From a bacterium (lineage in GTDB: Bacteria > Pseudomonadota > Alphaproteobacteria > Rickettsiales > RI-342), in NCBI GenBank assembly GCA_016124905.1, contig WGMV01000007.1, positions 1-53,076 of the forward strand: a stretch of DNA of 53,076 nt, in the 5' to 3' direction. Below, piece after piece: positions 1 through 53,076 of this stretch (position 1 is the stretch's first letter; each line of letters starts with the position of its first letter). Made by a program: the position numbers and the translations under genes. Under the pieces are notes generated by a model, which was given only the letters and a program-made list of their open reading frames with translations, had not been told where the DNA came from and made no database searches.

Positions 1-98
1 CCTCATTGCGTCGCAAGACGCAGGAGGCAAGAACATGGTGGCAGCCGTGAGCGCGGCGCGTACGCCGCTGCCTCATTGCGTCGCAAGACGCAGGAGGC
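1..98. repeat. Direct repeat of a GNRA-capped hairpin upstream of dnaA
   Basis: The same 28-base unit occurs at 1-28 and 71-98. Each copy can fold into a stem TGCGTC/GACGCA closed by the tetraloop GCAA (a GNRA loop), with a further outer stem CCTC/GAGG. Between them, GCGGCG (53-58) pairs with CGCCGC (63-68). The stretch is therefore a row of three hairpins, and the first is cut by the window edge. It could be a REP-like dispersed repeat or the 3' end of a transcript entering from the left. There is no T-run, so it is not a typical intrinsic terminator. Confidence 0.7.
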
Positions 99-201
99 GA
101 ATACAACAAAAGAGGAAGTGCCCATGCATGGCGCTTCCCGCATCGAATAAACATAATCCCTCAGGCGCCGCCTGTGGGTGGATGGGGAGGATAACAGACC
201 A

Positions 202-1704
202 ATGAATGCACAGGCCCTGGCTAAACGCGACGCAGTGGGTGAAACCGTGGAGGAAGCCATTTCGCACACCATCCCATCTCCTGCAGCCCCCATCAGCGGA
301 AACAGCCAGTGGGAGAAAGTCGCCGGTCGCCTGCGCGCCCAGTTCGGCGAGGCCACCTTCCGCAGCTGGCTGAAACCGATTGAGTTCAGCGGCCTGCGCA
401 GCGGCACCGTGTCGCTGGCCGTGCCCACCCGCTTCATGCGCGAATGGGTGCAAACCCATTATCAGGATGCGCTGCTCCGCGCCTGGCAGACCGAGGACGC
501 CACCGTCCGCGCCGTGGATGTCTTCGTCAAGCCCGCCGCCTTCGACAAGGGGCGTCAGATTACCCCCAATGTCCCCCCTTCCTCTTCCGCCCCCATGGTG
601 GAAGACATACCGGTTCAGCCCGCCACCTACGCGTCGCGCCCCGCCATCCATGTGGTTGATGCCGCCGACACGCCATCCTCCATCCAGCTCGATCCGCGCT
701 TTACCTTCGACAATTTCGTCGTCGGCAAACCCAATGAGCTCGCCTACGCCGCCGCCCGCCGCGTGGCGGAATCCAACAGCGTTTCCCCGGGCGGCAACCC
801 GCTCTTTCTCTATGGCGGTGTGGGCCTCGGCAAAACGCACCTCATGCACGCCATCGCGCAGCACATCCGCGTCACCAACCCGCGCCGCCGCGTGCTGTAT
901 CTCTCCGCCGAAAAATTCATGTACGAGTTCATCCGTTCCCTGCGTGACAAGAACACGATGGAATTCAAAGAGCAGTTCCGCTCCGTCGACGTGCTGATGG
1001 TGGACGATGTTCAGTTTATCAGCGGCAAGGATTCCACGCAGGAGGAATTCTTCCACACCTTCAACGCGCTGGTGGACCAGAACAAGCAGGTGGTCATCTC
1101 CGGCGACCGCTCCCCGTCTGATCTCGACGGCATCGAGGAGCGCGTGCGCTCCCGCCTCGGCTGGGGCCTGGTGGTGGATGTCCATGCCACGACCTACGAA
1201 CTCCGCCTCGGCATCCTCCAGTCCAAGGTGGAAAAACTCGGCGCCTCCGTCCCGCGTGAGGTGCTGGAATTCCTCGCCCACCGCATCACCTCCAACGTGC
1301 GCGAGCTCGAAGGCGCGCTCAACCGCGTGGTGGCCCATTCCACCCTCGTCGGCCATGGCATCGATCTGGAATCCACCGGCCATGTGCTGCGCGATCTGAT
1401 CCGCGCCAACGACCGCAAGGTGACCGTGGAAGACATCCAGCGCAAGGTTGCCGAGCATTTCAACATCAAACTGGCGGACATGTATTCCGCCCGCCGCAGC
1501 CGCATGGTCGCCCGCCCGCGTCAGGTCGCCATGTTTCTGGCCAAGCGCCTTACCACCCTCAGCCTGCCGGAAATCGGCCGCAAATTCGGCGGCAAGGACC
1601 ACACCACGGTGATGCATGCCGTCAAGCGCATCGAGGAACTCTGCCTGGAGGACCCCCACATCCGCGAGGATGTCGATCTGCTTGAAAGGCTGATGCAGTC
1701 CTAA
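202..1704 (+). CDS. dnaA: Chromosomal replication initiator protein DnaA
   Basis: DnaA binds DnaA boxes at oriC, oligomerises in its ATP form and melts the origin. The 500-residue product has an N-terminal domain I around residues 35-100, a proline- and alanine-rich linker, and an AAA+ core with the Walker A motif GGVGLGKTH near residue 205 and Walker [10 protein letters not shown] near 270. Domain IV carries the DnaA-box recognition signature ([15 protein letters not shown] and [11 protein letters not shown], about residues 430-465). The ATG at 202 is preferred over an in-frame ATG at 178 because GGGAGG at 185-190 is placed as a ribosome binding site for it. A small hairpin, CAGGC/GCCTG (162-174), lies just upstream. 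I see no cluster of DnaA boxes, so oriC is probably elsewhere. The next gene starts 3 bases after the stop. Confidence 0.98.
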
Positions 1705-1707
1705 GCC

Positions 1708-2451
1708 ATGAGCCTGACGCTGGCATCGCTGGCCGGGCGTGTAACGGAGCTTGGCACGAGAACGCCAGCCGAGTGGTTCGACCTTTTTCAGGCAGGCGCG
1801 GAAAATACCGCGGGCGATGAATGGGATGACCGCGCGCTCGATTACCTGGCCCTGCTGCACCTGTTGCCGGACGATCTCTTTCACGAATTCTGGGCGGAAT
1901 TGCCCGCCACCCTCCAGGCCGCATTGTCCAACCCCGATCACCAGCTGGACCGCATGCTGAAAAACGCCCCGCGCGACATGGGCATCATTTTCAGCCGGAT
2001 GGATGAGGAGGACCGCAACCAGTGCCGCCAGAGCATGAGCGCCATCACCGGCATGATCGAGTCGCGTCAGGATGCCGCTGCCATCATGACCACCTGCCGC
2101 GAGCTGCTGTTGCACGACATGGTCGATGATGAGGAAGACACCCCCGATAGTGACGATGATGAGGAAAAATACCCCGACGACCCCGAGGATTACCATTGGG
2201 GAGAATCCGAAAGCCTGGCCACCTTCTGGGTTGTGCTCGACAAGGAGGTGATCGACTACCTGCCCGCCCTCGCGCTGATAAAGGACTGGCTGCACGGCCG
2301 CCCCATCCCCGCCGATCTGGCGGAGGAAATCACCGGCAGCATCGATCTGGAGGAAATCGGCTCACCACCCGCAGGCGGCATGGAAGCCGCCCTGGTCGCC
2401 TCCAGCCTCCGCCATCTGAACGAAACCTGCCGGAATTACACTCAACCATAA
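1708..2451 (+). CDS. Acidic orphan protein directly after dnaA
   Basis: I do not recognise this 247-residue protein. It starts 3 bases after the dnaA stop, so the two genes are probably co-transcribed and perhaps translationally coupled. It looks largely helical, has no signal peptide or membrane segment, and contains a strongly acidic low-complexity stretch of Asp and Glu around residues 140-170. In style it resembles other acidic helical orphans in this window (19234-22368), but I cannot align it to them convincingly. No catalytic motif is visible. The position invites a link to replication control, but nothing in the sequence shows one. Confidence 0.75.
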   Translation: MSLTLASLAGRVTELGTRTPAEWFDLFQAGAENTAGDEWDDRALDYLALLHLLPDDLFHEFWAELPATLQAALSNPDHQLDRMLKNAPRDMGIIFSRMDEEDRNQCRQSMSAITGMIESRQDAAAIMTTCRELLLHDMVDDEEDTPDSDDDEEKYPDDPEDYHWGESESLATFWVVLDKEVIDYLPALALIKDWLHGRPIPADLAEEITGSIDLEEIGSPPAGGMEAALVASSLRHLNETCRNYTQP

Positions 2452-2502
2452 CTGTCACATAGCGCTGCTATAAGGCAGATTGAAACAATTCCGTGAGTGA
2501 AC

Positions 2503-3165
2503 ATGGCCGTTCGCATATCCCAGAATGTAATGACCGTGTTGCGGACGGTGGATGCCATGGCCCAGGCCATGGAACAACCTTGGCCGGACCAGATCGAAGT
2601 GGTGGAAAACGCATCCCCCATGGCCACCAGTTACGAAGTGTTCGGCTACACCCTGTCCGTGCCGGAAGTGCTGGTGGAAAATCTCCCCGAAGAGCATCTC
2701 GACGCCATCATCAGCCATGAAATGCAGCATCAGGAAGACGCGGATGCGATGCAGATGGTCAATGTCACCGTGCAGGAAACGCTCATCCCCATGGTGATGA
2801 AGGCGCAGGACCTGTTGAAGGAGGGCAGGGAAAAAGAGGCCCGCACCATTTTACGCGATGCAAGGTTTCTGGCCATCCACCTTATCGCCATCAACAATGA
2901 GGCGGAGGTCCGCGCCAGCACCAATGCCGCCGAATTATGCGGGTTTGATGCCATGAAAGGCGCCTATGCCAATATTTTTCGTCTGGCCTATCCGAAAATG
3001 GCGGGTTTCGACGATGACGAAATCATCCATCTAGTATCGATGGAAACGCTGGAAGTGAAGCGCTCCATACCCCCCTATTACCGGGCAGAATTTTACGATA
3101 TGCCCTTTTTCCAGATATTGCACAGGGTGGCCGAGCGGCTCCCGCCCGATGACATATGCCTGTAA
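2503..3165 (+). CDS. Small M48-like (gluzincin) metallopeptidase homologue, first of a pair
   Basis: The product of about 220 residues contains HEMQH, a zinc-binding HExxH motif near residue 72, preceded by the hydrophobic AII and followed about 63 residues later by NEAEVRAS, which fits the third-ligand Glu helix of M48-type gluzincins. There is no signal peptide or membrane helix, unlike HtpX or Ste24, so it should be cytosolic. The next gene (3204) has the same length, layout and motif positions, so the two are tandem paralogues. An in-frame GTG at 2497 is an alternative start; neither has a clear ribosome binding site. Peptidase activity is inferred from the motif only, and substrate is unknown. 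Confidence 0.75.
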   Translation: MAVRISQNVMTVLRTVDAMAQAMEQPWPDQIEVVENASPMATSYEVFGYTLSVPEVLVENLPEEHLDAIISHEMQHQEDADAMQMVNVTVQETLIPMVMKAQDLLKEGREKEARTILRDARFLAIHLIAINNEAEVRASTNAAELCGFDAMKGAYANIFRLAYPKMAGFDDDEIIHLVSMETLEVKRSIPPYYRAEFYDMPFFQILHRVAERLPPDDICL

Positions 3166-3203
3166 CCATCCACGGTTAAGATGGTTCATCCGGAAAGATT
3201 CTT

Positions 3204-3872
3204 ATGGCCAACACACAGCAATCCCTGCGCGATATCCAGACCGTTGCCGAACACCATGCCCATCAGCGCAGCATCGATATCCGTCCGCGGCTGATGCCCA
3301 TGCGCGGTGCGCCGCTGCATGCCATCGGTGTCGATAGCCTTGATGAAGGGCGAATAGGTTATCCGGAAAGCTGCCTGGCACTTTCGCCGGATGAGCAGGG
3401 AAGCCTGGCGTTGCATGAGGTGGTGCATCTCGGCCAGCATGACCGCCTTATCGAGGCGCAAATGCATCTGGCCAATGCACGTGGGCTGATCAAGGCGATC
3501 ACCCGAGCTCAAAAAGGCAAAAGCGACGAAGATCCAGCTGCATTGACCCGGCAGGCCAATGCATTCATTGATTCCGCTACGGCCATTTTCAATCAATGCG
3601 AACTGGAAGCCAACAGAGCTGAAATAGAAGTCTATGGATTTGAGGTGTTTTACTCCGCGGCATTGAAGGTCGTGCGTTCCGCCAACCCCGATCTGGCCGG
3701 GCAGGATGACGTAACCGTGCTTGCCCTGTCCATCGACCGTCATCGCGAGGAAATAACCCATCAGCGCGGTGATATTCAGATTGCTGCGAAAAACAGCGCG
3801 GGCGCCGATCTTTCCCTGCAGGAAATCGTGGTGATGCTTGCGCATGAGCAGGGCGTCGATATCGGCCTTTAA
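3204..3872 (+). CDS. Small M48-like (gluzincin) metallopeptidase homologue, second of a pair
   Basis: This 222-residue protein has HEVVH at residues 71-75 and CELEANRAEIEVYGF around 132-146. That is the same HExxH plus distal Glu arrangement as the gene before it, and closer to the classic M48 E-x-E-A-D helix. Before the motif both proteins share a P-x-x-x-x-x-x-V/Y-x-x-x-L-x-x-P-E pattern, supporting a duplication. No export signal is seen. GGAAAGA ahead of the ATG is a fair ribosome binding site. It is followed by the dnaN promoter region. A proteolytic role is plausible but unproven, and it may be a degenerate binding protein. Confidence 0.75.
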   Translation: MANTQQSLRDIQTVAEHHAHQRSIDIRPRLMPMRGAPLHAIGVDSLDEGRIGYPESCLALSPDEQGSLALHEVVHLGQHDRLIEAQMHLANARGLIKAITRAQKGKSDEDPAALTRQANAFIDSATAIFNQCELEANRAEIEVYGFEVFYSAALKVVRSANPDLAGQDDVTVLALSIDRHREEITHQRGDIQIAAKNSAGADLSLQEIVVMLAHEQGVDIGL

Positions 3873-3900
3873 GAATTGTGCCGTTGCAGCAAACCAGCAT

Positions 3901-3936
3901 TTGACGCCCCGTTTAATTCGGTTAAAATCAGGTTAA
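3901..3936 (+). promoter_or_regulatory. Candidate dnaN promoter with an overlapping CtrA-like box
   Basis: TTGACG at 3901-3906 and TAAAAT at 3923-3928 are separated by 16 bases, a good housekeeping-sigma spacing. The sequence TTAA-N7-TTAA at 3922-3936 matches the alphaproteobacterial CtrA consensus and overlaps the -10 element; another TTAA sits at 3913. This would give a leader of about 95 bases before dnaN. Overlap with the -10 element suggests repression if CtrA binds. This is a motif call only. Confidence 0.5.
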
Positions 3937-4032
3937 ATCGTCATGGCGCGTGGGCAGAATACAGCCTTATAACCAAGCCGCGCCGGATTTGTTTCGCTTT
4001 CAGGAGGCCCTTTTGTTTTTAGGAGATTTTGC

Positions 4033-5193
4033 GTGAACACTGCCCAAGCCGTTAAGCCATCATCCAGCCAGGCTTTTCAAATCACCATTGAGCGCATGGC
4101 GCTGTTGCGCGCGCTGGGGCATGTTCAGGGCGTGGTGGAACGTCGCAACACCATCCCCATTCTCGGCAACGTGAAGCTGGATGCCAAAGGCGGCCAATTG
4201 ACCCTGACCGGCACCGACCTTGATGTCGCCGTGATGGAAACCGTTCCCGCACAGACCCAGGCCGAAGGCCAGGTGACCGTGCCGGCCCACATGTTCTACG
4301 ACATCGTGCGCAAGCTGCCCGATGGCTCGCAGATCAGCCTCACGCTGGATTCCGCCACCAGCCGCGTATCCGTGGTTGCCGGCCGCTCCAGCTTCTACCT
4401 GGCATGCCTGCCCGTGGAAGATTTCCCCGTGATGGATGCCGGTAATTTCGATGCGCGTTTCGTGCTCGCTTCCTCCGAATGCGCCGAGCTGGTGGACAAA
4501 ACCCGCTTCGCCATTTCCACGGAGGAAACGCGCTATTACCTCAACGGTATTTACCTGCACAGCATGAAGGATAACGGTGTGGAGCTGCTCCGCGCGGTTG
4601 CAACCGACGGCCACCGTTTGGCCCGCATGGAAATCCCCTTGCCATCCGGCGCGTCCGATGTTCCGGGCATCATCATCCCGCGCAAGACGGTGGGCGAGCT
4701 GCGCAAGCTCATGGATGAATCCGACCAGGATGTGACCATCGAAGTGTCGGAAAACAAAATCCGCTTCTCCGCCGGTGCCATCACGCTGGTTTCCAAGCTT
4801 ATCGACGGCACCTTCCCGGATTACGAGCGCGTGATCCCCAAGGAGAATGACCGCCTGCTGGAAATCAATGCCAAGGTGCTGCGTGAGGCCGTTGACCGTG
4901 TCTCCACCATCGCGTCCGACAAATCCCGCGCCATCAAGCTCATCTGCTCCAACAACGCGCTGACGCTTCTGGCCGACAGCCAGGACCATGGCGAAGCGCA
5001 GGAGGTGCTGGAAGTCGACTTTCAGGCCGAGGAAGTGCAGATAGGCTTCAACTCCCGCTACCTGCTCGAGATGCTGTCGCAAATCGAGGGTGAGACGGTA
5101 CAGTTCGCCTTCTCCGATTCCGGCTCTCCCGCCGTCGTGCGGGACACCGGCACCATGGGCGCGCTCTATGTCATCATGCCGATGCGGGTCTGA
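4033..5193 (+). CDS. dnaN: DNA polymerase III sliding clamp (beta subunit)
   Basis: The 386-residue product is the usual length for the clamp and shows its three repeated domains. Recognisable stretches include RRNTIPILGN in domain I, a central YYLNGIYLH segment, and the C-terminal YVIMPMRV that forms part of the peptide-binding pocket region. It encircles DNA and tethers polymerase III, and it is also the partner through which Hda acts on DnaA; an Hda homologue lies at 28139. The start is GTG at 4033, supported by AGGAG at 4021-4025. recF follows after 9 bases. Confidence 0.97.
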   Translation: MNTAQAVKPSSSQAFQITIERMALLRALGHVQGVVERRNTIPILGNVKLDAKGGQLTLTGTDLDVAVMETVPAQTQAEGQVTVPAHMFYDIVRKLPDGSQISLTLDSATSRVSVVAGRSSFYLACLPVEDFPVMDAGNFDARFVLASSECAELVDKTRFAISTEETRYYLNGIYLHSMKDNGVELLRAVATDGHRLARMEIPLPSGASDVPGIIIPRKTVGELRKLMDESDQDVTIEVSENKIRFSAGAITLVSKLIDGTFPDYERVIPKENDRLLEINAKVLREAVDRVSTIASDKSRAIKLICSNNALTLLADSQDHGEAQEVLEVDFQAEEVQIGFNSRYLLEMLSQIEGETVQFAFSDSGSPAVVRDTGTMGALYVIMPMRV

Positions 5194-5202
5194 TAGGCAC
5201 CT

Positions 5203-6387
5203 GTGACCCCGACGGAAACCACCAGTGACCATGCGGTAAAAGGGGAGGTTGCGCCCTCGGCGCTGGCTATTACCCGGCTCGTGATGGAGCAGTTCCGCAA
5301 TTACGATAACCTCGACCTCCAGCTGGAGCCGTTGCCTGTGCTAATTGCCGGGCAAAACGGCATGGGCAAAACCAACCTGCTGGAGGCCGCCTCGCTCCTC
5401 GCACCCGGCAAGGGCCTGCGCAGCGCCAGCATCACCGAGCTTCAGCTTGCCAACAGCGCCGCCAAACCCTGGCAGGTGGCCGCCGAGGTCACGGATATCG
5501 ACGGCAGCCACTGGGTTGCCACTGCCCGCAATGCGGAAGGTGAAAACGATACCCGCCGCGTGAAGATCAACGGCGCCTGGCAGCGCGGCCATGCCGGGCT
5601 TGCGGATATACTCGGCATTATCTGGCTGACGCCCTCGATGGATGGCATGCTTTCCGGCAGCGCCAGCCCCCGCCGCAAATATTACGACAAGCTGGTGGCG
5701 GGCTTCGTGCCCTCCCACAGCGCCGAAACCGGGCGTTATGATTACCTGATGCGCGAGCGCAACCAGCTTTTGTCTCAGCCCGGCAAGCCGGACCCAAGCT
5801 GGCTTTCCGCCATCGAGCAGAAAATGGCCGAATCCGCCGTCGCCATTGCCGACCACCGCCTTCAGGTCATGGAACGCCTCCAATCCGCCCTGCAAAACCT
5901 GGCCGATGCCTTCCCCAAAGCCATCCTTTCCATCGAAGGCGAGGTGGAGCAATCCCTCCTGACGGGTGAAAAGGCCCTGGCCGTGGAGCAAAAACTGCGG
6001 GAAACCCTGCAAAATCAACGTTCTGACGATGCCCGGAGCGGCCGCACCCTCTCCGGCACTCACCGCAGCGATATGCGGCTGAATTTTCCCGGCAAAAATC
6101 AGCCCATGGAGGCATGTTCCACTGGTGAACAAAAGGCGCTCATGCTATCACTGACCATGGCGGTGGCTGAGGCCCGGACAGTCTGGGACAACAGGCCGCC
6201 CCTGGTGCTGCTCGACGAGGTCGTCGCCCACCTGGATCGTCATCGGCGCGAAAGCCTGTTCACCACGCTTTCCACCCTCGGCGCCCAGGCATGGATGACC
6301 GCCACCGACGCCGAAACCTTCGCCCCCCTGAAAGACAGGGCGCAGCTTCTGCAAGTCGACCAGGCCAGCATCACCCGTCTGTGGTAA
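5203..6387 (+). CDS. recF: DNA replication and repair protein RecF
   Basis: RecF is an SMC-like ATPase that helps load RecA at single-strand gaps through the RecFOR pathway. The 394-residue product has FRNY near the N-terminus, Walker A GQNGMGKTN near residue 50, the ABC signature STGEQKAL near 304 and Walker B PLVLLDEVVAHLD near 332. It begins with GTG 9 bases after dnaN, so the genes are likely one operon. An N-terminal extension of about 25 residues before the conserved core makes the exact start slightly uncertain. It is followed by a five-hairpin repeat rather than directly by gyrB. Confidence 0.95.
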   Translation: MTPTETTSDHAVKGEVAPSALAITRLVMEQFRNYDNLDLQLEPLPVLIAGQNGMGKTNLLEAASLLAPGKGLRSASITELQLANSAAKPWQVAAEVTDIDGSHWVATARNAEGENDTRRVKINGAWQRGHAGLADILGIIWLTPSMDGMLSGSASPRRKYYDKLVAGFVPSHSAETGRYDYLMRERNQLLSQPGKPDPSWLSAIEQKMAESAVAIADHRLQVMERLQSALQNLADAFPKAILSIEGEVEQSLLTGEKALAVEQKLRETLQNQRSDDARSGRTLSGTHRSDMRLNFPGKNQPMEACSTGEQKALMLSLTMAVAEARTVWDNRPPLVLLDEVVAHLDRHRRESLFTTLSTLGAQAWMTATDAETFAPLKDRAQLLQVDQASITRLW

Positions 6388-6406
6388 GCCACGGCGTTTC
6401 CATCGG

Positions 6407-6555
6407 GAATATGGGGCTTTGCCCCATGCCCCACCAAGGGCCCAGGCCCTTGGATCCCGGTATTTCTTTAGACCCCCATGAATGGGGGTCTAAAGAAATA
6501 ATGGGGTTCTAGGGGCCTAGGCCCCTAGCAGGGTACGGGACGGAGTCCCGTATTC
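6407..6555. repeat. Five-hairpin dispersed repeat, copy 1 (diverged)
   Basis: Five consecutive hairpins fill the recF-gyrB gap: ATGGGGC/GCCCCAT (6411-6427), CCAAGGGCC/GGCCCTTGG (6434-6453), a perfect 19-bp stem at 6461-6500, CTAGGGGC/GCCCCTAG (6509-6528) and TACGGGAC/GTCCCGTA (6534-6552). The ends GAATATGGG and CCCGTATTC are inverted with one mismatch. The hairpin order and spacing match the copies at 49902 and 51886, while stem bases differ with compensating changes on both sides, most clearly in the long third stem. Confidence 0.85.
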
Positions 6556-6559
6556 TTGA

Positions 6560-10491
<3,932 letters not shown>

Positions 10492-10596
10492 GAACAGCGG
10501 CACCCTACCAAGCGATGATGACTGTTTTTTGACGGTAAAACCGCTCGCCATTTGCCAAACAGCCGCTAGAATCAAAGAAAAAACAGGGATGGTATC

Positions 10597-12048
10597 ATGA
10601 CCGAGGCAGACGTTGCCCTGGTGCAGGTGGAATTCGCCAAGCCGCATTGGCCGAGCATGCACGCGCCCGATTCGGGAAGTTGGGCGGTCTATGACGGCGC
10701 GCAGCATCACGCCGACTATCTTGAAAAACTACAGGCCAAGCGGCCCGAACGGGCGCATCGCATCAGCGATTACATGGCCCATGCCGAGCAGGTCGGCACG
10801 GTGCTGATTCACGCATTGCAGCGGCAGGACGGTTTTGAGGCCTCCCAGCCCTATTACCTGGCCATGGATGCCACCTTAACCGACCACCGCGAGCTGGCCC
10901 GCGGCATCGTGGGGGATATTGAGAAGGGCCTCGGCCGATTGTGGGATTCCATTGCACAGGAAGATGGCCGCGAGCGCAAAAAACGCGCCGTGTTCAACAT
11001 GAGCGCGGGTATTTTCGATTTTCAGTCCCCCAGCCGCGAACTCACGCATGAAAGCTTCGAGGGCACCTTAAGGCAGCTTTTCAGGCTGGTGACGGACGAC
11101 ATGCTCTTTGTCCGCGCCGCCGGCAATTACATGCATAACCCCGAAGTGGAAACCGGCCAGGAAGGCGTCATGAGCGCGGGCCTTGGCAACGTCATCACCA
11201 TCGGCGTGGGCGATGAGCAGGAGGGCATCTACCCCGAATCCGCCGTGGGGGATTTTGCTGTGGATTGCTATGTGCGCCCGGCCAACGGCTGGCACGCCAC
11301 CTCCTTTGCCGCGCCGCGTATGGCCGGTTTTGCGCGCGCCCTGATGAAGGCATTTCCCGATGTGCCGAGCCATTTCATCAAATCCGCCATCATCCGCTCC
11401 GCCAGGCGGCCGGATGTGGATTATGGTGAGCAGCTGAACGCCAATGGTTTTAAGGATGAAGACGAAACCGTGCTGATGATGCCGGAAAAGTGCCTGGCTT
11501 GGGGCAGCCGGGGCGGGGCGGGCTACGTCGCCATCCCGGACGATCCCGCGCAATATCCCGCCACCGCCACTTGGCAATTGCTGGAATCCTGGCGCAATTA
11601 CTCCCTTCCCTCCATCGATCAGCAGGCGCTGGAAAGTCCCACGCGTTTCGCATGTGAGGGCGGCCAGTGCAGCGCCTTCGTCACCCAGTCCCTCAGCCCT
11701 TTCAACACCATGCTGGCCTTTCACGTGCGCTCCCTGACGGGGGAGAGGCTGGACGGCCACACGCTGGGCATCACCCTTATCAGCCCGGAAATAAACGGGC
11801 AGAGCACGCGCATTCAGCTCAAGCGCCCCGGCACGGATTTCGATCGCGGCAGCCTGTGCAGCTCGGCCTTCATAGGTGAAAACACCGCCGGCCTCTGGCA
11901 ACTGGAGGTCACCGGCATGCCGCCCCACGCCACCGTGGAAGCCGACATCCGCTTCAGCGGCGTTCCCTATCGGGAAGATCCCACCTGGCAGCGCACACAT
12001 GAAATGGCATCACATATGTCCGAAAGAGTAATGGAACATTCCGCCTGA
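10597..12048 (+). CDS. Degenerate subtilisin-like (S8) protein with a P-like C-terminal domain
   Basis: The 483-residue product shows an S8 fold pattern: AVFNMSAGIF (131-140), the oxyanion Asn in FVRAAGNYMH (N177), a GNVITIGVG strand, and the catalytic Ser motif HATSFAAPRMAG (S236). The His helix is probably AHAEQVGTVLI (H62). The first strand VALVQVEF carries Gln where VAVIDSGI-type strands have the catalytic Asp, so the triad may be broken. Residues about 360-470 resemble a proprotein-convertase P domain, including ENTAGLWQLEVTG. There is no signal peptide. GGATGG lies before the ATG. Two paralogous orphan genes flank it on the other strand. Active protease, pseudo-protease and variant triad all remain possible. 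Confidence 0.75.
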   Translation: MTEADVALVQVEFAKPHWPSMHAPDSGSWAVYDGAQHHADYLEKLQAKRPERAHRISDYMAHAEQVGTVLIHALQRQDGFEASQPYYLAMDATLTDHRELARGIVGDIEKGLGRLWDSIAQEDGRERKKRAVFNMSAGIFDFQSPSRELTHESFEGTLRQLFRLVTDDMLFVRAAGNYMHNPEVETGQEGVMSAGLGNVITIGVGDEQEGIYPESAVGDFAVDCYVRPANGWHATSFAAPRMAGFARALMKAFPDVPSHFIKSAIIRSARRPDVDYGEQLNANGFKDEDETVLMMPEKCLAWGSRGGAGYVAIPDDPAQYPATATWQLLESWRNYSLPSIDQQALESPTRFACEGGQCSAFVTQSLSPFNTMLAFHVRSLTGERLDGHTLGITLISPEINGQSTRIQLKRPGTDFDRGSLCSSAFIGENTAGLWQLEVTGMPPHATVEADIRFSGVPYREDPTWQRTHEMASHMSERVMEHSA

Positions 12049-13575
12049 TCAAAGCGTTGGTGTATCCGTATCCATCGCAGCCTGCTGCGTCATGGCTGCG
12101 CCAATCACATCGCCTTCCAGCAGCCCGGGTATTACGTCCGGAAAATGCTGATGAAGTAATAACAAGGGGGCGGCCAGCTCCGGCGGGGCGGCATCGGTGG
12201 CGATGAAGTTTTTCACGAGCTCTGCAAGATCGTGGAGATAGTCTTGGTTCTGCAGCAGCACGTTATGCGGGTCTTCGCTGAGGCGCAGCGCCTCCACAAG
12301 CCGGTCGCTGGCTTCAAACCAACTGATGCGCGGGTTGCTCGGCAGGGATTCCACCAGCATGAGCTTGACCCATTTGGGGTCCAGCCCGCAAATGCTTACC
12401 GCCATGAAGCAGGAACTCAGCAGCAGGATGATTTCATCGGCATCCAGCGGGTGAGCTTGTTCAGCATGGGCTTGATCAATATGGCGCAATGTCTCGAAAA
12501 ATGCATTCGGGTCCTCACTGCGCAAAAAATGGTCGGCAATCAGCAACGCCTTAAGCGCTGCATTGCATACGGGCCAGTGATGATAGCGGCTGGTTGGTTT
12601 TGCTCCCACTTGCGGCAAATCGCCGATGATGGCTTCAGGCAAATCTGCGCCATGGACGTGAGCAATGACCTCCGCCCATTTCAGCAGGGGCAGGGTATAC
12701 AGCGCGGCGCCAAAATTCGGGCTGAATATCGCGTTGAAGATATCGCCATTATTCATATATTGCGTCAGGTGCTGAAAAATATCGCGCCTGCTGGGGAACG
12801 GCAGCGGCCCGTCCATGGGCCAGTCATCGGGCAACTCACGGTTTGGCACCAGGGGGCAGATGGCGACACGGTGCACCATGTCGTCGAAGTTCCGCTCAAA
12901 CGCATGGCACTCATCCTCTTCCTGCTCCACCCAGTCTGCCTGCGTGAAAATATCTTCCACATCTTCACGGAATTCGGGCTGCGCGAGTCTGCTCATTCTC
13001 TCCAGACGATGAACCCCATGCAGGATGACGTCGCGGTTCCCTTCGCCCAGATGCTTCCAGAACTCCATGCGCAAAGCGGAAAGCTTCTCGATATCTTCTG
13101 GGCTGCGTTCATCCCCGTTTTGCTGAATCAGCCCTTGCTGCAAGGCTTCAATCTCACGCGCAATGCCGACGGTCGGGCGTATGTCCACCGGCTCGCGCTG
13201 TTTAAAGCGGTTTATCACGCTCATGACATTACCGATGCCGAGTTTCTCGTTATCCGAATCAAACAATAAATCATATTCGTCATGGCTGAGGGGCTGGTCC
13301 CAGAATGGCTCGCCGGACTGTTCAATCCACCCCTTCATTGCCTCCGGCAATGTATGCTTGAAATAGCTGAACAGCGTCTGGAAATAGACCAGCCGCAGGA
13401 TGGAAGGTTCCACGGAGTTGAACACATTAACGGCCGAAACCACGGCTGGCGCCATCTGTGGCGATGTATGCGCCACAAGCGTTTTGCTCAATTCTCCAGT
13501 TTGCGCGCCGAAGCGAAGCATCCATAACATAAAACGCGTTAAACGCATGGCATCAATGGTAGGGGCATCGTTCAT
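12049..13575 (-). CDS. Orphan protein, paralogue of the gene at 9019
   Basis: This unrecognised 508-residue protein is the second member of the pair described at 9019. It starts at an ATG at 13575 with GAGG placed as a ribosome binding site; longer in-frame extensions upstream look non-coding (Cys-rich and poorly composed). It has helical, acidic segments (for example VEQEEDECHAFERNFDD), two shared proline/tryptophan landmarks with the paralogue, and no export signal. Its stop codon abuts that of the subtilisin-like gene with no gap (TGATCA at 12046-12051). Whether it is a partner, substrate or inhibitor of that protein cannot be seen from sequence. Confidence 0.75.
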   Translation of the reverse strand: MNDAPTIDAMRLTRFMLWMLRFGAQTGELSKTLVAHTSPQMAPAVVSAVNVFNSVEPSILRLVYFQTLFSYFKHTLPEAMKGWIEQSGEPFWDQPLSHDEYDLLFDSDNEKLGIGNVMSVINRFKQREPVDIRPTVGIAREIEALQQGLIQQNGDERSPEDIEKLSALRMEFWKHLGEGNRDVILHGVHRLERMSRLAQPEFREDVEDIFTQADWVEQEEDECHAFERNFDDMVHRVAICPLVPNRELPDDWPMDGPLPFPSRRDIFQHLTQYMNNGDIFNAIFSPNFGAALYTLPLLKWAEVIAHVHGADLPEAIIGDLPQVGAKPTSRYHHWPVCNAALKALLIADHFLRSEDPNAFFETLRHIDQAHAEQAHPLDADEIILLLSSCFMAVSICGLDPKWVKLMLVESLPSNPRISWFEASDRLVEALRLSEDPHNVLLQNQDYLHDLAELVKNFIATDAAPPELAAPLLLLHQHFPDVIPGLLEGDVIGAAMTQQAAMDTDTPTL

Positions 13576-13662
13576 GGCAACCTCAAAAGCAATGCAGCAG
13601 CTTACACAGCAGGCATTACGATTTATTGACAAATTAACACTATTCTCCGCACAGGAGTTTTC

Positions 13663-14397
13663 ATGACCTTCGTAGCACGCAAACCCAAAGCCCGGATTGC
13701 TACCAGCCAAAGCCCGTGGATTGCTTCGGTTATCGAAGGAAGCTGCCATTTTGCCGACGAAGCCACCGCCCTCAAGCGGCTGGAGGCCATCAAACGCCAG
13801 TTTATCCTTTCAAAACATCAACCTGCGCAAGATTATCCCCGCCCGGCCTGCATTCTTTGGGTCAAAGCCTATGAGGTAACGGAAGAGGAGGCCGCCCAGG
13901 GCTATCTGGGCCATTACGCCATCCTGACCGTGGAATTGCCCAACAACAAGGGCCGTTCCCCCATTTCCATTACCAAGCTCCCGTCCGAACTGGCCATGCA
14001 CCCGCAGAAAAAGCGGCCCAAAACCAAACACCCGGACTGGGGCTTTCACGTGCTGCGCGGCGTGCAGCAGGGCAGGCATTACCTCACATCACAAGAGGGG
14101 CAGCAGCAGCTGGAAATGCTGCATGACGAATTCCCCGATACCTCCATCCTCTGCACCCACAAGCTCTACACCATCATCTACCGCAAGGCCGACAATCCCA
14201 GGGATTCCATCCAGAAATGGGTGCTGACGGTGGAACCCACGCCCGAGGGCACCTTCACCATCAAGGCCGCCCCCAATAATTACAAAAAGCCGAGCACCCT
14301 CAAACCCGGCGAATCCACCGAGATCCGCCCCCTGGGCTATTTCACTGCCAAAGCGCAACTGGGCAAAAAACCGGGAAAACCCGCAGAAACAGCCTAG
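13663..14397 (+). CDS. Basic orphan protein
   Basis: This 244-residue protein is not recognised. It is basic, with lysine-rich patches (HPQKKRPKTKHPDW and a Lys/Pro-rich C-terminus), has no signal peptide or membrane helix, and contains tyrosine- and tryptophan-rich segments such as HKLYTIIYRK. The ATG at 13663 has a strong AGGAG ribosome binding site at 13651-13655. It is transcribed away from the orphan gene at 12049, and a TTGACA at 13626-13631 in the gap lacks a convincing -10. An AT-rich palindrome follows the stop at once. Nucleic-acid binding would fit the charge but is only a guess. Confidence 0.7.
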   Translation: MTFVARKPKARIATSQSPWIASVIEGSCHFADEATALKRLEAIKRQFILSKHQPAQDYPRPACILWVKAYEVTEEEAAQGYLGHYAILTVELPNNKGRSPISITKLPSELAMHPQKKRPKTKHPDWGFHVLRGVQQGRHYLTSQEGQQQLEMLHDEFPDTSILCTHKLYTIIYRKADNPRDSIQKWVLTVEPTPEGTFTIKAAPNNYKKPSTLKPGESTEIRPLGYFTAKAQLGKKPGKPAETA

Positions 14398-14693
14398 GTT
14401 AATTAATAAATTAACATTTTCAGTTACGATAATGGAACGATCCGTGACAGGTCTGTATCCATTTTAACGATCTTTCGCATGGCGGCGCCAGGCGCAAAGC
14501 CCGCGGCCCTATACCTGTCACCTGCCGCACGCCCCGCCATGCCTTTTCTTTGTCTTCTGTTTTCCCCTTCCTATTTCACGTTCGTGATGAGGGGTGAAGG
14601 CATGTTCAGCTGACTTGGCCCGTGAATCTCCACGACGGTCGGCTTTCGTCGAATTACGGTGCATTTCGCACCAGAAAGAACAAGAGCAATATC
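14398..14693. other. Gene-free gap with an AT palindrome and a spaced inverted repeat
   Basis: Directly after the preceding stop codon, GTTAATT-AATA-AATTAAC (14398-14415) is a perfect 7-bp inverted repeat followed by ATTTT. It is too AT-rich to be a strong terminator but could be a protein-binding site. GTGACAGGT (14444-14452) and ACCTGTCAC (14513-14521) form a 9-bp inverted repeat 60 bases apart. I see no gene in the rest. Base composition falls from here towards 15830. Confidence 0.5.
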
Positions 14694-15449
14694 ATGACTC
14701 AGTATCTTCCTTCCAAACGTCAGGTTGGTTCCTTTATTCTGGAGGTAATCGTTAAGGTTCCAGCCGTGCTGATCGGATTGATTCTCGCAATCCTGACTGG
14801 CATTGCCGTTGGCTTCAGCATCCTGATTAACCGTCGGGTTACAGGAGAGCGTGTATTCGGGTTGGCTCGTAGACTTGTGCTGTGGGACAATCAAATAACG
14901 TTCCGAGATGTCTTTACGATGATGACGAGTGCAACGATTCTTGTCCTCATCGGCATCCTTGTGCTGACACACCTCAACGTGCCGCAACAAGTGGCTCCCC
15001 CAGTGGATGCAACGGTAACCGGGCAAACGGCGGTAGAAAGTGGCATCAGTACGCTCGCCATCGGCGGTGATGTGAAAACATTGCCAGCAGGTGACGGACA
15101 GACGGTGTTGCCAGAAGCGACCCCAAATTACACGTTTGTTACCGAGCCTGCTGGTACGGTAACGATGGTGTCGCCTGCGGTTGACGCTCAAACTGTGCCG
15201 CAAGGTGCAAGTTTTTCTGTAGAGCGTGAAGCAGTTCGTATTGCCTGCAATATTCTTCAAGGTGCGAACGTAATACACGGCGAACCTTGGGGGCGTATTG
15301 GCTCTCTGGGATACCTTGATGGTCGTGGCCCGCAACTCCGCATCAACCCGCAAGGGCAATGCGAGTTCGTGCAGATCGTCAGCGGTATGTGGACGGCGAT
15401 TGGCGCTACGGAGTTTCACTACTCTGTGGGCGGTCCCTACGCTCAATAG
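14694..15449 (+). CDS. Unknown membrane-anchored protein with two helices and an exported domain
   Basis: The 251-residue product is not recognised. It has two hydrophobic segments, VPAVLIGLILAILTGIAVGF (about residues 21-40) and ATILVLIGILVLTHL (about 80-95), then a Thr/Val/Pro-rich linker and a C-terminal domain with two cysteines. Two helices with a short cytoplasmic loop suggest the C-terminal part faces the periplasm. Wobble positions are less GC-rich than in neighbouring genes, suggesting later arrival. The ATG at 14694 has only a weak ribosome binding site, and in-frame codons reach back to 14622. A long opposite-strand frame here is Cys/His/Arg-rich and was rejected. Confidence 0.6.
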   Translation: MTQYLPSKRQVGSFILEVIVKVPAVLIGLILAILTGIAVGFSILINRRVTGERVFGLARRLVLWDNQITFRDVFTMMTSATILVLIGILVLTHLNVPQQVAPPVDATVTGQTAVESGISTLAIGGDVKTLPAGDGQTVLPEATPNYTFVTEPAGTVTMVSPAVDAQTVPQGASFSVEREAVRIACNILQGANVIHGEPWGRIGSLGYLDGRGPQLRINPQGQCEFVQIVSGMWTAIGATEFHYSVGGPYAQ

Positions 15450-15472
15450 CAAGCATCATGTTTCTCTCCGAT

Positions 15473-15506
15473 TCCGGCCATGATTACGAAAAGAATCGTG
15501 GCCGGA
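15473..15506. other. Stem-loop after the membrane protein gene
   Basis: TCCGGCCATGATT (15473-15485) pairs with AATCGTGGCCGGA (15494-15506) over 13 positions with one G-U pair and an 8-base loop. It lies 24 bases after the stop codon at 15449. No T-run follows, so it may act as an mRNA 3' end stabiliser or a factor-dependent terminator. Confidence 0.55.
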
Positions 15507-15566
15507 GCTGGGTGAGCAACAAGGGTTGTTCGCATATCAGGGCTACCCCCTGGGAAGGATTGAGGA

Positions 15567-15785
15567 TTGAAATATTTGAATAGGGGAGCATGGCTCCTTC
15601 GGGGTTATACTAGCTACTATGCGCACGATGTGTGCATGGCCTTGTTGGTGTTGACCATCGTCGTATCCGGTGTCGCGTTCACCATGGGGCCAGGCCCTGT
15701 AGGGTGCGCCGTGCACCGGATTACATCACCCATGATGGGCCATTCCGTGGTCCAAAATGGGGAATGGTGCAACTTCACTCCCTAA
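15567..15785 (+). CDS. Possible small membrane protein
   Basis: A 72-residue frame starts with TTG at 15567, behind GAAGGA at 15554-15559. It contains a hydrophobic stretch ALLVLTIVVSGVAF, and its stop lies just before a strong intrinsic terminator. An internal ATG at 15636 would give a 49-residue version starting at the hydrophobic segment. There is no recognisable homologue. The terminator shows that a transcript ends here, but it could be a non-coding RNA instead. The surrounding sequence is lower in GC than the chromosome average. Confidence 0.35.
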   Translation: MKYLNRGAWLLRGYTSYYAHDVCMALLVLTIVVSGVAFTMGPGPVGCAVHRITSPMMGHSVVQNGEWCNFTP

Positions 15786-15787
15786 GA

Positions 15788-15830
15788 CCCACCCGGTCTG
15801 CCCTTAAACAAGGCAGCCGGGTTTCTTTTT
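15788..15830 (+). terminator. Rho-independent terminator
   Basis: ACCCGG (15791-15796) and CTGCC (15798-15802) pair with GGCAG (15812-15816) and CCGGGT (15817-15822), with one unpaired T and a 9-base loop. The run TTCTTTTT follows directly. It ends the transcript carrying the small frame at 15567. Confidence 0.9.
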
Positions 15831-15916
15831 GCCCAAAATATCCGCAATCTGTCATATGGCTGCAACAGATGAGATCCATAACCCTTGGTTCTATATCACA
15901 AGGCTAAATACCCATT

Positions 15917-16510
15917 ATGGCACATAACAGCAGACTCGATAACGAAGCATTGGCAGAGCGGCTTGAGGCTGTCCTTAGCCACCATTATCCGGATATCGAA
16001 CATCAGGTCGCCGTGCATGTCATGCAGGAAGCCGGTTATTTCGCGGTCACGGTCCCGCGCGGTGCTGAATCCATCTGCAAACACGAATCCCCCGAGGCCG
16101 CGATGGAAAACATCCTGGCCGATCTGGGCTTCGACTGGAACGAATACGGCGTGAACGAAATAGGCCGGGACGACAATGCGGGAAGCCACGATGACGACGG
16201 CCTCTACACCGAATATGTCAATATAGGCGTTCACATCGACATGACTTACTGGGACCGGTTCTTCGATTTCATCGACGTGCTGTACGGTGAGACACGGCAG
16301 GGCAAATCCAGGGAAAGATCCAGCCCTGACAACAGCCCCACACAGCTTGATAACGGCTATGTGTCAGACCATAACCTGTTCAGCGCCAACCAGACCGAGG
16401 CGGAACAGTCGCTCCGTCATCAGCAATTGCTGGATACGCTGAGGGCAAACCTTGAGCAGTGGCTGAATGTGGGTTCCGGTCCCAAGTCGCGGGGCGACTA
16501 TCTGAACTAG
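15917..16510 (+). CDS. Acidic orphan protein, convergent with clpB
   Basis: This 197-residue protein is unrecognised. The N-terminal half is compact, with an [11 protein letters not shown] strand and a [11 protein letters not shown] helix; the C-terminal third is polar and probably partly disordered. No signal peptide or membrane helix is visible. The ATG at 15917 lacks a clear ribosome binding site. Its TAG stop overlaps the TAG stop of clpB on the other strand in CTAG (16507-16510). Confidence 0.65.
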
Positions 16511-19095
16511 GCCGCTTTCCGCTTATCGGTAACGAATTCCAGCCCGCTCTCACCGGCCGTCAGCTTCACCGCATCGCCATCATGGATCGTGCCTTCCAGC
16601 AGTCCGAGCGCCAGCTTGTCCTGCAGCTCGCGCTGGATCACCCGCTTCAGCGGGCATGCGCCGTAAACGGGGTCATAGCCCGCATTGGCAAGCCACTCAT
16701 GCGCCTTCTTATCCAGCGTCAGCGTGATGTGCCGCTCTGCCAGCCGTGCCTCCAGCCGCTTGAGCTGAATATCCACGATGCCGTCCATATGCTGACGCGA
16801 CAGATGGTGGAACAGGATGATCTCATCCAGCCGGTTCAAAAACTCGGGGCGGAAGTGCCCGCGCACCACCTGCATCACCTTTTCACGGGTGATCTCATAG
16901 GGCGTGTCCTCGCTTGCATTCACCAGAATCTCCGACCCCAGATTGGAGGTCAGCACGATCAGTGTATTACGAAAATCCACCGTCTTGCCGTGGCTGTCTG
17001 TCAAGCGGCCTTCATCCAGCACCTGCAAAAGCAGGTTGAACACATCCGGGTGCGCTTTTTCGACTTCGTCGAACAGCACCACCTGATACGGCCTCCTGCG
17101 CACGGCCTCAGTCAGCACGCCGCCTTCCTCATAGCCCACATAGCCGGGAGGCGCGCCGATCAGCCGCGCCACGGCATGCTTCTCCATGAACTCGCTCATA
17201 TCCACGCGAAGGATCGCCGCCGGGTCGTCGAACAGGAATCGCGCAATCGCCTTGCACATCTCCGTTTTCCCCACCCCCGTCGGGCCGAGGAATAAAAAGC
17301 TGCCAATCGGCTTATCCGGGTCGGAAAGTCCCGCGCGGGAGCGCCGCACGGCGTTGGAAACCGCCTTCAGCGCATCCGCCTGGCCCACCACCGTCTCATT
17401 CAGCACCTCTTCCATGCGCAGCAGTTTATCGCGCTCGCCTTCCAGCATCTTATCCACCGGAATACCCGTCCAGCGCGACACCACACTGGCAATATCCCGC
17501 TCGGTCACGCTTTCTTTCAGCATCGTGCCGCCCTTGGCATCCTCGGCCAGTTTGATTTTCTTTTCCAGGTCGGGAATCACGCCATAGGCCAGTTCACCGG
17601 CTTTGGCCAGTTCACCCTGGCGCTGCGCCATTTCCAGGTCCTTGCGTGCCTGCTCCAGTTTGATTTTCAGGTTCTTGCTGTCATCGATGCGGCTTTTTTC
17701 CGACTGCCATTTTTCGGTCAGCAGACGGGCTTCCTCTTCCAGCGAGGCCAGTTCTTTCTCCAGCTTCACTAGCCGCTCACGGCTGGCTTCGTCGCCTTCC
17801 TTCTTCAACGCCTCGCGCTCGATTTTTAGCTGCATGATGCGCCGGTCCAGCTCATCCAGCGCTTCGGGCTTGCTGTCCACCTGCATGCGCAGGCGCGATG
17901 CCGCCTCGTCCATAAGGTCAATCGCCTTGTCCGGCAAAAACCGGTCATTGATGTAACGGTGGGAGAGGGTGGCCGCCGCGACGATGGAAGGGTCGGTGAT
18001 GCGCACCCCGTGATGCGCCTCGTATTTCTCCTTCAATCCGCGCAGGATGGAAATCGCATCCTCCACCGTCGGCTCGCTTACGAACACCGGCTGGAAGCGC
18101 CGTGCAAGTGCGGCGTCCTTCTCGATATACTTACGGTATTCCGCCAGCGTCGTGGCGCCCAGGCAATGCAGCTCACCCCGCGCCAGCGCAGGCTTTAACA
18201 GGTTGGAGGCATCCATGGAGCCCTCCGCCGCACCCGCACCCACCAAGGTGTGCAGCTCGTCGATGAACAGGATAATCTCGCCACCCGCATGGCCGATCTC
18301 GTTCAGTACCGATTTCAGGCGCTCCTCAAATTCCCCACGAAATTTCGCCCCCGCCACCAGCGCGCCAAGGTCGATGGAAAGCAGCCGCTTTCGCTTCAGG
18401 CTTTCCGGCACATCGCCATTGACAATGCGTTGCGCCAGCCCTTCCACAATGGCCGTTTTGCCCACGCCCGGCTCACCGATAAGCACCGGGTTGTTTTTCG
18501 TGCGCCGCGCCAGCACCTGAATACTCCGACGGATTTCCTCATCCCGCCCGATTACAGGGTCCAGCTTGCCTTCCCGCGCCATGGCGGTGAAATCCTTGGT
18601 GTATTTTTCCAGTGCCTCATAGGCGTTTTCGGCATTGGCGCTGTCGGCCTTTTTACCCTTGCGCATGCCCTTGATGGCTTCTTTCAGCTTTTGCGGGGTA
18701 ATGCCCTCGCTCGCCAGCAATTTGCCCGAGGGGGTCTCCTGCTCCAGCGCCAGCGCCAGCAGCAGCATTTCCGCCGTCACGAACTGGTCTTTCTGGATGT
18801 GCGATTCATTTTCCGCCGTGGTGAACACCTTGGCCGCGCCGGATGTCAGGCGCAGCCCACCCGTATCCCCCTGAACCTTCGGGATTTTTGCCAGTTCCTG
18901 GTTCAGCCGGTTCATCAGCACCTGCCAGTTGCCGCCCAGCCCATCGATCAGCCGCGCCGCCATGCCCTCGCTGTCGTCCAGCAGGGCCTTGAAGATATGC
19001 TCCGGCGTAAATTGCTGGTGCCCCTCCCGCAGCGCGATGGACTGCGCGGATTGCACAAAACCCCGGGCACGGTCGGTATAACGGTCGAGTTGCAT
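16507..19095 (-). CDS. clpB: Disaggregase chaperone ClpB
   Basis: ClpB is a hexameric AAA+ unfoldase that rescues aggregated proteins with DnaK. The 862-residue product has the Clp N-terminal double repeat, Walker [14 protein letters not shown] with Walker B ILFIDELH in the first ATPase domain, a long coiled-coil middle domain (about residues 405-525), and Walker [14 protein letters not shown] with Walker [12 protein letters not shown] in the second domain. The ATG at 19095 was chosen because [18 protein letters not shown] is the conserved ClpB start; upstream in-frame codons run into the promoter. A heat-shock promoter lies just upstream. Confidence 0.97.
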
Positions 19096-19130
19096 ATGTT
19101 TCTCTGGTTTAAATGAACAGGATAAGGATG

Positions 19131-19159
19131 ATATTGGGAGAATGGCGCTAAATTTCAAG
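19131..19159 (-). promoter_or_regulatory. Heat-shock sigma factor (RpoH, sigma-32) type promoter of clpB
   Basis: Read on the minus strand, CTTGAAA (19159-19153) is followed after 14 bases by CCCAATAT (19138-19131). The first matches the -35 of RpoH promoters exactly and the second differs by one base from the CCCCATAT -10. Expected transcription would begin about 30 bases before the clpB ATG. Confidence 0.85.
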
Positions 19160-19233
19160 GCTGCCTTTTGCACCCGCTTCACAAAAGCGCCACAATAAGC
19201 CGCTAGAACCCTCCAAACCTCAACAATATCCTC

Positions 19234-20856
19234 ATGTCCGAAAAACTAACACCCTTACAGCAATCCTATAAGGATTTCATGCGCAGGCTGCATGCCGCGG
19301 GTGATTTGCAGTATCTTCAGCAATTCGAGGATTTCGACGCTCTGAAGGATTTCGTCACCCACAGCATCGCCCGGGCCCTGCTGGTGGCCATGCATCGCGG
19401 CGACCTGCCCGAATCCAACGCCTACCTCTACCTTGCGCCCGAGGAAACCCCCCGCAAAATGGAGGATATGGCCCTCAAGGCGATGGAGCTGATGAGTCAG
19501 TTCACCACCACCTTCCACCAGTTCCGTGAAAATTACCCCGTGCTCGATGAACTGGAGCTGAAAGCGGACCTGGACTTGCCGGAAAACGAACTGACGCACA
19601 AGGCCATCGCCGTTGGCGTGCTGATTGACTGGCTGGCGGAATACAATCAGCCAAGGCACAAATATTTCAAACCTTATGACCTCAAAAACGCCATCCGCCT
19701 TGCCCGCGCCATGGATGCCGCCGATGACGCAATCGCCTTCTCTGACGAAGAGGACGACGATGAGGCCCTGACCTTTCCCATCAACGAAGATGTTTATGAG
19801 GATATGCTGGCCGAGTCCGCTTTCCTCAAGGAACGAAAGACCGATTCCATCAGCGCGGTCATCCACCTGAGGCAGGCCACGGACCTGTTGAAACGGTCGA
19901 TAAACCTGTTTGAGCCTGACATGGAAACCCCGGATGACATACGCGCCACCGGCGAATATGCCCCCCTGACGCCCGACTGGCTGGATGACCCGGACCGTTT
20001 TACGCGCATGCGGCAGGCCTATGCGCAGACCGTCGGCAAACACATCAACCTCCGCAAGCTGGAAGCCGCCAGGGACATCGAAAGCCAGTCGCTCGAAAAT
20101 CTGAGCGCCGTGCTGGAGGCCTTCCATGCCACCGCCTTCAATCTGCTGGACCCCGCGCTGGAAATTTTCAAGGCGCATGGGGATATTGCCGCTTTTGCCG
20201 GTGGCACCATGGCCCAGGCCTATCGCATTCAGTCCATGCGTGAGCAGAGCAGGGCGGGAAACCCCAGTATTCTCACGGCAATCCACGCTGGGGAAGATGA
20301 CGGCAAGCCCTATCGCGATGCGTTCGCCCACAGCCTGCAACAGGCCTATAATTGCCTCGGCGCGCCGGAAACCGCGCTTACCGGGCTGGACGTGAAAGAC
20401 GCCTTCCTCACCCTGTCCGCCTTCGCCACGGGCATCAGCATCGCCATCGAATGCTACGAACAGGTGCTCCATCAACGCCTTCACCGTCCGGATGCGGCCG
20501 ATTATAAAGGCATTGGCGACCATGGCATCGCCCGCCTCTGCCAGTCCGAAACATTCATGAACGGCTTGTCACAGGCAAGCGATACGGAGCAAAAGGTTAT
20601 CAACGCATCCGAAGCGCTGCATGCGCTTCATCTGGCAGGCGAAATGCTGGACAGCCCGGAAGCCGTGCTTGCCACCCAAACGGAGGATGACGGCACGCAG
20701 CCCAGCATGCCTTCTTCCGTGCTGCCGCTGCTCGAGCTCTACAGTGATGACACCGCCACGCGCGAGGGGCTGAACACCCTGATCCAGCTTGCGCAATTGT
20801 TCAACACCTCCATCGGGCAGGAAATCGGCACCTTCATCGGCGACTACACATCCTGA
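19234..20856 (+). CDS. Large helical orphan protein
   Basis: The 540-residue product is unrecognised. It is acidic and predicted almost wholly helical, with an Asp/Glu cluster near residue 170, and has no signal peptide, membrane helix or catalytic motif. A block [14 protein letters not shown] resembles AVVHLMQAEALLSA in the next gene, so the two may be related. It is divergent from clpB, sharing a 138-base gap, but the clear RpoH-type promoter points the other way. The ATG at 19234 has no strong ribosome binding site. Confidence 0.7.
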
Positions 20857-20943
20857 CCGGCCTTGCGGCAGTGGGCCGCCGCTTCATGGAACTGTCACGC
20901 AAATGAGGTTTATGCATAAACCAAATCAAAAAGGGAGCGTTAC

Positions 20944-21726
20944 ATGGCGACGGATCAGCATATTCTGGAAGCTATCACAGCCTTCAAAAAATCCGCCGAA
21001 CGGCTCGGCGCCAAAGAAGGTGTGGATGCGTTCGACGCATTGATGATGGCCGCCGACAGCGTCGTGGAGGATTGGGTCGTTACCTCGCCGGACGGCTATG
21101 ACGATGATGAGGAGATTGAGGACGATGAGGATCTGATGGTGGAGGATGAATCCTCACCCGTGCCGGAAGACATCGCCGAGAACGAAGACCTCAACGCGTT
21201 GCTGGAAAGCGCCGAGAAAGCAAGCAATGCGGTAGTGCATCTCATGCAGGCGGAAGCGCTGCTTTCGGCGGCCTCGCCGGTTGACCTACCCGCCTTGCGG
21301 CAGGACCTGCTGGATATCGGCACCTTCCTTTCCCGCAACCTGTATGAAATTTACCAGAAGCTCCAGAACAGCCTGCTGGATGAAGTGAGCCTGCTGCAGG
21401 CAGGTTCCCGCATCAATCTCGATATCATCATGTTCAAGGAAAGCGGGCACATGCCCAAAAACCTTCACGGCGATGCGGCCGAGATAGCGGCCTTTGATCT
21501 GCTCGAGAAAATGGACCAGGAAGCCCGTGAACATGGATTGCTTGATGAATCGGCGGAAGCCACGGAAACCGGGTGGGATTTCCAGACGCCTCAGCTGGTG
21601 ACCGATCTCAAGCCCGTGCAGAAAAGCCTCACGGCCGACCTTGATGAGCTGCGCCTGTGGCTGGATGTGGTGGAATCCTTCAACACCCACATCGCCCCCA
21701 TCCTGGCCGAAACCTATCGCGGATGA
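20944..21726 (+). CDS. Acidic helical orphan protein
   Basis: The 260-residue product has a very acidic segment of Asp and Glu at residues about 56-80, then a helical core. The core motif LPALRQDLLDIGTFLSRNLYE is matched in the next protein by a similar L-R-x-x-x-L-x-x-G-x-F pattern (AAQLRDACLRMGRFIEDDIH), and both end with IAPxL. GGGAG before the ATG is a good ribosome binding site. It lies between two other orphans in the same direction with short gaps (87 and 30 bases), suggesting one operon. Function unknown. Confidence 0.7.
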   Translation: MATDQHILEAITAFKKSAERLGAKEGVDAFDALMMAADSVVEDWVVTSPDGYDDDEEIEDDEDLMVEDESSPVPEDIAENEDLNALLESAEKASNAVVHLMQAEALLSAASPVDLPALRQDLLDIGTFLSRNLYEIYQKLQNSLLDEVSLLQAGSRINLDIIMFKESGHMPKNLHGDAAEIAAFDLLEKMDQEAREHGLLDESAEATETGWDFQTPQLVTDLKPVQKSLTADLDELRLWLDVVESFNTHIAPILAETYRG

Positions 21727-21756
21727 TAAATTCATCCGGCATATACGGAGTTTCCG

Positions 21757-22368
21757 ATGGTGGACATACCGTTGCTGATGTCTGCGCTGAATGCGCTGAA
21801 TGAATATGCCTATGAAGGGCAGTCCGCTCTGGATAGCCTGGCGGAGGATTCCCTCATGGTGGCCGAAAACCTTGCCGCCGAAGAGGACGACACGCCCGAG
21901 CTTCGCCATTGGCAAGGCTACATAGAAACCCATCTGCAAGGCCAGACGGCCATGTTTGCCACCATCCGTGCCGCACAGGCGGGAGAAGCGGTGGATGCCG
22001 CGCAATTGCGCGATGCCTGCCTGCGTATGGGCAGGTTTATTGAGGACGACATCCACAACACCCGTCAGAACATCGCCTTCTCCAACGACGAGATCGGCCA
22101 TATCGAACGTTTCGGCACGCCCATGGCCTTCATCGCCTCCATCATGGCGGAGCTGGAGCCATACGAGGATCTCGACGTCATCGGCCGCGCGGCCGAGGCA
22201 ATGTTCCACCCCGATACCGTGCTGACCGATGCACAGCGGACGGCAAAAACGGAAAAACACATCGAGGACGACATAAAAACCATTGAAAAAGATACGGACC
22301 ATCTGGCATGGCTGGTGTCGTTGCGGCAGGAATGGCAGCGAACCATTGCACCGCTTCTGGTGAAGTAA
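21757..22368 (+). CDS. Acidic helical orphan protein, related to the previous gene
   Basis: The 203-residue product is unrecognised, acidic, helical and apparently cytosolic. The core LRDACLRMGRFIEDDIH and the C-terminal IAPLL match the layout of the preceding gene, consistent with duplication and divergence. CGGAG precedes the ATG. The DUF3108 gene follows after 23 bases, so the orphan run may be co-transcribed with it. Confidence 0.7.
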   Translation: MVDIPLLMSALNALNEYAYEGQSALDSLAEDSLMVAENLAAEEDDTPELRHWQGYIETHLQGQTAMFATIRAAQAGEAVDAAQLRDACLRMGRFIEDDIHNTRQNIAFSNDEIGHIERFGTPMAFIASIMAELEPYEDLDVIGRAAEAMFHPDTVLTDAQRTAKTEKHIEDDIKTIEKDTDHLAWLVSLRQEWQRTIAPLLVK

Positions 22369-22391
22369 AAAGAAGTAAAAAAGGAAATCCT

Positions 22392-23150
22392 ATGAAGAAG
22401 TGGCGCCCCGTTCTGGGCATGGCCCTGTGCTGTTGCATCATGCCTGCCCACGCTGCCCAGCAGGGTGATTTCAGCGCCTACTGGAGCGGCATTCCCATCG
22501 CCAAATTCTCCCTGAGCGAAACCGACTCCGGCAACGATGCCCGCCTTGGCAGCTACATCAAAACGCGCGGTCTGGTGCAGTGGCTTTCGCCCTTCACCAA
22601 CGCTGCCTCCGCCCGGATAACCTGCGACAAGGCCGAAAAATGTCAGCCCGCGGGCTTTGAAAGCACCACGAAGATAGACGGCAAAACCAAGCGCGCCATC
22701 ATTCGCTACAGCGAAGGCGGCAAATTGCCCACCCGCATCGAGGACCCCAAATTCCCCAATGACGACCCGCCCGGCCAGCGCACCATGCCCACGCCCGAGC
22801 AACGGCACGATGCCGTGGACGGCCTTGGTTTTCTATGGCAGTTGCGTCGCAATCCACCCAAAATCGGCGAACCCGCCAAAAGCTGGAAGCTGTTTGACAG
22901 CAAGCGGCTTTACCATGTCACCGCCCATGCGTCCGATCTGGCCTGCCCGATGAAAGGCTGCCCGCCCAGCCACGCGGTGGAGCTTCACATAAAAGCCGTC
23001 GCCGGTTTCAGCGAAAAGGAAAATAAACGCTGGAACAGCAAACCCATGGACCCCGTCACCATCTGGTTCACCAGCGACAAGGAAGCCACCCCGCTCTTCA
23101 TGCGCGGCAAATTCATGGGTGGCGTGCTAACGGTCAAACCGGCCGATTAG
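22392..23150 (+). CDS. DUF3108 family exported protein
   Basis: The 252-residue protein begins with a signal peptide (MKKWRPVLGMALCCCIMPAHA, cleaved before AQQG). The mature part follows the DUF3108 plan: an early W-S-G-I-P-I-A strand, TRGLVQWLSP, a central pair of cysteines, and DAVDGLGFLWQLR. DUF3108 proteins are periplasmic or outer-membrane associated beta proteins of uncertain role. The ATG at 22392 has AAGGAA five bases before it. Its last 17 bases overlap the end of purN on the other strand. Confidence 0.8.
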   Translation: MKKWRPVLGMALCCCIMPAHAAQQGDFSAYWSGIPIAKFSLSETDSGNDARLGSYIKTRGLVQWLSPFTNAASARITCDKAEKCQPAGFESTTKIDGKTKRAIIRYSEGGKLPTRIEDPKFPNDDPPGQRTMPTPEQRHDAVDGLGFLWQLRRNPPKIGEPAKSWKLFDSKRLYHVTAHASDLACPMKGCPPSHAVELHIKAVAGFSEKENKRWNSKPMDPVTIWFTSDKEATPLFMRGKFMGGVLTVKPAD

Positions 23151-23721
23151 CCGTCTCAATAAGCGTTTTTAATGCCTCCGGATAAATCCGGTGCTCCTGC
23201 TCCAGCACCCGTGCGGCGAGTGTCTCCGGCGTATCACCCTCCAGCACGGGTACGGATGCCTGGGCGAGAATCGGCCCGCTATCCAGTTCCGCCGTCACCA
23301 GATGCACCGTGCACCCATGTTCCTTCACCCCGGCTTTCAGCGCCGCCTCATGCGTGTGCAGCCCTTTGAAGGCAGGCAGCAGGGAAGGGTGGATATTGAT
23401 GAGCCGGTTCTGCCAGTGCTCAACAAAACCCGGCGTCAGCAGCCTCATGAAACCCGCCAGGCACACCAGCTTCACGCCCGCCTGTTCCAGCCGCTCCGTC
23501 ATGGCGGCGTCGAAAGTCTCCCGCGTGGGAAAATCCCCATGCGCAATCACAGCGGTGGCAATGCCCTTTGCCTGCGCCCATACAAGCCCGGCTGCATCCG
23601 CTTTGTTACTGATGACAAGGGCGACACGCGCGGGATAATCATCCGCCGCGCAGGCATTCACCAGCGCCTGCATGTTGCTGCCGCGCCCGGAAATCAAAAT
23701 GCCAATGGGAAGTTTGCTCAT
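23134..23721 (-). CDS. purN: Phosphoribosylglycinamide formyltransferase
   Basis: PurN transfers a formyl group from 10-formyl-THF to GAR, the third step of IMP synthesis. The 195-residue product has the nucleotide loop ISGRGSNMQAL, the catalytic signature NIHPSLLPAFKG with the Asn and His, and the Asp in AELDSGPILAQ. The ATG at 23721 overlaps the stop of the small upstream gene (ATGA), indicating translational coupling. The order purM, small gene, purN on the minus strand is a purine operon with an insertion. Confidence 0.96.
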   Translation of the reverse strand: MSKLPIGILISGRGSNMQALVNACAADDYPARVALVISNKADAAGLVWAQAKGIATAVIAHGDFPTRETFDAAMTERLEQAGVKLVCLAGFMRLLTPGFVEHWQNRLINIHPSLLPAFKGLHTHEAALKAGVKEHGCTVHLVTAELDSGPILAQASVPVLEGDTPETLAARVLEQEHRIYPEALKTLIETANRPV

Positions 23722-23924
23722 ATGCGAAAAATCAGTTTCACCATCAGCCGCAACACGGTGAGCCATACGGGCGACCAGAGCCAGATGGTCGTGCCGTCGC
23801 CCGGGTGCTTCAGCAGCAGGTCATAAAAAAATTGCCGCGCATTGCCATGGTCAGTGCCAAGCCATTGCACCACCATGTAAATGAATACGGCCAGCGTATT
23901 GAGACTTAGCAGGCGGTTCCACAT
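23718..23924 (-). CDS. Small membrane protein between purM and purN
   Basis: This 68-residue frame has hydrophobic segments at residues about 9-22 (LAVFIYMVVQWLG) and 48-66 (WLWSPVWLTVLRLMVKLIF). GGAGGG sits five bases before the ATG at 23924, and its TGA overlaps the purN start. It begins 15 bases after purM. The strong ribosome binding site and coupling argue that it is translated. I do not recognise a family. Confidence 0.7.
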   Translation of the reverse strand: MWNRLLSLNTLAVFIYMVVQWLGTDHGNARQFFYDLLLKHPGDGTTIWLWSPVWLTVLRLMVKLIFRI

Positions 23925-23939
23925 CACACCCTCCTTCTG

Positions 23940-24983
23940 TTATGCCACGGTCACCGCTTCCGCGCCGCGCGTGGTAATCTGGCCGAGGGAGAAGGGCGCT
24001 TCGCCATGGGCCTTCAGCACGCCCGTCACTTCGGCTTCCTTGGCCGCTTCCACCACCAGCACCATGCCCACGCCGCTGTTGAAGGTCAGCCACATATCGC
24101 GGTCGGAAATGCCGCCCGCCTCGCGCAGCCATTCAAACACCGGCAGTTTCGGCAGTGCGCTCCGGGTGAGCCTGGCGCCCAGTTCCGGCGTCAGCACCCG
24201 TGGGATATTTTCCAGCAGCCCGCCACCCGTGATATGCGCCAGCGCCTTCACATGCCCGGTCTTGATGGCCGCCAGGCAGGGCTTCACATAAAGCCGGGTC
24301 GGCTCCAGCAGCGCTTCGCCCAGTTTTTTGCCCGGCAAAAACGGCGCGGGGGACTGCACGTCCAGCCCCTTGTCCTTCATGATCTTGCGCACCAGCGAAA
24401 ACCCGTTGGAATGCACGCCCGATGACGGCAGGCCGATCAGCGCATCCCCCGGTGTGATATTCTGCCTGCGCGGCAGGATGCGGCTGCGCTCCACCACGCC
24501 CACGCAAAAACCCGCCAGGTCGTAATCCCCGTCATGATACATGCCCGGCATTTCCGCCGTCTCGCCGCCCACCAGCGCGCATCCGGACTGTTTGCATCCT
24601 TCGGCAATGCCCGCAATCACGCTCGCGGCCTCCTGCACCTTCAGTTTGCCGGTGGCGAAATAATCGAGGAAGAAAAGCGGCTCCGCTCCCTGAGCCAGCA
24701 GATCGTTGACGCACATGGCCACCAGGTCGATGCCCACCGTATGGTGAATGCCGCTGTCGATCGCCAGCCTGAGCTTGGTGCCCACCCCGTCCGTGCCGGA
24801 AACGAGAATAGGGTCCTGATATCCGAGCGCTTTAAGGTCAAACAGCGCGCCGAATCCACCAATCCCGTCCATGGAACCCACCCGGCGCGTGGCCGCCGCC
24901 AGCGGCTTGATGGCATCCACCAGGGCATTGCCCGCGTCGATATCCACACCCGCTTGTGCGTATAACCCTTTGCTGGCAACCAT
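23940..24983 (-). CDS. purM: Phosphoribosylformylglycinamidine cyclo-ligase
   Basis: PurM (AIR synthetase) closes the imidazole ring in purine synthesis using ATP. The 347-residue product is full length, with [15 protein letters not shown], the [19 protein letters not shown] core, [11 protein letters not shown], and [15 protein letters not shown] near the C-terminus. GAGG precedes the ATG at 24983. It leads the purM-orphan-purN operon and is divergent from the DUF2066 gene across a region dominated by a long palindrome. Confidence 0.97.
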
Positions 24984-25011
24984 GGAATCCTCACTTCACG
25001 TTTTGAGTCGT

Positions 25012-25157
25012 TTTACTGAATGATGGGATGGATATGCGAGGAGATTTGGTTCAGTGATACAAGGCTTATTTTTCCGCATAGGATGCCTATGTGGAAGAAA
25101 TAAGCCTTGTATCACTGGACCCAATATACCGCATAGCATGTGCCATCATTCAGTAAA
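25012..25157. repeat. 146-bp imperfect palindrome between purM and the DUF2066 gene
   Basis: The outer arms TTTACTGAATGATGG (25012-25026) and CCATCATTCAGTAAA (25143-25157) are perfect. The inner arms AGTGATACAAGGCTTATTT (25053-25071) and AAATAAGCCTTGTATCACT (25098-25116) are also perfect and continue through TTCCGCATAGG/CCTATGTGGAA to a 3-base loop. The 26-base connectors between the two arm sets are themselves partly complementary. The whole forms one long hairpin on either strand or a cruciform. Confidence 0.9.
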
Positions 25158-25246
25158 TCGACGATTAAGTCTGTACAAGCCCGCATCAGGCCGTAAAATA
25201 TTTGGAAACGGAACGGCGTATAGCACGGGCAGGGGCAGTAAACTAC

Positions 25247-26854
25247 ATGGAAATCAGGGCGATTTGCAGCAAAATCTGGCATTGCGCGGCCTTTGCCCTG
25301 CTGGCGCTGGCGTTCCTGGCCCATTCCGCCCTCGCGTGGGATGCCTACACCGCCCAGAAGGTTGAAGGCTTTGCCCAGGGCGCCAATGCCACCGAGGCCC
25401 GCGCCAAAGCCATGGAGCAGGCCGAGAAAAAGGCCTTCGAGAAAATCGCTTCCCAGCTGCAGCTGGGCGATCCGGGCAAATTCTCCAACCTCTCGTCGGA
25501 CCAGATCAGCCGCATGGTCTCCGGCTATGAGGTGGTGGAGGAACAGCCGGGGCAGGGAACCTACCGCACCGTGGTGCACATCACCTTCAGCCCGGCACAG
25601 ATTCGCGCCGTCACCGGCGTGACCCCGCGCCCCATCGCCCCGCCGCCGGAAGTCGTGGCCGCCGAGGCTGAAGCCAAGGCCAAACGCGCGGCCGATGCTG
25701 CGCAGAAAGCCGCCCAAACGGCCAATGATGCCATGCCGAACGACAAGGCAAAAGCCGACATGGCCGCCTCGGTCGCCGAGGAAGCCAAGAAAATGAACGA
25801 GCCCGGCACCCCGCTCGCCAGGGCGACCGAGGCCGCCAAGGCAGAACTCGCCAAAAAAGGCCCGGCCAATGAGATTCCCACCCCCTCCGGCACGCCCATC
25901 CTGCAGGCCTCCCAGCTCACCAAGCTGGAGCCCGTGCACAAGGTAAAGGACGTGAAGGATAACGGCCCCGTTCCATCCCAGCCCGCACCGTTTGAGGAGT
26001 CGCACTCCCTGTCTTCCATGGAAGACACGATGCAAAAGCTCGCCGCGCCCAAGGCGCCGCCCCCGCCGCCGCCGCCGCCCACGCCGGAAAGCGCCCGCCG
26101 TATGGGCGTGCTGCTGTTGCCCGTGCTGCATGCTGGTGACCAGGCGCTTTTGTGGGAAGACACCAATGCCTGGCGCGCAGCCTGGCAGCGTCAGCCGCTG
26201 GCTTCCAGCCGCCCGGCGCTCATCCTCCCCTATGGCGATGCCGACGACGTCGCCCAGCTGGACCTGGGGCAAATCGAACGGGGTGACCGTTCCGGCCTGC
26301 GCCTGTTGAGCGCGCGCTACGGCGCGTCCGAGGCCCTGCTGATGGATGCCACCCTGGTCCGCCTCTCGGCGGGCAATCAGCTTCAGGTAAAGCTCATCCC
26401 GCTTGATATGGGCGTCACGCCGCGCATGGCGGCGGCGCAATTTGCCGTTTCCAGCGCCGAGCATCCCGGCAAACTGATGGACATGGCCGTGGTGGATTCC
26501 CTCAAGCGCATGAGTCAGCCCGGCAGCTTGGTGAAAATGGCCGAAGCCGCCGCCAAACGTGCCAGCGTGGCGCCTGCGCCCACGCCGGGCGCCAGCGGAC
26601 AGCCGGAAAAAATCAAGGTCGTCGTACCGCTCACCAGCATGCTGCAATGGGTGCGCATCCGGCAGGGGCTGGAAAGCATGCCCGAGGTTGGCCGGGTGGA
26701 GATCATCGCCATGTCTCCCAGCCAGGCCGACATATGGGTGGACTTGAAAACATCGGCGAATCAGTTTAGTCAGGCGCTTGGCGCACGCGGGTACGAATGC
26801 CTCCCGCGCGAGGGCTATTGGATTTTGAAGCCTGAAACCGCTGCTTCGCGATAA
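25247..26854 (+). CDS. DUF2066 family exported protein
   Basis: The 535-residue product starts with a signal peptide ending in LALAFLAHSALA before WDAY. Residues about 30-125 match the DUF2066 N-terminal region (a repeated A-x-A-x-x-A-E-x-K-A-F pattern). An Ala/Lys-rich, probably coiled segment and a run of eight prolines near residue 285 follow, then a C-terminal domain starting MGVLLLPVLHAGDQALLWED. In gammaproteobacteria DUF2066 genes sit beside purM, a PerM-type permease and hda, as here. The internal low-complexity segment is longer than in the relatives I know. ATG at 25247 is chosen to start the signal peptide. Confidence 0.8.
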   Translation: MEIRAICSKIWHCAAFALLALAFLAHSALAWDAYTAQKVEGFAQGANATEARAKAMEQAEKKAFEKIASQLQLGDPGKFSNLSSDQISRMVSGYEVVEEQPGQGTYRTVVHITFSPAQIRAVTGVTPRPIAPPPEVVAAEAEAKAKRAADAAQKAAQTANDAMPNDKAKADMAASVAEEAKKMNEPGTPLARATEAAKAELAKKGPANEIPTPSGTPILQASQLTKLEPVHKVKDVKDNGPVPSQPAPFEESHSLSSMEDTMQKLAAPKAPPPPPPPPTPESARRMGVLLLPVLHAGDQALLWEDTNAWRAAWQRQPLASSRPALILPYGDADDVAQLDLGQIERGDRSGLRLLSARYGASEALLMDATLVRLSAGNQLQVKLIPLDMGVTPRMAAAQFAVSSAEHPGKLMDMAVVDSLKRMSQPGSLVKMAEAAAKRASVAPAPTPGASGQPEKIKVVVPLTSMLQWVRIRQGLESMPEVGRVEIIAMSPSQADIWVDLKTSANQFSQALGARGYECLPREGYWILKPETAASR

Positions 26855-26875
26855 GCAGCTTTCCTGGAGCCACGC

Positions 26876-27991
26876 ATGCCCGCAAAATCTTCCAGCCAAA
26901 CCAAGACGCGCCTGCCCTGGTGGGGCGTTGCCGCCTTCTGGATCGGGCTTGCCCTGGCGGTCATCTGGCTGCTCGGCGCGTTGAAATCCATCCTGCTCCC
27001 CTTCGTGGCGGGCACGCTGCTGGCCTATTTGCTCGACCCCTGGGTAGACCATCTGGAAAAACGCCGCTGGAGGCGCTCAAGCGCTACGGCGGTGGTGCTG
27101 GGCGGTGTCTTTACCCTCTTTGTGCTGGCCATGGTGCTTATCCTTCCACCGCTGGTGGAGCAGCTTGGCAATTTTGTCGCCGCCCTGCCCGAGATGGTGG
27201 ATAAAATCCGTCAGCTGATGGACGAGCCCTTGCAGCAGGCCATGGATAAGATCCGCGCCACCGGCTATGTCGGCGTCAGCAAGCAGCTGGGCACGGCCAT
27301 TTCCTCCCAAGGCACCAAAATCGCCGCAGTGATGACCGAGATGGTCGGCGGCCTTTGGCATTCCGGTCTGGCCTTTCTGAACATCCTGTCCCTGCTGCTC
27401 ATCACGCCGCTGGTTGCCTTCTACTTCCTGCGCGATTGGGATGTGATGAAAGCCAAACTGGACGAGCTGCTGCCGCGCCGCCATGCCGATACCGTTCGGC
27501 GGTTGATGCATGAGTCCGACTATGTGCTTTCCGGTTTCATCCGCGGGCAGATGAACGTATGCCTGATTCTCGGCGTCTATTACGCGTTGGCGCTCACCAT
27601 CGCCGGGCTGCCTTATGCGTTGCTCATCGGCCTGGTGGCGGGCTTTCTGGCGTTTATTCCCTATATCGGCACGGCCACCGGCCTGCTCACCGGCATGGCG
27701 GTGGCCTGGTTCCACGCACACAACTGGCAATATGTCGCCGTGGTGGCCTGCATTTTCGGCGCCGCCCAGCTGGTGGAAGGCAATTTCCTGACGCCACGCA
27801 TCGTGGGTGAGAAGGTCGGCCTGCATCCGGTATGGGTGATGTTCGGCATGCTCGCGGGCGGCGCGCTGCTCGGGCTCGTCGGGGTGCTGATCGCCGTGCC
27901 GACCGCCGCCGTCATCGGCGTGCTGGTGCGTTTTGCCATCGCGCAATACAAGCAAAGCCAGCTTTACCTTGGGGAAGGCCGCCGTGGCTAG
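26876..27991 (+). CDS. AI-2E family transporter (PerM-like)
   Basis: The 371-residue protein has the AI-2E/PerM topology: two N-terminal helices around residues 13-55, another near 65-90, a polar periplasmic segment, and a C-terminal bundle with the family stretch LPYALLIGLVAGFLAFIPYIG and EGNFLTPRIVGEKVGLHPVW. CTGGAG precedes the ATG, 21 bases after the DUF2066 stop. Its TAG stop forms the first three bases of the long palindrome that runs into hda. Substrate cannot be inferred; family members include autoinducer exporters and sodium/proton antiporters. Confidence 0.88.
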   Translation: MPAKSSSQTKTRLPWWGVAAFWIGLALAVIWLLGALKSILLPFVAGTLLAYLLDPWVDHLEKRRWRRSSATAVVLGGVFTLFVLAMVLILPPLVEQLGNFVAALPEMVDKIRQLMDEPLQQAMDKIRATGYVGVSKQLGTAISSQGTKIAAVMTEMVGGLWHSGLAFLNILSLLLITPLVAFYFLRDWDVMKAKLDELLPRRHADTVRRLMHESDYVLSGFIRGQMNVCLILGVYYALALTIAGLPYALLIGLVAGFLAFIPYIGTATGLLTGMAVAWFHAHNWQYVAVVACIFGAAQLVEGNFLTPRIVGEKVGLHPVWVMFGMLAGGALLGLVGVLIAVPTAAVIGVLVRFAIAQYKQSQLYLGEGRRG

Positions 27992-28154
27992 GGGTAAGAC
28001 TCATAAACGCCACCATTTATGTGCGAGTGTCCGTTTGAGAGATGGGCGCTCAAGGCGCGCAGGGAATAGCTGGAACCTATTTACAAGCGCCTTGAGCGCT
28101 CAGATCCAAACAGACGCCGCACAGAAATGGTGGCGTTTATGAGTCTTACCCCTA
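27989..28154. repeat. 166-bp palindrome spanning the perM stop and hda start codons
   Basis: Perfect 30-bp arms lie at 27989-28018 and 28125-28154, beginning TAGGGGTAAGACTC and ending GAGTCTTACCCCTA. Inside, GCGCTCAAGGCGC pairs with GCGCCTTGAGCGC, and the connector between the arm sets is also largely complementary (for example GTCCGTTTG against CAAACAGAC). The 5' arm contains the perM stop codon. The 3' arm contains the hda ATG (28139) and its first five codons. In RNA this would bury the hda start in a long stem. Confidence 0.92.
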
Positions 28155-28831
28155 AGCAGATGGCCTTTGAATTTTCGCATGTGGCGAGTTACCGGCCGGA
28201 CGATTTCATCGTCAGCGAGGGCAACCGCGAGGCCTATGCCTGGGTGGAAGGCTGGCCGGAAGCCTGGCCCACCTACGGCCTGGTCATCACCGGCGCCAAG
28301 GGCACGGGCAAAACGCACCTGGCCCATATCTGGGCGGCGCACAGCGGCGCGCGCTGGCTCGATACCTCCATGCTGACGGGCGACCTTCAGCAACTGCTGC
28401 AGCGTCATCGCCGCTGGGTGCTGGACGGGCTTGAAACCTGGCCGGATCTCTACAGCGAACCCGCCTGGGAACAATTGCTCTTCCATTTCCTCAACCTGCT
28501 TTCCACCGTGGATGGCTCACTGCTCATCACCAGCACGGTGGCGCCCGCGCACATGCGCATCAACCTGCCGGATCTCGCCTCGCGCCTGCGCATGCTGCCG
28601 GTCGCCAGCATGGAAAGCGCCGATGATTCCGAGCTGGCGCAACTGTTGCTCAAGCTGCTGCACGACCGGCAGTGGCATCTCTCGCAGGAGGCCGCCGCGG
28701 CGCTGCTATCCTGTGCCGAGCGCACGCCTTCCGGCGTGCAGTCCGCCGTGGAACTGCTGGAATCCCGCCTGTCGGCCAAGCCGCCGCGAACCATCACCCC
28801 ATCCATGGTGCGTCTATGGCTCGATGCCTGA
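28139..28831 (+). CDS. hda: Hda-type DnaA regulatory inactivator
   Basis: The 230-residue protein is a DnaA-like AAA+ domain without the DNA-binding domain. It starts with a clamp-binding hexapeptide, QMAFEF (residues 7-12), matching the Hda motif that contacts DnaN. Walker A is GAKGTGKTH (52-60). The Walker B position reads WVLDGLE, lacking the second acid, as in some Hda proteins. Hda with the DNA-loaded clamp stimulates ATP hydrolysis by DnaA and so limits re-initiation. No ribosome binding site is visible and the start lies in the palindrome. An ATG at 28127 is also in frame, but 28139 starts just before the clamp motif. The next gene overlaps by 16 bases. Confidence 0.88.
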   Translation: MSLTPKQMAFEFSHVASYRPDDFIVSEGNREAYAWVEGWPEAWPTYGLVITGAKGTGKTHLAHIWAAHSGARWLDTSMLTGDLQQLLQRHRRWVLDGLETWPDLYSEPAWEQLLFHFLNLLSTVDGSLLITSTVAPAHMRINLPDLASRLRMLPVASMESADDSELAQLLLKLLHDRQWHLSQEAAAALLSCAERTPSGVQSAVELLESRLSAKPPRTITPSMVRLWLDA

Positions 28832-29352
28832 TCCGCAGGGTAGCGTTACTACTCATGTTCATGCTCTCTGCACCGGCATGGGCGCAAACGGACAAGGCGG
28901 CGGTGGAGCTTCCCGCCTTTGATGAGAACATGCTGCCCGCGGCTACCCCGGCAAAAGCACCCGCGCCTGTCGCTTTGCCGGAGGAAACCAAGCCAAAATC
29001 CAAACCCGCCGATGACGAGGAAGAAGCCACCGAGGATCCCTCCAACAAGGAGATCAATGCCGCGCTTCTCTACGACATGTGCAGCGACGACCGCCCCGCG
29101 AGCCTGAGCCAGTGCCATGCCTATCTTGGCGGCCAGTGGGAGCTGATGAGCTGGATGGGCCTGAGCAATTTCAACATCTGCCCACCTAGGCAGGGTGTCA
29201 CGCTGGAAATGCTGCGCCAGCTTGTCGTCCGCTGGCTGGAAAAAACCCAGGGCGCGGAGGCGCTTCCCCGTGCCGAGGCCTTGATGCGCACCATGCGCTT
29301 TTATTACGGCTGCCCCCAGTCACGCGCCACGGCAAAACCGCGCCGCAAGTGA
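28816..29352 (+). CDS. Rap1a/Tai-like exported protein
   Basis: The 178-residue product has a signal peptide (cleaved after APAWA, before QTDK), a Pro/Ala/Lys linker with an acidic DDEEEATED stretch, and a C-terminal domain with the Rap1a/Tai pattern: LLYDMCS, a Cys in SQCHAYLGG, NICPPRQGVT, then a helix and a final YYGCP cysteine. The four cysteines would pair in the periplasm. Characterised members are immunity proteins against type VI effectors, but many chromosomal copies have no effector nearby, as here. The gene overlaps hda by 16 bases. Confidence 0.7.
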   Translation: MARCLIRRVALLLMFMLSAPAWAQTDKAAVELPAFDENMLPAATPAKAPAPVALPEETKPKSKPADDEEEATEDPSNKEINAALLYDMCSDDRPASLSQCHAYLGGQWELMSWMGLSNFNICPPRQGVTLEMLRQLVVRWLEKTQGAEALPRAEALMRTMRFYYGCPQSRATAKPRRK

Positions 29353-29386
29353 TTGCCGCGCAAGCGCATTTTCGCTGCGCCGCAAC

Positions 29387-29456
29387 ATGGTTCCGTCACA
29401 AAACTTTCACTGGCGGAACCATTCCGAAAGAGTAGATTTTCCCCAAATTTTAGGGG
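29387..29456 (+). promoter_or_regulatory. Inverted repeats in the aminotransferase leader
   Basis: ATGGTTCCG (29387-29395) and CGGAACCAT (29414-29422) are perfect inverted arms with an 18-base spacer. Closer to the start, CCCC and GGGG at 29441-29456 flank AAATTTTA and include the AGGGGAG ribosome binding site. Pairing of this second element would mask it. Either may be an operator or a translational control hairpin. Confidence 0.45.
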
Positions 29457-29463
29457 AGTAACC

Positions 29464-30789
29464 ATGGTTGATATCGCAGAACATCTGACCAGCGTGGGTG
29501 GCTCCAAAACCCGTGGGTTCAATGCCGCGGTCAAGCCCTTCAGCAAAAAAGACTATACGCTGACCCTCGGTGAATTCACCGAACCCGCGCCGGATCACAT
29601 CCGCCAGGCCGTGGCCCATGCCGCCCTGTCTGACCCCACCACCTACACCAATCCCCAAACGGCCGATCTCACCAAAGAGCTGCTCACCTATAACGGCCAT
29701 ATTTCCGGCTTCCGCGGAGAACCGGCCTATACCGCCGCCAACGTCACCACCGGCGCCGGCGCGGTCAACGTTCTTTTCAACCTCGCCCAGGCGGTTCTCA
29801 ACCCCGGCGACTTTGTGCTGATCCCGAGCCCCAGCTGGGCTACCTATTTCGATATTGCCAAGGCTGCCCATGCGTCGCCGATCGACATGCCCTGTACGGC
29901 CACCGACAACTTCAAACTCAGCGCCGCAAAGCTTCGTTGCCAGTTGCAGGAATGTAAGGAGGACTACGGCACGCTCCCGAAAATGCTCATCCTCTCCTCA
30001 CCCTCCAACCCCACCGGTGCCGTCTATTCCGAACAGGAATGGAAGGACATTGCCAAGGTCATCTGGGAGGAGGACCCCGAGCACAAAATGCTGGTGGTGA
30101 CGGACGATATCTACGCGCGCCTCGTATTCGGCAGTGATTACAAAAGCCTGCTCAGCGTTGCGCCTGAACTGCAGGAGCAGGTCGTGATGGTCAACGGTCT
30201 CTCCAAATCCCACCGCATGACCGGCTGGCGCTTCGGCTACGGCATCGGCCCTGAGTCGATCATGAGCAAGGTGAATGCGCTCTCCTCGCTTAACATCGGC
30301 AATGTGGACACGCTCGCCCAGGTGGCTGCGCTGGCGGCATTTCGGGATTCGAACAGCTATCTTTCCCGTGGCGAGGTCGAGCCATTCTTAACGGAGATGC
30401 GCGACAGCCTTGCGCACAACATTCCGCTGGTGGCAAATGCCCTCCGCAATATCACCGTGACCATGGACGGGCAGACCATCCACCCGTTTGAGGTAGCATT
30501 GCCAGCGGAAAACGACCCCTACGGCGCCTTCTATGTCTTTGCCTCCATCGAGCCGCTCGTCGGTTCTTGTGTGGAAAGCACCGGCACGCGCGGCAAATCG
30601 GACTATGTCGCGGCGGATTACAATTTCGCCATTGCGCTGGCTAAAGAGACGGGAGTAGCCGTCATGCCCGGTTCCTTCTTTGGCAGCGGCGGGGAGGATC
30701 ACATCCGCATCATGGTGGCGAAAGATCCGAACCTGCTTGAACAGGCAGTGAAGGAAATGGAACGCTTCGTCCAGCAGCTCGCGGCCTAG
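29464..30789 (+). CDS. Class I/II PLP-dependent aminotransferase
   Basis: The 441-residue protein is a fold-type I aminotransferase. It shows GAGAVNVLFNLAQ for the cofactor phosphate loop, the N-P-T-G motif in SSPSNPTGAVYS, the Asp-x-x-Tyr in VTDDIYARLVF, and the PLP lysine in NGLSKSHRMTGWRFGYG with the downstream Arg. The substrate cannot be set from sequence, though aspartate or aromatic amino acids are typical. Compared with common members it has an extra Cys-containing segment (QLQECKEDYGTLP). AGGGGAG lies before the ATG at 29464. Confidence 0.88.
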   Translation: MVDIAEHLTSVGGSKTRGFNAAVKPFSKKDYTLTLGEFTEPAPDHIRQAVAHAALSDPTTYTNPQTADLTKELLTYNGHISGFRGEPAYTAANVTTGAGAVNVLFNLAQAVLNPGDFVLIPSPSWATYFDIAKAAHASPIDMPCTATDNFKLSAAKLRCQLQECKEDYGTLPKMLILSSPSNPTGAVYSEQEWKDIAKVIWEEDPEHKMLVVTDDIYARLVFGSDYKSLLSVAPELQEQVVMVNGLSKSHRMTGWRFGYGIGPESIMSKVNALSSLNIGNVDTLAQVAALAAFRDSNSYLSRGEVEPFLTEMRDSLAHNIPLVANALRNITVTMDGQTIHPFEVALPAENDPYGAFYVFASIEPLVGSCVESTGTRGKSDYVAADYNFAIALAKETGVAVMPGSFFGSGGEDHIRIMVAKDPNLLEQAVKEMERFVQQLAA

Positions 30790-30791
30790 CG

Positions 30792-31193
30792 CTAATATTT
30801 GCTGTCCACCGCCCGCCAGCAATAATCGATATTGTCTTTTGTGTGTCGGCCCAGCTGCTTGTCCAGCTCGGCCTGCTGCTCGGGCGTCAGCGCTGCGCGC
30901 AGCCGCGTCACATCCTGCTGGGCAGGCAGGTAACCTTTCCACACGGCGATCTGGTAATAATGCGCCGCCAGCACCCGGTCTCCCCGGCTTTCCGATTCGC
31001 GCGCCAGCGCCACGGCATTGAAGCGCGGCCACAGGCATTTTTCTTCGTATTTCTGGAAATATTCTTCCTGCGCCAACTCTTCTTCCGCCTTTTGCATAAA
31101 GGCGAAGGTTGCCGCGCGGTAGGTCACGCTCACCGGGTCGCAGGCCATCAGCACCAGCGTGAGGGGAAACAACAGATAGTTGCGCCGTTTCAT
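30792..31193 (-). CDS. Predicted lipoprotein with a Sel1/TPR-like segment
   Basis: The 133-residue product begins with a lipoprotein signal (LLFPLTLVLMAC, lipobox LMAC, with Cys18 as the modified residue). The mature part has charged helices and a segment GDRVLAAHYYQIAVWKGY resembling a Sel1/TPR helix pair. Aspartate follows the lipidated cysteine, which in enterobacteria favours the inner membrane. Its stop lies 2 bases from the convergent aminotransferase stop. Function unknown. Confidence 0.7.
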   Translation of the reverse strand: MKRRNYLLFPLTLVLMACDPVSVTYRAATFAFMQKAEEELAQEEYFQKYEEKCLWPRFNAVALARESESRGDRVLAAHYYQIAVWKGYLPAQQDVTRLRAALTPEQQAELDKQLGRHTKDNIDYCWRAVDSKY

Positions 31194-31229
31194 AAATTCA
31201 TCATAGCACAGATCAAAACAAAACGCAGC

Positions 31230-32273
31230 CTAGGGCTGCAGCATGCAAAGCCTGGCGATCGCCAGCGCCATCTGGGTCTGCGTGTCCGCGCAAAGCGGGT
31301 CGATCGCGCTCTGGCCCGCATCCTCATCCACGCAGCCGATCGGCCCGAGCGGCGGGTTCACCAGGGAGATATAATCCTTCGTCGCGCGGGATGCCATCAG
31401 GCACACGTCATAATCCACAATGCCGCCCGCCAGCCTGATCACATCCTCCCGCATGTAATAACGCACCACGTCGTCGAAATTGGTGCCGCGTGAGAGCTGG
31501 TTATAGGTAAGGCCGAAGCTCAAGGGAGCATTCGCCGCCGGGTGCGGGTTAAGCCCGGCATTGGCGACTTCTTCCGGGCGGGCCGCCAGAAAAGCGACCC
31601 GCTCACCTGCGGGAAGATAAATCCTGTCGCTATTGCCGCTGGCGTTCTGAAGCGGCCATGCGCCAACGCCGTTAGTACCATGGCTGATCAGAACAAACGC
31701 CGCCCCGCGTGGCACCGCTCCGCCGGTAGCGCTGGTTCCATTGGTCAGCGTCACACCGCCATCGCCATTCACCACCAGCCTTCCGTCATTGGCGGGTTGA
31801 ATGCCAGGTGCCACAGGCGATGCTGTAAGCTGACTAGCACTTGTGATGAAGCGCTCATCCACCACATAGGTGACCCGCCGATTCCATCCATCCAGCAACG
31901 CTTCATCGGATAGGCCGAGCGTAATAATCGGCACATTCCCAACATAAAAATTCACCGTACCCACTGTAATGCGCAGCGCCGTGCAATTCGCCCCGGTCGC
32001 TTCCACGCCGTATTGTGCACTCCCCAGCCTGCCCCAGCCCTGGGCCGGGCAGGGCAGCCGCCCCTGCTCATGAAAAAACGCTCCCATCGCTTTTTCGATG
32101 GCATCCATCCGGCTGTTCGTCATTTCCAACTTGGCCGTTTCCCCGGCCTTGGTGCCCAGGCTGAGCAGGGCGGAGGCCACCAGCCCCATCACCAGCAGCA
32201 CCATCGCCGTCTCGATCAGCGAGAAGCCGCGTATGTCAGACGGTGTATGTGGGTGCGTGTTCATCATGGGCAT
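31230..32273 (-). CDS. Large prepilin-like protein
   Basis: The 347-residue product carries a class III (type IV prepilin) N-terminus: RGFSLIETAMVLLVMGLVAS, with Gly at -1, Phe at +1 and Glu at +5. The rest is a large domain with LLDGWNRRVTYVVDERFI and a Cys-rich C-terminus. It is homologous to the gene just upstream. Its ATG at 32273 overlaps the upstream TGA (TGATG), indicating coupled translation. At this size it is more likely a minor pilin or adhesin-like tip subunit than a major pilin. Confidence 0.75.
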   Translation of the reverse strand: MPMMNTHPHTPSDIRGFSLIETAMVLLVMGLVASALLSLGTKAGETAKLEMTNSRMDAIEKAMGAFFHEQGRLPCPAQGWGRLGSAQYGVEATGANCTALRITVGTVNFYVGNVPIITLGLSDEALLDGWNRRVTYVVDERFITSASQLTASPVAPGIQPANDGRLVVNGDGGVTLTNGTSATGGAVPRGAAFVLISHGTNGVGAWPLQNASGNSDRIYLPAGERVAFLAARPEEVANAGLNPHPAANAPLSFGLTYNQLSRGTNFDDVVRYYMREDVIRLAGGIVDYDVCLMASRATKDYISLVNPPLGPIGCVDEDAGQSAIDPLCADTQTQMALAIARLCMLQP

Positions 32274-33352
32274 CAATAATAAAGGCATCGTTCGGCAATC
32301 TGTTTGGCAAGGTCAAGCTGCCGCGTCATGCAGGCCATGTTGCGCGGCGCCGTTTCATAAGCCGCTCCCGTGGGCGGGTCCACATAACCCGCATCCCACA
32401 TGCCGGCATTCAATTCACAGCCCATGGGCCCTTCAATCGCCGCTTCTTCCCCTGCCGTCGTATCCAGATCGCGCCGGTTGCGCGGTGGCATCAGCACGCG
32501 TTTGGCAATCCCGCATACCTCGTTCTGAATCACCCCGCCCGCCTGCCGCACCAGTTCCCCTTTTTTCATGTAATGCACAATATCGTCATACACGCCGGAT
32601 CTCATGGTCTGGGCAAAGCGCTTGTCTGCAGCCGCGCCCGCGCCGCCGCTCCAGCGGTTGCGTGCGTTCAGCAGCTGCGCCGCGTTGGCCGTGGTGGTGG
32701 CAATGCGCGCCGTGCCTTCCTTATTCCACGCGCCCTCGCCATTTTCACCGTGGCTGATAAGCACCATCACGGCATTGCGGGAACGCGCCCCCGCACCGGT
32801 CGCCATGGTAATGCCGTCATCCACCTCCAGATAATCGGCGGCATAAAGCGTATTGCCCTCAAAATTCGCCGCAAAATTGATGCGGTCGATAAAGCGTTCC
32901 TCCACCACATAGGTAAATCGACGGTCCCATCCGTCGATCATCAATTCGGGTGAAAGATTGAGCGTCTGCGTTGGCACCGCCCCGGCGAATGCCCCCGGCA
33001 CACCCGCAACGGTGATTTGGGTATTGGCCGTGCAATCCTCCAGCCCCAGGTTAGGGTTGGCTGCTCCGCCTGCGTTAAGGCGCGGCTGGCGTGGGTCGGC
33101 AGGGCAGGGCAGGCGGCCGTTCATGCGCACAAACAGTGCAAATGCCTCTTCCACCATCGCCATTTTATCATAGCTCTGTTTAAGCTTGGCCTGGCTGTTC
33201 TGGCTGCTGCCCATGCTGAGCGCCATACCGGCCATCGCCGCGATGATCACGATTACAATGGCCATTTCCACCAGGCTCACCCCTTTTTGGCAATGCATCG
33301 CGGGCTTCAGGCGGAAAGCCGGGCGGGGGCAAACATCACGCGGACGTTTCAT
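32273..33352 (-). CDS. Large prepilin-like protein, paralogue of the next gene
   Basis: The product of about 359 residues has the prepilin motif KGVSLVEMAIVIVIIAAMAG (Gly at -1, Glu at +5), then a domain matching the downstream gene: GRLPCPADP against GRLPCPAQGW, MIDGWDRRFTYVVEERFI against LLDGWNRRVTYVVDERFI, and VLISHGENGEGAW against VLISHGTNGVGAW. The start at 33352 gives a leader of about 24 residues; a start at 33298 would leave a 6-residue leader. The two genes form an operon divergent from the Tad genes. No prepilin peptidase is in the window. Confidence 0.75.
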   Translation of the reverse strand: MKRPRDVCPRPAFRLKPAMHCQKGVSLVEMAIVIVIIAAMAGMALSMGSSQNSQAKLKQSYDKMAMVEEAFALFVRMNGRLPCPADPRQPRLNAGGAANPNLGLEDCTANTQITVAGVPGAFAGAVPTQTLNLSPELMIDGWDRRFTYVVEERFIDRINFAANFEGNTLYAADYLEVDDGITMATGAGARSRNAVMVLISHGENGEGAWNKEGTARIATTTANAAQLLNARNRWSGGAGAAADKRFAQTMRSGVYDDIVHYMKKGELVRQAGGVIQNEVCGIAKRVLMPPRNRRDLDTTAGEEAAIEGPMGCELNAGMWDAGYVDPPTGAAYETAPRNMACMTRQLDLAKQIAERCLYY

Positions 33353-33430
33353 AAAGCGCTTGTCCGGACAAAACATGGTAGACCACTATAGGGTTCAACA
33401 GCTTAATGAAGCATGAAGAATGGGCAAAAT

Positions 33431-33542
33431 CGGCTATCTATATATAGTAGCCGGTTAAAACTTCCTAAACATGCCGTAATGGGGCATGCAATTTAGTTAT
33501 TGTGGTTATTCCGTAATTTGTATACTATATCTAGTGTATACA
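33431..33542. promoter_or_regulatory. Palindromes and candidate promoter between the pilin and Tad operons
   Basis: CGGCTA-N11-TAGCCG (33431-33453) is a perfect inverted repeat whose centre includes CTATATATAG. GTATAC occurs twice, at 33521 and 33536, as TGTATAC and TGTATACA. A possible cpaB promoter combines TTATTG (33497-33502) with TATACT (33521-33526), spacing 18, so the first GTATAC copy overlaps the -10. TTAA-N7-TAAA at 33455-33469 is one base off a CtrA box. Confidence 0.4.
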
Positions 33543-33557
33543 CAGGTGCGGGTTAAT

Positions 33558-34709
33558 ATGCGTGTTTTAGCGCCAGTACTCCTAATAGTAATTGCCATTG
33601 GTGCGTTTCTGTTTTTCCGGAGCTTTTTCGGCGGTGCCGAACAGCAGAAGGAAAAAGTGGTGGTGGTTGAAAAACCTGTGGTCCAGGTTCAGGAGGTGCC
33701 GACCGTGGATGTGGTGGTGGCCCGTCAGGCCATTCCCGTGGGTTCCAAAATCAAGGCCGAGATGCTGGACAAGCAGCCCTGGCCGAGTCATCTGGTGTTG
33801 CCCGGTTTTGTGGTGAGCGATGGCAAAAAGGATAATGACATTACCGGTCTGGTGGCCCGTGCGCCCTTCCAGTCCCGCGAGCCGCTGATTCGTACCAAGC
33901 TTGCCAACCCGAATGATCCGAGCTTCCTCGCTGCTGCCCTGCCGGAAGGCAAGCGCGCCATCACCGTCTCCGTGGATGCGCTGTCTGGCGTTGCCGGTTT
34001 CGTCTTCCCGGGCGACCATGTGGACATGCTGATCAATCAGCCCGTGGTGCTCGGCCCGGTTGATCCCGATAATCCCACCGGCGCCAAGTTGACCGAGCAG
34101 ATCGTCGAGGTGCTGGTTCCCAATGTAAAGGTGATTGCCATCGATCATGCCGCCGCCGTGGATACGACCCAGGGCATCAAGGTGCCGTCCACCCTGACGT
34201 TGGAAGTGACCCGCGCCCAGGCGCAAAAGATCAAGCTGGGTGAGCAGCGCGGCAAGCTGGTCATGGCGCTTCGCCCGTTCGAGAAGGAAGAGGACGACAA
34301 GGAGCTGCCGCGCCCAACCACCCAGGCCGATCTCTCCCGCACCGTTCCGCCTTCTTATTTCCCGGTTCTCTATCAATCTGAGGTTCAATACCCCACCGCC
34401 ATCATCAATCCCTTCGCCGCTGCCGGCAAGGAGGTCACGGAGATCTGGGGGCGTCAAAGCAACCCCACCATGGCCAAGGATATCGAGCAGCGTCTGAAAA
34501 CGGGCGGTGTGGCCAGCGCGGTGCAGGGCGCTTCGGAATTAATGAGCGCGGTTTCCGCCCCGTCCCCGACGGTGGCGAGGCCAACCACCCCGACCAGCCA
34601 GCCGTCCGGCGGGGAGGGTGGTCGCAAGGATGCGCCTGAAAGCAAAGGTTCCACGGTAATCATTTACCGCGGGGTGGCCATTGAGGAAAAAGAGGTCCCG
34701 ACGCCATGA
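33558..34709 (+). CDS. cpaB: Tad pilus assembly protein CpaB (RcpC)
   Basis: The 383-residue protein has one N-terminal membrane helix (VLAPVLLIVIAIGAFLFF) and the SAF-type domain of CpaB (VDVVVARQAIPVGSKIKAEML), followed by the conserved AITVSVDALSGVAGFVFPGD stretch. The C-terminus is a Ser/Pro/Thr-rich tail. CpaB is a periplasmic partner of the CpaC secretin in Tad pilus assembly. It heads the operon, and its TGA overlaps the cpaC ATG. ATG at 33558 is chosen because earlier codons run into the promoter. Confidence 0.92.
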   Translation: MRVLAPVLLIVIAIGAFLFFRSFFGGAEQQKEKVVVVEKPVVQVQEVPTVDVVVARQAIPVGSKIKAEMLDKQPWPSHLVLPGFVVSDGKKDNDITGLVARAPFQSREPLIRTKLANPNDPSFLAAALPEGKRAITVSVDALSGVAGFVFPGDHVDMLINQPVVLGPVDPDNPTGAKLTEQIVEVLVPNVKVIAIDHAAAVDTTQGIKVPSTLTLEVTRAQAQKIKLGEQRGKLVMALRPFEKEEDDKELPRPTTQADLSRTVPPSYFPVLYQSEVQYPTAIINPFAAAGKEVTEIWGRQSNPTMAKDIEQRLKTGGVASAVQGASELMSAVSAPSPTVARPTTPTSQPSGGEGGRKDAPESKGSTVIIYRGVAIEEKEVPTP

Positions 34710-36064
34710 AGCAACGGATGATGAAGCAGCGGTTTCTTGCGTGGGTCCTGGCGGCGGCTCTTTCTGTGCCGGGCCTTGCCATGGCGCAAAGCGCCATGAA
34801 GCCGGAAATGACGGTGCCGATGCACCGTTCCGAGTTGCTGGTGCTGCCGGAGGATGTGGAAGAGGTTGCCGTGGCCGACCCCAACGTGGCGGACGTCGCC
34901 GTGCACGGGTCTCGCCGTATTTCCGTGATTGGCAAGGAGCTCGGCAAAACCGACCTTCGCGTGTTCGACGGCAAGGGCAACCTGCTGATTGAATCCGCCG
35001 TGAACGTGACCTACGATGTGGCTGAAATCCGTCGCGTGGTGAAGGGGCTTTTCCCCAATGAGAATGTCGGCATCGAGCTGGTAAACAACAACATCGCCAT
35101 CACCGGTGCCGTTTCCGACGCGGAGACCTCCTCCAAGGTCGTGCGTGTGGTGGAAGAGTTCATGTCCAATGATCGTGTGGGTGATCAGGATCAGACCAAG
35201 GTCATCAACCTGCTCCAGGTTCGCAGCGGCCAGCAGGTAATGCTCCGTGTGCGTGTGGGTGAATTACAGCGCACCGCGGCCAAGGCGGTAGGCATCAATC
35301 TGGATGCCGTGAAAAACGTTGGCAGTTTTGGCTTCATTCTGGATGGCACGGCCGTTGCTTCCGGCAACAGCACGCTTCAGGTGGGTTTCAACTCGGGTGA
35401 AGCCAGCCTTACCGGTGTGCTGGATGCACTGGAAAACGAAGGCCTGCTGAAAATCCTGGCCGAACCCAACCTCGTTTCCATGTCCGGCGAACGTGCCGAA
35501 TTCCTGGCGGGCGGTGAATTCCCGATCCGCGTGCTTCAGGGTAACGGCGCCGTCAGCGTGCAGTTCCGCGAATATGGTATCGGTGTACAGTTCACGCCTT
35601 ATGTGTTGACCGCCAATCGCCTGCGCCTCATCGTGCAGCCGGAAGTCTCCTCCATCGACCGCGCCGTGGCGCTGGAAGACGGCACGCCGGGCCTCGTCTC
35701 CCGCCGCGTGAAAACCACCATCGAAATGGCCCCGGGCGAAAGCTTTATGATCGCCGGTCTCATTCAGGACCAGATTGAAACAAAGGTGAACGAAATTCCC
35801 GGCGTCAGCGAAGTGCCGGTGCTGGGTGCTCTCTTCCGCAACACCCGCACGGACAAGACCGAGCGCGAGCTGGTCATCGCCGTGACGCCTTACCTGGTGG
35901 ACCCCACGGCCAGCGGCGATATTCGCCTGCCGACGGATGACTTCCGCCCGGCCTCAATCATGGAATCCTTCTTCTATGGCGCGCTCGGCTCGCTGCATGG
36001 CGATGCGATGCGCATTTCGCAAACCCCACGGGTTGAAGGCCCGGTTGGCTTCATGGTGGATTAA
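34706..36064 (+). CDS. cpaC: Tad pilus secretin CpaC (RcpA)
   Basis: CpaC forms the outer-membrane channel for the Tad pilus. The 452-residue product has a signal peptide ending AMAQ, an N-terminal pilus-formation domain (ELLVLPEDVEEVAVADPNVAD), a BON-like domain, and the secretin core with EPNLVSMSGERAEFLAGGEF, FTPYV, and ERELVIAVTPYLV. ATGA overlap with cpaB and a one-base gap to cpaD indicate a coupled operon. Confidence 0.94.
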   Translation: MKQRMMKQRFLAWVLAAALSVPGLAMAQSAMKPEMTVPMHRSELLVLPEDVEEVAVADPNVADVAVHGSRRISVIGKELGKTDLRVFDGKGNLLIESAVNVTYDVAEIRRVVKGLFPNENVGIELVNNNIAITGAVSDAETSSKVVRVVEEFMSNDRVGDQDQTKVINLLQVRSGQQVMLRVRVGELQRTAAKAVGINLDAVKNVGSFGFILDGTAVASGNSTLQVGFNSGEASLTGVLDALENEGLLKILAEPNLVSMSGERAEFLAGGEFPIRVLQGNGAVSVQFREYGIGVQFTPYVLTANRLRLIVQPEVSSIDRAVALEDGTPGLVSRRVKTTIEMAPGESFMIAGLIQDQIETKVNEIPGVSEVPVLGALFRNTRTDKTERELVIAVTPYLVDPTASGDIRLPTDDFRPASIMESFFYGALGSLHGDAMRISQTPRVEGPVGFMVD

Positions 36065-36065
36065 T

Positions 36066-36653
36066 ATGATGATGCGCCGCCTGACATCTGCATTCCTGGC
36101 CACCGCTGCGCTGGCGGCTCTGGTTGCCTGCGAGGACATCCCCTCGGCTGCCTTCCGCAACCGCACCGGCCCCGAAGCCCTGCTTGACCGCTCCTCCGAG
36201 ATGGTCAATCTTGACCTTTCTGCCCCCGGCGTGCTGGACCAGCTGACTCAGTGGCTGGGCGACGACCAGCCAAGCCATGCCGAGCTTTATTGCGACCCGG
36301 CTGAAGACACCTGCGCCCGCGCGCAAGGCATCCTTGATCAGTTCAACGTGCCGGTTGTGGTGCAAAAAGGCGAGGCCTCCGGCCGCATCGCCCTGGTCTA
36401 TGAGCGCGTTCTCGCGCGTGATTGCGACAACCGCTACATTGACAACCCCATCAATCCCTATAACCTTCCGCATCCCACCTTCGGATGTTCGGTCGCGGTT
36501 AACCAATTACAGATGATTTCCGATAAGAATCAGATCGTGGCGCCTGCGCTGTCGGATTACCCCAGTGGTCATAAGGCGGCTCAATCGCTGCAAAAATACG
36601 AAAAGAAAAGCGAAGAGCAGGCTGAAACATTTGGCACGCTCATCGCGCCCTAA
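36066..36653 (+). CDS. cpaD: Tad pilus lipoprotein CpaD
   Basis: The 195-residue product has a lipoprotein signal ending LAALVAC. The C-terminal signature FGCSVAVNQLQMISDKNQI matches CpaD proteins, whose family motif is F-G-C-A/S-x-x-x-N. CpaD is thought to help place the secretin. It is shorter than many homologues. Three ATG codons in a row make the exact start (36066, 36069 or 36072) unclear. Confidence 0.85.
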   Translation: MMMRRLTSAFLATAALAALVACEDIPSAAFRNRTGPEALLDRSSEMVNLDLSAPGVLDQLTQWLGDDQPSHAELYCDPAEDTCARAQGILDQFNVPVVVQKGEASGRIALVYERVLARDCDNRYIDNPINPYNLPHPTFGCSVAVNQLQMISDKNQIVAPALSDYPSGHKAAQSLQKYEKKSEEQAETFGTLIAP

Positions 36654-36677
36654 TCCCACTTGTTTGAGAAGGCTGGC

Positions 36678-37892
36678 ATGACCACGCCCATTCCATTTCT
36701 AGCCATCGTGACTGCCGAGCAGCATGGTGAGCTTGCCCATCAGGTTGCTCGCTCGCTGGGATACAACCAGGCCGAGGTGATGATCGGCAGCCCCGCTGCC
36801 GCAGCGCAGGCGCTTTCGGCAAGCGGCCGCTCGCCGCGCTACCTTATGCTGGAGGTAGGCCCCCGTTCGCTTGATATATTGGCCGAGATCGACCAGCTCG
36901 CGGAATTCTGCACGGTTGAAACCAAGGTCGTCGTCCTCGGCACCACCAACGACATCCGCTTCTACCGTGCCCTCATTCAGCGCGGCGTGCTGGAATATTT
37001 CGTTCTCCCCGCCGATGCCACCGCCGTGCGCGAGGCCTATGTGTCCCAGGGGGCGGGGGGCGTTTCCAAAGCCAAGGTCATCACCTTCATGAGCGCGGCT
37101 TCCGGCGACGGCGCCAGCACGGTCGCCCTGAACACGGCCTATGCGCTGGCCAAATTCGGCGGCTACACCACCGCCATCATCGACATGGACTTCCAGTTCG
37201 GCATGATCGCCCGCAACCTGGACCTCACGACCAATTTCGGCATCAAGGAATTGTTCGAGCACGTGGACCGCACCATCGACGATACCCTGATCGACCGCAT
37301 GATGGTGAAATATGACGGCATCCTCGACATCATGGCCGCGCCCAACGATCTTCGTCTCTGGCCGGATGTCCCGCCCGAGGTCATCCGCCAGCTCATCACC
37401 ACGTTGAGCCAGCGTTACGATTATGTCCTGATCGACCTGCCGCACATCTGGTCCAACTGGCTTGCCGCGGCTTTGACCTGTTCCACCAAATCGGTGCTGG
37501 TCGCCCAGCTATGGCTGCGCTCCGTCACGCATACGGCCCGCCTGCTCGGCGTCTGGCAGGATGTCGGCATCGGGGACGACAAGATCGTCTCCGTCATCAA
37601 CCGCAGCGGCGCAAAATTCAAGGAAGCCGTCACCGCGCGTGACTATGAGAATGTCTGCCGCCGCAAGATCAACTTCTTCCTCGGCAACGACATCAAAACA
37701 ATTGTGGCCGCCGAAAATGAAGGAAAAACAGTTCTGCAGGTGGGACAAACCCCAATCGGCCAGCAGTTCAAAGATTTTGCCGATCTGCTCGCCGGCAAAC
37801 AGGCGCGCGGCTCTGTTACGGAAAGCAATTTACTTAACCAAAATGCAACCAGGTCCGGCCTATCGTTGGGGGGCTTATTCAGCAAAACCTGA
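36678..37892 (+). CDS. cpaE: Tad pilus localisation ATPase CpaE (TadZ)
   Basis: The 404-residue protein has an N-terminal receiver-like domain (residues about 1-125) and a MinD/ParA-like ATPase domain with the deviant P-loop SAASGDGASTVALNTA, lacking the usual lysines as is common in CpaE, and AIIDMDFQFG. CpaE proteins mark the pole and recruit the Tad machine. ATG at 36678 is preferred to a TTG at 36660. Confidence 0.9.
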   Translation: MTTPIPFLAIVTAEQHGELAHQVARSLGYNQAEVMIGSPAAAAQALSASGRSPRYLMLEVGPRSLDILAEIDQLAEFCTVETKVVVLGTTNDIRFYRALIQRGVLEYFVLPADATAVREAYVSQGAGGVSKAKVITFMSAASGDGASTVALNTAYALAKFGGYTTAIIDMDFQFGMIARNLDLTTNFGIKELFEHVDRTIDDTLIDRMMVKYDGILDIMAAPNDLRLWPDVPPEVIRQLITTLSQRYDYVLIDLPHIWSNWLAAALTCSTKSVLVAQLWLRSVTHTARLLGVWQDVGIGDDKIVSVINRSGAKFKEAVTARDYENVCRRKINFFLGNDIKTIVAAENEGKTVLQVGQTPIGQQFKDFADLLAGKQARGSVTESNLLNQNATRSGLSLGGLFSKT

Positions 37893-37943
37893 CGGATGGC
37901 CCCAGAACATGCCTGTGGTCATGCGTCTTAACCGGTATGATCC

Positions 37944-39560
37944 ATGTCCTTTGGCAAACGCATTTTTGGTAATTCAGACACACCGGAGCCTGCCGCTCCC
38001 TTAGCTGCCGCACCCGCTGCGCCGCAGCCGCCCGCTCCCCCTGTTCCTCCCCAGGCCTTGGCAACGGCTGCCGCGCCAACAACGCCTGCCGTCCCGCAAC
38101 CCAATGGCGCACCATCCGCTGCCGCACCGGTGTCTCCTGCGCCACCATCCGCCTCTGCGCCCTCCGTGCCTGCCCAGCCGCAAACCAGCACCACGGTCCA
38201 TGGCGTGCAGCAGCCAAGCCCGCAGGCCGCGGCCGATGCCCCCATGGCGCAATACACCAACCCCCGCCTGGAAACCCGCGATTACAAGGACGCCAAATGG
38301 CAGCTGGTCGAGATGATGCTCGAAAAGTTGGACTTCAAAGCCGTCGAACGCCTCCCCGCCGAGCATAAACGCGATAAGATCCGCGCCACCGCCACCGCGC
38401 TTCTGCCGCAGCTTCCCACTCCGCTGAACGCCGAGCAGCACGAGCTCCTCAAAAGCCAGATCCTCGACGAGATTCTTGGCTTCGGCCCGCTGGAACCGCT
38501 GATCCGCGATGTCGATGTGTCCGATATCATGGTCAACACCGCCCAGCGCATCTACATCGAGAAAAAGGGCAAGCTCTTCAGCACCGACCTGACCTTCGTC
38601 GGCGAAAAGCACCTGCTCAACACCATCCAGAAAATCGTCTCCCTCGTCGGGCGCCGCGTGGATGAATCCAGCCCGATGGTGGATGCGCGCATGCCGGACG
38701 GTTCGCGCTTCAACGCCATCATCCCGCCGCTTTCCATCGACGGCAGCCTGGTATCGATTCGTAAATTCAAAAAGAACAAAATGCCGCTCTCCGGCTACCT
38801 GCAATATGGCTCCATGACGGCCGAGATGGTCAAATTCCTGGAGATATGCGGCAACATCCGCCTCAACATCCTCGTCTCCGGCGGTACGGGTTCGGGTAAA
38901 ACCACGCTGCTCAACGCCCTTTCCGGCAATATCGATGTCACCGAGCGCGTCATCACCATTGAAGATGCCGCCGAATTGCAACTGCACCAGCCTCACGTGC
39001 TGCGTCTGGAAACCCGCCCGCCCAACTCCGAAGGGGTAGGTGAGGTCACCCAGCGCCTGCTGGTGAAAAACGCGCTGCGCATGCGCCCCGACCGCATCAT
39101 CCTCGGGGAGATTCGCGGCGACGAGGTGATCGATGTGCTCGCCGCCATGAACACGGGCCACGAAGGTTCCATGGCCACCATCCACGCCAACAACCCGCGC
39201 GATTGCCTTTCGCGTCTGGAAAACCTGATTGCGCTTTCCGGTATTCAGCTTCCGCTCAACGCCATGCGTGCGCAGATCTCCAGCGCCATTCACGTCATCT
39301 GCCAGCTCTCGCGCATGCGCGACGGCCGCCGCCGCATCACCCATATTGAGGAAGTGGTCGGCATGGAAGGCACCACCATCACCACGCAGCTGCTGTTCGG
39401 CTACAAGCCCGGCCCGATGGGCCCCGACGGCGTGCTGCAGGGCGAGTTTTTCTACACCGGCATCAAGCCAAGGTTTTACGAGCAGGCGGCCTATTTCAAC
39501 CGCGCGCGCGACCTGGATGAATGCCTCAGGGCGGCGAAGGCATATGAACGTGCGTACTAA
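37944..39560 (+). CDS. cpaF: Tad pilus secretion ATPase CpaF (TadA)
   Basis: CpaF is the hexameric ATPase that drives pilus extension and retraction. The 538-residue product has a Pro/Ala-rich tail of about 85 residues, a helical domain, and the VirB11-like core with Walker [15 protein letters not shown], the Asp box EDAAELQL, Walker [14 protein letters not shown] and the His box [11 protein letters not shown]. The N-terminal low-complexity extension is probably disordered. tadB follows after 12 bases. Confidence 0.95.
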
Positions 39561-39572
39561 GGAAATCCAAGC

Positions 39573-40544
39573 ATGACCGCGACCCTGTTGGCATTGGCCT
39601 GTACGCTCGGCATTGTGCTGGCCGCGATGGCGCTGTTTCCTCAGGTATTCGGCGGCAGCAAGCGCGAGCGCACCAAGGCCGCGCTCGCAAAAATTAGCGA
39701 GGAGAATGTCGGCCTTGCCGGAATTGATACCTCCGCCGCGCTTCGCAGCGATAACTTCTCCGACAACGAACGGCTCGACGCCATCATGCACAAAATCCCC
39801 GGTATGGGCGAGATTGTGCAGATGCTGCGCAAAACGGGCATGAACATCAACCCGCTGATGTATCTCATCGGCGTGGTCATCATGTTCCTGCTCATCAAGG
39901 CTTTCACCGGCTTCATGGGGCTGGGCATCATCGGTGTCATTCTTTCCGCCGTCGGCGCCTGGATGGCGGGCAAGGCCTTCCTCCGCAACCGCATCGAAAA
40001 GCGAGAAGAGACCTTCCTCAACCAGTTCCCCGATGCCGTGGACATGGTGGTGCGCAGCGTCCGCGCCGGTCACCCCTTCAGCGCGGCCATGCACATGATT
40101 GCCGAAAACATGGAGCCGCCTGTCTCCACCGAGTTCAAACAGGTGCTGGACGAAGTCGCCTACGGCCGCACCGTCTCCGACGCCCTCAACCGCATGGCCG
40201 AGCGTGTGAACGTGCCCGACGTGCGCTTTTTCGTCGTGGTCATCAACGTGCAGCAGGAAACCGGCGGTAACCTGGGCGAGGTGCTCTCGAACCTTTCCAA
40301 TATTCTCCGCAAACGCAAACAGATGCGCCTTAAAATTAAAGCGCTGACGTCGGAAGCCCGTATGACCGCCTATATTCTCGGCGCTTTGCCGCTTTGCGTC
40401 ATCGGCGTGCTGCACCTTGTCAGCCCCAATTACCTCAAGCCGCTGTTTGAGAATCAGGTCGGCAAATTCATCCTCGGCCTGGCGCTGATCATGATCGGCA
40501 GCGCCTTTGCCGTGGTGAAGAAAATGGCCAAAATCGACATTTAG
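39573..40544 (+). CDS. tadB: Tad pilus inner-membrane platform protein TadB
   Basis: The 323-residue protein has the type II secretion F (T2SSF) domain: an N-terminal helix, a helix pair around residues 90-130, a cytoplasmic region starting LNQFPDAVDMVVRSVRAGHPF, and a C-terminal helix pair. The motif QQETGGNLGEVLSNLS is typical. It forms the platform with TadC. Confidence 0.93.
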   Translation: MTATLLALACTLGIVLAAMALFPQVFGGSKRERTKAALAKISEENVGLAGIDTSAALRSDNFSDNERLDAIMHKIPGMGEIVQMLRKTGMNINPLMYLIGVVIMFLLIKAFTGFMGLGIIGVILSAVGAWMAGKAFLRNRIEKREETFLNQFPDAVDMVVRSVRAGHPFSAAMHMIAENMEPPVSTEFKQVLDEVAYGRTVSDALNRMAERVNVPDVRFFVVVINVQQETGGNLGEVLSNLSNILRKRKQMRLKIKALTSEARMTAYILGALPLCVIGVLHLVSPNYLKPLFENQVGKFILGLALIMIGSAFAVVKKMAKIDI

Positions 40545-40553
40545 GGAACCACC

Positions 40554-41537
40554 ATGTTCAGCAGCATTTTATTACCGGCGCTTTTGACATTAGGGGTGGT
40601 GTTGATCCTGGTGTCCATCTTTGGCCGCAAAAACGAGCAGACCAAGAAAGTCCGCATGAGCCGCATCGCCGGTCAGCCCGCCAAAGCCCGCACGGGCGGT
40701 GAGGGCGAATACATGCAGGAGGAAAGCGGCTACGAAGAATACGACCAGTTTGAAAGCCGCAGCAATCTTTCCTACACACTCGAGAAATTTCTCGGCCTTG
40801 TTGGGGTGGATTACAAAAATTTTGAGAAAGAGATTCGCACCAAGTTCGACCAGGCCGGCCTGAGCATGACCATCGGCGGCCTCATCAATTATGTCTTTTT
40901 CAAGAAATTCGGCCTCGCCATCGGCGTGCTGGTGGCGCTGCTGTTGCTTTCCAGCGGCCCCAAGGCGGGTGCCATGAGAATGATCACCTTCCTGATTGCG
41001 GGCATCATCGTGCTCATCGGCTGGAAGGGTGCCGACGGCTACCTGAAAAACCGCAAGGAGAAGCGCCAGTACATCCTCCAACGCTCCTTCCCTGATGCGC
41101 TGGATCTGATCCTGGTCTGCGTGGAAGCCGGCCTCGCGCTCGATGCCGCCCTCTCACGCGTGACCAAGGAGCTCGACAGCGCCCACCCCGAAATCACCAA
41201 AGAGCTTAACAAAACGCGCATCGAGCTCACCCTGCTGAACGACCGCCCCAAGGCGCTGCACAACCTCGCCGAACGCACCGACATGGTCGCTTTCCGCGCC
41301 CTCGTCAGCGCGCTTCTGCAATCCGAGAAATTCGGCACCAGCCTCACCGACACGCTCCGCGTATTGTCGGAGGATTTCCGCAACACCCGCATGCTGGTGG
41401 CGGAGAACAAGGCCAACCGTCTGCCCGCGCTCATGACCATTCCGCTCATGGTGTTCATGATGCCCGCGCTGGTGATGGTGCTGATGGGCCCGGCTATCAT
41501 CATGCTCATGCACAGCTGGGGCGGGGTCGGCAAATAA
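40554..41537 (+). CDS. tadC: Tad pilus inner-membrane platform protein TadC
   Basis: The 327-residue protein has a second T2SSF domain. Typical elements are LQRSFPDALDLILVCVEAGL, a long cytoplasmic segment with LLQSEKFGTSLTDTLRVLS, and a C-terminal helix ALVMVLMGPAIIML. It follows tadB after 9 bases and ends the operon in this window. TadD, TadE-type pseudopilins, the Flp pilin and CpaA are not seen downstream. Confidence 0.93.
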   Translation: MFSSILLPALLTLGVVLILVSIFGRKNEQTKKVRMSRIAGQPAKARTGGEGEYMQEESGYEEYDQFESRSNLSYTLEKFLGLVGVDYKNFEKEIRTKFDQAGLSMTIGGLINYVFFKKFGLAIGVLVALLLLSSGPKAGAMRMITFLIAGIIVLIGWKGADGYLKNRKEKRQYILQRSFPDALDLILVCVEAGLALDAALSRVTKELDSAHPEITKELNKTRIELTLLNDRPKALHNLAERTDMVAFRALVSALLQSEKFGTSLTDTLRVLSEDFRNTRMLVAENKANRLPALMTIPLMVFMMPALVMVLMGPAIIMLMHSWGGVGK

Positions 41538-41546
41538 GCGCCGCTC

Positions 41547-41628
41547 CGTCATTGCGAGCCGCGCCGCAGGCGTGGCGTGGCAATCCAGCCACCCCCTTCA
41601 CGATGCCATGGCACGACCGTGGCAATCC
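41547..41628. repeat. REP-like sequence after tadC
   Basis: CGTCATTGCGAG (41547-41558) and TGGCAATCCAG (41578-41588) frame a hairpin: ATTGC pairs with GCAAT, and CGCC with GGCG inside. GTGGCAATCC recurs at 41577-41586 and 41619-41628. This CGTCATTGCGAG...GCAATCC type of unit is a common dispersed repeat in several bacterial groups. It fills most of the gap before the MFS gene. Confidence 0.6.
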
Positions 41629-41643
41629 TCTATAATCCCCCCC

Positions 41644-42930
41644 ATGAAAAAACTCGTGCCGATTTCCGCGCTGCTGGGCGCCTTCTTTGTCCTGTGCCTT
41701 GGGCACGGGCTGCAAAGCGTCCTCGTGCCCGCGCGCGCCACGCTGGAGGCCTACGGCACCGGCACCATCGGCATCATGATGTCGGCCTATTTCGTTGGTT
41801 TCATGACCGGCACCACCGTCGGCGCGGCGCTCATCGGCAGGGTAGGGCATACGCGGGTCTTCGCCTCCGTGGCGTCGGTGGCCGCCGTCACCATGCTGGG
41901 TCTGTCGCTGTCGTCGCAGCCGCTCCTGTGGATGCTGCTTCGTTTTGCTTACGGCCTTTGCATGGCGCATGTCTTCATGGTGATTGAAAGCTGGCTCAAT
42001 GCCATGTCGGACAAACAGAGCCGCGGGCGCATCCTCTCCGTTTACATGATGGTGAATTACGCAGGCGTCATCGGTGGGCAATGGATGATAGGCCTGTCCG
42101 AGCCCTCGGGTTTCGCGCTCTTCGCCGCTGCCGCCATTTTCATGTGCCTGTCGCTTCCTCCCTTGCTGCTCAGTGTGGCCTCCGCCCCGAGCCATCAGGG
42201 GCCGCTGGAGCGCTTCGGCATTCAGGATATGTACGCCGCATCCCCGCTCGGCACCGTGGGCATGATTCTCACCGGCGCCATGAGCGGTGCTTTCTGGGGC
42301 ATGGCCGTGGTCTATGCCATGAAGCTGGGCTTCACGGCGGAGCAATCCTCCCTGTTCGTCAGCTTCAGTTACATGGGCGGCCTGGCCATGCAAATGCCGC
42401 TTGGATGGCTGTCGGATCGCATCAGCCGCCGTTACGTCATCGCCCTTGCGGCGGGCCTCGTGTGTCTGGGCTCAACCGGGTTATTTCTGTTGGCCCTGGT
42501 GTCGGAGCCTTTAAGCTGGCACGGTCTGCTGCTGCTGCTCGGCGTGGTATTCGGCATGGGCTTCCATCCGCTCTATTCGCTACTGGTAGCGCATGTGAAT
42601 GATTTTCTTCCACCGCAGCATTTCGTCAAGGCCGCCGCTGGGCTGCTGGCGCTTTACGGCTTCGGCGCCATTGCCGGTCCATTGGTAGCCGGGCAGATGA
42701 TGCAATGGTGGGGCCCGCAGATGCTTTTTCTGCTCAGTGGTCTGGCCATGGCGGCTTTGATGTTGCTCTGCCTGTGGCGCATCATCATCAGCAGGCCGGT
42801 GCCCATCGCCACCAGCGATCCTTTCATGCCAGCCGTCCCCACCGGCATGCTGGCATTTGAAATGGATCCCCGGGGCGAGTCTGACGGCAGTGAAAAGAAG
42901 CGCAAACGCAAAAAAGGGAGCAAGGGATGA
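41644..42930 (+). CDS. MFS transporter, YcaD-like
   Basis: The 428-residue protein has about twelve hydrophobic segments. The conserved loop GLCMAHVFMVIESWLNAM, followed by RGRILSVYMM, is characteristic of the YcaD-type branch of the major facilitator superfamily, and GWLSDRISRRYVI is the second-half MFS loop motif. The C-terminal tail is basic (KKRKRKKGSKG). The substrate is unknown. The stop overlaps the next start (ATGA). ATG at 41644 begins the first helix. Confidence 0.87.
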   Translation: MKKLVPISALLGAFFVLCLGHGLQSVLVPARATLEAYGTGTIGIMMSAYFVGFMTGTTVGAALIGRVGHTRVFASVASVAAVTMLGLSLSSQPLLWMLLRFAYGLCMAHVFMVIESWLNAMSDKQSRGRILSVYMMVNYAGVIGGQWMIGLSEPSGFALFAAAAIFMCLSLPPLLLSVASAPSHQGPLERFGIQDMYAASPLGTVGMILTGAMSGAFWGMAVVYAMKLGFTAEQSSLFVSFSYMGGLAMQMPLGWLSDRISRRYVIALAAGLVCLGSTGLFLLALVSEPLSWHGLLLLLGVVFGMGFHPLYSLLVAHVNDFLPPQHFVKAAAGLLALYGFGAIAGPLVAGQMMQWWGPQMLFLLSGLAMAALMLLCLWRIIISRPVPIATSDPFMPAVPTGMLAFEMDPRGESDGSEKKRKRKKGSKG

Positions 42931-43670
42931 AAAGCTGCTGCGGGGAGAGTGGGTTTCACACAAGGCGCTGGATCGTGGCGCTCGCATTTGCGCTGCTGGC
43001 CATCCAGTTCAGCCTCCACAACATGCTGGAGCCCTACAAGCCCCGCCTCACCATCGTGGAGCCGCCGCCCAGCGAACGCACCGCGCAAATCGAATCGCTC
43101 GGCGACAGCCAGTTTCATTTCCGCTCGCTTGCGCTCACGCTGGAAAATAGCGGCGACACCTTCGGCCGCGCCACCGCGCTGAACCGTTATAATTACGCCA
43201 ATGTCTATGCCTGGCTGCACCTGCTGGATAAGTTCGACATGCGCTCCAACGTCGCGCCGTCGCTCGCCGCCTATCTCTATGGCTTTTTGAACGATCCGGA
43301 GAAAGTGCGCTACATGATGGACTACCTGCTGGAACAAGGCCGCAGAGACCCGAAAACTAAATGGTGGTGGCTCTCCCAGGCCGCCTACATGGCCAAGGAA
43401 AAACTGAAGGACGACGACCTCGCCCTGAAAATCAGCTACGAGGTCGCCAATTCCGGCGCGCCCAACATGCCCCTCTGGGCCCGCCAGCTCCCCGCTTTCA
43501 TTTTAGAGAAACAGGGCAAGCGCGAAGCCGCCTACGAGTTCATGCAGAAATTCCTCGCCGAAAAAGACAAAATGAGCCCCGGCGAGTGGAACTACATGCG
43601 CTATTTCCTGAAAGACCGCCTGCACATCATGAATACCGATGAGCTCACTCCGGGTGCGACCTACGAGTAA
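42927..43670 (+). CDS. Orphan protein with one membrane anchor
   Basis: The 247-residue product has a single N-terminal helix (WIVALAFALLAIQFSLHNML) and a helical C-terminal domain with a TPR-like character (LEQGRRDPKTKWWWLSQAAY, LEKQGKREAAYEFMQKFL). It probably faces the periplasm. ATGA overlap with the MFS gene suggests coupled expression. I do not recognise the family. Confidence 0.7.
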   Translation: MKSCCGESGFHTRRWIVALAFALLAIQFSLHNMLEPYKPRLTIVEPPPSERTAQIESLGDSQFHFRSLALTLENSGDTFGRATALNRYNYANVYAWLHLLDKFDMRSNVAPSLAAYLYGFLNDPEKVRYMMDYLLEQGRRDPKTKWWWLSQAAYMAKEKLKDDDLALKISYEVANSGAPNMPLWARQLPAFILEKQGKREAAYEFMQKFLAEKDKMSPGEWNYMRYFLKDRLHIMNTDELTPGATYE

Positions 43671-43675
43671 TTAGT

Positions 43676-43811
43676 AAGAGACCCCCTCACCCCACCCCTC
43701 TCCCGCAAGGGGAGAGGGGGCTTAATCAGCCGTTTTCTCTCTAAACTCACACAAGCATCTACTGAACTCCCTCTCCCCTTGCGGGAGAGGGGTGGGGTGA
43801 GGGGGTCTCTT
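43676..43811. repeat. Perfect 43-bp inverted repeat between convergent genes
   Basis: The arms 43676-43718 and 43769-43811 are exact reverse complements, separated by 50 bases. Each arm also folds alone (CCCTCTCC and GGGGAGAGGG around CGCAA). The core CCTCTCCCGCAAGGGGAGAGG type is a widespread bacterial repeat. It lies 5 bases after the stop at 43670 and 26 bases from the convergent stop at 43837, so it may end transcription both ways, though no T-run is present. Confidence 0.9.
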
Positions 43812-43836
43812 GAATAAACATCGCGCCGCTACGCCA

Positions 43837-44064
43837 TCATGTCCCACTCTTACACCACACATAAGTCGGCGGCATAAAGGTAGGGAACGCACACCCCGCC
43901 AGCCGGTTATGCGTCGCCTCATCCGGGTTTTGATAATCATACGGCGTCACATGCTTTACATCCGCCGGAACGGCCTGGTCGGGATGATAGGTATAATGCC
44001 CCGGCGGCCTGCTGCACGCAGCCAGTACCAACGCCGGCAGAAGATAGATGAGACGCACACGCAT
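43837..44064 (-). CDS. Small predicted lipoprotein
   Basis: The 75-residue product starts MRVRLIYLLPALVLAAC, a signal with lipobox LAAC, followed by a short proline- and tyrosine-rich mature part (SRPPGHYTYHPDQAVP) with two further cysteines. It lies 66 bases after priA on the same strand. Function unknown; no family recognised. Confidence 0.6.
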   Translation of the reverse strand: MRVRLIYLLPALVLAACSRPPGHYTYHPDQAVPADVKHVTPYDYQNPDEATHNRLAGCAFPTFMPPTYVWCKSGT

Positions 44065-44130
44065 AAGGCCGCTCCAACCATCTGGAAGCGCAGCATAAAC
44101 CAAAAATCATAAAAAGGCTCACATAAACGC

Positions 44131-46113
44131 TTACATGAAGGCGATGGGGTCGATATCCACCTTCACCTGCACACTGGAAGGCACCGCGCACCCGTGCAGC
44201 CACTGCGCCAGCGCCGGCTGCAATTTCGCATTCGCCGGTCCCTGAAGCAGAAACCGCATCCTATATTGCCCCCGCAGCCGGTAAATGGGAGCAGGGGCGG
44301 GCCCAAGCAGCCGCACCGGGGCCGCAAACCGCGCCTTCGCCGCCATCTCCCGCGTCAGCTTCACCAGCTTCGCCTCATCCGGCCCGGCAATGATCACCGC
44401 CGCCAGCCTCCCATAAGGCGGAATGCCCGCGTCCTTCCGCATCGCCGCTTCCTGTTGATAAAACCCATCCCGGTCATGCGCCTTCAACGCCTGAAACAGC
44501 GGATGCTCCGGCTGATGCGTCTGAATCATCACCAGCCCCTTCTTCGCCTCTCGCCCCGCACGCCCGCCCACCTGATGCATCAGCTGGAACGACCGCTCCG
44601 CCGCCCGTGGGTCCGCCCCGCTCAGGCTCATGTCGCCATCCACCACGCCCACCAGCGTGAGGTTGGGGAAGTGAAAACCCTTCGCCGCCATCTGCGTGCC
44701 GATGAGGATATCCACCTTGCCTTCCTCCAGCTCACCAATCAGCTTCGCCGCCTGTTCCGGATGCTCGATATGGTCGCTCGTCATCGCCGCCATGCGTGCC
44801 ATCGGCCACAGTCGCGCCACTTCCTCCTCCAGCCGCTCCACCCCCGGTCCGCAGGCGGCGAACTTATCCTCCGCCTGGCACTCCGGGCACGTCTTTGGCA
44901 CCGGTGCCTTGTGCCCGCAATGGTGGCACTGGATATGCGGGTATTTCCCCGCATGCATCACCAGCCACGCGCTGCAATGCGGGCATTCCAGCCGGTGCCC
45001 GCAGCCCCGGCACAGCACCAGCGGCGCGTAACCCCGCCGGTTCAAAAACAACAGGCTCTGCTCGCCCTTTGCCAGCCGCTGCGTAATCGCTTCCCGTAAA
45101 GGCGGCGACAGCCAATCCCCCCTCGGCGCAGGCGTCTTGCGGTTATCGATCAGCATCACATCCGGCAACGTCGCCCCGCCATGCCGCTCCGGCAAGGGCA
45201 GCAGCTGATACTTGCCGCTTTCCGCATGGCTCAACGTCTCCAGCGATGGCGTGGCCGACGCCAGCACAATCGGGCAGCCTTCCTCTTTCGCCCGCGCAAT
45301 CGCCATGTCCCGCGCATGATAAATCACACCCTCTTCCTGCTTGAAGCTCCCGTCATGCTCCTCATCCACCACCACCAGCCCAAGCCGCTTGAATGGCAGA
45401 AACATCGCCGACCGCGCCCCAACCACCAGCTTCACCTCGCCGCTGGCCACGCCGCGCCATGCCTGCTTCTTCACCGCCATGCCCACGTCGGAATGCCACA
45501 CCACCGGCGCAAACCCAAACCGCATTTCCCACCGCGCCATCCACTGCGTGGAAAGCCCGATCTCCGGCAGCAGCACCAGCACCTGCTTCCCTGCCGCCAT
45601 CGCCGTCTCAATCGCGCGGAAATACACTTCCGTCTTGCCCGATCCGGTCACCCCGTCCAGCAGATGCACGCCGAATTTCCCCGTCGCCACCGCCTTCTCC
45701 AATTCACCAACCGCTTCCCGTTGATCCGCCGAAAGCTCCGGCCGCGCCACCATCCCGCCCTGTTGCTGAGGTAACAGATTCTTGCTCGCCCGCTTCGGCA
45801 GTTCCAATGCCTCACCCGGTGTCAGCGCCAGCTTCACCACGCTTCCCAGCGGCTGCATCGTATAGGCCGCCATGAACGCCAGGAATCGCCGCATCGCCAG
45901 ACTCACCGGCGGGCAGGGGAACACCCCCAGCAGCGGCTTCACCTTCTCTGGTGCGATATCCGCCTCGCCAAACCCCATTACGATGCCCGCCAGCTTCTGC
46001 CGCCTGAATGGCACCAGCGCCACGCTGCCTTCGGTAATCTCCGTATCCGGTGGAATACTATAGTCAAACACGCCATCCACCGCTGGCCCCGCGACGGCAA
46101 TTTTAGCGCTCAT
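44131..46113 (-). CDS. priA: Primosomal replication restart helicase PriA
   Basis: PriA reloads the replisome at stalled forks. The 660-residue product has the 3'-DNA-binding domain, Walker A DGVTGSGKTEVY (154-161 core), the DEEH box (250-253), a zinc-binding insert with four CxxC-type pairs (CRGCGHRLECPHC, CHHCGHK, CPEC), and helicase motifs IGTQMAAKGFHFP and HQVGGRAGR. It is shorter than the E. coli protein but normal for alphaproteobacteria. The ATG at 46113 is preferred; GTG at 46131 is possible. It is divergent from the transaldolase gene. Confidence 0.96.
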   Translation of the reverse strand: MSAKIAVAGPAVDGVFDYSIPPDTEITEGSVALVPFRRQKLAGIVMGFGEADIAPEKVKPLLGVFPCPPVSLAMRRFLAFMAAYTMQPLGSVVKLALTPGEALELPKRASKNLLPQQQGGMVARPELSADQREAVGELEKAVATGKFGVHLLDGVTGSGKTEVYFRAIETAMAAGKQVLVLLPEIGLSTQWMARWEMRFGFAPVVWHSDVGMAVKKQAWRGVASGEVKLVVGARSAMFLPFKRLGLVVVDEEHDGSFKQEEGVIYHARDMAIARAKEEGCPIVLASATPSLETLSHAESGKYQLLPLPERHGGATLPDVMLIDNRKTPAPRGDWLSPPLREAITQRLAKGEQSLLFLNRRGYAPLVLCRGCGHRLECPHCSAWLVMHAGKYPHIQCHHCGHKAPVPKTCPECQAEDKFAACGPGVERLEEEVARLWPMARMAAMTSDHIEHPEQAAKLIGELEEGKVDILIGTQMAAKGFHFPNLTLVGVVDGDMSLSGADPRAAERSFQLMHQVGGRAGREAKKGLVMIQTHQPEHPLFQALKAHDRDGFYQQEAAMRKDAGIPPYGRLAAVIIAGPDEAKLVKLTREMAAKARFAAPVRLLGPAPAPIYRLRGQYRMRFLLQGPANAKLQPALAQWLHGCAVPSSVQVKVDIDPIAFM

Positions 46114-46193
46114 GGTTACGGGTGTTGTCACAGGGTTCGGGAACCGTTAAGGAATAGATGCATCATTTAATAAGCTGCTTTGGGAATACACGC

Positions 46194-46847
46194 ATGAAAT
46201 TCTTTGTCGATACCGCCGATGTGAAGGAAATCAAAGACCTGGCCGCCAGCGGCCTGCTCGACGGCGTCACGACCAACCCCTCCCTCATCGCCAAGTCCGG
46301 CCGCGATTTCAAGGAAGTCATCGCCGAGATCTGCGCCATCGTCGACGGCCCCGTCAGCGCCGAAGTCATCGCGCTGGATGCCGACACCATGATCAAGGAA
46401 GGTAAACACCTCGCCAAAATCGCCAAGAACGTCACGGTAAAAGTCCCCCTCACGCCGGACGGCCTCAAGGCATGCAAAGCCCTTTCCGATGAAGGCATTA
46501 TGATCAACGTCACGCTTTGCTTCTCCGCCGTGCAGGCGTTGCTGGCCGCCAAAGCGGGCGCTACCTTCATCTCCCCCTTCGTCGGCCGTCTGGATGACAT
46601 CGGCCAGGACGGGCTGGAGCTCATCGCCGACATCGTCCAGATCTACGAGAATTACGATTTCGATACCGAGGTGCTCGTCGCCTCCGTCCGCAACCCGGTG
46701 CATGTGCTGGAATCCGCCAAGATGGGCGCGCATGTCGCCACCCTGCCGCCATCCGTGCTGCGCCAGCTTTTCAACCACCCGCTCACCGACAAGGGGCTGG
46801 AAGGTTTCGTCAAAGACATCAAGGCCGCCAATATCAAAGTTTTATAG
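46194..46847 (+). CDS. Transaldolase, fructose-6-phosphate aldolase-like (short type)
   Basis: The 217-residue protein belongs to the short transaldolase/FSA family, a TIM barrel with a Schiff-base lysine, here Lys83 in [23 protein letters not shown] and [17 protein letters not shown] are family signatures. Whether it works as transaldolase in the pentose phosphate pathway or as FSA cannot be decided here; transaldolase is the more likely role in alphaproteobacteria. The conserved N-terminus fixes the start at 46194. GGTTC/GAACC (46134-46145) lies in the divergent gap with priA. Confidence 0.9.
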
Positions 46848-46859
46848 TTAAGAGGTTCC

Positions 46860-47549
46860 GTGCCAAAGCAATCGTCAGATCAGCCAATCGAAGAAGCGGT
46901 GGAAACCTACCTGCGGGCGAACCCGACCTTTCTCGCCGCCCGCCCCAAACTGATGACGCAATTGCTCGAAGGCATGACCTCCCAGAACGGCAACGTGGCC
47001 GACCTGCAGCGCTTCGCGCTCACAAGGTTGCGCGATGAACTGGAAGAAAGCCACGAGGCCCTGGCCGAACTCGTCGTCCTCAGCCGCGACTACCTTGCGC
47101 AGCTGGAGCAGGTCCACCAGCTCGCCGTGCAACTGATGATCGCCGAAACGCTGGAAGAGATGCTCGACGCCCTTTCCGAAATGCCCTCCAGCTCCCTCGT
47201 CGATGCCGTCGTGCTGGCCGTGGAAGCCGACATCGCCAAGGAACTCCCTGCCATCGAAAGCCCCATCAAGCCCGTGCCCTCCGGCACCGTGGCCAGCTGG
47301 CTCGGCGAAGGCCTCGCCCGCGCCGAGCAGCTCCCCCCGCCCGACAACACCCTTTTCGGCCCCGCCACAGGATTAGTGGACGGCTTCGTCCTCATGAAGC
47401 TCGACGTCCCCGCCATCGGCCGCCCCGCCATGCTGGGCTTAGGCGCCCGCGACGCCAGCTACCTCGCCGGCTTCCACGGCACCGCCCTCTGGCGCTTCCT
47501 CGCCCGCGTAGTCGAACACCGCCTCAACGCCGTCTGGCCGCGGAAGTAA
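46860..47549 (+). CDS. DUF484 family protein
   Basis: The 229-residue product has the DUF484 layout: an N-terminal YLRANPTFLAARPKLM segment, a coiled coil (DELEESHEALAELVVLSR), and a GAF-like C-terminal domain ending with a helix WRFLARVVEHRLNAVW. In many proteobacteria DUF484 genes lie next to xerC, but here the neighbours are a transaldolase and a membrane protein. The start is GTG at 46860, with AGAGG before it, and the next gene begins directly at the stop. Confidence 0.85.
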   Translation: MPKQSSDQPIEEAVETYLRANPTFLAARPKLMTQLLEGMTSQNGNVADLQRFALTRLRDELEESHEALAELVVLSRDYLAQLEQVHQLAVQLMIAETLEEMLDALSEMPSSSLVDAVVLAVEADIAKELPAIESPIKPVPSGTVASWLGEGLARAEQLPPPDNTLFGPATGLVDGFVLMKLDVPAIGRPAMLGLGARDASYLAGFHGTALWRFLARVVEHRLNAVWPRK

Positions 47550-48167
47550 ATGCTCGATTCCATCATCGGTTTTCTGGTGGGAATAAGCAAATGGTCATCC
47601 ATCAATATCCCCTTCAATATCTGGTTCTATCTGGCTTACGGCGTAGCGCCGCTGCTGGCCTTCACAACAACGCCCAGCGCAACCGGCAAACGCAGGATCA
47701 CCTGCCTTCTGCTTGCCGTTGCGATAACTTATCCATCTCTGACCTTGATGAATTTCACATGGGTACAAAATTCATACCGCGAATTTCGTGAATGTCAGGA
47801 GCCATTCTCTGAAAACATAACATGCCCCAAGCCAGTCGGCGGAGGACGTAACTATATTTTCTATCCGTTGTTCGGTTGGGTATTCGCCGCCGTCTATGTC
47901 GGCCTGTGGGAGGCGATATGGCGCATATGGCACAGAAGAAAAATCAAACAGCAGCAAATCGCTATACAAGGTAGGAAAACAGGCAATGTAATGATAGCTG
48001 TAGCAATCCTGCTCCTGATAGTTATGCCGCTGGTGGTATACGTCACAATGCTTTTCAGTGCGCACATGCATATCGGCATACTCATCATCCTGATTGCGGT
48101 TCCACTGATTATCTCCAGAACCCGCCTTACAGATAAGCGCTCAAAAAGAGTGCACGGCAAAGTATAG
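47550..48167 (+). CDS. Unknown integral membrane protein
   Basis: The 205-residue protein has about five hydrophobic segments (around residues 20-40, 50-68, 100-122, 143-165 and 170-190) and two Cys in a loop (ECQEPFSENITCPKP). A segment VYVGLWEAIWRIWHRRK resembles MYIGWWELAWRYRHRD in the short frame at 48255. Its start abuts the DUF484 stop. The second half is lower in GC than its neighbours, suggesting different ancestry. No family recognised. Confidence 0.65.
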   Translation: MLDSIIGFLVGISKWSSINIPFNIWFYLAYGVAPLLAFTTTPSATGKRRITCLLLAVAITYPSLTLMNFTWVQNSYREFRECQEPFSENITCPKPVGGGRNYIFYPLFGWVFAAVYVGLWEAIWRIWHRRKIKQQQIAIQGRKTGNVMIAVAILLLIVMPLVVYVTMLFSAHMHIGILIILIAVPLIISRTRLTDKRSKRVHGKV

Positions 48168-48254
48168 CAGGATAGCGGTCATTGCTGATCGACTCCCTGT
48201 ACTTGCTTTTACTGCCGCCTGCTTTTCACATTTCTGATAACCTACAGCCTGCCG

Positions 48255-48512
48255 TTGCTGGCTATGCAGATAACGTCAACACCCTGGCGCATCTACTGGC
48301 ACTGGCTGGCATGCGGCTGGTTATGGAGCATCATGTATATCGGCTGGTGGGAGCTTGCCTGGCGCTACCGCCACCGTGACGCCATACTCTCGCTCCGCAA
48401 AGGCATCGGTGATGATTGGTTCAGCAACCTGATCGTGACATTTTCCTGCTACGCCACCCTGTTTCTCGCCGTCACCATCACCGTGCTGGCATATATCTGG
48501 AACACCCACTGA
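48255..48512 (+). CDS. Short membrane protein, probable partial copy of the preceding gene
   Basis: The 85-residue frame starts with TTG at 48255 or ATG at 48264. It has two hydrophobic segments separated by a basic WRYRHRD loop resembling the middle of the previous protein, and it keeps only about that part. The 87 bases between the genes hold stop codons in all three forward frames. It may be a decayed duplicate or a genuine small two-helix protein. Confidence 0.45.
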   Translation: MLAMQITSTPWRIYWHWLACGWLWSIMYIGWWELAWRYRHRDAILSLRKGIGDDWFSNLIVTFSCYATLFLAVTITVLAYIWNTH

Positions 48513-48534
48513 CGCTACTATTGCCGGTGAACAT

Positions 48535-48807
48535 TCAGCCTTTCACAATGGCTTCAGCAATTCGCCGTAAAGCATCTACCCGACGACTCACACCTTGCTG
48601 CGACAAATCAAAACTTTGCATCCACACCATAGTTACAACTGCAAGGACTGAATCCATATTCATCTCCTCTTTAGACAGCTGACTTACAGCGTTAGCAATG
48701 CTTGTGGCTTCATCCTCATATTCATCAAGGGGCGCACCAGCTTCGATGAGGCCTTCAATGTCCTCATCAATAAGTAGTGAGTTAATATGCGATAATATAT
48801 TGCTCAT
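48535..48807 (-). CDS. Candidate immunity protein for the adjacent toxin
   Basis: The 90-residue product is acidic and helical. Its LIEAGAPLDEYEDEATSIANA segment resembles the G-x-P-x-D-E-Y-x-x-E pattern of DUF1871-like proteins, which occur as immunity proteins in polymorphic toxin loci. It starts 13 bases after the toxin gene on the same strand, with AAGGGA ahead of the ATG. Small size, acidity, position and low GC shared with the toxin tip all fit an immunity role, which is inferred. Confidence 0.55.
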   Translation of the reverse strand: MSNILSHINSLLIDEDIEGLIEAGAPLDEYEDEATSIANAVSQLSKEEMNMDSVLAVVTMVWMQSFDLSQQGVSRRVDALRRIAEAIVKG

Positions 48808-48820
48808 GTTTAGAGTTCCC

Positions 48821-49483
48821 TTATTGCTTGTGGCGCCAGAGCGTAATTACTTTACCTGCGTTTCTTCCTTCCATTTCCATAATTACGGTTACTCCGTTTT
48901 GTCCGCGGTAATGTATTTGTTTAGTTCCATATTTGCCTGTTTTAGCAAGAAAATTTCCAGTTTCTTTAGCAGATCTAATCGCATCTTCAATTTCTTGCGA
49001 AGATATATTTCGCTGTGAAATCCGAATCACACCATGATTGGTTAAAGAGCCAGGTTGTGAAGGGGCGGGTGACCTTGAGGTGCCTTTAATTAACTGTATG
49101 GCTAAGCGTATTGCTTGTGATCCCACTTTTAATATAGGAGCCAAAATTAATTCTGGATATACAGCTTCAATTGGCGGGTCATCTATATCCTTAACACTAC
49201 GATAATAATCCTCCGCCCAACACCTGCACCCCGCGGCCTCTCCAGGGTGCCCCGTCTTCGGCGGTTTGCTCCAGGCGAAAATCTTGCCGTCATTGGCCGC
49301 ATGTTCCGGGCGCACATGCGTATCGCCTGCCGTGTGCCAGATGTAATGTGTAGTCGGGTGGTCGCCCTCCAGCGCGGCCTCCACATCCTTCGGCAGTTTT
49401 TTGTTGCGCCCATGCTCGCCGTAATGCTTCACGGCTTTCAAAAATACGGGCGTATGCCCCCCACTTGGCGTTTGAGTTTCCAT
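48821..49483 (-). CDS. Orphan MuF-domain polymorphic toxin
   Basis: The 220-residue protein has an N-terminal MuF (phage head morphogenesis) segment: IWHTAGDTHVRPEHAANDGK (48-67), then PPKTGHPGEAAGCRCWAED, a typical C-terminal MuF signature. After a hydrophobic stretch (113-135) comes a tip domain of about 75 residues, starting GVIRISQRNISSQEIEDAIR and ending GKVITLWRHK, with a layout like DUF4258/BECR-fold RNase toxins. MuF domains joined to such tips are known phage-encoded polymorphic toxins, but no phage gene is near. GC falls sharply after codon 92. ATG at 49483 follows a GGGGTGG site; an upstream start at 49585 is possible. Confidence 0.6.
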   Translation of the reverse strand: METQTPSGGHTPVFLKAVKHYGEHGRNKKLPKDVEAALEGDHPTTHYIWHTAGDTHVRPEHAANDGKIFAWSKPPKTGHPGEAAGCRCWAEDYYRSVKDIDDPPIEAVYPELILAPILKVGSQAIRLAIQLIKGTSRSPAPSQPGSLTNHGVIRISQRNISSQEIEDAIRSAKETGNFLAKTGKYGTKQIHYRGQNGVTVIMEMEGRNAGKVITLWRHKQ

Positions 49484-49499
49484 TTTCCACCCCTTTGTT

Positions 49500-49617
49500 G
49501 CAGCTTGACGCCAGTCAGGCTGCAAGCAGCGCGACTGAGCGCCGCGCCTAATTGGCGCGTAAACCTGCTCAAAGAGCAGGCCCAAAAATGCATCATCTAA
49601 CCTTTGTTAGATGATGC
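49500..49617 (-). other. Run of four hairpins upstream of the toxin gene
   Basis: Four self-complementary blocks stand in a row: GCAGC/GCTGC with inner TGA/TCA (49500-49522), CGCGCC/GGCGCG (49543-49559), CCTGCTC/GAGCAGG (49563-49579), and the perfect 13-bp stem TGCATCATCTAAC/GTTAGATGATGCA (49588-49617). They precede the toxin start in its direction of transcription and could form a structured leader, or mark the border of an inserted module. Confidence 0.6.
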
Positions 49618-49664
49618 ATGAGCAGAAAATACCATCAAGGGTTGAACCCGCGAAGAGGGGTTTG

Positions 49665-49892
49665 CTAAATAATTTCCGTAAACCCCACCCGCCGCGCCGC
49701 CATCGCATCACCCGCATAGCCGCCCGCATCCACCACCACCTTCACGCCCGCCTCACGCGCCGCCCGCACCATCTCCCACACATACATCGCCCCCAGCACA
49801 CGCAACAGCCCCGGCGCCGTCCGCACCTCCCGCGCCCCCGCCGTCAGCTCTGCCTCCACGTCCTCGATGCTGCCGATGATACTGTGCTGCAT
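49665..49892 (-). CDS. Small orphan protein downstream of recJ
   Basis: The 75-residue product begins MQHSIIGSIEDVEAEL and has a second half VKVVVDAGGYAGDAMAARRVGF, recalling short alphaproteobacterial proteins with a C-G-D-A-x-G-x-A-x-A-A-L-R-x-G ending; that link is from memory and tentative. AGGAG lies before the ATG at 49892. It is on the recJ strand, separated from recJ by a five-hairpin repeat. Confidence 0.6.
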   Translation of the reverse strand: MQHSIIGSIEDVEAELTAGAREVRTAPGLLRVLGAMYVWEMVRAAREAGVKVVVDAGGYAGDAMAARRVGFTEII

Positions 49893-49901
49893 GGTTGCTC
49901 C

Positions 49902-50053
49902 TATGCGGGGGCGTTGCCCCCACACCCCCACCAAGGGTCTAGACCCTTGGATCCGTATTTCTTTAAGGATACCCCACAAAGGGGGGTATCCTTAAAGAAA
50001 AAGGGGTACAGGGGCCTGGGCCCCTGGCAGGGCGCGGGACAGCGTCCCGCATA
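49902..50053. repeat. Five-hairpin dispersed repeat, copy 2
   Basis: Hairpins: GCGGGGGC/GCCCCCAC (49905-49923), the perfect palindrome CCAAGGGTCTAGACCCTTGG (49931-49950), an 18-bp stem TTTCTTTAAGGATACCCC with its complement (49958-50000), CAGGGGC/GCCCCTG (50009-50026), and GCGGGAC/GTCCCGC (50034-50050). The borders TATGCGGG and CCCGCATA are inverted. It ends four bases from the recJ stop codon. Sequence is close to copy 3 except at the borders. Confidence 0.9.
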
Positions 50054-50056
50054 CCA

Positions 50057-51868
50057 TCACCCAACCAGCGCAATATCATCCACCAGCATCTCGGCCGAGG
50101 TGGTGCCCTGCCAGTGGTTGAGCCGCAGCTTGCCGGCCAGGTGCACGGTTTTGCCGGGCAGGGTGGGGAGGATGCGCTCCAGCTCCGTATCCTTGATGCG
50201 GAAGGCCATCGCCTTCAGGCGGGCTTTGTGGTTGGTCTGGTGGTCGGTGACGATGAGGCGGGCATGCTCGCCGTTTTTCAGCGTGTCTGCCACCAGCACA
50301 CGCGCATGCGGAATGACGATGGTCGGTTCCGGGTTGCTGGTGCCGAAGGGCGCGGCCTTGGCAAGCGTATGTACCAGGCTTTCCTGAATGCCGTTGGCGG
50401 CGATTGCCGCATCGATATAAAGCGGCGGCACATCGCCCAGCGCATCCACCGCTGCGCCCATGCGCTCGCACAAAAATGCATGCAGGTCGTCCAGCTTCTC
50501 CGCCTTCACGGTGAAGCCGCCCGCCATCGCATGCCCGCCGCCTGCTTCCACCAGCCCCATCGCTTTCGCTGCATGAATCGCCGCGCCGAAATCCACCCCC
50601 GTCACCGACCGCGCCGATGCCTTGCCGATGCCGTTCTCAAATGCGATGACGGCGGTAGGCCGGTAATACCGCTCCTTGATGCGCCCCGCGACAATGCCGA
50701 TTACCCCCGGGTGCCAGCCCTCGGCATGCGCGAAAATCACCGGCATCTGGCTTTGTCGTTTCGCCACCTGATCAAGCGCCTGTTCCAGCACCATCGCCTC
50801 AATGGCCATGCGCTCGCGGTTATAGCCGTCCAGCTCCGCGGCCAGCACCATCGCTTCGCCCACATCCTCGCAGCAAAGGATATCCGCGCCGAGGCTGCTT
50901 TTCCCCACGCGCCCGCCCGCATTGATGCGCGGCCCCAGCACAAAACCCAAGTGATAAGCCGTCATCACCTCCTGCACGCGCCCCACATCGCCCAGCGCCC
51001 GCAGCCCGATATTCTGCCGCTGCGCCAGCACCTTCAACCCTTGTGATACCAATGCGCGGTTCAGGCCCTTCAGCGGCACCACGTCGCACACCGTGCCGAG
51101 CGCCACCAGGTCCAGCAGCTGCATCAAGTCCGGCACATGCCTGTCTGCAAAAAACCCGCGCGCACGGAGTTCCCGCACCACCGCCACGGCGAGCATGAAA
51201 CTCACGCCCACCGCCGCCAGATACCCCAGCACCGGTGCGCCATCTTCCATCAATGCATCCGCGCGGTTGGGGTTCACCACCGCCACCGCCTCCGGCAGAC
51301 GCGGCTCACCCATATGGTGATCCACCACCACCACATCCATGCCCAACTGCTTCGCATGGGCCAGCGGCTCAAAACTCACCGCCCCGCAATCCACGGTGAT
51401 CACCAGCTTCACGCCCTGCGCGGCGAGCTTATCCATCGCCCCGATCGTCGGCCCATAGCCTTCCGCAATCCTGTCGGGGATATACACAATGGGTTCCACA
51501 CCCACCCCGCGCAGCAATCGCCGCAGCAATGCCGACGACGTCGCCCCGTCCACATCATAATCCCCGAAAATCGCAACCTTCTCGCCCGCCTGCACCGCAT
51601 CCGCCACGCGCTTCGCTGCTTTTTCCATATCCGCCAGCACAAACGGGTCCGGCATCTGCTCCTTCAGGCGCGGCGACAAAAACCCTTCCGCCTGCTCCAG
51701 CCCAACCCCGCGCGCGGATAAAATCCGCCCCACCATCTCCGGCACGCCCAGCCGCTGCGACATCGCCAGCGCCAGCCGTTCATCCACCCCGCGCAACATC
51801 CACTGCCGCCCGTACAATGACCGGCTAACACCCAGAAACGCCCGCTCGTCGTAGATCATCCGCTGCAT
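50057..51868 (-). CDS. recJ: Single-strand DNA exonuclease RecJ
   Basis: RecJ degrades 5'-ended single strands in RecF-pathway recombination and mismatch repair. The 603-residue product has the DHH-family motifs: FGDYDVDGATSSALL (101-115), VDCGAVS, and VVVDHHMGEP (DHH near residue 175), then the DHHA1 domain with GGGHAMAGGF. Upstream in-frame codons to 51919 fall inside the repeat and look non-coding, so ATG at 51868 is chosen (ATG at 51859 is an alternative). Five-hairpin repeats lie immediately on both sides. Confidence 0.95.
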   Translation of the reverse strand: MQRMIYDERAFLGVSRSLYGRQWMLRGVDERLALAMSQRLGVPEMVGRILSARGVGLEQAEGFLSPRLKEQMPDPFVLADMEKAAKRVADAVQAGEKVAIFGDYDVDGATSSALLRRLLRGVGVEPIVYIPDRIAEGYGPTIGAMDKLAAQGVKLVITVDCGAVSFEPLAHAKQLGMDVVVVDHHMGEPRLPEAVAVVNPNRADALMEDGAPVLGYLAAVGVSFMLAVAVVRELRARGFFADRHVPDLMQLLDLVALGTVCDVVPLKGLNRALVSQGLKVLAQRQNIGLRALGDVGRVQEVMTAYHLGFVLGPRINAGGRVGKSSLGADILCCEDVGEAMVLAAELDGYNRERMAIEAMVLEQALDQVAKRQSQMPVIFAHAEGWHPGVIGIVAGRIKERYYRPTAVIAFENGIGKASARSVTGVDFGAAIHAAKAMGLVEAGGGHAMAGGFTVKAEKLDDLHAFLCERMGAAVDALGDVPPLYIDAAIAANGIQESLVHTLAKAAPFGTSNPEPTIVIPHARVLVADTLKNGEHARLIVTDHQTNHKARLKAMAFRIKDTELERILPTLPGKTVHLAGKLRLNHWQGTTSAEMLVDDIALVG

Positions 51869-51885
51869 GACTATCTCCCGGTTGG

Positions 51886-52041
51886 TGACGCGGGGGCGTT
51901 GCCCCCACACCCCCACCAAGGGTCCAGACCCTTGGATCCATATATTTCTTTAAGGATACCCCGCAAAGGGGGGTATCCTTAAAGAAAATGGGGTACAGGG
52001 GACTAGTCCCCTGGCAGGGTGCGGGACAGCGTCCCGCGTCA
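51886..52041. repeat. Five-hairpin dispersed repeat, copy 3
   Basis: It has the same five-hairpin order as copy 2: a GGGGGC/GCCCCC stem, CAAGGGTC/GACCCTTG, the long stem TTTCTTTAAGGATACCCC with its complement, CAGGGGAC/GTCCCCTG and GCGGGAC/GTCCCGC. Borders are TGACGCGGG (51886-51894) and CCCGCGTCA (52033-52041), exact inverted copies. The right border contains the rpoN stop codon. The left border lies about 20 bases before the recJ start. Confidence 0.9.
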
Positions 52042-53076
52042 ACCCAACCCGGCCGTAATCTTACGCTGACGCCGCCGTTCAACCGAGGAACCGATGCCCA
52101 TCGCCTCACGGTATTTCATCACCGTGCGGCGGGCGATGTCGATGCCCATGGCTTCTAACGCTTCGGTGATGCTGTCGTCGGAAAGTGGCTTGTCGGCCGG
52201 CTCATTGGCAATCAGCTTTTGGATATGCGCCTTCACCGCTTCGGAACTCAGCGCATCGCCGTCCTGCTCCACGTGCGAGGTGAAGAAATACTTCAGGTCA
52301 TACGTCCCACGGGGGGAGGAGAGGGTCTTGCCCGTCGTCACGCGGCTCACTGTGCTTTCATGCACGCCGGTCACTTCCGCCACCTGCCGCAGCGTCAGCG
52401 GCTTGAGGTGCCGCACGCCGTATTTGAAGAACATGCTCTGCTTGGAAACAATCTCGGTCGCCACCGCAAGCAATGTGTTGGCCCGGCTGTCGATGGCCTT
52501 GATAAGCCAGTTGGCATGGTTCAGTTTTTCGTTCAGGAATTTCTTGGCCTCCGCCGCCCGCGCGGACCCCTCAATGCGCGAAACATAGCGCTGGTTGATG
52601 AGCACCTTCGGCAGCGTATCATGGTTCAGCGTCACGTCCCACCCGCCGGATTTATTTGCGCGGATGATCACATCCGGCGGCAGGATGGAGGTCTGCGAAT
52701 CGCCATACTGCAACCCCGGCTTGGGGTCGAGCGTGCGGATGGTCTTCAGCATCTCGCCGAGCTTTTCCTTGCTGACGCCGCAGGCCTTCGCCACCTGCTC
52801 AATCTCACCGCGCGCAATCAGCTCCAGCTTTTCCAGCATCACGCCGAAGGCCGGGGTGAACTCGCCCTTATCCTTCAACTGCAGCGCCAGACACTCCGCC
52901 AGGTTACGCGCGCAAACGCCCGCCGGGTCCAGCTCCTGAAGCGCTTCCAGCACTTCCTCCACGTCATCTTCCTCACAGCCGAGCGTGGTCGCCACCTGCT
53001 CCAGCGGGCCGTTGATGCTCGCCACCAGCGCCGTCAGCGACACGACGACGTGCCACCCTCGCACCCGCTTCGCAAG
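52039..53076 (-). CDS. rpoN: RNA polymerase sigma-54 factor, 5' end outside the window
   Basis: The visible 345 C-terminal codons cover the core-binding domain (LQELDPAGVCARNLAECLALQL, split here as LQELDPAGV and ARNLAECLAL), the DNA-binding helix-turn-helix (TLRQVAEVTGVHESTVSRVT) and the RpoN box ARRTVMKYREAMGI. Sigma-54 directs enhancer-dependent transcription. The gene runs off the right edge, so region I is missing. The first about 20 visible codons (RVRGWHVVVSLTALVASING) align poorly with the family and lack the usual acidic turn before GPLEQVA, which may reflect a sequence error or true divergence at the edge. Confidence 0.93.
   Translation of the reverse strand, partial: LAKRVRGWHVVVSLTALVASINGPLEQVATTLGCEEDDVEEVLEALQELDPAGVCARNLAECLALQLKDKGEFTPAFGVMLEKLELIARGEIEQVAKACGVSKEKLGEMLKTIRTLDPKPGLQYGDSQTSILPPDVIIRANKSGGWDVTLNHDTLPKVLINQRYVSRIEGSARAAEAKKFLNEKLNHANWLIKAIDSRANTLLAVATEIVSKQSMFFKYGVRHLKPLTLRQVAEVTGVHESTVSRVTTGKTLSSPRGTYDLKYFFTSHVEQDGDALSSEAVKAHIQKLIANEPADKPLSDDSITEALEAMGIDIARRTVMKYREAMGIGSSVERRRQRKITAGLG

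Follow-up and report, generated by a model that had tools for sequence, protein, structure and literature searches.

In the text available for the sources cited, REPs are described as small palindromes of 20–40 bp that carry an unpaired tag, GTAG or CGTC, on one side (PMC3733652), and REP, BIME and REPIN sequences, which occur together with the REP-associated tyrosine transposase (RAYT), as mostly intergenic, palindromic, often arranged in inverted pairs and present in high copy in some relatives (PMC3733652, PMC2817692, PMC3116915). RepRanger, which in the accessible part of its description searches for single palindromes and mentions neither a two-hairpin unit nor covariation, counts 1,369 REPs in Lichenicola cladoniae, a member of the Acetobacteraceae (PMC12306157). 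Two further groups are covered by the available text of another source (PMC2229807): the CIR elements of Caulobacter and relatives, which are alphaproteobacterial, intergenic, about 110 bp long, composed of two inverted-repeat arms and a linker, endowed with a conserved GANTC and highly conserved between species, and the Rickettsia palindromic elements, which measure 105–146 bp, have terminal inverted repeats and long hairpins, and also sit in genes.

Here, we describe a DNA repeat of roughly 150 letters with five small hairpins that recurs between genes of a 2.36 Mb alphaproteobacterial genome (RI-342, Rickettsiales; GCA_016124905.1). The window, i.e., the whole stretch of DNA that was analysed, comprises 53,076 nt of contig WGMV01000007.1. 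The repeat shares with REP, BIME and REPIN sequences the features listed above, being dispersed, intergenic and arranged in inverted pairs, and its genome likewise encodes one REP-associated tyrosine transposase (NF047646). Unlike REPs, its unit consists of two hairpins, it bears no constant tag (the letters outside hairpins 1 and 5 differ between copies) and its stems diverge with compensation. The class, the intergenic position and the layout of arms and linker are those of CIRs, but GANTC is present in only 2 of 15 copies. Terminal inverted repeats and long hairpins are also found in the Rickettsia elements, from which the copies studied here are set apart, by description, through their intergenic location. 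The RepRanger set comes from an Acetobacteraceae host, the family in which the modules abound, and the REPs counted there may be these repeats. No description of this repeat family was found in the open-access literature searched.

Copies were located with two covariance models. R1 describes the full element and was built from a seed of four copies chosen for pairing in hairpin 3, as MAFFT alone misaligned this hairpin; R2 describes a module of 52 positions and was built from modules of the same genome. The features of the three window copies are compiled in Table 1.

Table 1. Positions of the repeat copies and of their hairpins and modules within the window.
Feature	Position	Strand	Context and basis
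Copy C7a, whole element	6409..6555	+	Between recF (stop 6387) and gyrB (ATG 6581); R1 164.4 bits; genes by NCBIfam
C7a hairpin 1, outer hairpin of left module	6411..6427	+	Sequence, folds
C7a hairpin 2, inner hairpin of left module	6434..6453	+	Sequence, folds
C7a hairpin 3, spacer hairpin, 18-bp stem, 4-nt loop	6461..6500	+	Sequence, folds
C7a hairpin 4, inner hairpin of right, inverted module	6509..6528	+	Sequence, folds
C7a hairpin 5, outer hairpin of right module	6534..6552	+	Sequence, folds
C7a left two-hairpin module	6409..6460	+	R2 68.1 bits
C7a right two-hairpin module, inverted	6502..6553	-	R2 66.4 bits
Copy C7b, 2 nt from recJ frame end	49904..50054	+	R1 128.8 bits; both modules by R2; recJ by NCBIfam
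C7b hairpins 1 to 5	49907-49921, 49931-49950, 49958-50000, 50009-50026, 50034-50050		
Copy C7c, between rpoN and recJ (both -)	51889..52041	+	R1 120.7 bits; both modules by R2; genes by NCBIfam
C7c hairpins 1 to 5	51892-51906, 51916-51935, 51945-51987, 51996-52013, 52021-52037		

All three window copies are real, and with pairing restricted to short range each folded into five local hairpins, as the initial annotation had proposed; C7a, the sole copy folded with DNA parameters, gave five local hairpins under these as well. The five separate hairpins did not hold in the unrestricted lowest-energy RNA folds, in which C7a and C7b each formed a single long fold-back of the whole element and C7c paired hairpin 1 with hairpin 5 while keeping hairpins 2, 3 and 4 local. 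Compared with dinucleotide shuffles, RNA folding of C7a, C7b and C7c yielded z-scores of -10.8, -8.1 and -8.4, respectively. The third stems proved perfectly paired in the window copies, as claimed. Of the matched exchanges reported for the outer stems, the one in hairpin 5 (TACGGG in C7a, GCGGG in the other two) was found in all three copies, while that in hairpin 1 was seen only in C7a, the copies at 49902 and 51886 being mismatched to the left of the G run.

Hairpin 1 is approximately the reverse complement of hairpin 5, and hairpin 2 that of hairpin 4, such that the element is an imperfect palindrome with a self-reverse-complement identity of 0.72–0.83 in 15 copies. The left and right halves can be aligned with each other after reversal of one of them. 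The recurring unit is thus a module of about 52 nt with two hairpins, present twice in inverted orientation, and the long third hairpin serves as the spacer. Within a module, an outer hairpin with a three-base loop is followed by a linker of the type ACCCC, an inner hairpin and then ATCCC or ACCCC; the inner loop mostly has four bases, and three in most modules of genome G575. In the RI-342 genome, R2 detected 31 modules, corresponding to 15 inverted pairs and a single one, and all 15 full copies are compact. By eye, the inner hairpins of copy C30 appear to have been swapped between the two halves, and ACCCC-type linkers recur both in this genome and in G575. Five hairpins as the plan of the family are therefore not supported: what recurs are inverted pairs of a two-hairpin module, separated by a variable spacer, and some G575 elements seemingly have three hairpins per side (by eye).

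The outer loops have a polarity with respect to the module. Among 144 modules, the loops GCT (48), TTT (30), GTT (27), TCT (17) and TCC (9) were recorded and their reverse complements not once, one GTC and one GAC being the sole opposed pair. Polarity was the same in 31 of 31 modules of the RI-342 genome, where all modules were included; in relatives it may have been recruited in part by R2, a model built from modules of this genome. Given this polarity, the element is not indifferent to strand. Among the inner loops of this genome, both orientations are found (CCAG 6 and CTGG 2; CTTG 3 and CAAG 1).

The initial annotation had called for a covariance-model search, which revealed further copies both in the genome and in distant relatives. 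In the genome itself, R1 retrieved 15 copies with all five hairpins and a half copy (C24), and BLAST retrieved 10 distinct places covering most or all of the element plus the partial C24; the five R1 copies missing from the BLAST list lie on contigs C41 (one), C16 (one) and C40 (three). R1 reads all 15 copies on both strands, because the element itself is an imperfect palindrome. As far as the frames tell, the copies are dispersed and mostly intergenic. The genes that NCBIfam names next to them are ordinary ones: recF, gyrB, recJ, rpoN, purB, murG, prfB, rfbA, glmS, cobT, yggS, radA, ispG, hisD, ruvC, mltB, rlpA, an RND adaptor gene and thiE. The distance from frame end to element is -2 to 21 nt for recF, purB, prfB, cobT, hisD, mltB and thiE, and the yggS and RND adaptor frames terminate within a copy. 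The yggS frame (L015:2045-2083) overruns its profile match by about 11 residues into copy C4, with the TAG located in the loop of an inner hairpin.

Several copies are flanked by named genes that run in the same direction (recF-gyrB, rpoN-recJ, purB-murG and mltB-rlpA), others by divergent frames (radA/ispG and ruvC/next frame) or by convergent ones (cobT/SDR-like frame). Copies within operons are presumably transcribed, and side effects on mRNA are likely. In the window, the recF stop codon is 193 nt ahead of the gyrB ATG; among 44 other loci, the recF stop and the gyrB match are 17 to 502 nt apart, with 40 of the 44 at up to 161, and R2 found no module in these 44 gaps.

The covariation expected if structure rather than sequence is kept was pronounced. 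In the 15 full copies, 683 of 719 cells in 48 pairs were Watson-Crick, 9 G-U, 14 A-C and 13 other. Standard pairs thus made up 96.2% of the cells, compared with a shuffle mean of 76.3, and none of 500 shuffles reached this value. Changes on both sides of a pair numbered 142 (shuffle mean 40.2) and involved 37 of the 48 pairs, and one-side changes numbered 5 (shuffle mean 43.2). A set of 140 distinct modules in four groups (144 matches in 90 loci at E 0.0005) gave a similar profile, with 97.0% paired vs. 79.7% in shuffles and 361 both-side against 3 one-side cells; structures slid along these modules were paired to 39–64%. Further pair types in the 140 modules showed no excess (29 vs. 30.1 in shuffles). 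These counts lean towards structure, since the R1 seed was chosen for pairing and the sequences were aligned by means of R1 or R2, and of the two controls, shuffles and slides, the shuffles leave relatedness in place. Pairing is nevertheless strongly supported, with compensation beyond both controls, and neither of the two outcomes that the initial annotation had named as refuting, an absence of further copies and an absence of significant covariation, was observed. Although paired, the hairpin 3 tips show no apparent relation from one copy to the next, which is why we consider that they were probably replaced whole and not base by base.

An RNA stem under selection tolerates G-U more than A-C. 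In the 12 inner pairs of the modules, we counted 4 G-U and 8 A-C in 1,677 cells (6 and 25 over all 14 pairs), and in the full copies without the three end pairs, 6 G-U and 8 A-C in 674 cells (9 and 14 over all 48 pairs). For 12 full copies taken in the sense direction of the flanking genes, the counts were 6 G-U and 5 A-C, which are small numbers, and the direction was assigned from neighbouring frames, some copies having only one named neighbour. As a yardstick, 12 tRNAs from other genomes had 19 G-U in 257 pairs bracketed by ARAGORN, so that G-U is far rarer in the repeat (4/1,677 and 6/674 vs. 19/257). Their zero for A-C arises in part by construction, as ARAGORN leaves mismatches unbracketed, among them at least one C-A (L049). 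With 1 or 3 A-C added to the tRNAs, Fisher p values were 0.0004 or 0.005 for the modules, 0.001 or 0.01 for the full copies and 0.013 or 0.08 for the copies in sense. This nearly pure Watson-Crick variation speaks, without being conclusive, against an RNA stem as the object of selection, and the paired changes, read from sequence, point more to DNA than to RNA as what is kept. The structured RNA implied by the tests that the initial annotation had suggested is accordingly not favoured.

With regard to relatives, R1, run with strict filters at E 1 and with 56 candidates scored per genome, matched none of 54 others belonging to the same family and order. In a class-wide sample at E 0.1, it matched 7 of 384 other genomes (8 candidates scored in each), strongly in G314, G217 and G385; the weak matches in G280, G360, G097 and G108 were left out of the membership. 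At E 0.001, R2 found modules in 98 of 150 genomes of the family of G385, including G385 itself (39 candidates scored in each), and in 4 of 9 genomes of the family of G314. Around gyrB (about 14 kb or less), only two weak R2 matches were obtained in 80 named genomes. In a quick gyrB tree, G385 clustered with Acetobacteraceae, and the RI-342 genome grouped weakly with G001 and a Rickettsiales row (long branches, support 81). R2 also matched weakly at 69 places in the 1.7 Mb genome G108, where the arrangement differs: the modules of the three loci inspected (L211-L213) point outward, about 175–180 nt apart, and this may be another hairpin repeat.

Most pairs in G314 and G217 have a spacer of 39–54 nt between module matches, one pair in G217 has 5 nt, and the four pairs read in G385 have 3–11 nt. 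Some of the longer spacers contain a weaker hairpin, and G575 elements have extra hairpins, three per side in L240 (by eye). The window copy had no BLAST match among plasmids and phages. The elements of the relatives matched plasmid DNA with one named host, the Rhodovastum atsumiense plasmid RHOApa, where a single module lies in a stretch without a listed gene, and another plasmid match was to a short Streptomyces stretch; further searches of this kind gave no match.

To what extent the element moves was judged from copies and sites. One G575 element has at least 38 further places in that genome at 84–94% identity (40 candidates scored), and the flanks of 20 G575 loci had no common BLAST match at E 1e-5. 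Recent movement in the RI-342 genome is unsupported, because its copies are only 69–86% identical to C7a by BLAST. At one site of G217, a module pair sits about a dozen bases past a stop codon and the orthologous site of its congener G583 is empty, although this single empty site could stem from a deletion; at another, G314 carries one module and G583 a pair. A comparison of G575 sites within its genus gave no clean empty site. In G575, within a 20 kb locus (L262, C1:5477500-5497400), synteny with congeners breaks at both elements, and the flanks fall on different contigs among the matches listed. No excess of flank repeats indicative of a target-site duplication was found in 15 own and 16 g198 copies, and 11 G575 copies gave a weak signal that was reached by 8 of 300 shuffles. 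Like a MITE, the element has terminal inverted repeats without coding capacity and a filled and an empty orthologous site, in one case with deletion possible; unlike one, it shows no clear target-site duplication.

At several orthologous sites, G314, G217 and G583 share the element, with a stem identity of 0.81–1.00 and 0.70–0.90 for the rest. The stems were more alike than the rest in 11 of 11 comparisons, although only stems that are perfect in one or more of the species had been selected. Summed over nine comparisons, with one sequence common to two of them and two more comparisons excluded for overlap, the changes came to 5 compensated pairs against 17 one-side changes (2 G-U, 7 A-C and 8 other).

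A search for the mobilising enzyme detected a Y1 transposase (PF01797) in two of five host genomes; no Y1_Tnp match was obtained in G314, G217 and G385, and that of G575 has no module within its locus. The one Y1 match of the RI-342 genome is the RAYT mentioned above (80.7 bits, cut-off 80), located 1.35 kb from copy C25, with no other module in its 3.2 kb locus, and lacking the flanking repeats typical of the REP/RAYT system. The flanks of this gene carry other inverted repeats and a sequence resembling a CGTC-type REP (L261, C25:70762-70959). Among the Y1 matches of the five host genomes, no enzyme could thus be tied to the element.

Several alternatives have to be weighed against these results. 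That the copies are structured RNAs within mRNA, acting as RNase-processing sites, 3'-end protectors or operon attenuators and covarying under selection for RNA pairing, is unlikely in our view. Copies between co-directional named genes are probably transcribed, RNA folding is extreme compared with shuffles, and REP hairpins are reported, in the available text, as mRNA stabilisers (PMC12306157); yet G-U is about as rare as A-C, also in sense (6:5 in 12 copies, small numbers with p of 0.013–0.08 vs. tRNAs), other copies lie between divergent and convergent frames, and Rfam gave no match in the window at the gathering score. It is improbable, too, that mutation without selection accounts for the pattern, i.e., that the copies are dead palindromes whose arms are homogenised by replication template switching, with functionless compensation. 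Template switching has been proposed, in the part of the source available, as a process that generates hairpins and maintains them, with compensatory changes arising instantly (PMC8794818); the paired hairpin 3 tips that look unrelated could hardly come from single substitutions, and inner loops occur in both orientations in this genome. The single polarity of the outer loops, the greater likeness of stems in all eleven orthologous comparisons (with the selection of stems noted above) and the recurrence of ACCCC-type linkers speak against it.

Bidirectional transcription terminators spread between genes would have strong G+C-rich stems, as seen here, and several G575 copies have a pyrimidine-rich tail after the last hairpin (by eye), but hairpin 5 of C7a is not followed by a T run and this copy directly precedes gyrB when read in the direction of recF, and the tandem placement at purB-murG and mltB-rlpA is similar, which makes this explanation very unlikely. 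Least credible of all is an insertion or recombination site for cargo genes, with modules marking the ends where foreign genes enter. In G385 (L194:1123-3348), a stretch of 2.1 kb with two frames of unknown function is bounded by two inward-facing modules, and in G314 and G217 the same gene, helicase-like by eye, and a module are followed by different frames (L196, L197/L264); against this stand the compact form of the 15 full copies, the lack of a recombinase among the L194-L199 frames (by eye) and the small number of cases. By eye, the differing frames of L196/L197 are AAA ATPase-like and PIN-like in one species, with a shared permease-like gene thereafter.

The explanation we favour, with a confidence somewhat above even, is a non-autonomous, dispersed, REP/BIME-like palindromic element of new build that is kept at the DNA level. 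The two-hairpin module, placed twice and inverted around a spacer, would work like the REP/BIME class: its hairpins would act as DNA, forming on a single strand during replication or as a cruciform, and an HUH/RAYT-like or other enzyme that acts on hairpins in single-stranded form would copy or move the element into gaps between genes. The arms may stay identical through replication template switching, selection for recognition, or both, and effects on mRNA would be incidental to what keeps the sequence paired.

A bolder proposal, which we regard as doubtful, is that of a class-wide selfish family in which the constraint is a palindrome plus a polarised three-base loop on single-stranded DNA, with some enzyme reading the shape of the hairpin and its loop. 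The stems would then drift freely while both arms stay Watson-Crick identical, and strong covariation would arise without any RNA function and mislead the covariation tests designed for RNA.

Conserved RNA structure is usually proven by covariation; here covariation is very strong in a large natural set of stems, and the pair types, with G-U almost absent and A-C no less frequent, point to DNA. The repeat offers a test case for mutation by template switching and a possible negative control for RNA covariation software. It is real, strongly structured and widespread in Alphaproteobacteria.
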